A stretch of 64,000 nucleotides of DNA from the NCBI RefSeq assembly GCF_024713945.1, contig NC_134680.1, forward strand, positions 3,062,001 through 3,126,000, written 5' to 3'. Positions within the stretch are counted from its first letter, which is position 1; each line of letters opens with the position of its first letter. The translations under genes were made by a program, and so were the position numbers. Shown here one piece after another: positions 1 through 64,000 of this stretch. The notes below the pieces were generated by a model, which saw nothing but the letters and a program-made list of their open reading frames with translations, was not told the origin of the DNA and made no database searches. The stretch comes from Dermatophagoides farinae. Its lineage: Eukaryota > Arthropoda > Arachnida > Sarcoptiformes > Pyroglyphidae.

Positions 1-429
1 GAGGATTACTGTAATAAGATGATCTGAACATACATTCAACCAATTTGAATCCCGTATCAAAACCATTCATGTCCAATGAACAAGCTTGGAAAGCATTACC
101 ATAACACTCTAAAGCTCCATGTTGACATTGTGGTCCATTCGAATAGATATGAGCATTACCGAATGGAACAAGATCAATGTCTACATATTCACCTAATTGT
201 TGTCGAAGAGGCACAATAGCATTAATGAAATGAGTACGGCAACCGGAGCAAATTGTTTCATAGTATACGCCCACGCTTACACGCTATAAAGTGATTTAAA
301 AACAATGAACGAAAAAAAAATTATTATTATTATTATTATTAATCGAATCAAAGAAATATTGATGATTACATTGCATTCGATGGTCGAAGCAGCGAATAGA
401 ACTGCTAAAACGAAAAATGTGGATTTCAT
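1..429 (-). CDS. GILT-family thiol reductase, paralogue A (partial, 3' part off the window)
   Basis: Gamma-interferon-inducible lysosomal thiol reductase family: secreted or lysosomal enzymes that reduce protein disulfides. Two exons are visible. Exon 1 (370-429) encodes 20 residues starting MKSTFFVLAVLFAAST, a signal peptide. Exon 2 (283 down to the window edge) follows an 86-nt GT-AG intron joined in phase 0. It starts RVSVGVYYETICSGCR, so the active-site CXXC is CSGC. It continues with VPFGNA and the family signature CQHGALECYGNAFQAC. The gene runs off the left edge, so the C-terminal half is missing here. It lies head-to-tail with a second GILT gene at 983-1739, which suggests a tandem cluster. 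The family call is firm; exon 1 is inferred from phase and signal-peptide character. Confidence 0.88.
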
Positions 430-982
430 TTTTGTTGTTGTTGTTCTTGAGTTACTTATGTGTATGTTGAATTGAATGTATCGATCGATTTGATATCTAA
501 TTCGTCATTTGTTCTGCCATTTTTATATGGATTTTTTAAAAATAATTTTAAGTATTTTGTGCTCATAAAAATCACAAGATATGCCCATAATAATTTCGAA
601 ATAGCTATTGATAGTTATTAAATAGATTGTTGCCAATGAAAAATTTATTGATTCTACATTCTGATTTTGATGTTGATTATGATGATGATGACCTCAATTA
701 ATTAATTAAAAAAAATTGATAAATCATTTATTGACGATTAATTGATAAATTTTATCAATTAATAGCCAAGTTTATCCGGACACGGAATTCAGTTCTTTAT
801 TTAAATCCGGTTTCAATCATACCATCATTGATCTTGGATTTATATTGGTTTTATTGATGATAAAAAAAATTATTGGTTTTTTTTATTTTTAGAAAATGTT
901 TTTTTTTATTTATTTATTTTATCGATTTATCTATTTATTAATGAAAAATGATTAATTTTGAAAACATTATTATAATTTTTGA
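430..982. other. Intergenic DNA between the two GILT genes
   Basis: AT-rich sequence with ATT and poly-T runs. I see no coding exon or RNA gene. It must contain the promoter of paralogue A and the 3' end of the next GILT gene, but no motif stands out. Confidence 0.5.
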
Positions 983-1739
983 TTAATAAATATTTTTTTG
1001 GCAAGCTGGAACATTTTCATCGGCCAAAAAATTCTCACAAATGTATTCGATTAGATTGGCATGAAAATCAACGTATTTGCCTTCAACAGTTGTCCATGGA
1101 ACATATTCACGATCAGGTACGGAATCCGTTTTCGAACGCATTTCCAATGCTAATTCCCAGCCACGATCACCACTAGCACAGCTATGAATTTTCTGGAAAT
1201 CCATCTGAAGAGATTGAGCACACTAAAAAACAAAATAAAAATAAAATCAATAATTGAATAATAATAATATTAATAGATGATGACATACTTCTTTAGCCGA
1301 AACGGCCGGATTAGCAAAATGAGGTGATTCAAACATGCAAATAGTATATTCATAAAGTTTTTCAAAACCGTATATATCTAATGCACATGCTTGGCATGCA
1401 TTACCATAGCATTCACTATCACCATGTTGACAATAGATACGATGTACTTGTGGATACATTCGTGCATTACCATATGGAACTAATTCTAGATCCATATAAT
1501 CACCGATAGCTTTACGAGCCGGTACAACAACACCAAGAAAATGTTTACGACATGCCGTACAAATTGTTTCGTAATAAACGGATACTTTTACTTTCTACAT
1601 CGATATGGATGAATGAAAATGAAAGAATTTTTGGCAAGAATTTCAAAAAAAAAAAACTTACTTTGGATTCAATCAATTGTGTTGAAAATGTCAACGACAA
1701 CAAAAGACAAAAAGCAGAAAAAAGAAACAATTTCATCAT
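983..1739 (-). CDS. GILT-family thiol reductase, paralogue B (complete)
   Basis: Complete three-exon GILT gene: 1662-1739, 1289-1594 and 983-1222, all joined in phase 0 across GT-AG introns of 67 and 66 nt. It encodes 207 residues. Residues 1-19 or so (MMKLFLFSAFCLLLSLTFS) are a signal peptide. The thioredoxin-like CXXC is CTAC at residues 38-41, followed by LVPYGNA near 64-70. The GILT signature CQHGDSECYGNACQAC is at 81-96. Later cysteines are spaced as in secreted family members. Length is near the family norm (about 200-250). The likely role is reduction of disulfides in lysosomal or extracellular proteins; in arthropods GILT is linked to immunity and digestion, but nothing here shows which. 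Start chosen as the first ATG before the signal peptide. Confidence 0.95.
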
Positions 1740-2130
1740 GAAAATTGGATTTTATCAAATAGTTGGAAAAATAATATCATCCAATCTAATCAATAATTAA
1801 GCTCCAAACACCAAACTGAGTCTTTTAAATCAATAATGCACGATTGATCGATAAAAAATAGATTGATTTTTATCATTAAATTTTAATTGTTGATTAATTA
1901 ATTAGAATAAAATCAAAGTGGTTAAGACATAAAATGACAGAAAAGATATATAGTTGAAAAACAAAAAAGTCACAATCATATACTGATATTATAAATCGAT
2001 GGATTCAAGGTGATTTTTGATGAACACCCGGACAAACGTTATGATGATAATTATAATGCTACCAGGAATTAGAACAATGTTGTTGTTCTCAAATTAAGTG
2101 ATCAATTATTATCGATGATGATAAATGATT
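1740..2130. other. Intergenic DNA between GILT-B and LSD1
   Basis: About 390 bp of AT-rich DNA holding the GILT-B upstream region and the LSD1 3' flank, since both genes read leftwards. No gene seen. Confidence 0.5.
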
Positions 2131-4661
2131 TCATTTTTTCAAGTATGTTATTCCTAGAAAATGATTGGCAATTTTGGCCGCTTCACGTAATCCAGATAAT
2201 AATGCTCCGTGTACAGTGGACGGATAATTACGTATAGTATGTTCCCCAGCAAAAAATAGCCGTGGTATTAATGGATCGGCTGCATTATTACTTGGATGTA
2301 GTACCGGTTCGGCAAGATAATCAAAATCATCACCGGTAGCACCACGAGCTACATATGAATATGATCCTTGTGACCATGGATCCGATTTCCAACGTGTTAC
2401 AAAATAACTTTTCAATATAGGTAATTGGCCAAACATTTCTATTAGAATGGATAGACATTTCGATTTAATTTGTTCATCATTCATTTGTTCTAGATCATCG
2501 GCTGCTTCGCCAGCAATGAATGCAACCAATACTGGCTGTTGTCGTTGTACAGATGTGAATAGGAATAGTTCACCACGATTTTTTGTCGTTGTCGAAACAT
2601 TTCCAAATAAATGTGTATTCAGATCCCAGAAAATCTTTTCGAAAACAAGGACAACTTTGTTAAGGTTACCAAAACCTAAACGATTGATAGCTTGACATTT
2701 ATAATCAGGTAATGGTGGTTTGAATTGAACCCAATTCAATGAATTTGTTTCAGTTCTTTGTGTCGTATTGACTGCATTTTTTAATACACCCAATGGTAAT
2801 GTACAAAGGACAGCATCGACTGTATAGCTGCTGGTAGATAGTAGTGATTTTTTATTCTGATTCTTATCCAATTTTTCAACATTTACCACTTGAATTTCAG
2901 CACCAGTCGGCGTTAACGTGATCGATTGAACCATTTGATTTAATTTGATCTCAAAATCGGCACCATCATTAGCCAGTGATAAAGCTACTTGATTTTGACC
3001 ATCTTTAGCATACATTTGTGGTCCAGCAAAGGCATAATCATCATCCATATCCCAATGTTGTAATGATAGATTATTCAATGAGGTACCAGTAGCAAATTCA
3101 AGATTTGCAAAATGCCAATCAAGAATCCGACGGTCAACAGCCGATAGATATTCGATTGGTGTAGTTTTCGTTTTTGATTCCAGATCTTTCAAACGTTTCT
3201 CAAGATGGTCACATTTTTGTTTCGTTGCTTTATACAATTCGATGGCACGATTTAAATCATAACGGTTTACACGAAATGCATATTCCTGTTTAGGATTACG
3301 GGCAATTTTACTTTGTAAAGCTTCACGATGTTTATCATATAATTCTTCTATAGTCATTTCTAATTCTTTCAATGTATCTAAACTTTTCGATAGAATATCC
3401 TGACAAAAGTAGATATCATTCAAATGTTTTAGATGTTCTTGACGAACTTGACGTTCATGTAGTTCAATTATGATGGCTAAACCATCACCTAACGATAATG
3501 GACGATCTAAACCATCAGCACCGGTAGTTAAATTTTTCTCTTTAACCATATCGGATGTACTTTCCAGAATCGTATTAAATACATTCTCAAGAACCTCATC
3601 TTTTGATTTATCCACAATAGAATTTTTAAGATATAATGGACATTTCTGGTTGATTGGACGCATTTCTAGATTGATTTGTTTGGCCAACACTCGGATCGGA
3701 TTGCCCAATAAACCGGTTATGACAAACGCGCCGACATCTGCTTTTTGATCATATGTCCATATACGACCACCAAGACGATTACGAGCTTCGAATACGATCA
3801 CATCAAAACCGAAATATTTCAATTGACGTGCAGCAATTAATCCGGCTATACCTGCACCAATTATACCGATTTTTTTCGGTTTAGCCAACACCATCGGTTT
3901 GGATATTTGAAATACACCGAAATTAATATAACCATAACGTTCGAGAAAATGAAAAATTCGTGATATAAAAACCGGATCAGTATTAAATGGTTGTTCAAGA
4001 CGTTGATAAACAATTTCCAGTAATAATTGTTGCTATTTTTTTGACAAAAAAAAAAATGAATAAGAGATATGATTCTCAAACCAAATTTTTCTCTCACCTT
4101 TGGATTAATAAGCCAAAATTTTAAAATACTATTACGAATATGAAGAAAAAGTGGAATTAAACTGGTATTCTCGACAACATCATGAAATGCTTTCATTTCT
4201 TCAGCCGACATTTTATCTGCCCATAATCGTGATTGAAATGCTGCACCTTCAAGTGTAGATAATTCGGCATCATGATCAATGAATTGATCTACATCATCAT
4301 CAATTGATTGTTGCGGTGGTTGCTGTTGTTGCACAATTGACAAATTAAATTGTTGTTGATCTGGCTGATGTTGTTGTGATAATGTTAAAGAATCGCCCGT
4401 TACAGCTGTGGTTGCCGTTACTGGAGCCATCATCATTATAGCACGAATTGGTAAATGATGTGAAGATGATGACACTTGTGAATTGAATTTATCTTCACTC
4501 GTTGCAATTAGAATTTGTGGTTGTTGATTATGACCAACATTGGTTGATACTTGTTGCAGTATTTGATATGACGGCGATGTCGTTAATGATGATGATGATG
4601 ATAATGAAGATGCGGCAATAGCCGATGGTGGTGATGAATTACTATTCATATTAACAATCAT
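2131..4661 (-). CDS. KDM1A: LSD1/KDM1A-type lysine-specific histone demethylase
   Basis: FAD-dependent amine oxidase that removes mono- and dimethyl marks from histone H3K4 in CoREST-type nuclear repressor complexes. Two exons, 4098-4661 and 2131-4032, are joined in phase 0 across a 65-nt GT-AG intron inside the SWIRM domain; together 821 residues (human about 852). Order: Ser/Gln-rich disordered N-terminus (1 to about 130), SWIRM (about 145-232), Rossmann FAD motif GIIGAGIAG (about 243-251), first oxidase lobe, antiparallel coiled-coil tower (about 379-476), second oxidase lobe. The catalytic-lobe marks LDWHFANLEFA, GFGNLNKVV (Lys 647, matching human Lys661), DPWSQGSYSYV and GEHTIRNYPSTVHGALLSG are all present. 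The tower shows it is LSD1 rather than LSD2. Start is the first ATG after an in-frame stop; an upstream non-coding exon is possible. Confidence 0.97.
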
Positions 4662-5379
4662 CAATAAAGAAAAAAAATTTGATTTCGATTACAAAATTGA
4701 TAAATTAAATTTAAATTATAAAAGAATATTTTAAAATAAATTATCTGATTGGAATCCGGTATTTATAAGTTTTTTATTTTTGGCAAAGCATTTTATCAAA
4801 AGTAAGAAGAAATGAAATTAGATTATTCAATTCGAATGACAATGAAAGAAATCCTAGTAGAAAACTAAAAGCAGAATAAAATCAATAGAAAATGGTCGAA
4901 ATATAATTACCGAAATTGGAGAAAATTGCTGTTTATTTTTTGGACACTGACACTGATCCTGGAACATTTGCACTGCACTGGATTGTGTGAGACTGAATTT
5001 AATGAATGAATGAATGGAGAGAGAGAAAGAGAAAACAGTGAGTGGTATAAATAAATATAACACTGTATAAATAACAAAAAACATCATGTAATGGAATTAT
5101 TGACCGGTAGATGACGCCAATTAAATGAATTTTTTTTCAAAAATTCGATTGCTTTCACCCTTTCATCATTAATAATTTATTATTAACTCTTTCGGTTTTT
5201 AGAAATAGAAAATAATTTTATTTTATTTTTATTTTATATTTTATCGCTTTGGCAAAAATGATTGTAATAATAATAAATACAAATTTCTTCAAACAATATA
5301 CAATTATACAAAGATAATGAAGAAAAAAAAACATGGAAGAACTTGGAATTTCAATTGGTTTTTAGATTATCATTTAGAT
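4662..5379. other. Intergenic DNA between LSD1 and out at first
   Basis: AT-rich spacer with LSD1 5' flank and the 3' flank of the next minus-strand gene. Runs of TTTATT near 5219-5240 read as AATAAA on the minus strand and could serve as its poly(A) signal. No other gene seen. Confidence 0.45.
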
Positions 5380-8300
5380 CTAGATCAGTCGATTCTGTTC
5401 ATTCTTTACAAACAGTGATGATGATCGATCCGAATCGATTGTTTTCATTTCATTACCACCATTGATGATAGTATCGAATGCATCCATCGTATCTGTTGAG
5501 GTTGTTGGATCAAAATCCGAAAGACAATGTATGTGATTAGGTACAGCAAAACTGAATTGATAACGTTTACGACATGTGCGTACACCACAACGATATCGTT
5601 GCATATTTTGTGACTGTTGTTGTTGCTGTTGTGGATCCGATTGTTCTGGCTGTTGAATAGGACAATATCGAACACCACAAACATACCATGGTATGAATAT
5701 GTTCAATGAACAATGACATGGTTGTTGTCGATGACGATGATTATTAAACATTGATTTCATCATCATAATCGATGATAAAAGGCCATGTTTATTAGAGGAC
5801 GATTGATTCAAAGATGATTCAGTTTGGTCACCATTCAACATCCAGTTTGATATAATTTGACCACAACGCATCCTTTCCTGATTGACAACAAGTCTGAATT
5901 TCTTTTCCAATTGCTGTTCATGTTCATCATCAGTTGAATTGGTCTGCTTTGAAGATAATTGAGAGCGAGATTTTTGACCATTAGTATTAGCTTGTTGTAA
6001 ATTCCGATTCTGTTGAATTCCATCATTGTCGGTATTCGAATAATTCAACTTTTTGATTGCATTCGAAATGTTTGCAAATGTTCGATGTCCTGTATTGAAG
6101 ATAAAAAAATCAAAGATAATCAATAGATGAAATAGATAGAGCCATTTAATATCATATCGATCGTAAATTGAAGCAAAAAAAAAAATATTCGATTGGTGTT
6201 GACCATCACCATCATAACCAACTTTTTTCTTTTATCGTTCAACGATTTTGATTTGCTTCATTATACATACATTTGAAGCCGTTCACATTTTCCCACTTAC
6301 TCACTCAATCAATTCTTCGGGTCGTTGAATAATAATCGGGAATACATAACATAACATTTGATGAAAGCAAAAAACCATATATTTCTTATTCAATATGTAA
6401 CGACGACGACAACAACAACAACAGAAAGAATGAACACATATACACAAGAATCCAATTCTTCGGTTATTGATTTTTTTTTCTTTCACAATTTCAAATTCTC
6501 AATATTCGAATTGGACACACTCACACATACACACAAAACATAACAATTCTATCCATTCATTCATTTTGTCCATATAGTCAACATAGTGGTCGAATATATT
6601 CGAATTTATTCAATCGAACAATGTGTGTGTGTGTGTCCATGTTATACAGATAGAATAATCAAATTTTGTGATCAAATCAAAACTGATTATTATTATGCGG
6701 GTGAAATTCGAAATAAAGAAAAATTCTTTGGAAAAGAAGAAGAAAAAAAATGAATTGAAATTCAATGTTTTTGGTGGATATTTGACAAATTTCACTGTGA
6801 ATGCTACTACCACTGCTACTACTACTATTGTATTATTCAATTACCGAAAAAAAAGAAGAAAATCAGATAATATTTTGGGCTATTTTTCCTGATTATTTCA
6901 AAAAAAAAAAGAATACACCGAAGATAAAATGTGTGTTTTTTGTGTATGTGTTACAAACCATTTGTATGCATTGCGTATGTTGATGAACAGAGTCGGTGAA
7001 TGTTGAAAAAAAAAATTCATGTGCCCCATACAGGGTAACCGAATTTTTTTTTTTTTTTTTTTTTGACCAAAAAAAACGAAAGAATCTTTCATTTTGAATT
7101 TCAATAATAATAATAATAATAATAATATAAAAACAGAGATTTATTCATTTCATTCCTTTACAAAGCAGCCGAAGCAATCGTGATCGGTGATGAAATTTAT
7201 TCAAATTAGCTATGTATTCACCAACCAACCAACCAACCAACCATTCAGCAAGCCAGTTAGAAAGATTTAGAAATCTTGTGATTGAAAACATAATATAGCT
7301 TAGTGCCTGTTCTATTATTAGTTATAATATAATTCCAAGCAAAAAAAAAAATTCTTCTTCATACTAAAGATGGTCATTAGCCGACTTTCAATTCATTTTC
7401 ATTGAATTCATTCAAGTAACATGACACAATTCTTATCAATTTCCACCAAAAAAAAGAATAATTTGATTTAGTTTTTTATTATATATTGTCGTTTTTTTCA
7501 CATCCAAATCTAGTTCGATAGAGATTTTTTGAGGACGGAAATGGATGCAATGATAGATAGATGGATTGAACGGAAACTTGAAAAATTCCAGAAAATTCAT
7601 TGCCAATTGATTCTTGTGAATTTCTTTTTTTTCTTTCTTTCTCTTGCACTTATTCGTTAGTTAGTTAGTTGGTTTTTTTTGTTTGTTGAACGAAAACAAA
7701 TCGAAAAACAAATACGATTTGACATATGTGTGCGGATAGGATTCATACAATGTGCAAAAAAAAACCTAAAATTGATGTTTTTTCGTATCGAATCAAAATA
7801 ATCTATTTTTTCGAATATTTGCGTGTAACAACCAACGTAAGTAATGATAGTTTCTAAAATATTCAAAAGATGATTCCCCTTCTACAGTATCATGATCCTA
7901 CTCATTTATCTTGTCAATAAAAAAAAAGAAAAAACCAATTTTCTAATCGTGCATATAGTAAGACAGCCAATAGAAAGGAAAAATAAGAAAATAGAAGCAA
8001 AAAATTCCAAAGAATAAAAAAAAAAATATCATACCATCGGTCCAATGACGAAGATCATCATAACTGGCATAAATTCGATGATTATATTGTGACCAATCAT
8101 TATCCTCATTATTATCGTTATTTGCTACACAATTATCCCGAATATGTGGTGATATTATCGTTATTGATGATGGCGATCGTTGACGAAAAATATCACCACC
8201 ACCACCATCATTATTATTATTATTATTACGGTCATTATCGATTATAATCTCTAAATCCATATGATATGATTGTTGGCCACGATCTTCATCCGCATAACGT

Positions 8301-11300
8301 ATGGCTGAAGGATTTTTCTGAAAAATCAAAAATTGGAACGGGAAAAAAAGAAAATAAAAATTAAAATAAATAAAAAATGAAAATTCGAGTGAAAAAAAAA
8401 TCAATCATTTTGAATCATGAAACACGGAAAATAAATGGAAAAAAATTCTATTCATAAAATAAATTATCCGATCCATGAGTCTTATTATCAAGATGATGAT
8501 GATCAAGAAGCATCAAGGGGTTAGATCTCTCATCTCTCTATCTCAAGGGAAAAAGTCTTTTCATTTTTTTTCAATTTCACCTTTTCAATTTTACAAAAAA
8601 AAAAATTCCAACACAACACAAGCTCCAACACAAACAAAAAAGTCACATTCACAAACACACACACACAGTTCCATCATCAAAATGATTGATCAAGTGTTAT
8701 TATCAATATAATAATAAATACCATAGAGAGAAAAAAAAATTTACACCAGAAACCGAATTGTGAACCAAAAAAAAAAAATCCGAGAAAAAAACAATAGACA
8801 ATGAACAAGCATGAAACATGGATAAAAAGTGAATAAATTGATTTATGAATTTCAACCAAAATTCTGATGGCTATTCTTTATATTCAAATTTCTCAAAACA
8901 AAAGAAAACATGTCTCCTCCTCAGACTTATTATATAATATATATTCGCTACCCCCCTGTTTCCAAGATTTATTGTCTTTTTTTTCTGGCTACTGTTTCGT
9001 CTTACTATGCAAAGTGTGTGTACTAAAAAACAACTTTTTGATTTTTTTTTTGTTGAAATTCAATTGAAACACAATTTTTTTTTGGTATCAAATCCAACTT
9101 TGAAAAAGTCATCTGCATTTTTTCATTTCTTACCATCCTATACTATTTATCTGTCTATCGCCGTATTTGAAATCAAATCCATCGATTTGATCGATATCGA
9201 AAGAAAAAAAAATTTGAAAAACGATTATGTGCGATTATATAAACACACACACAGTGCAAAAAAATTCCTCCAAAATCCAACACCCACCATTAGTGTTTGT
9301 CTGTGTGTTTGATGATGATAATATCGTCGTCAATTTATCAAACAAAATAAAAGCCAAAAAAATTTATTTTTTCTTAGTGATAAACACAAACACACACACA
9401 CACATTGATCGAACACAATTATAGGGACAAACGATTTTGGCAACATTCGTAAATGATCAATTTCAATAATAACGTGAATATAGATAACGTGTAAGTCCAT
9501 TTGACAATTGTGATGATAATGATGATGATGGTAGTCATCATATAATAATGATCACATTTTTCCCGTTACAATCACAATCGATCGATTAAGCTACCACCAA
9601 TACCAACAGACATTGATAAAATAAACGGGCTAGTATTATCCGTTGATTCTTTTTGATTCAGAAAAATAATAAGAAACAATAAACAATACCGAAATGAAAT
9701 GCAACAAACAAACAATGACAAAAAGAAAACTAAACGATTAATCGATTTTCGAATAACCATGAAACAAAACGAAAAAAAAAAATAAAACAAAACAGAACGA
9801 AAAAAACATTGTTTTCATTATAAAACAGTGAAAAATTATGGTCATCATCATTGTCATTGTCATTGACTAATCAGGAAAAATTTTTTCGAATCATCCCAAG
9901 TGGTCAACAATTTGTCCGTAATATAGCCATTGTGAATGGAAATTTTTTTTTGTTTTGTTTTCTAATGAAATGAATTATTATTTCAAAGGAAAAGTGAAAA
10001 AAAAATAAACAAATCCATGATAATCCTGTATATTGCTAAATATAGTTATTGTCGTTTTTTTTGCTACATCTCATTGGTGTTCCAACAAAAAAGAAAAACG
10101 AAAAAAATCATAGGAAAATAAGTTATAATCCAAAAATAATAAGGCTACTTAATCATTGGTTCTGTATGGATAGGTTTAGAAGAAGACAAATAATGAGAGA
10201 GTAAGCTTTAATATTACTATATACTATAGTAGTAGTAATAGTGACTTTAACTAAAAAAAAAATTCATGATTTACATATAATAATCGATCGGGGGCGGGGG
10301 TAATCAACATCAATAACATTAAAATGATTGTGCAATATTAAACTATAGGAATGGAAAAAACTTTTGGTATTTTTTTCGGAAAAAGTCCAAAGTCTATTGG
10401 GATTTACACTGGTGCAGATGTCATTTGACAGTCGGACAGCGCGTATTATTTATGTATCGATATTCCTTAAGGGTAAAGTGAAGTTTTATTTTCAGATGAT
10501 CCAGATTCGAAATTCTAATAGAAGCATTGCGAAATTCTCAATTTCTGCAATTGGTTAGATAAGAAAATTGAAAAAAATTATTAATTTTTTCAATTTTCAT
10601 TCGTTCAATAGTTTCTCAATCATTACCAATCGGAGTTTTTTTTGTGGGTTTTTCGTTGTTTGAAAAAAAACAATATTTTTTCCAATAAAGTCCAAGTTAA
10701 TTTGTTACCAGTGTGGCCAATTGATTTTTGTTGTTATCGTTGTCGTCATTGTTATTGTTCCAAATTGAAACTCTGATTCTGATTGAAATTGATTAAATGA
10801 AATGGCTGTATATGTGTGTTTTGTCTGTTTTTTGTCTGAAAGAAAATCGTATTAACGAATGACACATTATTACTCGAAAAATAAAAACATACACATTATA
10901 TTTTCCTGGACAATAACCAATAATAATAACCAACGACAATCTGAAACTATCGTTGGAAATGTTTCTTATGATGATGAGGATGAAGGCACAACACACTAGA
11001 TTCAATTTAACACTTAATTTCCCAATAGAATTTTGTTCTTCGCTGTAGTTGTCGATGAAACAAAGATTGATTGAAACTACAAACAAATAACAACAACAAC
11101 GGACAACGATGAAGAAGGGTTAATGCATCAAATATTTTTTTTTTGCTTCGTTTACTTTTTGATTGCTGCAAATAAAAGGACTGCGAAACAAAAAGTGTTT
11201 TCAGAATTTTTGCAACCATCTTGGGGAAAAGAAATTTCAAAATTCCTAACGAACTAACTAACAAACTAAATTGAACAGAATCCGATCGACAAAATCGGGA

Positions 11301-14300
11301 ATAGAACAAAACAAGGGAAGAAAAATTCTCATTTGGATTGGATGATATAATAAGGTTGTTTCAACAAAAACAAGTGCTCAATCAAATTGATTATTTTTTT
11401 TTTTGCTTGATCACATTGGACAAATGGATTCGATACAAGTCTTGATTCTTGGAAGACATACATCTCTAGTAATACATACACACACGAAAGAAAAACAAAA
11501 TTTTTCCCAGAAAACAAACCGAAAATAGAAAAACAAAAAACAAAAAAATACAATCGAAAATGCCAAAAAAGCGTTAGCAGCAATTAACTAAATTACCAAA
11601 TCAGCCAAAAAATCAAACCCGAAATTTGGCCATAAAATCTTCTACTGCATTCATTTTATTTCATTTCAATCATTAGTTCCAAATGTTTCCCGAGATGGAT
11701 AGGATGAAAGATGTATGATGGTGTTTAAAAGTGAAAATGCAAAGCAACGCGAAAGAAGATGACGAAGAGAAAAAAAAATGGTTGACGAAGCGTAAATCCA
11801 TCATTATAACCACAAAGCAAAACTACAGAAAACAAAATCACGAAAGGCAATCATCATCATCACATGACATCATCGCTAATGAAATATCTCATCATCATCA
11901 TCGTACTACATACTTATACGAATCTTATATAAATTTCCAGTGTGTACATACAACAAGAAAAAAAATGGAGAAACAACGAATCACACATTAGATACAGAGA
12001 ATTGAGTAAAAAAACATTTCAAATTCTAGGGCCATATTTAAACACATATACAATCATCATCAGATACATGTATGAACAGTAAATTAAATTAACACTTTTC
12101 TATGTGCAAACATATAAGATTAACATTTTTTTTTTTCGTAACAAAATGCGTCTGTTTTTTGCCACCGTAACAATCGTTGAGGCCAATATATCTCAATCTT
12201 TTCCATTTCTCTTTCTAACTCTCGATGTGCTTGAATGTTTTTCTTTTTTGGAAATTTAAAAGAAAAATTTAATCAGTCTCAGAATTTCAATCTCAGTTTT
12301 ATCTCTCTCCCTGTGTGTGTGTGTGTTTGCAATATCTAGCAGGACGCGTCTATCTATTTAATCACTTGAGAAAAATAAACAAAGAGAGAATCGTATAAAT
12401 GTAACGAAAATGTTAATGTAGTTAAATTCTAAAATGCTAAATGTGAATTTAGAAAGAAGAAAATGACACTTTTTATGCATTCAAAAAAATTTGTTTTCCA
12501 AATTAAATTGTTGGATTCTTTTGAAAAAAAAGTTTAAAGAAATGTCTAGATTTCTAGGAAACATCAACATCAACATTCATTCAAGTTTTTGACAAGAATG
12601 CAAAAAAATAATCCTTAAGACTAAAAATAAAGATTATTCAAGTAAAATAATAGAATCCAAGTACAGAAAGGAAATTGTAGGAAAAAAATTTCTTATTTGA
12701 GAATTTCTGAATTAAACATACCTGTGAAAGGCGTGACATAAGCTGTGGTGATACAAAACCAGCATCCATATGGCCATCATCATCATAATCATCATCGTCA
12801 TTACCATCATTATCGTCATCGATACTGGAATCAACATTATGATGATGTTGATGATCGCCACCACCACCACCATCATCATCATCATCAACATGGTTATAAC
12901 CACCACCACCACCATCAATATCATCATCTTCACCTGCATCGTTTGGCCGTCGTTGTTGCTGTTGTGGAATATTATGATGATGATCATCATCATTAGTAGC
13001 ATCGGCATCAGTATTCATCGACATCGAATGTATCGTTTTTAATGGTGATAATCTGGTTATAAAACAGAATAATTGGACCTTTTGTTCATGTAGATCTTGT
13101 TCACCAAGCCGTGCTATACGAAACAATTGTATATTCTTTTTTTGTGTTCGAATTTATTTTTGTTTTTCGTTTTCCATTTCCAATTCGTTTTCGTTTTTTG
13201 GTTCATTAAATTTCGGATTGAGTATTGTCGTTCGTTCATTTATTCGGCCATAACAATAAATGTATGAGGGTCCATGAATCACATATTTGGAAAAGAAAAA
13301 ACAATTGTCAAATGAAAAAACGAGAAAGAAGAAAAGAATCAAAAAAAATTAGAGTTAATTCAATTGAATCGACAATTCGAATAACAATAACAAAAAGAAA
13401 ACAATCGACAATATCGATAGAATCGATATCCGAATCAGAAATAGTTTTATCTCTAAAATCTAATGAATATTGTAGAATTTATATTTAGAAATAAAATTGA
13501 GTTGTATGTTGAGAGAGAAAAAGAATCGTTAGCTGTTAATTTCATTATTATGGTTAAATATAGTAACAAAAAACTGAAACAAATTTTTTTTTGTTTACAA
13601 GAATGACACAATGAAAGGCAATTCATGTTCTGATTTTTTTTTCTTTCACAATTTTTCCCTTTTTTTTGACTATATTCTTTCTGGTATTCAGTTCACTACA
13701 GTTTATTCTGTGATGACCGCATATGATGAAAATGAAATCAAAATCAAAATAAAAAGAGAATTAGTGTGATGTTTGAATATGTGTAATAAACAAAACGAAA
13801 CAGAAGAGAAAAACAAAACATTTTGTTGACAGGACTAGGGAATATATTTTTTTTTTTTTTCGTAAAAATCTCGATAAACAACCTGAATAACAGATGTGTT
13901 GGGTGATTGTGTTGTCTGTCGATGACAGCACACAGGTTTTGTTGTTGTTGTTGTTGTTGTTATTATTTGGCTAGGATTTAAGAATAAAAAGATTTCATTC
14001 TCATCGTATACGTTAAACCGGAGAACACATCCACAAGCCAGGATAGGGGATTTTACTCGTTTGTGAAAAAAAACGAAGAAAAATGTTCAAATTTACCTTT
14101 ACTTGACAGCACTGATGTGTTGTTATTGTCAATGTTAAAAATAATAGAATTTAAAAGCTCAGAAATATAAACAGCATCAACAGCAGCAATAGCACCTGAA
14201 ATCCTGACCAACCAAAAAAAAAAAAAAAAATATCTTATTGTAAATAATATTTTCATATCTTGTTTTTCTTTTTCATGTTTGCAAATATTTTTTTCTTTTC

Positions 14301-17300
14301 TCTGGAATAAATTTTCTATGAAAAAAAAAACAGAACAGCACAGAATTTGGGGAATTTGAATTTTTTTTTCGTTTGTTTATTTCCAAAAAAAAAAAATTCT
14401 TAGGATTTCTGGTTTTCATCATCATCATCACCATTATTCGACGACGATGACGACAACAACAACAGTAGCTATAAGAAAAAAAGCTTCTTTTTTTCTTCTT
14501 ATCTCGTTTCAAGTTTCTGAAATGGGTGAAATGTAGTGTCAAAAAAAAAACGAAACGAAACGAAAAAAAATTTCATCTTTTTATCTAATGACGACCAAAT
14601 ATTTTTTTTCAAACAAAAATTTATTCGTTATTTATGGACGAAATAAGAAAAAAAATAGCAGCAAAGAGAATACAAACAAAACAAGTTCAATGTACTTTTT
14701 CACGATATTTTTGCTACTTTGCTATTTTTTTGCATTCAAACCATCAGTAAGTATACGAAATAATAATGAGAATAAGGAGAAAAAAATGACTTTTAACATC
14801 CTAACCATTGTGGTTGGATTTTCATTTCTTCAAAAAAAATATTCCAATTATGATAAAATTCTACAATATTCAATAAAACAATGAAAAAAAATATCGAATT
14901 TTTTTTCAAAAACATCATCAATTCTTAGCAAGAATTTTTTTTTTAAGAAATTCTTCAATCAGGAAAAATTAAAATAAATTGAACTAAAAAAAAAAGAAAA
15001 AATTCGTGGCTGACGTTACAACATCATCATCATTCCATTGCTAATAACGATGATGAGAAAGAATCCAGATGTTCCTGTACAAATCATGTCAATCATTTCC
15101 GCCCCCTTTTTCCAATTTGATCGTTATTTTGTTCGAAAAGAATTTGTTATGTCAAACTTGTATGGTGTATTTTCTCCCTCTCTATCTCTATATATATAAA
15201 CCACCACCACATTTAACTATGTTTTTTTGTGTTGTTCCGTTCATAATCATTTCATTGCATTTTTCTTCTACTGTTGCTGCCAGAATTTTATTCATAATAA
15301 TAATAATAATAATAACTAAACTACAATGATTATACCATGAACAATTCCGGATTTCTAACGAAAAAAATAACGAATAATAATAATTTGTTCCATTTTTTTT
15401 GTGTTGTTGGGAATTCCAATTGTTTTTCAAACTAGAATTCTGGTCCATGATTGAATGAATGAATGAATCAGACACAGGACACGTCATGGGGTGTGTGTGT
15501 GTGTTTGCTGTGGAAGGGGTCGTCAATTGATTCAGGATTCAATCGTTCAATCATCATCATAAAAAAAATCGTCGATGAGGAAAACGACAACGACAAAATC
15601 AAATTGGACATCAGAACAACGACATATATACAACAACAGCAACTCTGATGAAGGTTTTTTGGTGATGTCAAATTAATAATAATAATAATGATAACAAAAA
15701 CAATTTATTATGATCTGAATCGAAATGACAATTCTCAACAGCCAAAAAAAATTAAGCAGCAGACTTCAAAAATTCGAATTAAGGCAAAAAAAGAGAGGAA
15801 TAATAATGATGATGTGATTCACAAACACAAATCCATACAGAGAGAGAATAAATTCAAGAATTTTGTAGGAATAATTTTTCTCTTTTGTTTTTCGTATCGT
15901 TTTGACATTTATATCTCTATTTTTTTTTCTTTGTAATTGTTATTGTTTTTTTTCTCTGACGATTTGAAAATCAATTGATTTAAATTGAACAAATTCTTTG
16001 GGTTTCCGTTTTATTAGCATAGATATCAATGTTCCATTCGAATCATTCGATTTGGCCATTGGTGTTTGATTCTGAAAATTTTAATTCAATGCATTTCCTT
16101 CCTTTGTTTCCGGTGGTTTTTTTCATCTAGATATCCAAGATTTTTCAATGGATCATTTCATTTTGACAAAAGAAGAGATGTGTAGTCATAACACATTCCA
16201 AATAATCAAAACGACTATACATATAACCATTACATGAGAAATTATTATTATTATTATTACGATGAAATCATTATTAATGAACATTAAGAATTCAAACCAC
16301 GAATATCCAAACAGACACACACACAAGAAAAAACACAAAAAAAACATCTTAAGTTTTTTCTACAAAAAAACAACAACAAAAAAATCTTAAGTTTCTAGAA
16401 CGTTATTTGTTTGTGTGTGTGTGTGCATGAATTTCAAAAAAAAAAAAAAAAAAACAATAATGACACATGATTTTTGTTCAGTAATAATTGTGATTCGTTT
16501 TGTTCTGATATATAAATCTTGCAGCGTCTTGGATCATCATCATCATCATTATTATTATAATTGCCGAAAAAAAACTTATGGCAACATTAGAAAAAAAAAT
16601 GAGAACATAAACAAAAACAATTCTATTTCCACACTAATCACACGATCGAATCAAAATTGTCATCGAATGAAAACAAAAACAAAAAAAAAAAGAATGGAAC
16701 ATTTTTTTGTAAAGATCAATAATGTCAATCTGTGTTGCCATTCGGCATAATTTATTATTCAAGAATCAATTCATTCTTTATTCGAAAGAAAAAAAAATCA
16801 TTGTAATCCACAAGCTACCATTTTTAAACGACCTTTTCACTCGTTTCAAATCGAATGTGTGAAATAAAAAAAAACAAAAAAAAAACAAAACGGAAAAAAG
16901 TCATTCAACAAAATTTCCATATTCAATTCGTTTATGAAAAAAGTCAAATTTGAAAGATACACCCAATCAACCAAGCAAACAACCAAATATCATTCCTCAA
17001 TAAAAAGATCAGAATCGATAAAAAACATTTGGTTCCATCACAGATGATCGTTGTTCGTTAATGAAATTCAGTTTGTTTTTTGTGTGTTTTTCCGTTCGAA
17101 TTTCCCGTATCATTTTCCTATGTTATCAGAAAAAACTGATTTCAAATTCAATCGGCGTTATCCATAACACACACACAGACCGAATCGGTGATAGATTGAT
17201 TACATAATAATCATAATAATTAGTTCGTTCATATATATATGCATAAGTAATGAATTAGCAATTAACAATCGGAAAAAAATACAAACTACACTAATGATTA

Positions 17301-20300
17301 TAATTAGGCAACAAGTTTAACAACATTTTCAGATCTTTCCTTAAACAATAATGGACAAACATATTGTTCCAAAGAAAAAAAAATTAGAAGAAAAAATTCT
17401 CAAATTCTACCACCATGAAATATCAAAAAGAGCTAATGAAAATAATGAGAAGAAAAAAAAATAACAAAGCCCAGCCATAAGAATCATAATTAAGACTTTA
17501 GCTTCCGTTAGAATAAATGAACAGTGAAAAAAACCAAATAAACAGAAATGAAAAAAAACGCCCACATATACAAGAATTTTACAAAAAAAAGAGAATAATA
17601 ACAGCGAAACAACCACCACTAATGATGAGATTGAAAAAAAAGTGAACACATTTACACAATTGTTCAGAATTCAACTATATAAACCATTCATATACATCAG
17701 CCATTATTATTATAACCAAAGAAAGAAAAATAGAAAAAATTCAAATGTTAAAAACCATTGTTTTCATTGCCATTCTCTCCTTCTTCACATCATCATCATC
17801 ATCATCATCATTATTTCAATGAGATACCCACCATCCAACAAAAAAGAATGAATGAATGGGGTAGATACGAAAAGACAATATATATATATTCTAATGCTGA
17901 TTATTCTTTGTTGTTGGAACATTCCAAAACATTATGGAATTTTTTCGTATCCCCTTTTTCATTAAAATTTTGTTTTCTCTTTTCCTGTGAAATGCCCGGC
18001 CGCCTGCCTATCCCAGTGGATTGATTGCCGTTATTGTTGCTATAAGCTCGGTTCTCAGACCTCATAAGGATGATTTTTTTCTTTTTTTTTTGTCATTCAT
18101 TATTTAATTCAAGAAGCAAGTTGATTCTATTGAATGTGAATGAAATAAATGAAATTTACTTGGCATAAGAGGCTCTTATTTTTTTTTTTTTTTTTTTTTT
18201 TGGTGAAATTCGGAAAAAAGATGGTGTGTGTATGGTGTTAATTTAATTTTGTTTTTCCGTTTTGCATCCACTACAACAACAATGAGCATATTTTACCCGG
18301 CACAATATTAGAATGATGATGGTAGTTGTAATATTGGTTGTTTTACCGACAAAAAAAAATGTGATAATTAATAATAGTTTTTTTTTGTCAAATCAGGTTT
18401 GACTCACCAACAAGAATAGCAGTTAGAAAAAAATATGACAAGAAGAAAAAATTGACAAAATGCCAGACATTTTTCCAGAAACTTTTCTCTCTCAAGAACT
18501 TATCAGAATCATCACCAAACAACATGACGAGCTGGAGAAGACGAAGAAAATTTGTCATTACTAATTTCCGACAAGGCCATTTTTTAAAACAATTTAAACC
18601 AGGGAATATTATCCGGAAAAACAAAAATTTTTCTCTCTGCTTATTATTGCTTTGATCTTTGCAGGCCACAACCAAACAAAAAAAAATAGAAAAAAACTAA
18701 ACGAAAGTTAACTAAAAAAAAAAACGTCACATGCAATTCCATAATGATAACACACAAGTCCATATGGTGCCAGTGAATGAGTGAAAGTGAAAAACATCCA
18801 AACAAACAACCAAACCAGTTAAAACATCAAGCAGCAGCCTATTTTCTCTCACCACATTAATATACACATCTAAATTGGAATTTTGGCAAGAAACGAAAAT
18901 GAAAATGAAAAAAAAAACAGAAACCAGATGTTACCTCTCTATCTCTCTATACAAACATATACACACCATATATACAATTATCGTTTTGAAATAATATATA
19001 ATGATTATCATCATCATCATCATTACAATAGTTAAACTATAACAAAAAAAAAAAAGAATTATCATACATGAAGAACATTGACATTAAGTGTTTAAACTTT
19101 GTTAAAACGAATTAATTCCTATTTTTTTTTTGTTTGGTAATGGTGTGTGCGTGTCTGTAGGGGGCTCATCATCTTCATCTAATTTGAATTTATCCCATTC
19201 ATTGTATGTGTGTGTGGATGCTTTGTCTATTTTCTCTTAATAAAATTTCATTTCATATATGCAAATAATCATCATCATCATTATACAAAGAATTCATTAA
19301 ATATTGGACGATTATCAGTAATGAGATGACAATAATTATTATTACTTAAAAATAATAAGTGGTGGAACACACACACACACACACACAGGATTTAGAATGA
19401 AGAGAAAAAAAAGTTGACAAAAATTTAAAAAACTATGGGAGGATATTTCAAATAAAAACCACCCAAATTTATTCAAATGACAACAATGAAAGTGTTAAAT
19501 ATTTTAATTTTGGTTTCAATTGAAGCGTGATTGACATTTGTATCTGTGTGTGTGTGTGCGTTGTTTTCCAATAAAATGTTCTGAAAGTTTTTCTGATTAA
19601 ATTTTTTTTATAGCAAACAAAAAAAAATTGAAAAGGTTTTCACGTTTTCTCATTTTTAGCTGGTTTAGACATTACTCTCTCTCTCTCTCTTTTCTGCTAT
19701 CGATTCTCGGGTTTCGCGACAAAAAAAAACGTTATAAAAATTAAAAAAAAGTTTGCCAATCTCACTTGGTCTTGTTTGTCACCATCACAAAATGGAATAA
19801 TAATAATAATAATAAAAACCAGGGGCCAACAAAAAAAAAAGTTTCCGATGAAAAACAAAAAAGTCTTTGAAAAGAAACTCTAAAGAATATATTCGTCCTC
19901 AAGCTGAAAGTTTTAACTCACAACACCATCACCTTTAGCAATTCCAAAAAAACGGGAGAGAGAGAGAATCACTGAAAGAATTATAATAACAAATGAATCT
20001 TTTTGTATACTTGTGTTAACAAAACCTCAACAACAACCAATGTTATGTATGTGTATGTGTTAACAAAATGAAAAGATGCTGGAAAAAAAAAATTTTTTTT
20101 TCCAGCAAACATCAAATATTTTCCGAAAATTGTTTGCACAATTTTCCACTTTATATACATAATATATACAAACACATTTTCTTTGTTGAAATTTTATTCG
20201 AATTTTTTTTTCAATATTTATTCTACAACAGCTCATTTCCGACTGTATATTATATATAACATATATTTGACTGGCCAAAAAAAATAATGGATCAAATCCA

Positions 20301-23300
20301 AAACAATGGTAGATAAATAAATCCAAAATCTAAACACAATCTCCATTGGCTTTGTACAAAAAAAAAAAAAATCAACATAAGCTCCAAACCATTACTATAG
20401 TATAATAATAATGGTGAAGAAAGGTGAAAATATAAATTTTCAATTTAAAATTTCTGTTTTATATGTTTGTTATATATATATAACATGTTGATATGATGAT
20501 GGCAATTTGTTATGATTAGAAAAGAAAATAAAACCAAAAATGAAAATTTATTTGGATATATATGGCTATAATCCAATGGACGAGTATCATCTATTTTCAA
20601 CAGACACTATTTATTTGCTTACCAAAAGTGTTGACAAGTAATAATGGCTAATAAATTTAATTAGTTTATATTTGAAATATTGAAAACATCATCATCATCA
20701 TCATCACCATCACCACACCATTTGGCAGAATCTTATTTTATATTCTAAAATGACAAACACAAATAACTAAAATAACAAAACAAGTTGCAAGTTTTGATTT
20801 TTTTTTAGTTTCAAACAAACCAGCAAAGAAAAAAAAAAGTAATTGAAACTTTTTTCTCTTTCTATCTCATGGTGATGATTTACACAAAATGATGATGATT
20901 GAAAAACCGACTTGATTATAAATTATTTGTTTCCACTACTTATTCATTCACTAGATATCGGTATTTTTTTTTTGCAGTTTTATTGAAAACTTGCAAACAC
21001 AAACACAGATATATAAAGTTTAAGTGCGTGTAAGTGCTATGCTATGTGAATAAACTATAAAGCAAACTCAACATAAAAAAAAGCATGAAACAAAATTCTA
21101 GACAAAAAAAACACTGTAAATGAAAATCATAACTATAGATACACTGTGTTACGTGGATCACACACACACAATCAAATCAAATCGTCAAGAAAAAATAACA
21201 AAATTGTCCAAAAAAAAAATCCTAAAAAACTAAACTTAAACTCTTTCTAGTCACTCACACACACACACACACTAAGCCCTTTAAATATGGATATAAAAAA
21301 AACTGGTAAGCAATCCAAAAACAACTTGGAAAAAAAAGAAAAAATATTATACAAAAAAAAACTTTGATAATAAAAAAAGGCTTTTCAAGAAATATATCCA
21401 TTTTATTCATTCAGAAAGGAATATCTCTTTGATGTGTATGTGTGGTGACACATTTATTTATTCTATATTTCAACTTGAGAAGAAAAAAAAATTTCTATCA
21501 CATTTCAAGGAATGTAAATGAAAAAAATTCTGGACATTTTTTCTTGTTTGTTTGTTTGTTTGTTGTGGTTCATTGGCCATTGGTGATCATCATCATCATC
21601 ATTATATTATGTTTAAGATGATGATGGAATGGCCAATAGTGGAGAATGTGTGTGTGTGTGTGTGTGTGGATATTATTGTTAAGAAAAATCATGATGATGT
21701 GAATGATGAATGGATGGAATGGAATTTTCAATGAATACAGTGTAGGTGTGTATGAATAATAACCAAACACACATACAAATACACAAATAAATAAATAAAC
21801 AAAGTAAAAATGAAGAAAAAAAAACTTTCCTACTGTACAACAACACTATAGTATAAATATATGGGTTTTGAATTTCAAATTTTTTTTTTGAATTTCTCTT
21901 TCTGTTGAAAGCAGAAAGAAAAAATTTACGAAATTCCAACGACGATCAGTATACTATGTGGTGGACTGTATTTTTTTTTCTGAATAGAATTTTTCAACAA
22001 AATGAATTCATTTGAAATTCCTTTTTTATTTGTAGCAGCCGACCATTGTGACGATAAAGAAGGATGTGCTATGTTTTTTTTTCGATTCAAATGGTTCGTT
22101 CATATAGTAATATAACGTATGTTGAAAATTGTGAAGAGAAAAAAAAATAAAACAAACAATTTCCGTTCAAATGTCAAATATGTCTGTACGGTCTTGTTAT
22201 CTGTATCATGTTTGTGGAAATTTTCGGTTTGGTTTTTCTCGTTTTTGGTTCGGTTTTCCGTGGAACAACCATCAAATACGATTTCCTTTTTCAAGATTCA
22301 GAAACATTTTTTCTACATTCGCTATATGGTTATTGTTGTCGTCATGGAAAAAAATTGTTTAGCATCATCATCATCATCCTCAGATGTTAGCCATCTTCAT
22401 AACCGAACCGGAAACGGGTAACATTTTAACCATATTCACCAATCAGAGAAAAAAAAACTAACCAAACGATTTTTTTTCCATGACGACTGTTGTTCTCCGG
22501 AATTCAATTGTCCGTATCGTATTTCCGGCCGTTGATGATATAGTCATATATATATCATCATTAAACAAAATAGTCATACAATTTCCGAGTGGATACCAAA
22601 ACTGGTGACATTTTTCCAAGCATGAAAAAAGATATGATATTTCGGGGAAAAAAAGAAAATGTACAAAAAAAAAGAAGAAAATAAAGTTTCAAATGTTGTG
22701 TTAATTGTTTTTTTTCTTTTTTTTGTGTTTTCATTTCCATTTTTTCTTATTATGGTCCAAAAATACATACATTAATTTCTGGTTCTTTCATATAATTATA
22801 ATAATTATGGTTATGTGTGTGTGTGTGTGTGTGTGTTGTCCCCTTTAACCATACGTTTATACCGGGACAAATAATAATAATTTATTAACATCATTAACAC
22901 CATGAATCGATGATTGGTAGTGTTGATGGTAGTAAATGGTCACAAAAATAAATGATGTGTTATGTTATGTTCTTTCTCGTTGCATTTAGAGTTTTTTCCA
23001 TCACACAAATCGAATTACAAAATAAATCAAATGATGATTGTTGAATGTGAATTATATAACATATTAGAATTTTAATGCCATGGCAAAATATCCATATTAT
23101 CCGTGGTCAACCCCAAAAAACCAAATGGATTTTATTTTACAATGAAAATAATAATAATAATAAACATCGATTGTTGCTTGTTTCTTCTTTTTTTTCCACT
23201 TTCTCTTATATAGCCGTATTATCATCATCGTGTATTTGGGTCTTTGGCCTGGTCAGTTGATCATTAATTTTGAATGAATCTTTCTTTTTTTCTTTCCCAG

Positions 23301-26300
23301 TGATAGTAATGATGGTCGTCATGTAAATGGGTGTGTGTGTGTTTGTAATTGTGTGTATGGAATTTGAACTTGCACCCCTCTCCAAAAAAAAGGAAGAAAG
23401 AATATGAATGAATAATATGTATGTGTGTACGACAGAAACTAGAAACCAAAGTAATAGTAAAATAGACACTCAGACAATGTTTTACTTTCATATTAACTTT
23501 TTTGTTGTTGTTGTTTTGTGTTGAATGAACATAAAATGAAATGATTATATAATTTATAATAGTTTTATATATATAAAATCGGCCAACATTAATAAGTTGA
23601 TGAAAAATTTTTGTGTGTTGTTGTTTCAAATGAATCTCTGAAAAGCTAATCAACAATCCATAAATGACAAACGCACACACACACACAAACCAAACCAAAA
23701 CTAAAACCCAAATTCTCTACATTCGATAACGACACACACACACAGATATTTGTGATTCTACTGTCACATATTCATTGTTTGATGATGGTTATTTATTCAT
23801 TATCCAATGGAATAAAAATGAAAATGAAAAACAAAACAAAAAAAATTCTTCATTTGACAATGCTGTCGCGGTGGTGGACAGAGAGAGAGAGAAAGAGAGA
23901 AAAAAAAATCTCTCTGAACCTAATCATCTCTAATTGAAAAAAAATATAAAATGAAAAAAACTAAACTAAATTTCCGTTAGGAAATTGAGAAAATCCCAAC
24001 ATACCATACACATACACAGACATTATCAATGAATTTTGATGACAATGAAAATAAATGAGGATCAAATGATCACAGAATATACGATACAAGAAAAGAGAAA
24101 AATATGTGTTGAAATCACACACAAATATGGTCATCTTTTAATGATGATGATGATGATGATCGTCATACTGAGATGAACCTAATAATTCATTCGTATAAAG
24201 TTAAATATGAAAAATGATAGCCTTCTATAATGATGGCTAATGAAAATAATGAATGGCAAAAAAAGCCTTATACACACACACACACACACACATTAAATTA
24301 TTATCATTCTTTTTTCCGGTGGTAGTATGGTGATGGTGGTGGGTTTGACATCAAATCAAATATGCTTTCGATGATATGATATGAGCTTATATTTCATTTC
24401 ATATTGGATTTTTTTTCAATCGTTTTCAATATAGGTTATGTAATTTGGTGATGATGGACCAATCATTAATGGTTTTTTCAACACTCCATTAAAGGAAATG
24501 GTAATAATAAGATGTGATAATGAGCATCAGCAGCAGCAATAATAAAAATGAAGCCGACTTTTCGGACTTTATTTCATTTATAATAGTGAAAAAAAATTCA
24601 GTTTTTTATTCATTCATTCGTAATTATTTAAATTTGACCAAAAAAAAAAAAAAAAAAATAATAATAATAATTTGGATATTTATTGCCATCATCATGCTTG
24701 AAAATGCCATTCCAATGAAACCGAACAATATCGAATCGGTAATTTTCACGGGCAACAATACAATGAACAGTGAAAAAAAATATCATATTCATCCGAAACG
24801 TATAATAGTATAATGGAACAACCATCTAGAATTCAGAATCATAACCATCGTTGAAAAGCCGAAGGCCATTGGCGGAAATTCATTTAAATTCAATGATGAT
24901 GATGATAATAATAATGAAGAAGAAATGGGATGAAAATTGTAAAAAAAAAATTTAAATTTAAATTAAAAAGTTTCATCTTTAGATTTTTTTTTTGTTATTA
25001 GAGCTGAAAATGGAATAAAAATAAAAAATAATTCGCCATCGTCATTTAAAATCAATCCAAAAACCCTTTAATATATATATATCCTCAAAGCATGTGCTTG
25101 TGCTTTAATTTTTCTTTAGAAAACTTTTCATTTTCATTGATGAACAAATGAGAAAAAACTCAATAAACCAAAATCAAATATGGTGTGTGTGTGTGTGGGT
25201 GTGTATTTAGGGCAATTTTATTCCTTTGGAAGAAAATTTTTGAATGATGAGAAAAACGAACAAAGAAAAAAAAATCGAGACATCGATCATCATCATGATC
25301 ATCATCAAATATAATCCACCACTACCACCCAACTATAGGGTAAAATGATTATGGAAATGAAAAGAAAGTTTTTTTCTACCTTCCAGCAACAACAAACATG
25401 ATAATGAAAATAATGCCAACCGACCATTATCACCTAAAGAATCTAGATTTTTAGAATCCAAACCAGATTCGTGGTCGAATAATTAATGAATTAATATCAT
25501 ATTTTTTTTTCTCTCTCTCTCTTTGATCGCCCTTAAGACCAGTTTTTTTCGTTAGTTAAATTACACAGATCAAAAAAAATATGGCCAAAGAAAAATCAAC
25601 AAAGAAACAGAACAGGGTAGAAAAAAGGTGGCTCATTTCAAATATGATAGATGTATGTCGAGATATCCATAATACATACATAGTAGTGTGTATGAATAAA
25701 TGAATGATGAATACGATATATGAATGGTAAATGGATCGGAACCAAGTTTTTTCTCTCTTTCCATCTGTTTGTGTGTATGTGTTTTGTTATACACCATACA
25801 CACACCCACACACACACACACACACACACAAACAAAAACATTACATAACAATAATAATAATAATAATGATTATCATCAGTGAAAAAAAAGAAAAAATACC
25901 ATCATCATCATTAAGGGCTAAAAGATAAATGTATATCGTATCCATACACATACACACACAAATCGGTAAGAAATTTGTGGACAGAAATAAACAAACAAAA
26001 AACGAGAACCACCTTGTTTTTTTCTTTTTCTCTTCATCGGATTCAAGGCAAATATATCCCAACCAGAACTAACAAAAACAACAACAACACCAGTTTTTTC
26101 GGTGATCAGATCCATAGATCCATTTAACATATTGATGTAAGTGAAAATAGAATGGAAAATACAACAAACGACCATTTCATTCAATGTTAAATTTCAAACT
26201 GCCACCACTGACGATGATTTAAGTTTTCAATTTTATTCTCTCACTCTCTCATCATTTTAAAAAACAACAGACGCAAACTAAATAAAGAAAAATAAAAATG

Positions 26301-29300
26301 GCCCAGTGGGTGTTTAAAAAAAAAACAGTTAGTACTTGCTAATGGCACTTTCTTCAAGGGATCCGCAAGAAAAAAGCAAGCAGAAACAAAAATCCAAAAA
26401 CACATACAACATTAAGGGTTAACTGCCTGATTGCAAACATTTTCTCGAAAAAAAATAGAAAAAATTCTCTCAAAATAATAATAAAAGACAGTGAAGAAAA
26501 AATGATGATGATGATGATTTCAAATAATTGCCTAAATAAAATGAAAAAGGCAATTCTTTGCAAGCAAATAAAACAAAACACAAAAACTCCGGTTAGTCTT
26601 TTTTTTCTCCTGTCCCGCTTTCAATTCACTTTCACTCATCATTATCCATTGACAATGACGATCATGATAATAATAATGATGATGACGACGACGACAACAA
26701 CAACAACAAAACATAATGGATGGCAATATGATCCCGGTAGTGAATGATTTAATGATGGCAATGGTAATTTCAAGTGCAAAATCATTTAATTCATTCCATC
26801 AGTTCATTATCATTGGAAAAAATATCAAATAATATCGAATCGATTGGATTGCACAATAACAGCAACATCAACAGCAGCAATAAATATTTATTATTGACAA
26901 ATAAATCGTGCGTTGAAATTATTTTCTTTTTCCATTTCCACAATTTTTTTTTCACTTCGTCAAAATGAAAACAAACAAACAAAAAAAAACTAAACGTCTT
27001 GAATGTTGATGATGAATGTAAATGTTTTTTCATTGGATTGTTTGATTCTATGTGAATTCTATATTCTAAATATTAGAATCCATATAGAATTATATCGAGA
27101 ACATCATTCGATATTCTAGTCGAGTCAAGTCAAATTTTGATGTTTTTTTTTCTATCTTTTCTTTTTTCTGTGGACAAAATATAAAATACAAACACACACA
27201 AAAAAAAAGAAAAACTTTGTTTTTGCCTCGAGCCGTATTATATATAGCATATATGATGATCCGAATGAACACAAAAAAGAATAGAACCTCGATTACTGTT
27301 GTAGTTTTTTTTTTCATCATACAAAAAATCGCAAATCGCATCCTCGAAGAAACATGTGGAGAAAAAAATTAAGTTTTTGTGCAACGAGCAAAGCAGCAGC
27401 AGCAGCAGTAAGCAATCAGAAATAATTGAACAATGCCTATAGGTTCGGTTCAATTATTATTGAACGAAATTGATGCCCAAATAAGAAAATGAAAACATTT
27501 TTTTCTTTTTTTTTCAATCAGAATGAATAAATTGTGCTTGTGTGTGTGTGTGTGATCAATTCATTTATTAAGCAAGCAAAAAAAAAATCCAGAATTCTTG
27601 AAAAAATTTACATTGAAAATAAAATGAAATTACAGTATACTATTGCTACCTACATACAATGTGACAGAAAAAATCTCATTTTTATGAATCATCTAATTCC
27701 TTGTAAATCAATGGCTAAACTAACAAAAGTTGTTATTGTTGTGTTATCACATTTGCGGGATATTCAAAACGAATCGTCGAATGTTAGTTGTATGTATGGA
27801 TTGATCAACATCATTGAACAAACAAACATTCGATTATAATAACTAATAATAATACCGATATTCTCAGATATTTAAGCATCTTATCAAGAGAAAAAGTTAC
27901 CATTCGATTTGTTGTTCATCATTTATTAATCGAACAGTAAACTAAATATAAAACAAACAAACAGACAAACCAATCAAATGATTTTGTGTCCATAGCCGGC
28001 TATCATTTGAATGATCAGTTGAAAATTCCAAGTTTGAAAAAAAACAACAACAACAACAACAAAAAAACGAAGAAAAAAGTATAATAATCAAGTTAAAAGT
28101 CAATCACAAACAATGAGATATAAACAAATTACACGAAGAAAAAAAAAATACAGACAACCCGTTTAATTAATTATTTACATTCACAAAGGAAAAAAATTTT
28201 TACGAAAAAAACCATGAATGTTGTTGTTATATCTCAAAAAAAACAAAAACAACAATTGAATACATATTCTTTCGATTTTGTTGTTCCACAAGAAATAATT
28301 CCCAACACAAACATGGTTATATTATTGTTGTCATTATTTATTATTTCAATGATTATTCTTCATTTATTCCTGTAAATACAACTGCTCAAATTCATTCGGT
28401 AGCAGATAGAAAAAGAATGAAATTCGAATCGAGTGCCAGAAAAAAAGCCTGTTCAAACCTGAACCTATTGTTGTTGTTGTTCCAGATGATGATTATAATC
28501 GAAATAATGAAGAGAGAGATTCTTTTCTCCTATGACCTATCTACTTTTCTTTTTAGTTATTATCATCATTATCATTATTATTAAATAGAAATGAGATGTT
28601 AAGTTCATTATTTTCGATTTTTTTTCTCTCTCTCTCTCTCTTTCGCTCGATGCAATCGAATAGATCGATCGATTCACCGTTTGATGATGATAATGATCAT
28701 TATTATTTTTTGGTTAAATGTATATTTGTGTGAGTATGGAAAATGAAAATGATAAGCACATCATCATCATGACTAGAATGGATGATTTCTTTCATTTTCA
28801 CCAAATTGAATTGAATTATTCCATTTTCTTTGAGAGTGAAGCAATTTCAAAGTTTTTTTCTCTTTAGAAATGATGTAATTTTTGTACGAGAAAGCAATTT
28901 AAGTGTAGAAATAGAAATGAAATATTTCGAAAAATGAGAGAAGAGAAAAAATTCAATAATAAAATCAATTATTGTGTCACGGTAAATCAAGTAAGAAGCT
29001 ACAAGTGTCATCTGTATAAGTGAAACAAAACAAACCAAACAGATAGATAGATGATAATAAATTACTAATTACTAACATTTTTAAAATCCAACACTTGTTT
29101 TATATGTGAACCATCCGTCTCTTCAAATTGTATCTGTATATAATCATTGATTATATTTGATGTAATTAATTCACGAAACACTTCACCACCATCATTACGA
29201 ACATTGATGGCAAAATTATGATCAAATGATAATATTGATTTTGATGATGGATGATGATGTTGATGATAAGAATGATGTTGTTGCTGTTGTTGTTGAGGCA

Positions 29301-29505
29301 CACGTTGTTCATTAACATTATCAATATTATGTTGAATATGTTGCTGTAATGAAGCTTGTTGGGTTATTGTAGGTATGAATATAATGATAATATTAATAAA
29401 TAACCACGATAGCCATATATTACAATTATACCACCAGTACCAGCACCAATTATATGCCACAGTATGGCTATTTGTCCATCGTAAAAATGATATCATCATC
29501 ATCAT
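5380..29505 (-). CDS. oaf: Out at first (OAF) secreted protein, four exons over 24 kb
   Basis: Exons 29077-29505, 12722-13135, 8035-8317 and 5380-6089, with matching phases (0, 0, 1), encode 611 residues. Exon 1 gives a hydrophobic N-terminal stretch and then the conserved block AINVRNDGGEVFRE...VLDFKN. Exon 2 continues without a gap as NIQLFRIARLGEQ...VQLFCFITRL and ends LMSRLSQ. Exon 3 begins KNPSAIRYADEDRGQQS and ends DDLRHWTD. Exon 4 carries the cysteine-rich C-terminus (CHCSLNIFIPWYVCGVRYC, then YRCGVRTCRK). This is the known order of OAF, a conserved secreted protein whose biochemical role is poorly defined. It is longer than vertebrate OAF (about 270) because of Asp/His/Gly, Gln and Asn runs inserted in exons 1-4. 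Start is ATG at 29505 before the hydrophobic segment; an acceptor-like TTCCACAG just upstream suggests a 5' non-coding exon. The acceptor of exon 2 has a poor pyrimidine tract. Confidence 0.93.
6090..8034. other. oaf intron 3
   Basis: About 1.9 kb, donor GTATGA and acceptor AATACAG on the minus strand. Contains CA/TG and poly-A/T runs and a short CAAC repeat near 7220-7240. No gene seen within it. Confidence 0.7.
8318..12721. other. oaf intron 2
   Basis: About 4.4 kb, donor CAG|GTATGT and acceptor TTTTTCAG on the minus strand. Short open frames here are low-complexity A/T translations. No nested gene or RNA gene recognised. Confidence 0.7.
22814..22837. repeat. TG dinucleotide microsatellite in oaf intron 1
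   Basis: Uninterrupted TG run. One of many; similar CA/TG tracts occur near 19370-19388, 24274-24292 and 25798-25830. Confidence 0.9.
25798..25830. repeat. CA dinucleotide microsatellite in oaf intron 1
   Basis: Nearly perfect CA run of about 33 bp with one CCC interruption. Confidence 0.9.
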
Positions 29506-31437
29506 TATTATTTTGGTTGTTATGAAGAATTTCTGTGGAAACACAATTTTCTCTACAAAATAAAAATAGATCTTGAATAGACATACGTAAACATTGATGA
29601 ATTCAACAAGGGACCGTATGTATACGTATTACGGATGATGATGATGGATCACTTTGCATAATATAATATCTTTTAATTTCATACATATACAGTATACACA
29701 ACCAATTCATCATTAATATCACTTATAAGTGACAATAACACACACACACACACACACCTAGTTTTTTCATTGCAAATCAAATAGAAAAAGTCGCAAATAA
29801 TAATGATGATTATGATTGGTAAATGATTTCAGCTGATGTGAAATGTATATATTTTTGAAATCTATATGTGGATATAATGAAAAAAAAATGAAATGAAATA
29901 AAGATATATCCAATAAAGCAAACAGGACAAACTTGTTGTATAATGGAAAAATATCAAATTGATCACGTCCAAATATTAAACACACACACAGTAATAATAA
30001 TGATGATATATTTGTCTACTTATTACGTAAAAATGCAGACAAAATTAATATTGTGGATGTATAGTTATTTGATCGTTTGGAAGAATAAAAATTCGTTATT
30101 GTTGATGCTCTTTATATCGACAAACACAAACAGAATTCATAAGAAAAAATTTAGTTTTAGAAAGAAAAAAAAAATTCAATGATCACATTGGATGATGATG
30201 AAGGCTGTTTGTCATGTATGAATTCAGTTTTTTGTTTATTTAATTCGTTTTTTTTCATTCGAATTATTGATATTATATTTTCGATAAATGAATGTTTTTG
30301 ACAGCAATATGGGGTAAACGATTTTTTTTTATTTTTTTTGAAATAACGTATGTTTGTTTGCTAACGGGGATCAAAGATTAATTAAATTTGATCCCGTCGT
30401 TTATTTTGTTGAATGTTTTTTTTTTGACTTAAAAAAAATTCGACTCATAACGTAGATAAACAAAAACAATCAGGAATTGACAGTTTCGAGTTTCACACAT
30501 CACATAACATCAAATCACATGTAGAATTTTGCTTTTTTTTTCTTTATTTGGCGCCGTAATTCGATTTGTTTTCGTTGTCGGTTGTAATCGGAATGAACAT
30601 TCCATTGCTTCTGATTCTGTATGATGAGATACTGGTGTTGTTGGTTCTGTGTTCGGATTGTTTTTGAAATTTTTTTTTTCATTTGAATTATATTCAGGAG
30701 ATTCAATATTTTTTTTTTGCTATTGTAGAACACAAAAACAGACGCCATATATACACATTTTGAACATAGAACGATTTGAACAAATTATATAGAATAGACA
30801 TAGGTTTCTAGCAGATTCTGGAACCATTATCCAAGAGAGAATATCAAAAAAAAAAAAAAAAAAATTAAGACATGTGAATTCTCTCTCAGCAACAACAACA
30901 ATGATAACATACGAGCAGCAGGATCCAAATAATACATGAGCACAGATTCTAAATTCATCTCCATGAACGCATGCGCAACAAGAATCGAATTCATTTTATA
31001 ATTCAAAGAAAGACCGAAAAATGTGGTTTTTTTCATTCTCAAGAATATAAACATTGAATTGAATTGAAAATTCAAATTCTATCTAGAATAATAATAATAA
31101 TTGAATCGGGATTCTAAGAAAAAAAAAAATAAAATAATTATTTCTTTGTTCCCACACCGCTACCTCACTCTATTCACCATCGTAATCATTGTCATTCAAC
31201 AATTCGATTCCATCCATTCATTCATTCGAATGTTAACATGGTTACCAAGATTTTTTTTTGTTTGGAAGAATAAAAAAATTCTTCCTGGATTTTTTGTTGT
31301 TGTTGTTGTTTGTATTGTTTACATTCTTTATTGATAACAACAACAACAAAAACTCTTTTCACATGTAAAAAAAAATAACAATCCATCATTCGAAAGAGAG
31401 ATAAAGAAGAAAAAAAGAATTATTTGTTCACCTTTTC

Positions 31438-31468
<31 letters not shown>

Positions 31469-32153
31469 TGTTGTTTATTTATTTATTTCCTTCATTGTTT
31501 TGTATTGAATAATTAGACTTATAAATATGTTCAAAACATCAAAATGTTTGTATATCAATATACCAATATATATCTCATCTAATCACATTGTTTCTGATTA
31601 TTGATGATGATAATGATGAATATAATATTATTATTTGGGCGTGTCATTGTTGTTGCTGTTTGATATCTATCAATAACAACAACCTGAACAAGCTGATATC
31701 ACTTTTTATTATTAAAATCTTTATATGACTTTTTTTTCTCTCTCACATTTTTCCCTTTCTTTTTCACTATAATATATGGGTTTTGGCTTTCACAATTTCA
31801 GACTGAAAAAGAATGATTTATTCATCTGGTTTATCATCATTGTATAAGGTGTTTTAGTACTATTAAGCACGCGACGATGACGACCAATCGATCCAATCAT
31901 CATCAAATTGAATATAAATAATAAATTACCGTCGATGGTAATAGAATAGATTCAATTGTAGATTCGGTTGCCATCTGGTGGCTGTGATCATAAATGGGAA
32001 TTATATTTTTCAATTTTTGTTTAATGAAAAAAAAAATTAAGTATAAAGTATTTTTAATAAAAGAAACAGAGATCATAATTAGATGGCTATTGATTCAATC
32101 ACAATAGTTAATTTAAGCATCATTATAGAATAGATTTTTTCAATCTTTGATTT
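29506..32153. other. Non-coding DNA upstream of oaf and downstream of SPRTN
   Basis: About 2.6 kb. It must hold the oaf promoter and probably a 5' non-coding exon, and the SPRTN 3' flank. Visible content: CA run near 29737-29757, poly-A near 30844-30864, GTT repeat at 31438-31467. No gene supported. Confidence 0.5.
31438..31467. repeat. GTT trinucleotide microsatellite
   Basis: About ten GTT units in tandem in the spacer upstream of oaf. Confidence 0.9.
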
Positions 32154-33195
32154 TCATCCTTTGATCAACCATTTATCTAATACTGATTGATTTTCATTGG
32201 TCGTTTGATGATTATTTTTCTGTTTTTTTTGTGTTCGTTGTACAACCAAATTATTTTGAGCATATTTAACTTCATCATGAAAATTATGGAAAACAGTAAT
32301 GTTCGTATGTGCTGTCTGGTTAATTTTCCACATAAATTCATGAAAATATTGGCCATGCGATCCATTATCACGAATTTTGGCAAAATAAATGTATGCATGA
32401 ATCATTTCATGTAATAATGTATTGACTAAATCAGAACGTGGCCGTAATGAAAGCAATTTTGATGATAAACGTATTTCTGTTCGCCAACCATGTTCATTAC
32501 CATTACGGAAATAACCAACAGTAAATAGTCCGGCTGATGCTGTTAAGCGATTACACCAAATGATCTGAAAATTTTTTTGATTGCTTAGTTTGCTTTCGAA
32601 AAATTTCGAATCAAATTCACGAAATAAACATTGAATGTCGGGCGTTGGGTCAAGCGTTTCTAAACGAGGATCCATCAGTGAAAGATTTTCAATCAATGAT
32701 TTATTCTTATTCATAACGTCAGTTTGATTTTCTGATCGACAAATAGTTTTTCCATAGTTGGATGATCGAACTAGAATGAAAAAAGAGAATAAAATTATTT
32801 TAAAAATAAATATCAAAAATAATTTTATTACAATAATCAACAATTCGAGATTGAGCTTCTTTGTTCGTCCTATCAAGACTTTTGTTAGACGAAATTGATT
32901 CAATAAAAATTACATCATCTGAACGGCGGATTTTCGATGCAGGTGGTATAAATTCTTGAAGCAATAGTATTTCATCATCATTATCATCACGATTGCATAA
33001 TCGTTTTCTTGTATTATTCTTTGATTCATTTGATCTATTCGAGTTAGCAGTAGATGATGATGTAATCATCGATTTAGTAGCCGATGGCCGATGACATTCG
33101 AATAGAATTTCAATATCACCATTATCATTATAATCAGATTCAAATTCAAATGAATTGCCAACAATCACAGAAAATTCAGATGAATTGGACATCAT
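32154..33195 (-). CDS. SPRTN: Spartan-like (SprT) metalloprotease, C-terminally reduced
   Basis: SPRTN proteases cut DNA-protein crosslinks at replication forks. Exons 32832-33195 and 32154-32770 are joined (1 nt + 2 nt) across a 61-nt GT-AG intron; 326 residues. The SprT domain starts LSLMDPRLETLDPTPD at about 151, very close to SPRTN of animals and unlike GCNA. The catalytic HEMIH is at 242-246 and a third ligand His near 260 (GSHGQYF), then NITVFHNFHDEV. The protein then departs from the family: the WWRC...C zinc-ribbon part and the UBZ finger are absent and it ends after 30 polar residues. The last residues contain QSVLDKWL (316-323), resembling the PCNA-binding box. The N-terminal 120 residues are disordered with several short hydrophobic runs beside acidic residues, resembling SUMO-interacting motifs. 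An extra 3' exon restoring the missing part cannot be ruled out, but the in-frame stop argues against it. Confidence 0.9.
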
Positions 33196-33586
33196 GATAG
33201 AAAAAAATTAAAAATAAAAATTGCAATTTTAATTCATCAACGAATTTTGTTAGTTTCAACAATGTTTTTAAGCATACAACGGTTCAAACAATCAAATAAA
33301 AAAATTGTTGTCTGTCCAGACGTCACGTTCATATAGTATGTTAAGACTCGAATTTTGAATTTCAAATGTTTTATTTATTTGGCCCCATTAAAAAATTAAT
33401 TTTCAAAATTAAAAACGATTTTAATTTTAATCAAATTTTTTCTTTCATCAAACGGTAATACATTGTAATAAAAACAAAATTTATGCAAATAAACGATTCA
33501 GGAAGGGCACAGCCACTGAAGGGGAAAGGAGAAAATTGCATCATACACAATTTTTTTTCTGAGGTTAAATTTGATGATGATGATTA
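33196..33586. other. Spacer between SPRTN and myosin light chain genes
   Basis: About 390 bp, AT-rich; holds the SPRTN promoter and the light-chain 3' flank. No gene seen. Confidence 0.5.
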
Positions 33587-36149
33587 TCATTGTTGTTCAT
33601 CATCACCGGAACCGGTAATCAATTTGATATATGCATCAATATTGAAACGACCTTTTGAATCCATACGAGCTTCGGCAAATGCTAAATCCAATTCTTCTTC
33701 AGTTAATTTTTCACCAAAACGGCCAAGATTTCTTCTCAATTCTTCTACATCGACCATACCGGTTTCAAGTGGATCGAATGTTTTAAATGCAGCTTTGATT
33801 ACATCCGGATTATCGCCACCTAATTAATTTTATTGCAATTATTATTAAAATAATTTATGCAAAAAATTATCAAACAAAAACATACCAGCTATACGTTCAC
33901 CAAAAATGGATAAAAACATTGTAAAATTCAATGGCCCAGGTGCTTCACTCAACATGTTTTGTAATTCTTCATCCGGATACATTCGACCTATTATTATTAT
34001 TATTATTATTGCATGGTAATTTTATGATATCTGCCAAACATAATAGCACATACCTAAAGCATCGAAAGTTTGTCGTAGATCAGATTTACTGATCAAACCA
34101 TCTTTGTCTTGATCGATGAATTGAAATGCCTATGTCAAATCAATGAGCAATGATGAATAGAAAAAAAAGTGAAAAAAATAATGTACCCTAAAATCGCGAC
34201 TATAATACGCGCCTTATACAAAAAAATGTTGACAAATAGTAGTCTTATTTATAATAATAAGTTACTTTATGGGAAAAAAATCTGCGTTTTGATAGTCGCG
34301 ATTTTATGGTATTCAAAGGGCAAAAACGAAAAAAAAGAATCGGAAATCTTTGAACAATCAATTCATGTAGCCACAAGATTCAATTGTATTATTTCTGTAT
34401 TACTTTATGGTGGTGAAAGAAGATGGTGTTTTCATTCGAAATAAATCGATCATCAATCATTTTGTTTTTTTTCTCCGAACAGTGAATTCTTTTTTCTTTT
34501 GGCACTGAATTTTCGTTTTATTCTTGTTATTCAAACTTTATAAATTTCTAGAATAACTAGAATATTCTCAAATCAAATGTAGAAAAAAATCACTATGAAT
34601 TCTATGATGGTGTTGGCGGTGGTGGTGGTGGTGGTGGTGGTGGTGGTGGCCGAGAATCATTCACATCAGATTATTATTACGATGATTGTGTCATGGATTT
34701 GGATATGAAAAAAATCTATAAATACATTGTATTTAAATTTCAATATTCTTATTCTGTTTGCAAGGATTTTCTTTATTTCATATTTTAATATTTTTCATTA
34801 TTCTTTGTAGAGAAAAAATCAAAACAATAAAAAAAGAATTCCACAACCTTTTTCAAAATTTGTTAACATATAACTTGACTCACAAAGTTTAATTTGGTTT
34901 CTTTTTCGTTTTTGTTTTGTTTCGTTGAAGAAGAGAAAATTTTCATCCACACCGGGAAATGAATGAATGTTATTTATTTATTTATTTATCATTTGTCAGT
35001 GATGATTCGATTCTAGTTTGACTATATTGACACACATAGTCATTGTATTGGAGGAAAAAAATTGCAATCAAAAAAAAAAAAAAAAAAATTCTCCATTGAT
35101 CCACACAACAATTTCATAAAAAATTTATTACAATGATGACTATTCAAAGTACTGGTAAAGTGTTCATGTATGTTCTCAAATTCCATTATCCAGAATCTAT
35201 TCGATTCATGGCTAGATAAATGGTGATGATGATAATAATAATAATAAAAATTCGTTGGTAATTGTTTGTTACGATATTTATTTACCGACATTATCATTTG
35301 TACAAAAGACAAAGATCATCATCATCATCATCATTATAACAATCATCCGTGTCGGTATCCGTAACATTCAAAAAAAAAAAAAAAATGGTCGAATCAAATC
35401 AAATTTACAAATTTATATAAATTCTTTGAATAGTTTTTGTGGCTGAAGTAAACATATCTACTACTAACATAATGACAAGGAAATGAATGTTTCGCCACCA
35501 CTGCCACTAACACCCATAGTAAAGTGATGTTATTATTTTCACTAAAACATTTTTATTTTTTATTTATTTTTTTTTTTTTTTGATTGCAATTTGGTAATTT
35601 TCTCTGTCGCTCTCTATCCACCCGAAGTGAGATAATTCAACAATATATATATATATTTTTTTTTGATCAAAAACATCCTCATCCCGACATGACAAGTGAA
35701 TAAAGAACGTTTGAAATAAATGTGATGAGGAAACGGAAATTATATTCAATTTTCAAGAAAAACAAACGTCTTGTTATCCATATGAAAGAGTGAGTGTGAT
35801 AATTGGATGATGGCAACAACATCAAAAACAACAAATTAACTTTGATAATCTATATGATGACCGATGGTAATGGATTCGGCTATCATCATCGTCATCAAAA
35901 TTCCAATGTTGTCAACATAAATAACATTTTTTGATGATGATGATGATGATTTTGTTAAATTTTCTTCATCAATTCATCCATCATTGATTGATTGATTGAT
36001 TCAATTTGACATTTGATACTGTAAATTATATTCATTTTTTTAGAATTTGTCCTTACCTCCTTGAATTCAGCAATCTGATTCTGTGAGAACATTGCAAAAA
36101 TATTCGATGTAGTACGTGTGGCACGTTTTTTTGCTGAACTTGTTTTACT
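33587..36149 (-). CDS. Myosin regulatory light chain (muscle-type), four coding exons without the start
   Basis: Calcium-binding EF-hand subunit that wraps the lever arm of myosin II and controls contraction. Exons 36057-36149, 34054-34129, 33886-33987 and 33587-33819 give 167 residues with consistent phases. The first begins SKTSSAKKRATRTTSNIFAM, holding the TS pair that is phosphorylated in this family, then SQNQIAEFKE. The second has the canonical EF loop DQDKDGLISKSD. The third has EAPGPLNFTMFLSIFGER, a hallmark of regulatory light chains. The last ends KLITGSGDDEQQ. The stop TGA is at 33587-33589. The acceptor before 36149 has a weak pyrimidine tract, and TAG lies directly in frame before it, so the initiator must be in a further exon. 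A candidate at 38321-38341 brings the length to 174, as is usual for the family. Muscle rather than cytoplasmic type is inferred from similarity. Confidence 0.93.
34186..34309. mobile_element. Small MITE with terminal inverted repeats and TA duplication
   Basis: The ends CCCTAAAATCGCGACTAT and, inverted, CCATAAAATCGCGACTAT match over about 17 of 18 bases. The 124-bp unit is flanked on each side by TA, the target duplication of Tc1/mariner-type elements. It lies in the intron between the first and second light-chain exons listed and has no coding capacity. Confidence 0.75.
34615..34649. repeat. GGT trinucleotide microsatellite
   Basis: About eleven GGT units in the 1.9-kb intron of the myosin light-chain gene; the most GC-rich simple repeat in this part of the window. 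Confidence 0.9.
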
Positions 36150-38320
36150 CTATCATCCATTGTTTCCCCCCCATAACAACCATTATCCATTGATTGATTG
36201 ATTGATTGATAATTCAATTAATTTCAAGTATGATTAAATATAGATGACCATTATGACGACAGACATACACACACACACACATACATTCAAACGGATGATG
36301 ATTCGGATGATTTGTCGTTTGATGAAATTTGATTCCATCCAAAAACAAAACAAAAAAGAGAATATTAAAATAAAGTATAATCAATCAATTGATGATAAGC
36401 AATTTACCATTTTTAATATATTTATTTAATATTTATTCTGGATCGAAAGGAAATATCGAAATGAAATGAGAAAAAAATTCACACACACAAAAAGAAAAAA
36501 GAAAACAAAACTGGTTTGTTAATAACGGAAAAATCAAATGCTAAACTGAAAAAAATGTAGAACTAATTTGAATTATAAATTTCGAATTTTCAAAAAAAAA
36601 AATTCTTGCAATGATCGATGGAAACACAAACACACCAAAAAAGAAAAATTGGTTCCAACTGTTCTTCTTTCTTCTTTTACTTATTCTATGGATAATTTTT
36701 TTTTCTTGGCAACAAAAACTTTGTTTTTAACTTATTGCTTCTTTAATATTGGATGAATATACGAGGTTTGACACCGTTTATTGATGTTACCGTTGGTTTT
36801 TTATATCCCAGAATTTTTTTTTTCTGTTTTTGTTTGCTATAATTAATTCCAAGTTTGGACACATTTTCGTTGATGTCGTTGTCGTGTGTGTGTGTGTATG
36901 TGTGTCTCTTGTAGACGAAACAAACAACAAAAAACAAACGACGACGAAGTTATCATCATCATGCCAAATGAAATGTGAAAATAAACAAAAATTAGAATCT
37001 CCCCTTTGGTTGTGGCCCTTGGTTTTTAATGTGTAAATTGAGGCCAAAATCTTTGATGATGATAAACACATCCATATTCACATCCAGAACAACAAAAACA
37101 ACCAAATTTTCCCAGTGAAAAATAAATATTTTAAAAATAACTTTCTTTCTCTCTCTCTCTCTCTGTCTCTCTTGTTTTTACTTTCTGTTTTCATCTCATT
37201 CTCAAGTTAAGCTTTTTCTTAGTTTAACTTTTTTTTTGAAAAACCGCTACAGTGTTTTTTTCAAAAAAAAACGTTTCATTCGTGAAAATTTGTTGTCAAT
37301 TCATTCATTCAATACGCGGAATATTCCTATGAATGCCAAATCAGATATATATGTGCGTGTTTACGGCCAATGAACGAAATTGTGGCTGTTTTCGAAACAA
37401 AACATACATACATACATACAATTCAATCCCAAATAATGTCTATATGGTTATAATATCGTTGAAAAAAGTGAAAATTTTCAAAAAAAAAAAAAATTAAAAT
37501 CAAAATGTTGTAGTGTTTTACAAATAATGCTTCAATATTCATTGTTGAAGTGTCGTTTGTTTTTACATCATCATCTGAAAAAAAAGTCATAAACACAAGT
37601 CTTACATTTTTTTTTTATTAATTCCAATTAAATAAACAGAGAAAACAAGAATTTTCCAATAGAATCTAAGAAGAATTTTATTATTATCATCATCATCATC
37701 ATCATCTTGTTGGATGTTGTGATTGCGGAAAATGTACTTGTTGGCCAAAGTGTTATAGTGGTGTGGTGTGATTTTTTTTCATGCTTGAATAGTTGTTTAT
37801 TTGTCGGAAATTTGGCAATCGACAACAACAACGACAAAAAATTGAATAAATTAAACGGGTTAAATTTCTAGTTTCTTTTTTTTTGTGGTGAGAATTCTTT
37901 TCCGAAATTTTTTCTTTATTGCACACAAACTTAATTCACAAAGGACAAACGCACACACACACACACACAAACAATCTCTTAATGATCCAACAATCCGATA
38001 ATGATGGATGATAATGAAAACATTGATAAAAAATCGGAATTTTTTTTAATACTTTGAATGCACTCAGTAATCAGAAATCCGATAATAGTTTCAGCACTAT
38101 TGATTGATTCAAAAGATTCTTCTTTTTTTTTGATTTGTAACAACAATCACGTCTTTTATGTGAACCATTCAGTTCGACATTGTGAAATTGGATGGAAAAA
38201 GGCAATCGATCGATTCGAGTTCGAATGTACTTGTGTGCAAAGACATGATGAAAATATTTTTTATTTATTTTATGCGGGGATGGGGGGAGGAATGGAATGA
38301 AAAAAATAAGAATCAATTAC
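36150..38320. other. Probable first intron of the myosin light-chain gene
   Basis: If the seven-codon exon at 38321-38341 is real, this 2.2-kb stretch is intron. It contains GATT, CA and CTCT runs and no recognisable gene. Confidence 0.45.
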
Positions 38321-38341
38321 CTTCCTTGCTTTCTCTTTCAT
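38321..38341 (-). other. Candidate first coding exon of myosin regulatory light chain
   Basis: ATG followed by six codons (MKEKARK) and a GTAATT donor in phase 0. Joined to the exon at 36149 it gives MKEKARKSKTSSAKKRATRT, which resembles the basic N-terminus of animal regulatory light chains (lysine/arginine-rich before the TSN phosphorylation site). The total becomes 174 residues, the usual family length. The match is short, so chance is possible. Confidence 0.45.
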
Positions 38342-39330
38342 TTCTCTCTCTCTAATCCATTTCAATTTGATTCATTTCAAATTAATTCTTTTTATATTAA
38401 ATTTTTTAAATTAAAATTCCAATTGAATGAAATATAAAAAAAATCGGTTTCTTGTAATAATATGCCGGATGTTTTTCGAATAGATGGAAAAGAAAAAGTT
38501 TTTCTTTTGTACTGCCGAAAAACCAGAAAAATCCATAAATCTATAACCAAATTTCGGTATAAAAAATAGTTTCGGTTTCATCACAATAATAGTCCGGAAT
38601 TGTCCGGAGAGAGAGAGAGAGAGAGGGAAAGAGAAATTATGTTGGATAATGTGTCTTTGAACCTTATTTGTTTGATTTCAGTCTTTAAATTCTTCATCGG
38701 GAAAAAACCTAATTTGCTATACCATGCTTATTATAAGAATAAGAATAAATGGCCAAAAAATATAGCTAAAAATAGGATGAAATTTTTTTTCCTCTGATTA
38801 TATTATATTATATTGTTTTATTAACATCATAAGATCTGTAAATTATGCATGACAAAATGTGTAGATACTTGTTTTACATTTTTATTTGAATTGCCCATTG
38901 AATCATTGCCAAGCCCGAGGAAAAATGGTTTAGTATATACATGTGATTCTCATGTTGTTGTTTTGTAAAATAAAAACATATAAGAATTTCTATAGAATAT
39001 TCAATTTCTTTCAAATGCGTAATAATCATTATTTTTTTCAAATTTGATTATTCTGATTGTCATTTTTGTTGTTGTTATTGCCATCATCATCATCTTGTTG
39101 TTGTTGTTGTAGTTTTTATAATTCATTCAATTTTATTTGTTTATTAAATAAATTTTTTTTTTGTTTTTATTAAAAAAAGAATATTTTAAGGAATTTTGTT
39201 TATACGGAGAAATTTTTTCCTTCTTTTGCTACGATGTAACTTTGTTGTTCATTATCATGCATATCACATGCTTAGTTTTTGCTTGTCAATTTTCAATGTT
39301 TTAAGTAACAGCTACAAAAAAATGAGATAA
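38342..39330. other. Intergenic DNA left of the transposon island
   Basis: AT-rich with a GA run at 38608-38626. Likely includes the light-chain promoter. No gene seen. Confidence 0.45.
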
Positions 39331-39339
39331 GTTTAATTG

Positions 39340-39478
39340 GGTTGTAGGTTAAAATCCCGAAAACAAAAACCCCGAAAACCGAAACACCGAAACCAAATGA
39401 CCGAAAACAAAAACCCCGAAAAAAAATTACCCCGAAAAGTTTTATCCCGAAAACAAAAACCCCGATCAGTTACCCCGG
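39340..39478 (+). repeat. Left terminal inverted repeat (CCCGAAAAC minisatellite)
   Basis: Tandem, slightly variable units CCCCGAAAACAAAAA (15 bp) and CCCCGAAAAAAAATTA (16 bp), with one CCGAAACACCGAAACC block. The first 65 bases match the inverted right end almost perfectly. Confidence 0.9.
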
Positions 39479-40400
39479 AGGGATTATTGGTCAGAAAACA
39501 ATGAAATTAGAAAAAATTTGTTACCTTTTCCATGAAAACTTTAAAGCTTAAAGAATTTGAAAGCTGATATTAGCTTGTAGTTAAAGTTTTTCAGTGAAAA
39601 AGTTAAATTTCAAGTTTTTTAAATTTCAAATTTTAAAGAACAAATGGTTAATTGATTATAATATCTGAACTAATATGGAATAATATGCAAATGTTAATAT
39701 AAATTTATATAAAACCCATCATTGATTCGGTCAATGAATCGTATTGACGTTAAATTGACATCAATTTGTCCTTCTCAAATAAAAAATAAATTGGAGCGAA
39801 TTTGTGTTGGATGTTTGAAAAATTATCAGATATCTGGATTTCTGATTTTGGATTCTCAAAAAAAATTTTAACATTTTTTTTCAAATTAACTGATCATTTA
39901 AATAAGAAAAACTGACCAAAATTGATTTGCTTTTTTATGTTTAGACACAATTTTACCGATCATTTTAAACTGAACCGACTGACCAATCTGATTGTATGTA
40001 AATGTAAAAATGCTCTAGTCTGCTCAAAATGTTATGGTAATCATGAATCACGAACATACACTTCATCCGACTTTTGATCGGTCAATTATTTAGTATGTGC
40101 TTATTGTTTGTGGTGGAATCAACACAGGATTTTTTTTTTTTGTTAATTGTTGATTAAAAATTATTCAGTTTTAAGAAAATCTTGTTCTTTTCGAATTCAT
40201 ATTTTCATAATCTTGAACCAAAAATGTTTCAATATTTCGTTACTCTAGCAACCGATTATTATGAGAATCGGTTTCACATCTATTATGGGATATTGAGCAA
40301 AGACAAATTGAAAAACTTCCGGTTCGAATAACAATCGACTCTATTTTGATAATGCAAATCATCAATAATGAATCTAATTTTGCTATATTTCGAAACAAAA

Positions 40401-40547
40401 CATTATAATTTGGGCGTAAAAACTTTAATACCATTTAAAGTACTTGAATATATCGGCGAATATAGGGAAGAGATAAAATCAATCAACGCTGAATCTGGCT
40501 ACAATATGAAACAAAAGCTTTTAGAAGAACAAAAAGAGCTTATTTAA
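40401..40547 (+). pseudogene. Coding-like fragment inside the transposon, 48 codons
   Basis: Open frame starting HYNLGVKTLIPFKVLEYIGE and ending at TAA. It looks protein-like (charged, amphipathic), but I cannot assign a family. A near-identical copy lies in the second unit at about 43110-43257. Possibly part of a decayed transposase. Confidence 0.4.
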
Positions 40548-40617
40548 ACTGAAGTGAGCATCTTTGAACAAAATTAAAAATTTTCTCAGTTACATCAAGA
40601 AATAAAAATTTGTACCA

Positions 40618-40740
40618 TCTAACATTAGTCTTGGTGAACTTGAAAATTGGTGTTTGCAGCATGATAAAATTCCAGATAATGATCATAAACCATTTGTTGT
40701 ATCTTATATTGAATCATTTAAATTAGTTATAAATTTTTAA
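40618..40740 (+). pseudogene. Coding-like fragment inside the transposon, 40 codons
   Basis: Frame reads SNISLGELENWCLQHDKIPD and goes on to a TAA stop. The text resembles C-terminal parts of Mutator-like transposases as I remember them, which would agree with the 9-bp target duplication; that is a weak inference. The same frame is preserved in the second copy at 43328-43450. Confidence 0.4.
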
Positions 40741-42284
40741 TCGATGATACATTAATAAAATTGAATAAAAAATTAATAAAAATGACTTATTTTGAATTTT
40801 CACTGATTATTTTTCTTATTTTACCAAACCGACCGGTTTTCATTTTAAAACATTTATAAATTAACTGATCAATCACATAAAAAACTGACCGAAATTCATA
40901 TATTTTCTGATCTTTTTCAAATAACCAAAACTTTTAAAAAATTACTGACCAACTAACCGCTTATAATACTGACCGAAAAAATGGCAACCAAAAAAAAAAT
41001 TACCTATAATCAAATCTTTTGATTGAACAAAAAAAAAAGAATTCAAACGAATGAATATGGTTAAAACTTGTCGTCGACAATAACAACAACAACAACAATA
41101 CACATGAAACATGCACTTTTTTCATTAGATGGAATCATCGGGCTATTTATTTCAATGTATCATTTGAATTTTTTTTTTTTTGAAATTAGGCAAAAGAAAA
41201 GAAATAAATCAAGTAATTTTCAACATTTTTTTCACCATAATCGAATGTTATCATTATTGTTATAGATAAATTTCCGTTTTCGAAACAAAAATCGTGAATG
41301 AATGAAGCAAATGAGAAAAAAAAACATTAATCTTTCCGTTTGAATATGTTGAATTTCCGTTTTTTCCACAGTTTTTTTTTACTTCTTCTTTTGTCTATGG
41401 TTATATTTGATCATTCGTTTTGATGAATGATTTTCAACCAAACAATGAACAATGGTAAAAAAAATTCAAATTCTTTTTCACTAAAAAAAAAAAAAATGAG
41501 AACTCAAGACTCGTTTTTTAACATTCGTTATACAGTTGTTGTTTTTGTTGTCGTATAACAAAAAAAAAAAAAAAATTTAAATTCAAATGAATGTACGAAC
41601 GAAACAAAAAAAAAATCAAAGAATTTTGTCTGAATTTGTCTTGTTTATTGATGAATATTGTTAATGGTACAATCTATTCTATTATAAATACGATAATATT
41701 GATGTGATGATAAATTTGAAAACTTTTATATTTTTTTGACATTCATGCGAATTTTTATTTTTATTATTTGGAACATGATTTTTTTATGTACTTGAAAAGT
41801 CATAAAAAAATCATATCATTTATAGTATGAATGAAAGAGAAAATGTTCAGAGTTTACATATTCGGATTTATTGTTTTTTTTTTGTTGGAAATCAAAAAAC
41901 AAAATATGCTTTGCATAATTAAGAAAATTGTGTGGCAAAAAAAAAAAAAAATATTCCGGTAGTGATGGATAATGAGGCTTTCACTCCGCCAACACTTTCA
42001 AACAAATTGACAAAAGTTAAAGTTGGAAAAAAAAGTTTCAACAACAACACTAACAAAAAATGAAATTTCATTTAATCTATGGATTATTGACAACAAATTA
42101 AAAAATATCATCATGAATATCTAGATATTAATTTAAAATTTAAAACTTGTGGTGATTGTATGATGAATAAACTAGATCTAATGACTTCTTTTCGTAGAAT
42201 CCGGTACATGAAATTTCTCACAGTAATAGTGTTAATCTCCGTTCATTTAAAGTTTAAGGGAACAAGCCATTTTCTACGTTTTTG

Positions 42285-42475
42285 TTTTCGGGGTTTTTGT
42301 TTTCGGGGTAATTTTTTTTCGGGGTTTTTGTTTTCGGGATAATTTTTTTTCGGGATAATTTTTTTTCGGGGTTTTTGTTTTCGGGGTTTTTGTTTTCGGG
42401 ATAATTTTTTTCGGTCATTTGGTTTCGGCGTTTCGGTTTTCGGGGTTTTTGTTTTCGGGATTTTGACCTACAACC
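42285..42475 (-). repeat. Right terminal inverted repeat (CCCGAAAAC minisatellite)
   Basis: Reverse complement of the left end but with more units, about 190 bp against 140. The extra copies of the 15/16-bp units show that the array has expanded or contracted after insertion. Confidence 0.9.
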
Positions 42476-43059
42476 GTTTAATTGATCAGTATTTTGAGGG
42501 AATTGGTCAGTTTTATATGAGATTGATCAGTTCTTTGGAGGATATTATTGACCAGTTATTTTTTGTTGAAAAAGAAAACTTCAACTATTACACAGAGCTT
42601 GTAGTAAAGTTCAAGTTCTTTTATATTCATATTTTCAAGCTTATATAAAAGCAAAATTGTTATTTGTTCATGACTTCTGATTTGTCATTCAATGCAAATG
42701 TTTCATTGATTTAATAAAACATAAACATTTTTCTGAACATTTTTTGTGTTAACAAAAATTTGTTACATTTTCTTTGAACAGATCTTTTAAAAAAGAAAAA
42801 GCACGTTGTTTGTTTTTTTGCTTTTTTATGTTTAGACACAATTTCCCGATTCCGGTTCTGTAGGGAACCGAACCGGTTCTCAAAAAAATTATCAAAAAAA
42901 ATTTTTTTTTTTGTTAATTGTTGTTATTAAAAATTATTATTAAGAAAATCTTGTTCTTTTCGAATCTCATAATCTTGAACCAAAAATCAATGAAAATTTC
43001 GACTCTATTCTGGTGAGAAAAATCTCATGTCTTATGGGTGAAAACTGTTCGAATCGTTT

Positions 43060-43850
43060 AATGCAAATCATCAATAATGAATCTAATTTTGCTATATTTC
43101 GAAACAAAACATTATAATTTGGGCGTAAAAACTTTAATACCATTTAAAGTACTTGAATATATCGGCGAATATAGGGAAGAGATAAAATCAATCAACGCTG
43201 AATCTGGCTACAATATGAAACAAAAGCTTTTTTGAAGAACAAAAAGCGCATATTTAAACTGAAGTGAGCATCTTTGAACAAAATTAAAAATTTTCTCAGT
43301 TACATCAAGAAATAAAAATTTGTACCATCTAACATTAGTCTTGGTGAACTTGAAAATTGGTGTTTGCAGCATGATAAAATTCCAGATAATGATCATAAAC
43401 CATTTGTTGTATCTTATATTGAATCATTTAAATTAGTTATAAATTTTTAATCGATGATACATTAATAAAATTGAATAAAAAATTAATAAAAATGACTTAT
43501 TTTGAATTTTCACTGATTATTTTTCTTATTTTACCAAACCGACCGGTTTTCATTTTAAAACATTTATAAATTAACTGATCAATCACATAAAAAACTGACC
43601 GAAATTCATATATTTTCTGATCTTTTTCAAATAACCAAAACTTTTAAAAAATTACTGACCAACCCCTTATAATACTGACCGAAAAAATGGCAACCAAAAA
43701 AAAAATTACCTATAATCAAATCTTTTGATTGAACAAAAAAAAAAGAATTCAAACGAATGAATATGGTTAAAACTTGTCGTCGACAATAACAACAACAACA
43801 ACAACAACAATACACATGAAACATGCACTTTTTTCATTAGATGGAATCAT
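43060..43850 (+). repeat. Long direct repeat, copy 2
   Basis: Second copy, outside the bounded transposon and lacking the CCCGAAAAC termini. Both copies stop matching after ATGGAATCAT. The left flank (42524-43060) still shows patchy homology to 39462-40350, so this is a diverged or truncated relative of the same element. Confidence 0.93.
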
Positions 43851-44090
43851 TTTGTGTGCCTGTGTGAGTGTGTATTTGATGATGAAATCTTGCCTGAAGA
43901 CTGTATTCATTTGAATGATTTTTTCTGTTTTTTGTTCCCGTGATCTATGATCTACTCATCGTTTGGCAAGTTATTTCGGTTATTTAACCTGATTATACCT
44001 AAAATACAAGATAACTTTTTTCATTTAACATAAAGAAAATGGAGCATTTACGATATCACCATAAGCCACAGCGGTTGACGATTCAATGTT

Positions 44091-44577
44091 GAGTGTCTTC
44101 ATGCGATGAACCCACAAGGTTATCCTATAGGATCTATAGACACAAACTTGGATTAAACATTGGATCGATTATCATGTTCAGTCGCAATATTGAACCACAA
44201 AGTGGTTTGCTCAATGGCACGCGTTTATCCGTAAATAGACGCAGCATTGATGCTTGAATATTGACAAGGAGGCTATGATTCATTTTGCAGCAAAACGATC
44301 GAGATCTTAAGCTACCATTTAAATTGGTTCGTGGACGATTTCCTGTCGTATTGGCTTTTGCTCTGACAATTAATTAATGTTTTAAGGAAAATCTTTCGAT
44401 AAAATAAGTGTGTACCTTCCTACACCAGTATTGCAACATGGAATGATTTATGTGGCTTTTTGCCGCTGCAAAAATCCTAATAATCTGAAGATTTTTGTTC
44501 ATGAAATTGAGGAAAATATCAACAATGACCACAGTATCTATACCAAAAATATTGTATTTCTTCAACTTTTTGATTAG
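44091..44577 (+). pseudogene. Helitron-type Pif1 helicase, broken remnant
   Basis: C-terminal part of the helicase carried by Helitron rolling-circle transposons. Three reading frames in turn show family text: ECLHAMNPQGYP from 44091; LNIGSIIMFSRNIEPQSG, LLNGTRL, then LPFKLVRGRFPVVLAFALTI from 44147; SFDKISVYLPTPVLQHG, IYVAFCRCKN and NLKIFV from 44392 to a TAG at 44575-44577. Motif V is broken by a stop just after LTIN. At least two frameshifts and several stops make it non-functional. The upstream helicase motifs and the Rep domain are not found in the window. Confidence 0.85.
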
Positions 44578-44739
44578 CAATAATAATTATGCTGTTCGGT
44601 GTACGCAACTTTTTCAACGGTATCAGGTGCAATGCACAAGTGATGGCTGACCCTGCGGTACCAAACCGAAGGCCGGAAGCAACACGCCGTGCATAGAAAC
44701 CCACCGTCAGGCACGAAGCGTTAAAATTGACACCTTTGG

Positions 44740-44940
44740 CTGGGTACCAAGCAGGGGGGGCGGCGCAGCCGCCACACCTGCGGGTATCCAGCTATATTGA
44801 CCGTCAAGGATTGATACCTTTGACTGGATACCAAGCAGGGGGGCGGCGCAGCCGCCACACCTGCGGGTATCCAGTTATATTGACCGTCAAGGATCAGCCC
44901 CGCAGGGCCAGACCAGGACAGGCGCGAAGCGCCTGTTCTC
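44740..44940. repeat. GC-rich tandem hairpin array, Helitron-end-like
   Basis: Two units 84 bp apart (44740-44791 and 44824-44874) each fold into a nested hairpin: outer 9-bp stem CTGGATACC/GGTATCCAG, middle GCAGG/CCTGC, inner GGCGGC-GCA-GCCGCC. A third hairpin at 44918-44936 is ACAGGCGC-GAA-GCGCCTGT, enclosed by CAGCCC/GGGCTG. GNA triloops such as GCGAAGC are exceptionally stable in DNA, and hairpins of this type sit just before Helitron 3' ends. The sequence after it, TTTTACTATAT, resembles a decayed CTRR end. The sharp GC rise against the AT-rich surroundings marks it as foreign or selected. Confidence 0.82.
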
Positions 44941-44984
44941 GGGCTGGTTTTACTATATGTTTATCGTAAAGGTACAGTCCAAAG

Positions 44985-45460
44985 TTCAATACGTTTCCAA
45001 GATGTAACCGTTATCCAAATATTCAAATTTCCAAGGTTCGGGATCAAATCAATTCCGATGATACAATACCAAAAAACCAAATTTTCAAAAATTCGCGATA
45101 CGAGTACCACGATCCGAATCAATTTCAATATATTCGCAACCACAAATTGATCACGATCTAAATACAAATCAATTGTCGTAACCAATGTATTACGTCTTAG
45201 TCCAAATTTTTCGCAACAATTTAGCTACGTCCAAAAAACGGGAAAACGATAATCGTAACCAATATTACGTCCAAGTCTTAGTCCAAATTTTCGTAATGAT
45301 TGAGCTACGTCCGAATCGAGTCCACGATAATCGTAACCAATATGTCACGTCCAAAACAATATTCGCAACCAATGAATGATCACGATCCAAAATTTTCGTA
45401 ATACTTGAATTACGTCAAAATCAATATTCGAAATCAATATATGATCACGATCACAGTACA
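44985..45460. repeat. Degenerate short repeat array punctuated by ACGTCC and CGTAACCAAT
   Basis: About 475 bp in which TACGTCCAAAT, TTCGTAACCAAT, TTCGCAACCAAT and CACGATC recur at irregular 20-35 bp spacing. No frame is open through it. It directly follows the Helitron-like hairpins. Confidence 0.65.
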
Positions 45461-45533
45461 AATCATTTAATAAATGTGAAGAAATAACCAAGACAACTTT
45501 CTTAGTTAAATAAACGTAGTTTATTAAATGATT
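45461..45533. repeat. 14-bp perfect inverted repeat
   Basis: AATCATTTAATAAA at 45461-45474 and its inverse at 45520-45533 with a 45-nt loop. Confidence 0.8.
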
Positions 45534-45561
45534 GTATCTTAATACAATTCAAAAAGCAAAA
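45475..45561 (+). repeat. Copy of the 3' flank of the 46989-48404 gene
   Basis: Aligns with 48430-48516 in the same orientation, including the shared runs GAAATAAC, GTTTATTAAATGATTGTAT and AATTCAAAAAG. The copy beside the gene lies 26 bases after its stop codon. Confidence 0.75.
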
Positions 45562-46988
45562 ACTAAACAATAAATACAAAAATTTTGACAACAAAACACA
45601 TGTACAATTTTCTTGCTAATACAGGCTCGCTCACTCTTTTTTAGTAGAATTTGCGCCAATTGCTTGGCCCGTTCATCGAGGACGACCCACTTCACGACAA
45701 ACAACAACAACAATAACGGTAATTTTTTGCTATAAATCTTTTTTCATGTAACCAGATGTCGTTTATTAACTGATTGAATGAAATGCAAAAAAAATATGAT
45801 AATCTACTCTTATTTGAATGAATTTTAGATTTTTTTTTTCTTTCTCTCTCACTATCCAATTACAATCGATTGGATTATTTTTATTGTTTAAAACGAAATG
45901 ATGAATATAGAATATATATTTGATGATGATGAGAAAACACATGAACACAATGAGAGATGTGAAAATTCAATTAACAACAATATGCCATAAGTCTCTCTCT
46001 CATGTACATCATCATATACGTAATATAATGTGTTTGATTCCATTGTTTTCAATGTGATAAAACATTTGATCCAATATTTCATTCATTTGGCATCGATAGG
46101 CTAAACAATCAACTTTCATAATCATTATAATGATCGTTAGAGAAAATTAAATTGAATATTACATGGCTTGAAGGCTTGTTGCCATCATAGCGAATAGAAA
46201 AAAAAAATATCTCTGATCATTATCATTTACTGAATTGAGTTGAATTGATCAATCCACTTTGATATATGATGATAAAATGATAACAATAACCATAAAAGAT
46301 CCAAGATTATTATATCACAAACAGTAGTAGATTGTTAGTTATTTTTGATTAGATATAATCAAAACTTTTCATCGAATCTTTTATATAGGTGGTTATATTC
46401 GAAGAAGGGATAAAAAATCAAATAATCATTCCATGAATTTTTAGTAATTTTTCATCCATAATAATGATCAAAGATTATAATTTTGTTACCATATTTTGTT
46501 GTTGTTGTTGTTGATGATGATGATAGAAAGAGAAAAATTCCCAATGGAATGGAATTTATCAAATTTCGAATCCAAAAATTCTTTGCTAGCTCATATTACG
46601 ACAATTGCTACACGCACGAAAAAATCATACCACATTTTCGTTGTTGTTAACACTTTTAGAGCTGTACCACTGTTTCTTTCATCTGTGGCATGATTTTCGT
46701 GTGTGTGTGTACTACTACTTTTGCTACTACTATTACTAAAACTAAACAATAATTTGTATACAACTATAGTCATCCACGCTCGATTTTACTGCGACAACAA
46801 TTGAAGTAGTAGTAGTAGTGAGTAACCATATTATAAATATTGTAACCATTTTATATTTTGGACAATTTAGTCAAATTTGAATTTTGTTTTTTCGCTCTCA
46901 TAATCTGGTATAATCGGAATAATTTTCATATATCTTCTTGGATCAAATCATATATCATTTTCTTGTTGAAGCAAGGACACATTACAAT
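45562..46988. other. Intergenic DNA between the transposon island and the plus-strand gene
   Basis: Mostly AT-rich with AGT, GTT and CTCT runs. A less AT-rich patch at about 45640-45715 might be an old coding scrap, but I could not identify it. It should contain the promoter of the gene that starts at 46989. Confidence 0.45.
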
Positions 46989-48404
46989 ATGGATGATGGT
47001 GAATTTATGGTCACATCTATCACAGAGATGGCATCTAATAATTATTCAGAAAATGATCCAATCACCGAAACTAATTATGATCAAACAGCAGTTACAGCTA
47101 TCTTGAGTTTGTCGGACCAAAAACAGTCATTATCTGCATATGATGAAACATTACCATTGGCCGAACGAAATCTTTACATAATGGACAAGAATAATCAGAT
47201 TGTATGTATTGAAATAGCTTTTTATTTGGGACATTGTCATTGTAGTTTTTTCCTCTTTCACACAAAAAAGGTTCCACTTGCCTCAATTCGTCAAATCTTG
47301 TCTAATGAATCATTAAAACACAATATACATGGACCAATAATACTGGAAAGTCTGCATCATGAACAACAACTGAATATTAATGGAGAAATTGGTGGTACAA
47401 CCCTTCCGGATAAAGAAATGAATGAATTTACACGTATTATATGTGATTATATTATCGTATTATTTAGCGAATATCCGGTTCCAAACCATTTGGTATTGTT
47501 CGCTCGTATGATAGCGGAAGAATTTCCGAGGCTTGGACCCGAAGAATTATGGTTTTGTCGTGCGGATCATAAAGCCGGTATAATGAAACATTCAGGAAAG
47601 CTTTCTACACGGCTTGAAAATCAACGTAAACCTTATACGTATAAAAAACGACGTTTACGAATTATGGGACCAGATGGACAGCCCACCATTGAACATTTGC
47701 AACCAGTACGGCCATCAAAAGTGAAATTACGTTTTTTCAACTCTCAAGGACAATCTGTACATATCGAAGGTTTAAGTATGCAGGAATGTACTTCAAATAA
47801 TAATAATAATTCCAAAACCGAAACTGTAAGTAGTAAACGTTTAAACAATCGTAATAAACAACTGAACAATCAACATCATCAACGTGTAACCCGTAATCAA
47901 TCACAAAACGGAAGCGCAGAAAAAGCCATTGTAGTAGGAGGAGATGAAGGAGTAGTCACTGGTGGAACATCCGTTACAATGTCTTCCATACAAGATGATA
48001 ATAATGATGAAAACGGGGCAAATGATGTTTTTGAAATCTACGATGATAATCATTTGAATTTGGAATCACAAATAACAATTGATGGTTCTAATGATAATAT
48101 TAATGATAAATCAAATCATCAGGGATCATCAAAAAAAAATGACAAAAATGGACATTATTTTCATATGAATGATAAACCATTCGAAATTCATGTAAAACGC
48201 CCAACATCAAGTCGATATGCTGATGATAGTAATGATGATGATGATGATGATGAAGAAAGAGGTGATAGTGATTGCTGTGAAAAATGTGGTGCTCGTCGTC
48301 ATTCGAATCAATCGGAACACGATTCTGCAAAACCAAAAAAGAAGAAACGTGGACGTGGTGGTGGTTTCAAAATTGTTCTCTATTGTTATCCACTTGATGA
48401 TTGA
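46989..48404 (+). CDS. Protein of unknown function with a SAMD3-like helical domain
   Basis: I do not recognise a named family for the whole protein. Start is the first ATG (MDDGEFMVTS); upstream the frame is open only with non-ATG codons. As one exon it gives 471 residues. A stretch at 47202-47270 (GTATGT donor, TTTTTTCCTCTTTCACAC tract, AAAAAAG acceptor) is 69 nt with no stop, and is probably a short intron; removing it gives 448 residues. After it comes a conserved-looking helical block (about 124-200) with FTRIICDYIIVLFSEYP, LFARMIAEEFPRL and LENQRKPYTYKKRR. This resembles the C-terminal domain of animal SAMD3-like proteins. The rest is Asn/Asp/Gln-rich, with a CCEKCGARRH motif and a basic tract PKKKKRGRGGG near the end, suggesting a nuclear protein. 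Possible AATAAA at 48632-48637. Confidence 0.8.
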   Translation: MDDGEFMVTSITEMASNNYSENDPITETNYDQTAVTAILSLSDQKQSLSAYDETLPLAERNLYIMDKNNQIVCIEIAFYLGHCHCSFFLFHTKKVPLASIRQILSNESLKHNIHGPIILESLHHEQQLNINGEIGGTTLPDKEMNEFTRIICDYIIVLFSEYPVPNHLVLFARMIAEEFPRLGPEELWFCRADHKAGIMKHSGKLSTRLENQRKPYTYKKRRLRIMGPDGQPTIEHLQPVRPSKVKLRFFNSQGQSVHIEGLSMQECTSNNNNNSKTETVSSKRLNNRNKQLNNQHHQRVTRNQSQNGSAEKAIVVGGDEGVVTGGTSVTMSSIQDDNNDENGANDVFEIYDDNHLNLESQITIDGSNDNINDKSNHQGSSKKNDKNGHYFHMNDKPFEIHVKRPTSSRYADDSNDDDDDDEERGDSDCCEKCGARRHSNQSEHDSAKPKKKKRGRGGGFKIVLYCYPLDD

Positions 48405-49579
48405 TTTCTATCAATTGTAAATTCATAATTGTGATGAAATAACAAAAACAAATCCAATAAGTTATTTTAAAGTTGGTTTATTAAATGATTGTATATTCAT
48501 AATTCAAAAAGAAAACAAAAACATATACCTTCTTTAATTTACAAAACAAAAACATAATTCGGTATCATTTCATGACACATAATGGCCTTGTTATTAATTA
48601 CATTTAAGTTTTATTATCTCTCCCATATTTGAATAAAAATATCATGTTTTTTAGAAATTTTTTTATTTTTCGAATTTTGGATTCCAAAAATTGACATTCA
48701 TAAATAAAATTATTATTATTATTATTATTATCATTACATATCTATATTTTATGATTTCTTTCTTTTCGGCCGTGATCACAGAAAAAAAAACCATTCATCT
48801 CATCGTTTGTCATGTTTGCCCTATAATCATCATCATCATTATTATTATTCCAGAATATAAATTTCAATTACGCATTCCTTATCAATTTCTTTTTGTTGAA
48901 TTGAATAATCAAAATAAAAAAAATTTCATAAAAGTAGATTTTATTATTATTTTGTTGTTGTTGTTGTTGTTGTTGTCGTTATTATTCATTTTCAATTTAT
49001 TTTTTTTTCATTCAACATTCCACAAATAAAGCGTGTAGTGAATCAAAAACAACAACAACAACAACAACAACGACGAAAAAAAATCTCAATAGAAAAGTCT
49101 GATTTGTGGAACGAATAAAATGCAAAAAAAAAAACGTTTCTGTGTTTCTAACCTTTTTTCCTTTGAGTCTAGTAATAAAAACAACTTTTTTTGGTTTGAT
49201 TAAAAAAAAAATTCATCAAAATTCAAATAATATTCTTATTAAACAACGGTAACAACAACAATCATGATCATCATCGAACAATAACAATAATAATAACAAC
49301 AACATAGAATATATGTTCCAAACATAGAAGCGATTGTAGCAAAAAAAAAAAAAAAAAAAGAATTCGGAATAAAAGTATCAGATGTTTGTATGTGCAAATT
49401 ATGATTATGATTATTATAATTATATGAAACTATATAAGATGTATTGAAAGATGAAATTGTTTTCATGTTGTTTTTTTATATTGGTTTAGTTATATTTAAA
49501 GCTCATTTTTTATCAAAAAAAAAATTGGCAAGAATTCCGAATCGAGTTGATTTTTTTCACTTTTTTTCGTTTCAATTCA
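48405..49579. other. Convergent 3' spacer
   Basis: Lies between the stop codons of the two convergent genes. Holds the ancestral copy of the duplicated 3' flank (48430-48516), GTT/CAA repeats near 48950-49070 and a poly-A run near 49341-49358. No gene seen. Confidence 0.5.
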
Positions 49580-52500
49580 TCAAACATCAAATGAAGAATT
49601 CTGTTGCTTGATCATCGTCGTCTTCATTGATGTTGCAGATGTATCAGATTTACATTGATTATGATGATTATGATTGTGGTTTTGATTTGGATTGTACAAA
49701 TTTCGATTTAAAGCCAAATTAATATTTGGATCGGAAGACATTTGTCGATGATGATGATGATGTGGTGATTCGGCTATAAGAGTTGTATCAATTTTTCTAT
49801 CTAATTTTGTTGTCGAATAACAATGATCAAATGAATATGAATTATAAAGTTGTTGATTATTATAATTTCGTTGTCGATGATGATGATGATAATATTGTCG
49901 ATTTGATTGTCGTTTCACTGTTGATTGTTCATTCGATTTTCTTGATTTATCTACTTTATTCTGTAGATTAATAATATTATTATTGTCTAGTTTTTCATCA
50001 TTATCATCTTCATCATCAATGTGTTTAGTATCCACATTTGAACTTTGGCTATGACCATTTGATTTTAATGTCATATCAGACGATGATGATTGTTGTGTTT
50101 CAATGTTTTGTTTTTTATCATTGTTATTTGATAATGTATGATGGCTATTATGATCCAATGATTGGTGGAGAATCAATGAAGAATTAGCTTTCTTTCCCAA
50201 TATTTGTTGTTCATATTGATTCGATTGTAATTGAAGTGAATGACGATCAATTCTATCGTCTCTAAAACAGTCGCCAGCTTCTTGATCAACATTTATTGAT
50301 GCCATTTTTGTCCTCATTAATGTTGATGATTGTCGATTTTTACCCATCGATGAACATGAATTCTGACAAATTCGATTACATGTTTGTGACATATCCGAAC
50401 TGAAAACATAACGTACAAGAATTCTTCGAAATGCCTCACGAAATTCTGTGTTAAATATACTGAATATACCCAAAAAAACAAAGACATTTTACAATGATAA
50501 TCTACTGTGGAATAGGCGGTTATTACCTGTAAATTGCCGGATTAAGACAACTATTGAAATAACCAAGCCAGGTGAGTAATTTAAACACTGATGCGGGTAT
50601 ACAAGTTTTACAGAATGCAGCAACAATATTCATGAAAAAGAATGGCATCCAACAAGCTATAATGGAGAAAGTGAAAAAAAACGTATCCTTTATTTTATCT
50701 TCTGTCGCTCATTCATTCATTCATTCGTTTCACTTACCCAAGAATGTTCCCATTATAATACCCAACGTAATGGCAGCTTTATGTTCAGATACATGACTTT
50801 GTTGTTGTTGTTGTTGATGTTGAAATTGATTCGAATGATGATGATTCAAAGTCCCTGGATTTGTCGTTGTTGATGAATGACGTTTATTTTGTCCATCTGT
50901 AACAATTTGATTATTATTATGATTGATTGTCATTTTGATTGAATCAGTTAATAATGGATTTTGTTGTTGTTGTTGATTACGTATTTCAGCTGTCATAACG
51001 GTATTAGTAGTGGTAATAAATCCCGGCTGTGGACATGGTGCAATCATTTTTGTCATTGATTTTATGGTCTTAACATGTTGTTTACATATTGAATATAGTC
51101 GAGCATATAGGCACAACATTATTAAACATGGTAAATAAAAACTAATACATGAACTAATCACAGCATATGTTGGTGTTAAATCTAATGCACATTGTGGCAA
51201 ATCTTGTATTTGTGGTATTATCGTTGTTGATTCAACATTCGTATCACAATCATTTATACAATTCGAGGATGATGATGATGTTGATATTGAATTTTTATGG
51301 CCGATTTTATCGGATTTTTTTTCTTGTTTTTCATAATGATGAATTTGATCATTTATTTGATTTGAATAAACAGTGGAATAATGTCTTGAATGGCGTAGTG
51401 TAGCAAAAATCACTTGTTGTTCTTTGAGTTGATTATCATCTCTATCTATTTCATCCTCTATGCTTTCCGTTTCCGAATGAATTTGTTCATTCTCAGCGAA
51501 AATAGGTACGGGGAGATAAAATGAAGGAGCACGACCAATCGTAGCCATTGTTGAAATATTTTGCTGACGAAACATTGTAAAGAATAATGGGCGATAATCG
51601 AATTCAGATACTGGCTGCTGGCGATCAATTGATCGTTTTTGTCGTTGTTGTTCAATTATTTCCGGTGATTGAGAAAATGAGAATCGTTTATCTATTCGAC
51701 GATGATGATCATAGCCACGATTTAATTCGATGATAGTCATCATTGTTGATGGCGAAATAAGATTGGATGTATTATTCATTCGATTCACAATAGTTGTCGC
51801 TGATGATGATGGTAAAGGTTTATGCCAGCCCAAAGAAATGGGTAAAAATGAAATCAGACCGGAAAGAATCCATATGATTGATACGGCAGCAATAACAATA
51901 CGTTTATTCATCCAACGATTATAAAGCATTGGATCTTTAATATGAGCAAATCTATCTAATGCAATGGCGCATAAATTAATAATAGAACAGGTGCCTGAAT
52001 GAGTAAAAATTCAAGAATGAGAATAAAAAAAAATGAAAAATTCAATCAAAAATCAGAATAATACGAAAAAAAATCACCATAATACTCACTGCAACTGATG
52101 TCAAATGCGATCCATATTTCACATAATTGTGGCCAGAATGGCCAATATTCCATAAGGTCATTAGCAAGTGCAAATGTCATGACTAATGCACCAACACATA
52201 GATCAGCAATAGCTATATGCAATAGTTTTTTGGTTTCATATCATTTTCATAACGGTAATTATTTATGGATTTATATCCGAAAACAACAACAACAAAAAAT
52301 AAATAAAAATAATAGAAATCCAAAAAAAAACTTACCCAATGAAACAAGAAAAAGATTACCAAGACGTCTAAGCCTTCTATCCGATGCTATGGCAACGCAA
52401 ACAAGTATGTTACCAAATATTGAAATCAATATAACGATAACTAATATAATTCCGATTATAATCTTCAGATATATTGATAATGAATCCGTTGATAGGAACG

Positions 52501-52630
52501 TTAATGATGATGATGATGATGATTTTTCTTCAATAGACGGTGATGATGATGATGATGAAGAAATATATTCATCAATCGATGTTGCCAATAAAGTCGATAT
52601 AGTCGACAATGATTGTTCTTCAAATTCCAT
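49580..52630 (-). CDS. Dop1R1: D1-like dopamine receptor (invertebrate Dop1R1 type), five exons
   Basis: Rhodopsin-class GPCR that would couple dopamine to Gs and cAMP. Exons 52336-52630, 52090-52212, 50738-51994, 50527-50656 and 49580-50459, all with GT-AG ends and matching phases, encode 894 residues. TM1 has GNILV. TM2 begins IADLCVGALVMTFALANDLM. TM3 has the amine-binding Asp136 in WIAFDISCS and the ionic-lock motif reads DRF (153-155) followed by AHIKDP. TM5 has the serine pair in SSCISFYLP. TM6 reads CWMPFFFMN and TM7 WLGYFNSCLNPAIYS. These blocks match arthropod Dop1R1 rather than octopamine or 5-HT receptors. Unusual: loop 2 between TM4 and TM5 is about 215 residues, with RQKR at 257-260. 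The C-tail is about 270 residues, rich in His, Asn and Ser. Start is the first ATG after an in-frame TGA. Confidence 0.95.
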
Positions 52631-53509
52631 AATAATATATCATTCATCACAACAATCATTCGGAAAAAAATCATCAAAAACCAAAAAAAATAAAAAATAA
52701 AAAATAAATAAATAAAAAAAACTAATGGAAACCGAAAAAAATCCAATACGAAATCCAAAAAAGAAAAAACAATCCACGAAACGATAAGAATTCTAGATAT
52801 CTGGAAATGAAATAAATATAAAAAAAAGAAAAAAATTAAGAATCGATCATCAATATTTATGAAATATATTTTCCCAAAAGAATTTCAAGCAATAAATTTC
52901 AGTTCATGTTTGTTTGGTTTTCAAAGAATTTATTTTTTTTTTAAACTTCTTTGTCATATTTTATTGGATTGGACAAGAATCTGGATGTATGGTGTGTTTA
53001 TTTGGTTCAGAGTGATACAAATTCCATTCACAATTCCGGTTATATTTGTTTTCTTCTCATGGGTTAAGTTGATTAACCCCTTCCATGTCAACCTTATACG
53101 AACGAACAGAACAAAAACCAAACAAAGTTTTTTTTTATTGTTTTTTTTTTGGTATATTGGATTTTGATCGATTCCCTTTTTGTAGTCCATTCATTTCGGT
53201 TAATTCGATTCATTTTTCTCACTCATCATTATTCGCTCTTTCTACTATCCATTTTTTCTACTTTTCATTGTTTGTTATAGATCAATGTTATAAATCATTA
53301 CCAGTGTAGTATATGAATTTATTGTGACCATTATTCGTTTGCTCGTAAACATTTGAGAATCAAGCCATACATCAAATTTATACAGACACACACACACAAA
53401 CGCATTCATCTCAATCCAAGTTAGCTAACCAGCCATTCAATCGAATACGAAAAAAAAACTCAAATAATAATAAAATAAACATAAAATACCAACATGTAGG
53501 GCAGTAACC

Positions 53510-53535
53510 AAAAAAAAAAAAAAAAAAAAAAAAAA
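53510..53535. repeat. Poly-A tract
   Basis: About 26 consecutive A residues upstream of the dopamine receptor. No retroposed sequence was recognised before it. Confidence 0.85.
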
Positions 53536-56500
53536 TGCTTAGGATATATTTATATAACCGGAATTCGAAAACAAAAACAACAGCAATAACAAAAAAAAGA
53601 GAAAATAAAAATTTTTCTCTCCAGTTTTTTCAGTGTTTAATCAATCGCCCTTATCATCATTACGATCGTTTAATCATATATGATAAATCCAGAATAATCT
53701 ATGAATGAAATGTGCTTATTACGAGCTCTAGGAATTAATTATCAACCACATGATAATAATGATATTAATAATGAGCCAAAAAAAATTATTCCGTGGATTC
53801 ATCACACACACACACATTATTGCCAGAATGATTACGACTTTTATTGGCAAAAAGTCCAGTTTTGTTTGAATTTTGGAAAAAAAATCCTTAATTAGGCTTT
53901 TGTTTATTTTTGGTCAACTTTTCTTTTTCACGATCCATTATCACCAGAACCATCAATTTGTGTTTGTTTAAGTCTTTAATGATGCCTCATTATTTATTAC
54001 ACTATTCCGATTGGCCAAATTTCAATCCAAACAATCCCAGTAACCATTCTTGAATTTTCTTTTAAGCATAAATTCTAGTCCAATTGGGATATCGAATTCT
54101 AATAATTTTTTTTTTGCTTTTTGTTTTTTCCATGGAAAAATACAATATCAATTTATCGACAGTGAAAAGAAAAAAAATTTTTTTTTGAGACCATTTTGTT
54201 ATTTGATATGAATATTTTCCATACCACAGTGTTTACTCGATTAACGGATGACAATTTTTACACCCCTTGTTTAAAAAAACAGTGGTTATTGCCATAACCC
54301 ATAAAAACACATCTTTATTCAAAGCACGACATTACATTATTCTATAGCCAAACACAAAAACAAAAAAAAACTATTACATATGAAAAAGTGTAAAATATCA
54401 TTACATAAAGGATCATACATACAGTTACGTTAAATTGAAATTCGTTAACGGTGCAATCACTGTGTAAATAATGATAATAATAATAATAATACAGGAATTT
54501 CTATTGTTTTTTTTCCAGCTCTTTCCACCAAACTCTAATTATATGACATTAAAACAAAAAAAAAAAAAAAACAAAAAAAACGAAAAATTTCAGATTTTTT
54601 TTCTCTTTTTCTATATTGAATTACATAATGGAATCAAATTCTATTCAAAAAAAAAAAAAATAAAAATAAAAAATTCACAAACAATAAATCTTTGATCGAA
54701 AAATATATGACTAATCTAATATAGTTTTTTCTTTGGATCGATTTATTTTTCTTTATTTGGAAATAAAAATTTTTTTTTCTTTCATTCCCTTCATTTCAAT
54801 GTTTTTCATTTAAAAAAGATTAAAGATTTTCCCTTTTTTTCCAATTTTATATCGTTAAAAGCAGCAAATCATTCACATTCGAATTCATTTATCATGCACG
54901 AACAAACAAAGAAAAATTACAGCAGCTTTTCTTTTATGTGGATGAATGAATCATCACACATCCAAACCATCCAAATGTAATGCATCATTATTCTTAGATT
55001 TATTATAGAAAAAAAAGAATAAAAAACGGCGGTTATATTGTTATGCTATTTAGTTCAGGTAATTTTGTTTTGTTTTGTTCATTTCTGTCCTGTCTGGTTG
55101 TCTATTTGTATATCTGTATTTTTATATAAAAGAAACATCTGGCTATTTTATCATTTGACTATGGTCATAAATTCTCATCATCATCAACATCAAGGGTTTG
55201 TTTTTATAGAACCTGGAAAAAAAATCAGAAGCTAAAAAATTTTCTTTCCGTATAATAATAGCCATTGCCTATGTCCATTACCAGCAAAAAAAAAAGTCAT
55301 ATAGCCATAGGTATTATTTGATTATAATCATCAACATGTGTAGCCAAGAAACGAAACAAAAATCTTATATGGCCATCCTATATACCTGAAAGATTAATGA
55401 TTGTATTTTGGCTGAACAAGGTAAATAAAGATTTTTTTCTATCAAATTTATGAGAATACATTCCATATTTCATAATAATCATCATGGAATAAATCAATCA
55501 ACTAAACTTAATGAACAAAAAAGTAATGCTTTCAAACAGCTTATTTTTTTCATAAGTATAACCTCAATATATTCTCCTATTTTTACATTAATACATCGCA
55601 ATGATTTTTGACTTAATGAAAAAAAAACTCGAGAATAACACGCCGAGTATATTAACACAAAAAAAAAATTTGATTAGAACATTTGGAATATTGACAAATT
55701 CTTCAACACTCAAAAAATTTAATTATGAATTATGTAAATTTTCTGAAGCTCATCTCATTATGAATGCACCATAAACACACACACACACACATACAAATTA
55801 ACTTTTAACAATTTTAAATTTTAAATTATGAATGATAAAAATTTTGCTAAATGAACCGGTACATCATCTCAAAGTTGGTAGGCGAATTCTGTAAGAGGGT
55901 AAAAAAAGAAAAAGTGTTAAAATAAACACCACAACTACGTTGTGATCATAATTCTAAATCACTATCGTTTATTTATGGTTAAATTATCCATATTTTTTTC
56001 AGGACTATTGCACAATTATTGGAATTATGCAGCAATAACGTTGTGGTATAACCAAAAAAAAAAAAAAAATAAAATAAAAGAAGAGATGAAGAAGAAAAAA
56101 AACTCATTTTCATTTTAATATAGAAAAAAATGGTTCATTGTAGTATAAACTTAAAATAATAAATGATCAACAAAAACAAAAACAACGACAAAATCCAATG
56201 AAGACAGATGAATTTACGATGCTAATTTGAATATATTTGAATTTTTTTTAATTGCACTGTTGTTGTTGTTGTTGTCTATTATTAGTTGAAAGCGCAACAA
56301 ATATAGCAAACAGACAAACAAAAAAAAAAAAAAAAAAAAATACGAGATTTGGATATTTTTAATTCTTGATGATTTGCCAGAATATCAAACACATTTTACA
56401 TTCATTCATTTGGAATTTGATTTCAAAATGAACGATTTTAGTAATCAAACATAAACGAAAGGAAAATGAATCTACTGTAATAGTATAGTTTTTTTTAAAC

Positions 56501-59500
56501 TAATTAAGTGTAATGGATATATATGAGCCTGTTGGCTATTATTTGATGTGACATTACCACGTCACAGATGATTATTTTTTTCAATAGAAATAATCAACAT
56601 ATATATATCATTCATATAAAGATGTATAAGAAACGTATTTGTTGATGATGATTTTCAGGAGAATTTTTTTTTTATTTTAAAAACTGAATTGTTGACAAAG
56701 AAAAATTTCGGCATTTCGACTTTGGACATAATAATGTATAAATATATATTACACATACGTGAAACGAATGAACGGATGGTGGAAGGATGGAAAAAAAACT
56801 ACCTACAATAAATGGTCAAAAGATTATTATTAAATGATAGAAGAATGTGTCACCAAGTGAAAACTTTAAACTACATGAATTTTGTACAGAAAAAAAAGAA
56901 TAATTCTTTTACGCCATTCACTCAGTGCATTTTTGTCAAGAGTACTACACAGTTGATGCAATATATTTATTCTACGAATATTATAATTCTACCATAGTTT
57001 TGTTGTTATTGTTATTTGTCAACATTAACCGGTACCGGCGGAAATTGTGCGATATAATGTTTAATATGGTCATACATACATTTTTTCCTTTTAAATGTCA
57101 TCACCATGCAATTCAGCTATTTAATATTAAGAAATACGGGTTTTTTTTAAAAAAAACTGGGATCTAATTTCGTTATACATTCTGTATGTTTGTAATAATT
57201 TATTTTAAATTATGATTATTACCTGTCATCATTATCAGTATTTTTTACTGTTGTGATTTTTTTCAATTTCAATCGTCTGTTATGGTATAGTGAAATGAGT
57301 TTAAAAAAAATAGACAAAGACACAACTATGTCCGTAACAATAACGGATATATCATTATCATCATGAACAAAAAAAAAGAAAGAATGAGGATGAGCAAGTT
57401 GTTAAGAATTGAATCATTAATTTCATTTTTGTTTTCGTTTTTTTTTCTCATGCTTCATTGCCATGTTAATGAGGATAATATTAGCCGTTGTGCCCGTAGT
57501 GAATGGATGAGATTTAAAAGTTTATTTCAAGAGAAAAAGGAAACTTTTACAATACAGTTTTTAGCAGTCAAGTTTCTGCGATCTAAAAACAAAAAAAAAA
57601 GAAGCAGAAATAAAAGTTTTCAATGTTTTTTTTCATCTTTTCACAAAAATTTCTGGTTTGTTTACAATGATTCCAAACACCAAGAACAGCATAGAAATAG
57701 AAATAGTAAATTTATGTCCATCAAAATGTAAACACAAAAATCTAAATGAATTGCAAATAGTCTAATTGGCGCCCTATATCATTGCAAATTTTTTATCAAA
57801 TAAAATCTATGTATGCAATAGAATATGCAGATTCTAAGCTGAATTGATATGGTATTTTATCGCTTTTTTCTCTTTATTTTTATGATAATATTAATGTGGA
57901 AAAAATATGAAAACAAAACAAAAAAAAAGAGATGACAAAAAGAAAAAAATTGAATCCTTATTGGAAAAAAATAGGGTGAGAATACAACAGAATAATAATA
58001 ATAATGCCATTGTTATTTTTATTATTATTATTATTATTTGCAACTGGTAACCAGATGTGCTGTGATGATTTTGAAAAAGAACCAGAATACAGAGACAGTG
58101 AGAAAATGGAGCCTTAAATTGAATAATGTTTTCGTAAATTCAAGATCAATTAAATTATTTCAATGCAATATGATTGCATGTGTGTGTGTGTGTGTGTTAG
58201 TTATCTGGAATTGGAATCCAAAACAGAATAACAAAATTAAAATAAGACTAAAGAAAATAGTAAAGAATTTTAAATGACAAATATTCTTATTATAATTCTT
58301 TCATTTATTCTATCCCATAATAAATCAACTTTTAATTGTTTACAACCAAAAATCATTGATAAAAGATAAAACAAATTACAAAGATAAAGATTTCATTATT
58401 ATTTTCGACAAAATTTCATTTGATCGGAATCATCAACGATAATGATGATGATAATAATAATGGAGAAAACAAGCAAAAAAAAAAACATTGATTGTCATTG
58501 ATTGTTTCTCTATGTTCACTTACCAATGATTATTATCATTATTTAATCTCAATCTTTTGATAAGGTAATAATAATTGGATTAGATTCACATTGATTTCTT
58601 TCTTTTTTTTTTGTCGTTGACATTTTACTTTTTCTATTCAATTTGTATTTGAAATGACAATGTTTCATATGTGTGTGGGTGTTTGCGTCTTGATGCGTTT
58701 GGCGTCAATTTTAATTTTATATATACATTTATATAGATTCACTGAGAGGGGCAGCCTTTGTCTATGAATTCTAAAATCCCATAGATGGTGATTTCAAAAA
58801 AGAAGAAGAAGAAGAAGAGAAAAAAGTTTGGCTTTTGTTTTTTATATATATCTGGTTTAATGTTATTTCTTTCTCGATTAGAAAAATTGACTTTTTTCTT
58901 GATGACTTTTAATTTTTTTTTCTATTTTTGCTGTTCTGATTCAATTTTATTAAATTAAATCGATGATTGTTGAACATTGCTATGAACTTTAAAATTTTTA
59001 ATAATAAATTCTGTAACCTCAAAACAAAAAAAAACAGTCATATCATGTCATGTCATGTCATATTATGTTTTGTATTGTCTTGTATTAGACATATTTGAAA
59101 TGATAACCGTTAAGTTACCGGGTGGTCATCATAGTTTGTAAACCATACGCGCAGTCAAAAAAAAAACATAATATACATCCATTAATGGTCACATACTTTT
59201 TTTCAAGTCGCTGCTGCTGCTTTTGTTGTTTTTTTCATCCTTACATATCTTTAGTTCAGAGTACAGAAAAAAAAACAGGAACAGAAAAAAATTCCAGAAT
59301 ATTCTTTTTTTTCATACATTTATTCATTCTACATTTGAAATATTCCAGTTATAGTGTTGTTCAATTTATATTTTGAAATAATAATATAAAAAAATTGTCT
59401 TGGTTCGGATATTTTTTCTGTTCTTTTCTCTTATTTTTAAAGTTAGAGTTCTCGTTAATAGTACACGAAGTAAAAGTGTAAGATGAGATATTGAGAATTT

Positions 59501-61116
59501 GTTTATAGCTTCAAATCTCCGGTCAAACACACACACACACACACAAACAAACTCACTGACAAAGACATTTGGCCATCATTTCATGTGTTAGTGCGTGGGT
59601 GTGTGTATGTGTCGAAAAAAACTGGCTAGGTGTGTGAGAGAAAAAAAAAGCGAATCATTTTTTTCATGAAATATACACCAAAAAAAAAACGGACAAACAA
59701 AAAAAAAGTGAAAAATGGAAAAGATTCATATCTATCCCCTGTGTATAGAAATGGTCAAAAATTGTACATATTGCCATTCTTTTATTTTTTTCGCTATTTT
59801 GTTTTTCATTTCTGAGTTGTTGTTTTTGTGAACCAAAATAAAAAAAAACGTTAAATTTAAAAAATTTGCAATCACAAATCATTATTATTCAGATGGCAAA
59901 AAATTATCATTTTTTTTTAATCGGAATGCAATTGTTTGCATCAAATCCTCTGGTCATCATTATGCTCAAGGCATATATAAAAATAATATCATTCAAGTGT
60001 GAACAAACAAAAACGACAATAAACAAATGGATAATGAATAAAATCAAAAAGTTTTTTTAAAGCTAAATAAAGTTAAGTTTTTCAATCTTTTGCATCACCA
60101 AGGTTTTTGATTTCGCAAAAAATTCAATAATATAATAACGATATATATTATAATATAATCATCGTCTATTTGATAGCGTATTATAAATATAATAGAAATT
60201 CTCTCTCTCTCTCTTTTCGTTTTCTCCACCCATTTTATTATTTAGAGTAAAAGATGTGTGTATGGAACTGAGATTCTTTGAACCGTGTATATCAAAATGG
60301 TGATGATGATGAGATTTCAACAACAACAACAACAACAAAAATCACTATCATCGTCATCGTAGAAGAATTCATTTTGCTTACGTTGACAGAAATTAAATGT
60401 AAGGACAATGGCTATCTAAACAATTGTATAGTAGTTATATATAACTGAAATGAAATTGACAGGATGACGATATATAAAGTAATAACTAAACCAGAAAATA
60501 AAATTAGTGTTCCTTAGAAAGAGAGAAAGAACAAGAAATTCTGTCATATCACATAGAAATGGTAAAGAAAAAACAACAACAACAACAACAACAGACGTGT
60601 ATCGTTGTCGAAAAATTTTGAATCATCATCATATAAATGGCGAATAAGCAAATTTATGATGGTTTAATATAAATACATACATTTTTGGTTATTTTAATTC
60701 GAAATAATGATGATGATGTCCAAATGCAAAAATCAAAATTGACATAACATGACATCCAGGTTTTTCCTCTCTTTTTTTTGGTGAAAAAAAAGAAATTATT
60801 AATTTTCAAAATATATGTGGAACACAAATTTTATTAATATTAATAAAAGCTACAAAAAAAAGAAAGAAAAACATTTGTCCCATGTCATCACATATATTGT
60901 AGAATTTCAAAGGGGAATAATTTTTCCGCCAAAAATCATTTCCAAAATATTATGACAAATTCTCATGTAAATTGGTATGTGTGTGCATGTCAATCTCGAG
61001 AGAGAGAGGGAGAGAGGGAGAGAGAATAATGATAAGTGAGAAAGAGAAAAAAGAAGAAAAATCAACTGAATGAGAATTTAATTTAAAAATTAAATTTTCT
61101 TTTTTTTCATTACAAA

Positions 61117-61117
61117 C

Positions 61118-61155
<38 letters not shown>
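61117..61155. repeat. CAT trinucleotide microsatellite
   Basis: About 13 CAT units in tandem, the longest such run in the window. Confidence 0.9.
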
Positions 61156-61156
<1 letters not shown>

Positions 61157-64000
61157 TATCATCAGCCATAACTAAAAAAATTAAAGTAATAACAGAAACC
61201 AACCAATGTTAATCATTCATTCATTCGGGTATGTGTGTGTGTGTGTATTTAGTTTCGATTATTATTTGCCTTTATATTTGTCTTTGATATTAACCAAAAA
61301 TCAAATTGAAATTTCCATTAATGTGAGGGTAGTGAGAAAAAAATGATGGCATTTTAACCAAAAAAAACAAAGTTCATTTCAAAGTTATTCGTTTTATTCA
61401 CGCTATCCTGGTTATGGATATATATGATTCTCATGCCATAGATTCATCATATCGATTTAGAATATGAAAAATATATACATATCTATTTCGGCAATCACAA
61501 ACTACTAAATGTAATGTAATCAAATCAAAACCCATAATATAGAATATAATATACAAGAAACATAGAGATTTCCGTTTCGTTTTCGGTAACCGATCCATAC
61601 GCACACACACAGACACACGGCATTAGCCTAATTTTTTTTATTTCAAATTCAAAGGAAAAATTTAATGAAAATTTTGAATATTCATCCAATTTTCGTGGCT
61701 AATTTATTATATTCGCCTAGAAAAATTTGCAGCGAAAAAAAATTAATAAAAATAAAAAACGGAAAATTCATTCATTTTTTCGAATTCATGAATAAAAATA
61801 AAAAAAAACTAGAAAAAATTCTGAATAAAAAAGTGGAAACAAAAAAGTTTTCGGAGAAAAAAATTACAAAAATAGTATTTTGCGAAAATTATAATTGGCT
61901 CTTGTTGGAATTTTGATAATGAATTTTTTTCATGTCATTATTTTTACTGTTCACACCTATGAAATAGCTGATGTATAGATGTGGTCATCTGTCATTGACA
62001 TGATGATCATTCACTCACAGCAATTTGTGACTGAATGTCATAAAGTCATTATTATTTCATTGATCCTTTTTGTACGTTGATAATCATCATTTTTGCCTGA
62101 CATACACACGCGCAAAGTTTTTGTTTTGTTTTGTTTTTTCATTTGCCATCATCATCATCATGGGGTTTTATTGATAGTGAAAAAATAAACAAAAACATCA
62201 AAAGTTTCATCACTTTTGAAATTCATCGATCAACAACAACAAACAACAAACAACACGCATGGGGCAACTAATAAGAAAAAAAAATTTGTTACGAATAAAA
62301 GTTTTTTTTTCGATTGTTCGTTTGTTCAATTTTTCATATTTGTCATACGATGACGATGAGCAAAATATTTGAAGAATTGACTTGCATACACACACACACA
62401 CACACGAATAGACATGAAAAATTGTCCAAACTCAGCAGGTATTTTTTTCTACCCAAAAAAAAAACAAAAACAAAAAACAACTTTTCCATCATTTCCATAA
62501 TATAACGAATGTGAAAAGAAAAATTCTGAAAAAAACCAGAGGCCAAAAAATCAATTTTGAATGATGAATATGACAATCAAAAACAGAAAAAGAGAGAGAG
62601 AGAGAGAGAGGTGGAAAAAAGTTTGTCACCAAAACAACAAAAACAACAACAATCAGAAAAAAAAACTTTACATTAGATTTCTATAACCAAACAATCTATC
62701 TTGTCCCATGAAAGTAGAATCAAAAAATCTTGAGATTTTTTTTTATTATTATTATTATTTTGCCCATAGCTTTTGAAACAATTCAACTGTTTTGTCGTGT
62801 CTTAAAAATGTTTACTTTTCCTACTTCCTTTTCATCATCATCATCATCATCATCATCAAATACGTGTGATGGCTGCAAAAATCGTTTTATACTTTCTTTC
62901 ATTCTCTATTTCTTCTGCAAAAAAAACTTGACAATCATCATCATCATCATCATCATTATCAAACGAAACAAAATCAAAAGAAAAGACAAAAAGACTATTA
63001 ACTAACTAACTAACAAACTACACATACATAAACACATGGGAAAAAGATGAAGAATTTTCTTTTTCCCAATTTTAAAACATTTTCTTTTACTAACATCTCA
63101 ATAAATTAAAGATTCTATTGAGTAAAAAGGAACTTGAATAAAATTAATTGTCATCAATTGACACAAACACAGTGTTTATCAACCATTTGTTTTTGTTTTT
63201 TTTAGGTGTTTGATTTTGAAAAAAAATTTCGTATAAAACAATAAAAATCGATGAATTTTAAATGAGAAAAAAGAATTATTATTTTTTTTGAAGAAATTCA
63301 AATAAAACAACAGAATATTCCTGAATCTTAACATCGTTCATTATGAACAACAACAACAACAGCAATGACAATGAAATAAACTTAATACGAAATAAACAAA
63401 CAAAAATGAAAATGCAATCAAATTTAATGATGGTGAAATCAAAAAAAAAAAAAAAAATCAAACAACCGGCAATTGATGTTCAATAAAAGTAGGAAAAAAA
63501 ACTTGGGTTTCCACCACCCACCACCGACCATTAATGATGATGATGCAAGTTTATGCTCATAGTTTAACAGATGTAAAAACAAAACTGGAAAAAAATTACA
63601 ATTTCCAAAAAAAAAACATCAAACATTCATGTGTGTGTGTGTGGCAGATTTTCTCAACGACCTACCTACTACTATTCTATATGATTCTTTTCAATTGATG
63701 AAAATCTAGCCAAACAACCAACCAACCAGTTATTATAGTGAATGTTTAAAATGTTTTGTGTACCAATGTGTGTGTGTGTGTGTATGCTTTCGTCAAATAT
63801 TCATTGTGTACATTTATTCTTGTGAGATAAAAAAAACACCGGCTGAGCCGTGAAACAAAAAAAATATAAATCTCAATCGTCAATTTTAGGATCTAAAAAT
63901 TATAACCAATCAACTATAGCTCTCTCTCTCTCTAGATTCCTATAGTAAATTAATGTCAGATTTTTTTTAACATGATAACAAAAAACGCTTAACATCGTTT

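What the first reader, a model, noticed from the sequence alone, without database searches (positions are those of the whole stretch)
39331..42484. A complete DNA transposon with 9-bp target duplications and minisatellite-built inverted ends
GTTTAATTG stands on both sides of a 3136-bp unit whose ends are inverted copies. The ends are made of tandem CCCCGAAAACAAAAA-type units, and unit numbers differ between the two ends. The combination of 9-bp duplication and minisatellite termini is known from Rehavkus/Mutator-like and Foldback-type elements. A version in this kind of genome, with such regular CCCGAAAAC ends, may be undescribed.
Basis: partly seen in the sequence, partly recalled or inferred. 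Interest (0 to 1): 0.8.

Follow-up and report, generated by a model that had tools for sequence, protein, structure and literature searches.

The report
Dust-mite jumping DNA with repeat-built ends
This is one of about eleven copies of a small 'passenger' transposon in a house dust mite genome, with ends built from short repeats, scraps of other mobile DNA inside and no working enzyme of its own; it looks like a new family of a kind already known from insects and nematodes.

Summary
Its inverted ends are a 15-bp terminus plus tandem 15/16-bp CCCCGAAAACAAAAA-type units. It is a family: eleven full copies in the genome share both ends; ten have a perfect 9-bp duplication and one has 8 bp. Assembly statistics match Dermatophagoides farinae GCA_024713945.1. 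Arms hold 2-14 units. Six copies differ by under 0.8%, so movement was recent. The longest open frame in any copy is 163 aa, and none matches a MULE transposase. Interiors include scraps of other mobile DNA: copia-like pieces, piggyBac fragments of two lineages, and a second repeat-armed family. The window copy is a chimera: its last 425 bp match young copies at 99.8%, while 0.8 kb of its interior is 98% identical to its own right flank. Best reading: a non-autonomous, Pack-type Mutator-like (MULE) element with foldback-like composite ends, closest to Muta1/Muta5 of Aedes and Tm1 of root-knot nematodes, moved in trans by a MULE transposase that was not found linked to these ends. The MULE assignment is inferred from duplication length and end anatomy. 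New family, known kind; 'complete' holds for the ends only, and Rehavkus proper is not shown.

The parts
39331..39339 (.). left 9-bp target-site duplication GTTTAATTG
39340..42475 (+). the transposon copy (3136 bp, non-autonomous, chimeric)
39340..39354 (+). 15-bp terminus GGTTGTAGGTTAAAA (one base from the family's GGTTGTAGGTCAAAA)
39355..39465 (+). left minisatellite arm: degenerate 15/16-bp CCCCGAAAACAAAAA-type units; inner arm motif missing on this side
39466..39816 (+). interior; 39618-39816 is about 82% identical to the young copy L009, and GATCAGT/GGTCAG-type motifs of family B occur at its start
39858..41138 (+). interior stretch colinear with the element's own right flank 42751-43850: 40350-41138 is 98.2% identical to 43059-43850, the other pieces 75-94%
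41139..42050 (+). interior sequence with no other long match in the genome search (only a 64-base, 78% match on C2)
42051..42475 (+). right end shared with the young copies, 99.8% over 426 aligned columns; includes a copia-like scrap, inner arm motif and right arm
42254..42278 (-). inner arm motif CGTAGAAAATGGCTTGTTCCCTTAA
42279..42460 (-). right minisatellite arm, 13 CCGA units
42461..42475 (-). 15-bp terminus, exact family form GGTTGTAGGTCAAAA
42476..42484 (.). right 9-bp target-site duplication GTTTAATTG
42476..43695 (+). family B copy (GGTCAGT/GATCAGT-repeat arms, limits approximate) into whose left arm the element appears inserted; likely source of the interior duplicate

Best explanation
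A non-autonomous Mutator-like (MULE) transposon family with foldback-like composite ends. SHOWN: 11 copies share a 15-bp terminus, a variable array of 15/16-bp units and (in 20 of 22 arms) an inner unique motif; each is flanked by an 8-9-bp duplication; six copies are nearly identical; the interiors examined contain scraps of other mobile elements. INFERRED: a MULE-type transposase supplied in trans recognises the terminus and the repeated units, cuts the element out and inserts it at 9-bp staggered cuts; unit numbers drift by slippage or unequal exchange; interiors are replaced when breaks in the inverted, repetitive arms are repaired with template switching to nearby or unrelated DNA. In the window copy one such filler was probably its own right flank (a 98% duplicate about 2.7 kb away), and its right end came from, or was converted by, a young copy.
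For: 11 full copies with matching ends and duplications: 10 of 11 perfect 9 bp, 1 of 11 8 bp. Arm anatomy, 2-14 CCGA units per arm, left and right counts differing in 6 of 11 copies. 15 pairwise comparisons among six copies: 0.13-0.74%, gaps ignored. A possible paralogous empty site: the flanks, joined with one GTTTAATTG, align without gaps over 49 bp (41 identical, counted from the printed alignment) across the site to the left arm of the family-B copy in L025. Scraps in interiors: Pol_BBD PF22936 E 5.8e-6 in L009 and 5.6e-6 in L017, both 27.0 bits against a cut-off of 27; PF13843 in L018 and L017. Window 40350-41138 is 98.2% identical to 43059-43850; of it, 41000-41138 matches only there in the genome search. 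The genome holds a FLYWCH plus MULE gene remnant. Anatomy matches Muta1/Muta5 (PMC5225508) and Tm1 (PMC3169594), passages seen.
Against: No copy with these ends was found to carry a MULE transposase. The only PF10551 hit in the genome (C3:1397048) is below cut-off there (26.5 against 27.6 bits; 27.7 when its frame was scanned alone) and sits in a broken gene; of five family-motif probes with up to 1 mismatch over 6.3 kb around it, four had no match and TTTTCGGGG had two, one in each tandem copy. So the superfamily rests on duplication length and end anatomy. Capture by gap repair is inferred; no allele without the filler was available, the direction of the 0.8-kb duplication is not proven, and gene conversion could give much of it. 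912 bp of the interior (41139-42050) has no source in the genome search. The empty-site match is modest: only 10 bp lie left of the duplication, the arm is repetitive, and the other B loci tested gave lower-scoring gapped alignments to other arm repeats (best 59, 65 and 60 against 89).
Confidence: 0.74

Rival explanations
1. A Rehavkus element proper (the PHD-finger sister lineage of MULEs), seen here as non-autonomous copies only.
For: 9-bp duplication, long TIR and minisatellite; PMC6446971 lists Rehavkus for Arthropoda and Annelida with 9-bp TSD and 26-400-bp TIR (passages).
Against: In that paper the minisatellite lies before the 3' TIR; here it builds both arms. The MULE remnant found has FLYWCH. 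A PHD-type transposase was not specifically searched for. The same table also lists Phantom MULEs of aphids with a minisatellite after the transposase gene.
Confidence: 0.1
2. A P-superfamily foldback like Galileo of Drosophila: long internally repetitive TIRs and a THAP-type transposase acting in trans.
For: Galileo has repeat-rich foldback-like TIRs although it is a P element (abstracts in the listing; a passage).
Against: 10 of 11 copies have 9-bp duplications; P-superfamily elements make 7-8 bp (recalled). The PF21787 search gave 0 hits in this genome, but its control rang nowhere, so absence is not shown.
Confidence: 0.06
3. The piggyBac-like gene in the L018 copy is the family's own transposase (a piggyBac clade that makes 9-bp duplications).
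For: L018 has family ends and its own 9-bp duplication and encloses three PF13843 pieces on one strand; L017 also holds a PF13843 piece in the same orientation relative to the other copies.
Against: The two pieces look like different lineages: 42-47% aa identity to each other over 43 aa; L017's is 44% to the long open C2 and C5 genes over 77 aa; L018's is 83% over 66 aa to a fragment at C6:1517732, where no family end was found. L018's gene starts only at profile position 75-77. No PF13843 match fell in the other 9 of 11 copies. piggyBac makes TTAA duplications (recalled).
Confidence: 0.04
4. The window's interior B stretch was inherited within a diverged subfamily, and the 98% match to the flank is ectopic gene conversion, not capture.
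For: Pieces of the interior are 82-88% similar to the young copies' interior, so B-like DNA was already in the family; identity along the duplicate is uneven, 75-94% in short pieces and then 98%.
Against: The duplicate runs about 150 bp past family B's right end (40989 and 43695) into DNA that matched nothing else in the genome search, which plain conversion between two B elements does not explain.
Confidence: 0.3

Closest known systems
Muta1 and Muta5 (MULEs of Aedes aegypti; PMC5225508, passages seen)
   Same: 8-9-bp duplications; TIRs of 145 and 151 bp built from a short terminal motif plus subterminal tandem repeats (12 bp with 3-4-bp spacers; 15 bp); derivative copies with variable repeat number and heterogeneous interiors; Muta1 called a type-2 foldback.
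   Different: Muta1 and Muta5 have predicted full transposases (504 and 554 aa); none was found linked to these ends. This family has an inner unique motif after the array; end sequences were not compared, as the papers' sequences are not held.
Tm1 (Mutator/Foldback family of root-knot nematodes; PMC3169594, passages seen)
   Same: 9-bp duplications; composite TIR with terminal motif, a variable array of 13-15-bp repeats differing between ends, and an inner conserved motif; most copies without transposase; one species without a detected autonomous copy.
   Different: Tm1's outer 7-bp motifs are asymmetric; here the two termini are inverses. Tm1-A encodes a FLYWCH-MULE protein.
Rehavkus (PMC6446971, passages seen)
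   Same: 9-bp duplications, long TIRs, minisatellite.
   Different: PHD-finger transposase and a minisatellite before the 3' TIR in that description; here arrays in both arms and no transposase found.
Tetris (foldback of Drosophila virilis; PMC4079207, passages seen)
   Same: No autonomous copy found; 8-10-bp duplications; tandem repeats within the TIRs; variable middle domain.
   Different: Repeat unit about 220 bp, TIR up to 1,735 bp.
Pack-TIRs of animals, incl. Ssk-FB4 (PMC8277862, passages seen)
   Same: TIR elements with captured DNA; there 160 Pack-TIRs (56.9%) lie under 15 kb from the parental copy.
   Different: Here the filler recognised is other mobile DNA and flanking DNA; no host gene was recognised in the frames scanned.

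Membership tests
Mutator-like (MULE) superfamily | 8-10-bp (typically 9-bp) target-site duplication | tested here: met
   10 of 11 copies 9 bp, 1 of 11 8 bp
Mutator-like (MULE) superfamily | autonomous member with a MULE transposase (PF10551) between the same ends | tested here: not met
   PF10551: one sub-cut-off hit in the genome, at C3, without family ends; no hit in any of the 11 copies; longest frame in any copy 163 aa. Intron-split or very diverged genes, or an autonomous copy absent from this assembly, could be missed
Mutator/Foldback composite-TIR type (Muta1, Tm1) | inverted ends of terminal motif plus variable number of about 12-15-bp tandem repeats | tested here: met
Mutator/Foldback composite-TIR type (Muta1, Tm1) | heterogeneous interiors in derivative copies | tested here: met
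Rehavkus | PHD-finger transposase related to MULE | not tested
   no PHD-type transposase model was searched in the genome
Rehavkus | minisatellite before the 3' TIR only (as described in PMC6446971) | tested here: not met
   arrays in both arms
piggyBac | TTAA duplication | tested here: not met
   11 of 11 copies have 8-9-bp duplications of varied sequence
Merlin/IS1016 | IS1595-type transposase (PF12762) | tested here: not met
   0 hits in the genome; control rang in 1 of 14 genomes
P superfamily (Galileo-like) | P-type transposase RNase H (PF21787) | tested here: inconclusive
   0 hits, but the control rang nowhere
Pack-TIR | captured non-element DNA whose parental copy is identifiable | tested here: inconclusive
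   window 40350-41138 against 43059-43850, 98.2%, including about 150 bp outside family B; direction of copying not proven

The most novel reading that the evidence does not exclude
The family is mobilised by a transposase of another superfamily, most strikingly a piggyBac-like protein as carried by the L018 copy, which would make composite minisatellite ends and 9-bp duplications a property that arose outside MULEs in mites.
Probability: 0.05. Interest if true: 0.7.

Novelty: new member of a known kind. Interest (0 to 1): 0.3.

Why it matters
It adds a recently active DNA transposon family to a medically relevant mite genome in which few transposons have been listed: the 11 full copies sum to 26,861 bp, against 55,004 bp of all DNA transposons in Table 2 of the assembly paper (PMC11074847, passage seen; whether any of these copies is among them I could not see). 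The copies are a compact natural series for watching composite arms change unit number and for tracing how TIR elements swap their interiors, including one case where the probable source still lies next door. It would surprise a specialist in detail, not in kind.

Tried and rejected
piggyBac as the element's engine: thought unlikely because the PF13843 pieces in L017 and L018 look like different lineages. The right interior shared by L016 and L018 as a remnant of an autonomous gene: set aside, because in L016 it lies in a stretch whose two halves give near-identical translations on opposite strands, so probably another inserted element. MULE remnant on C3 as the autonomous copy: no family end or inner motif within the 6.3 kb read; TTTTCGGGG with up to 1 mismatch matched twice. 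Merlin: no hit. The peptide at 40606-40737 occurs only here and in the flank; my impression that it resembles MULE N-termini is recalled and unsupported (Pfam's best was E 0.21 to an unrelated family). Of 11 terminal 15-mer sites outside the copies, 8 were read: 2 (L034, L055) run on into the repeat array, 6 do not and were dropped; 3 were not read. L012 was left out of the age estimate because its global alignment crosses an internal rearrangement, L013 because it stands apart at 1.5-1.7%. Frames of all 11 copies were listed only; Pfam was run on chosen frames of 9 of the 11 loci and the window, apart from the genome-wide family searches. One weak match there (zf-C2H2_10, E 2.4e-4, below cut-off, L013) I take to be the retroelement zinc knuckle.

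Full report
Organism. The window lies at C4:3062001-3126000 of a 62,435,336-bp, 22-contig genome. C4 is 7,117,990 bp and C6 is 5,241,854 bp, exactly the scaffold and contig N50 values printed for the Dermatophagoides farinae assembly GCA_024713945.1 (PMC11074847, table passage seen). I therefore take it to be that assembly; the total differs by about 7 kb from the printed 62,428,314 bp.

Observation. The arms are inverted and built of 15/16-bp units. Chance is excluded by the genome: 11 full copies share the ends. The duplications are GTTTGATTC, TTTTTATTG, CATCATAAT, AGATTATTA, GAATGGAAC, ACTGAATAC, TAAAATTTC, CAATGAATG, GTTTGAAAA and GTTTAATTG, all 9 bp and perfect, and AAAAAAAT (8 bp) for L012, which has 2 mismatches if read as 9 bp. 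Copies: C4:1489424-1491727, C3:327694-330032, C10:813024-815383, C3:884122-886274, C10:1418126-1420240, C5:2729539-2731867, C6:805999-808361, C9:2845445-2848500, C6:2881566-2884219, C1:1076440-1078491 and the window copy, 2052-3136 bp long.

Anatomy. Each end reads: 15-bp terminus GGTTGTAGGTCAAAA (one base different at one end of L010 and of the window copy); an array of CCCCGAAAACAAAAA and TCCCGAAAAAAAATTA units with variants near the terminus; then CGTAGAAAATGGCTTGTTCCCTTAA. The inner motif is present in 20 of 22 arms and missing in the window's left arm and one L017 arm. CCGA counts per arm range from 2 to 14 and differ between the two ends in 6 of 11 copies (L009, L015, L016, L017, L018, window); in the window and L017 the arm without the inner motif was counted over positions 16-130 only. 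There are also lone arms at C3:6719713 (L019/L034) and C4:3602331 (L020/L055) and an inner-motif fragment at C9:1300697. Genome-search counts are lower bounds by the tool's own statement.

Age. Six copies (L009, L010, L011, L014, L015, L016) differ by 0.13-0.74% in 15 comparisons, gaps ignored; L013 differs from them by 1.46-1.74%; L012 gave 6.4-7.9%, which I do not interpret because its alignment crosses an internal rearrangement. The family has moved recently.

Interiors. The longest stop-to-stop frame is 163 aa (L017), then 137 aa (L018); the other nine copies have at most 83-100 aa. The 163-aa frame has an integrase-like match below cut-off (PF00665, E 2.1e-4), and L009 and L017 have a Pol_BBD match at the cut-off; with zinc-knuckle- and protease-like motifs I read these as Ty1/copia, by eye and from recalled motifs. 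L018 and L017 carry PF13843 (piggyBac) pieces of what look like different lineages, so I treat them as cargo, not the engine. A Pfam scan of ten further frames from L010-L015 and L017 gave no transposase.

Window copy. Its right 425 bp are 99.8% identical to the young copy L009, and the match stops abruptly against all nine copies compared. Its left interior is a diverged relative (about 82% over 39618-39816). Between them lies a stretch colinear with the element's own right flank: 40350-41138 against 43059-43850, 98.2% over 796 columns, with shorter pieces at 75-94%. Family B ends near 40989 in the interior and 43695 in the flank, so the duplicate runs about 150 bp beyond B; 41000-41138 matches nothing else in the genome search, although the tool warns that simple and very common sequence is skipped. 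41139-42050 has no long match elsewhere (only 64 bases at 78% on C2). Family B has GGTCAGT/GATCAGT-repeat arms and is seen also at C3:6846188, C10:1933683, C4:1054533 and C5:228555. The element appears to sit inside B's left arm: the joined flanks align across the site, ungapped, to the B arm in L025, 41 of 49 identical. This is modest evidence: only 10 bp lie left of the duplication, and repeats in the other B loci also gave gapped alignments across the joint with lower scores.

Transposase. PF10551 rang once, weakly, at C3:1397048; the adjacent frame has FLYWCH (E 4.8e-9), and the MULE frame scored 27.7 against a cut-off of 27.6 when scanned alone. The gene lies in a 1.18-kb, 98% tandem duplication, is split over frames, and shows no family terminus or inner motif in the 6.3 kb read. 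Merlin gave none; the P-type search was uninformative.

Mechanism. Best reading (0.74): passengers of a MULE-type transposase that is not linked to these ends in this assembly. The terminus and arrays are the recognition region; array length drifts; interiors are exchanged by break repair with template switching. The 2021 survey of animal Pack-TIRs reports 56.9% of them under 15 kb from the parental copy and invokes gap filling (PMC8277862, passages seen); the window copy fits that pattern. Gene conversion with the neighbouring B copy remains a serious rival for the interior.

Comparison. The anatomy is that of Muta1/Muta5 (PMC5225508) and Tm1 (PMC3169594). In the rows shown by the literature searches (7-15 rows each, often of far more matches) no title or abstract concerned this family or a composite-TIR MULE in mites; the 2026 survey of arthropod MULEs (PMC13359780) had no occurrence of 'mite', 'Acari' or 'Arachnida' in its main text. 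Repbase could not be consulted.

Verdict. Real, confirmed, a new family of a known kind; interest 0.3.

Noticed in passing
window 42476-43695; L023-L026 (C3:6846188, C10:1933683, C4:1054533, C5:228555): A second family (B) with arms of GGTCAGT/GATCAGT-containing repeats and an end near GGTACCATTTTTCCGGTTAGTA; related pieces also lie inside the young copies. Target duplications not determined.
   Followed up: partly
window 43847 onward: A high-copy sequence end starts here (25 further hits of 52-54 bp at 98-100% in a search that scored 40 of 89 candidates), and a Pif1_2B domain follows at 44093-44254 (PF21530, E 1.7e-9): probably a Helitron.
   Followed up: partly
L060 (C2:4364159-4365220) and L061 (C5:3037117-3038178): Two nearly identical long open piggyBac-type genes (523 and 558 aa, PF13843 E about 1e-94): possibly a recently active piggyBac in this mite.
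   Followed up: no
C3:1392563-1397173 (L096, L059): FLYWCH-MULE gene remnant in a 98% tandem duplication, near interstitial AACCT repeats, which resemble arthropod telomere repeats (recalled).
   Followed up: partly
L016 element positions about 2118-2827; L018 element positions 1628-1840: A 0.7-kb insert with inverted halves in L016, shared in part with L018: probably a further nested element.
   Followed up: no
L019 (C3:6719713-6719845): A lone family arm without the inner motif, about 250 bp from a copy of the probable Helitron end: perhaps an arm picked up by that element.
   Followed up: no
L009 element positions 567-800; window about 40000-40129: A cysteine-rich, zinc-knuckle-like stretch shared by young copies and window; looks like a LINE or gag nucleocapsid scrap by eye; Pfam gave no match above cut-off.
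   Followed up: partly
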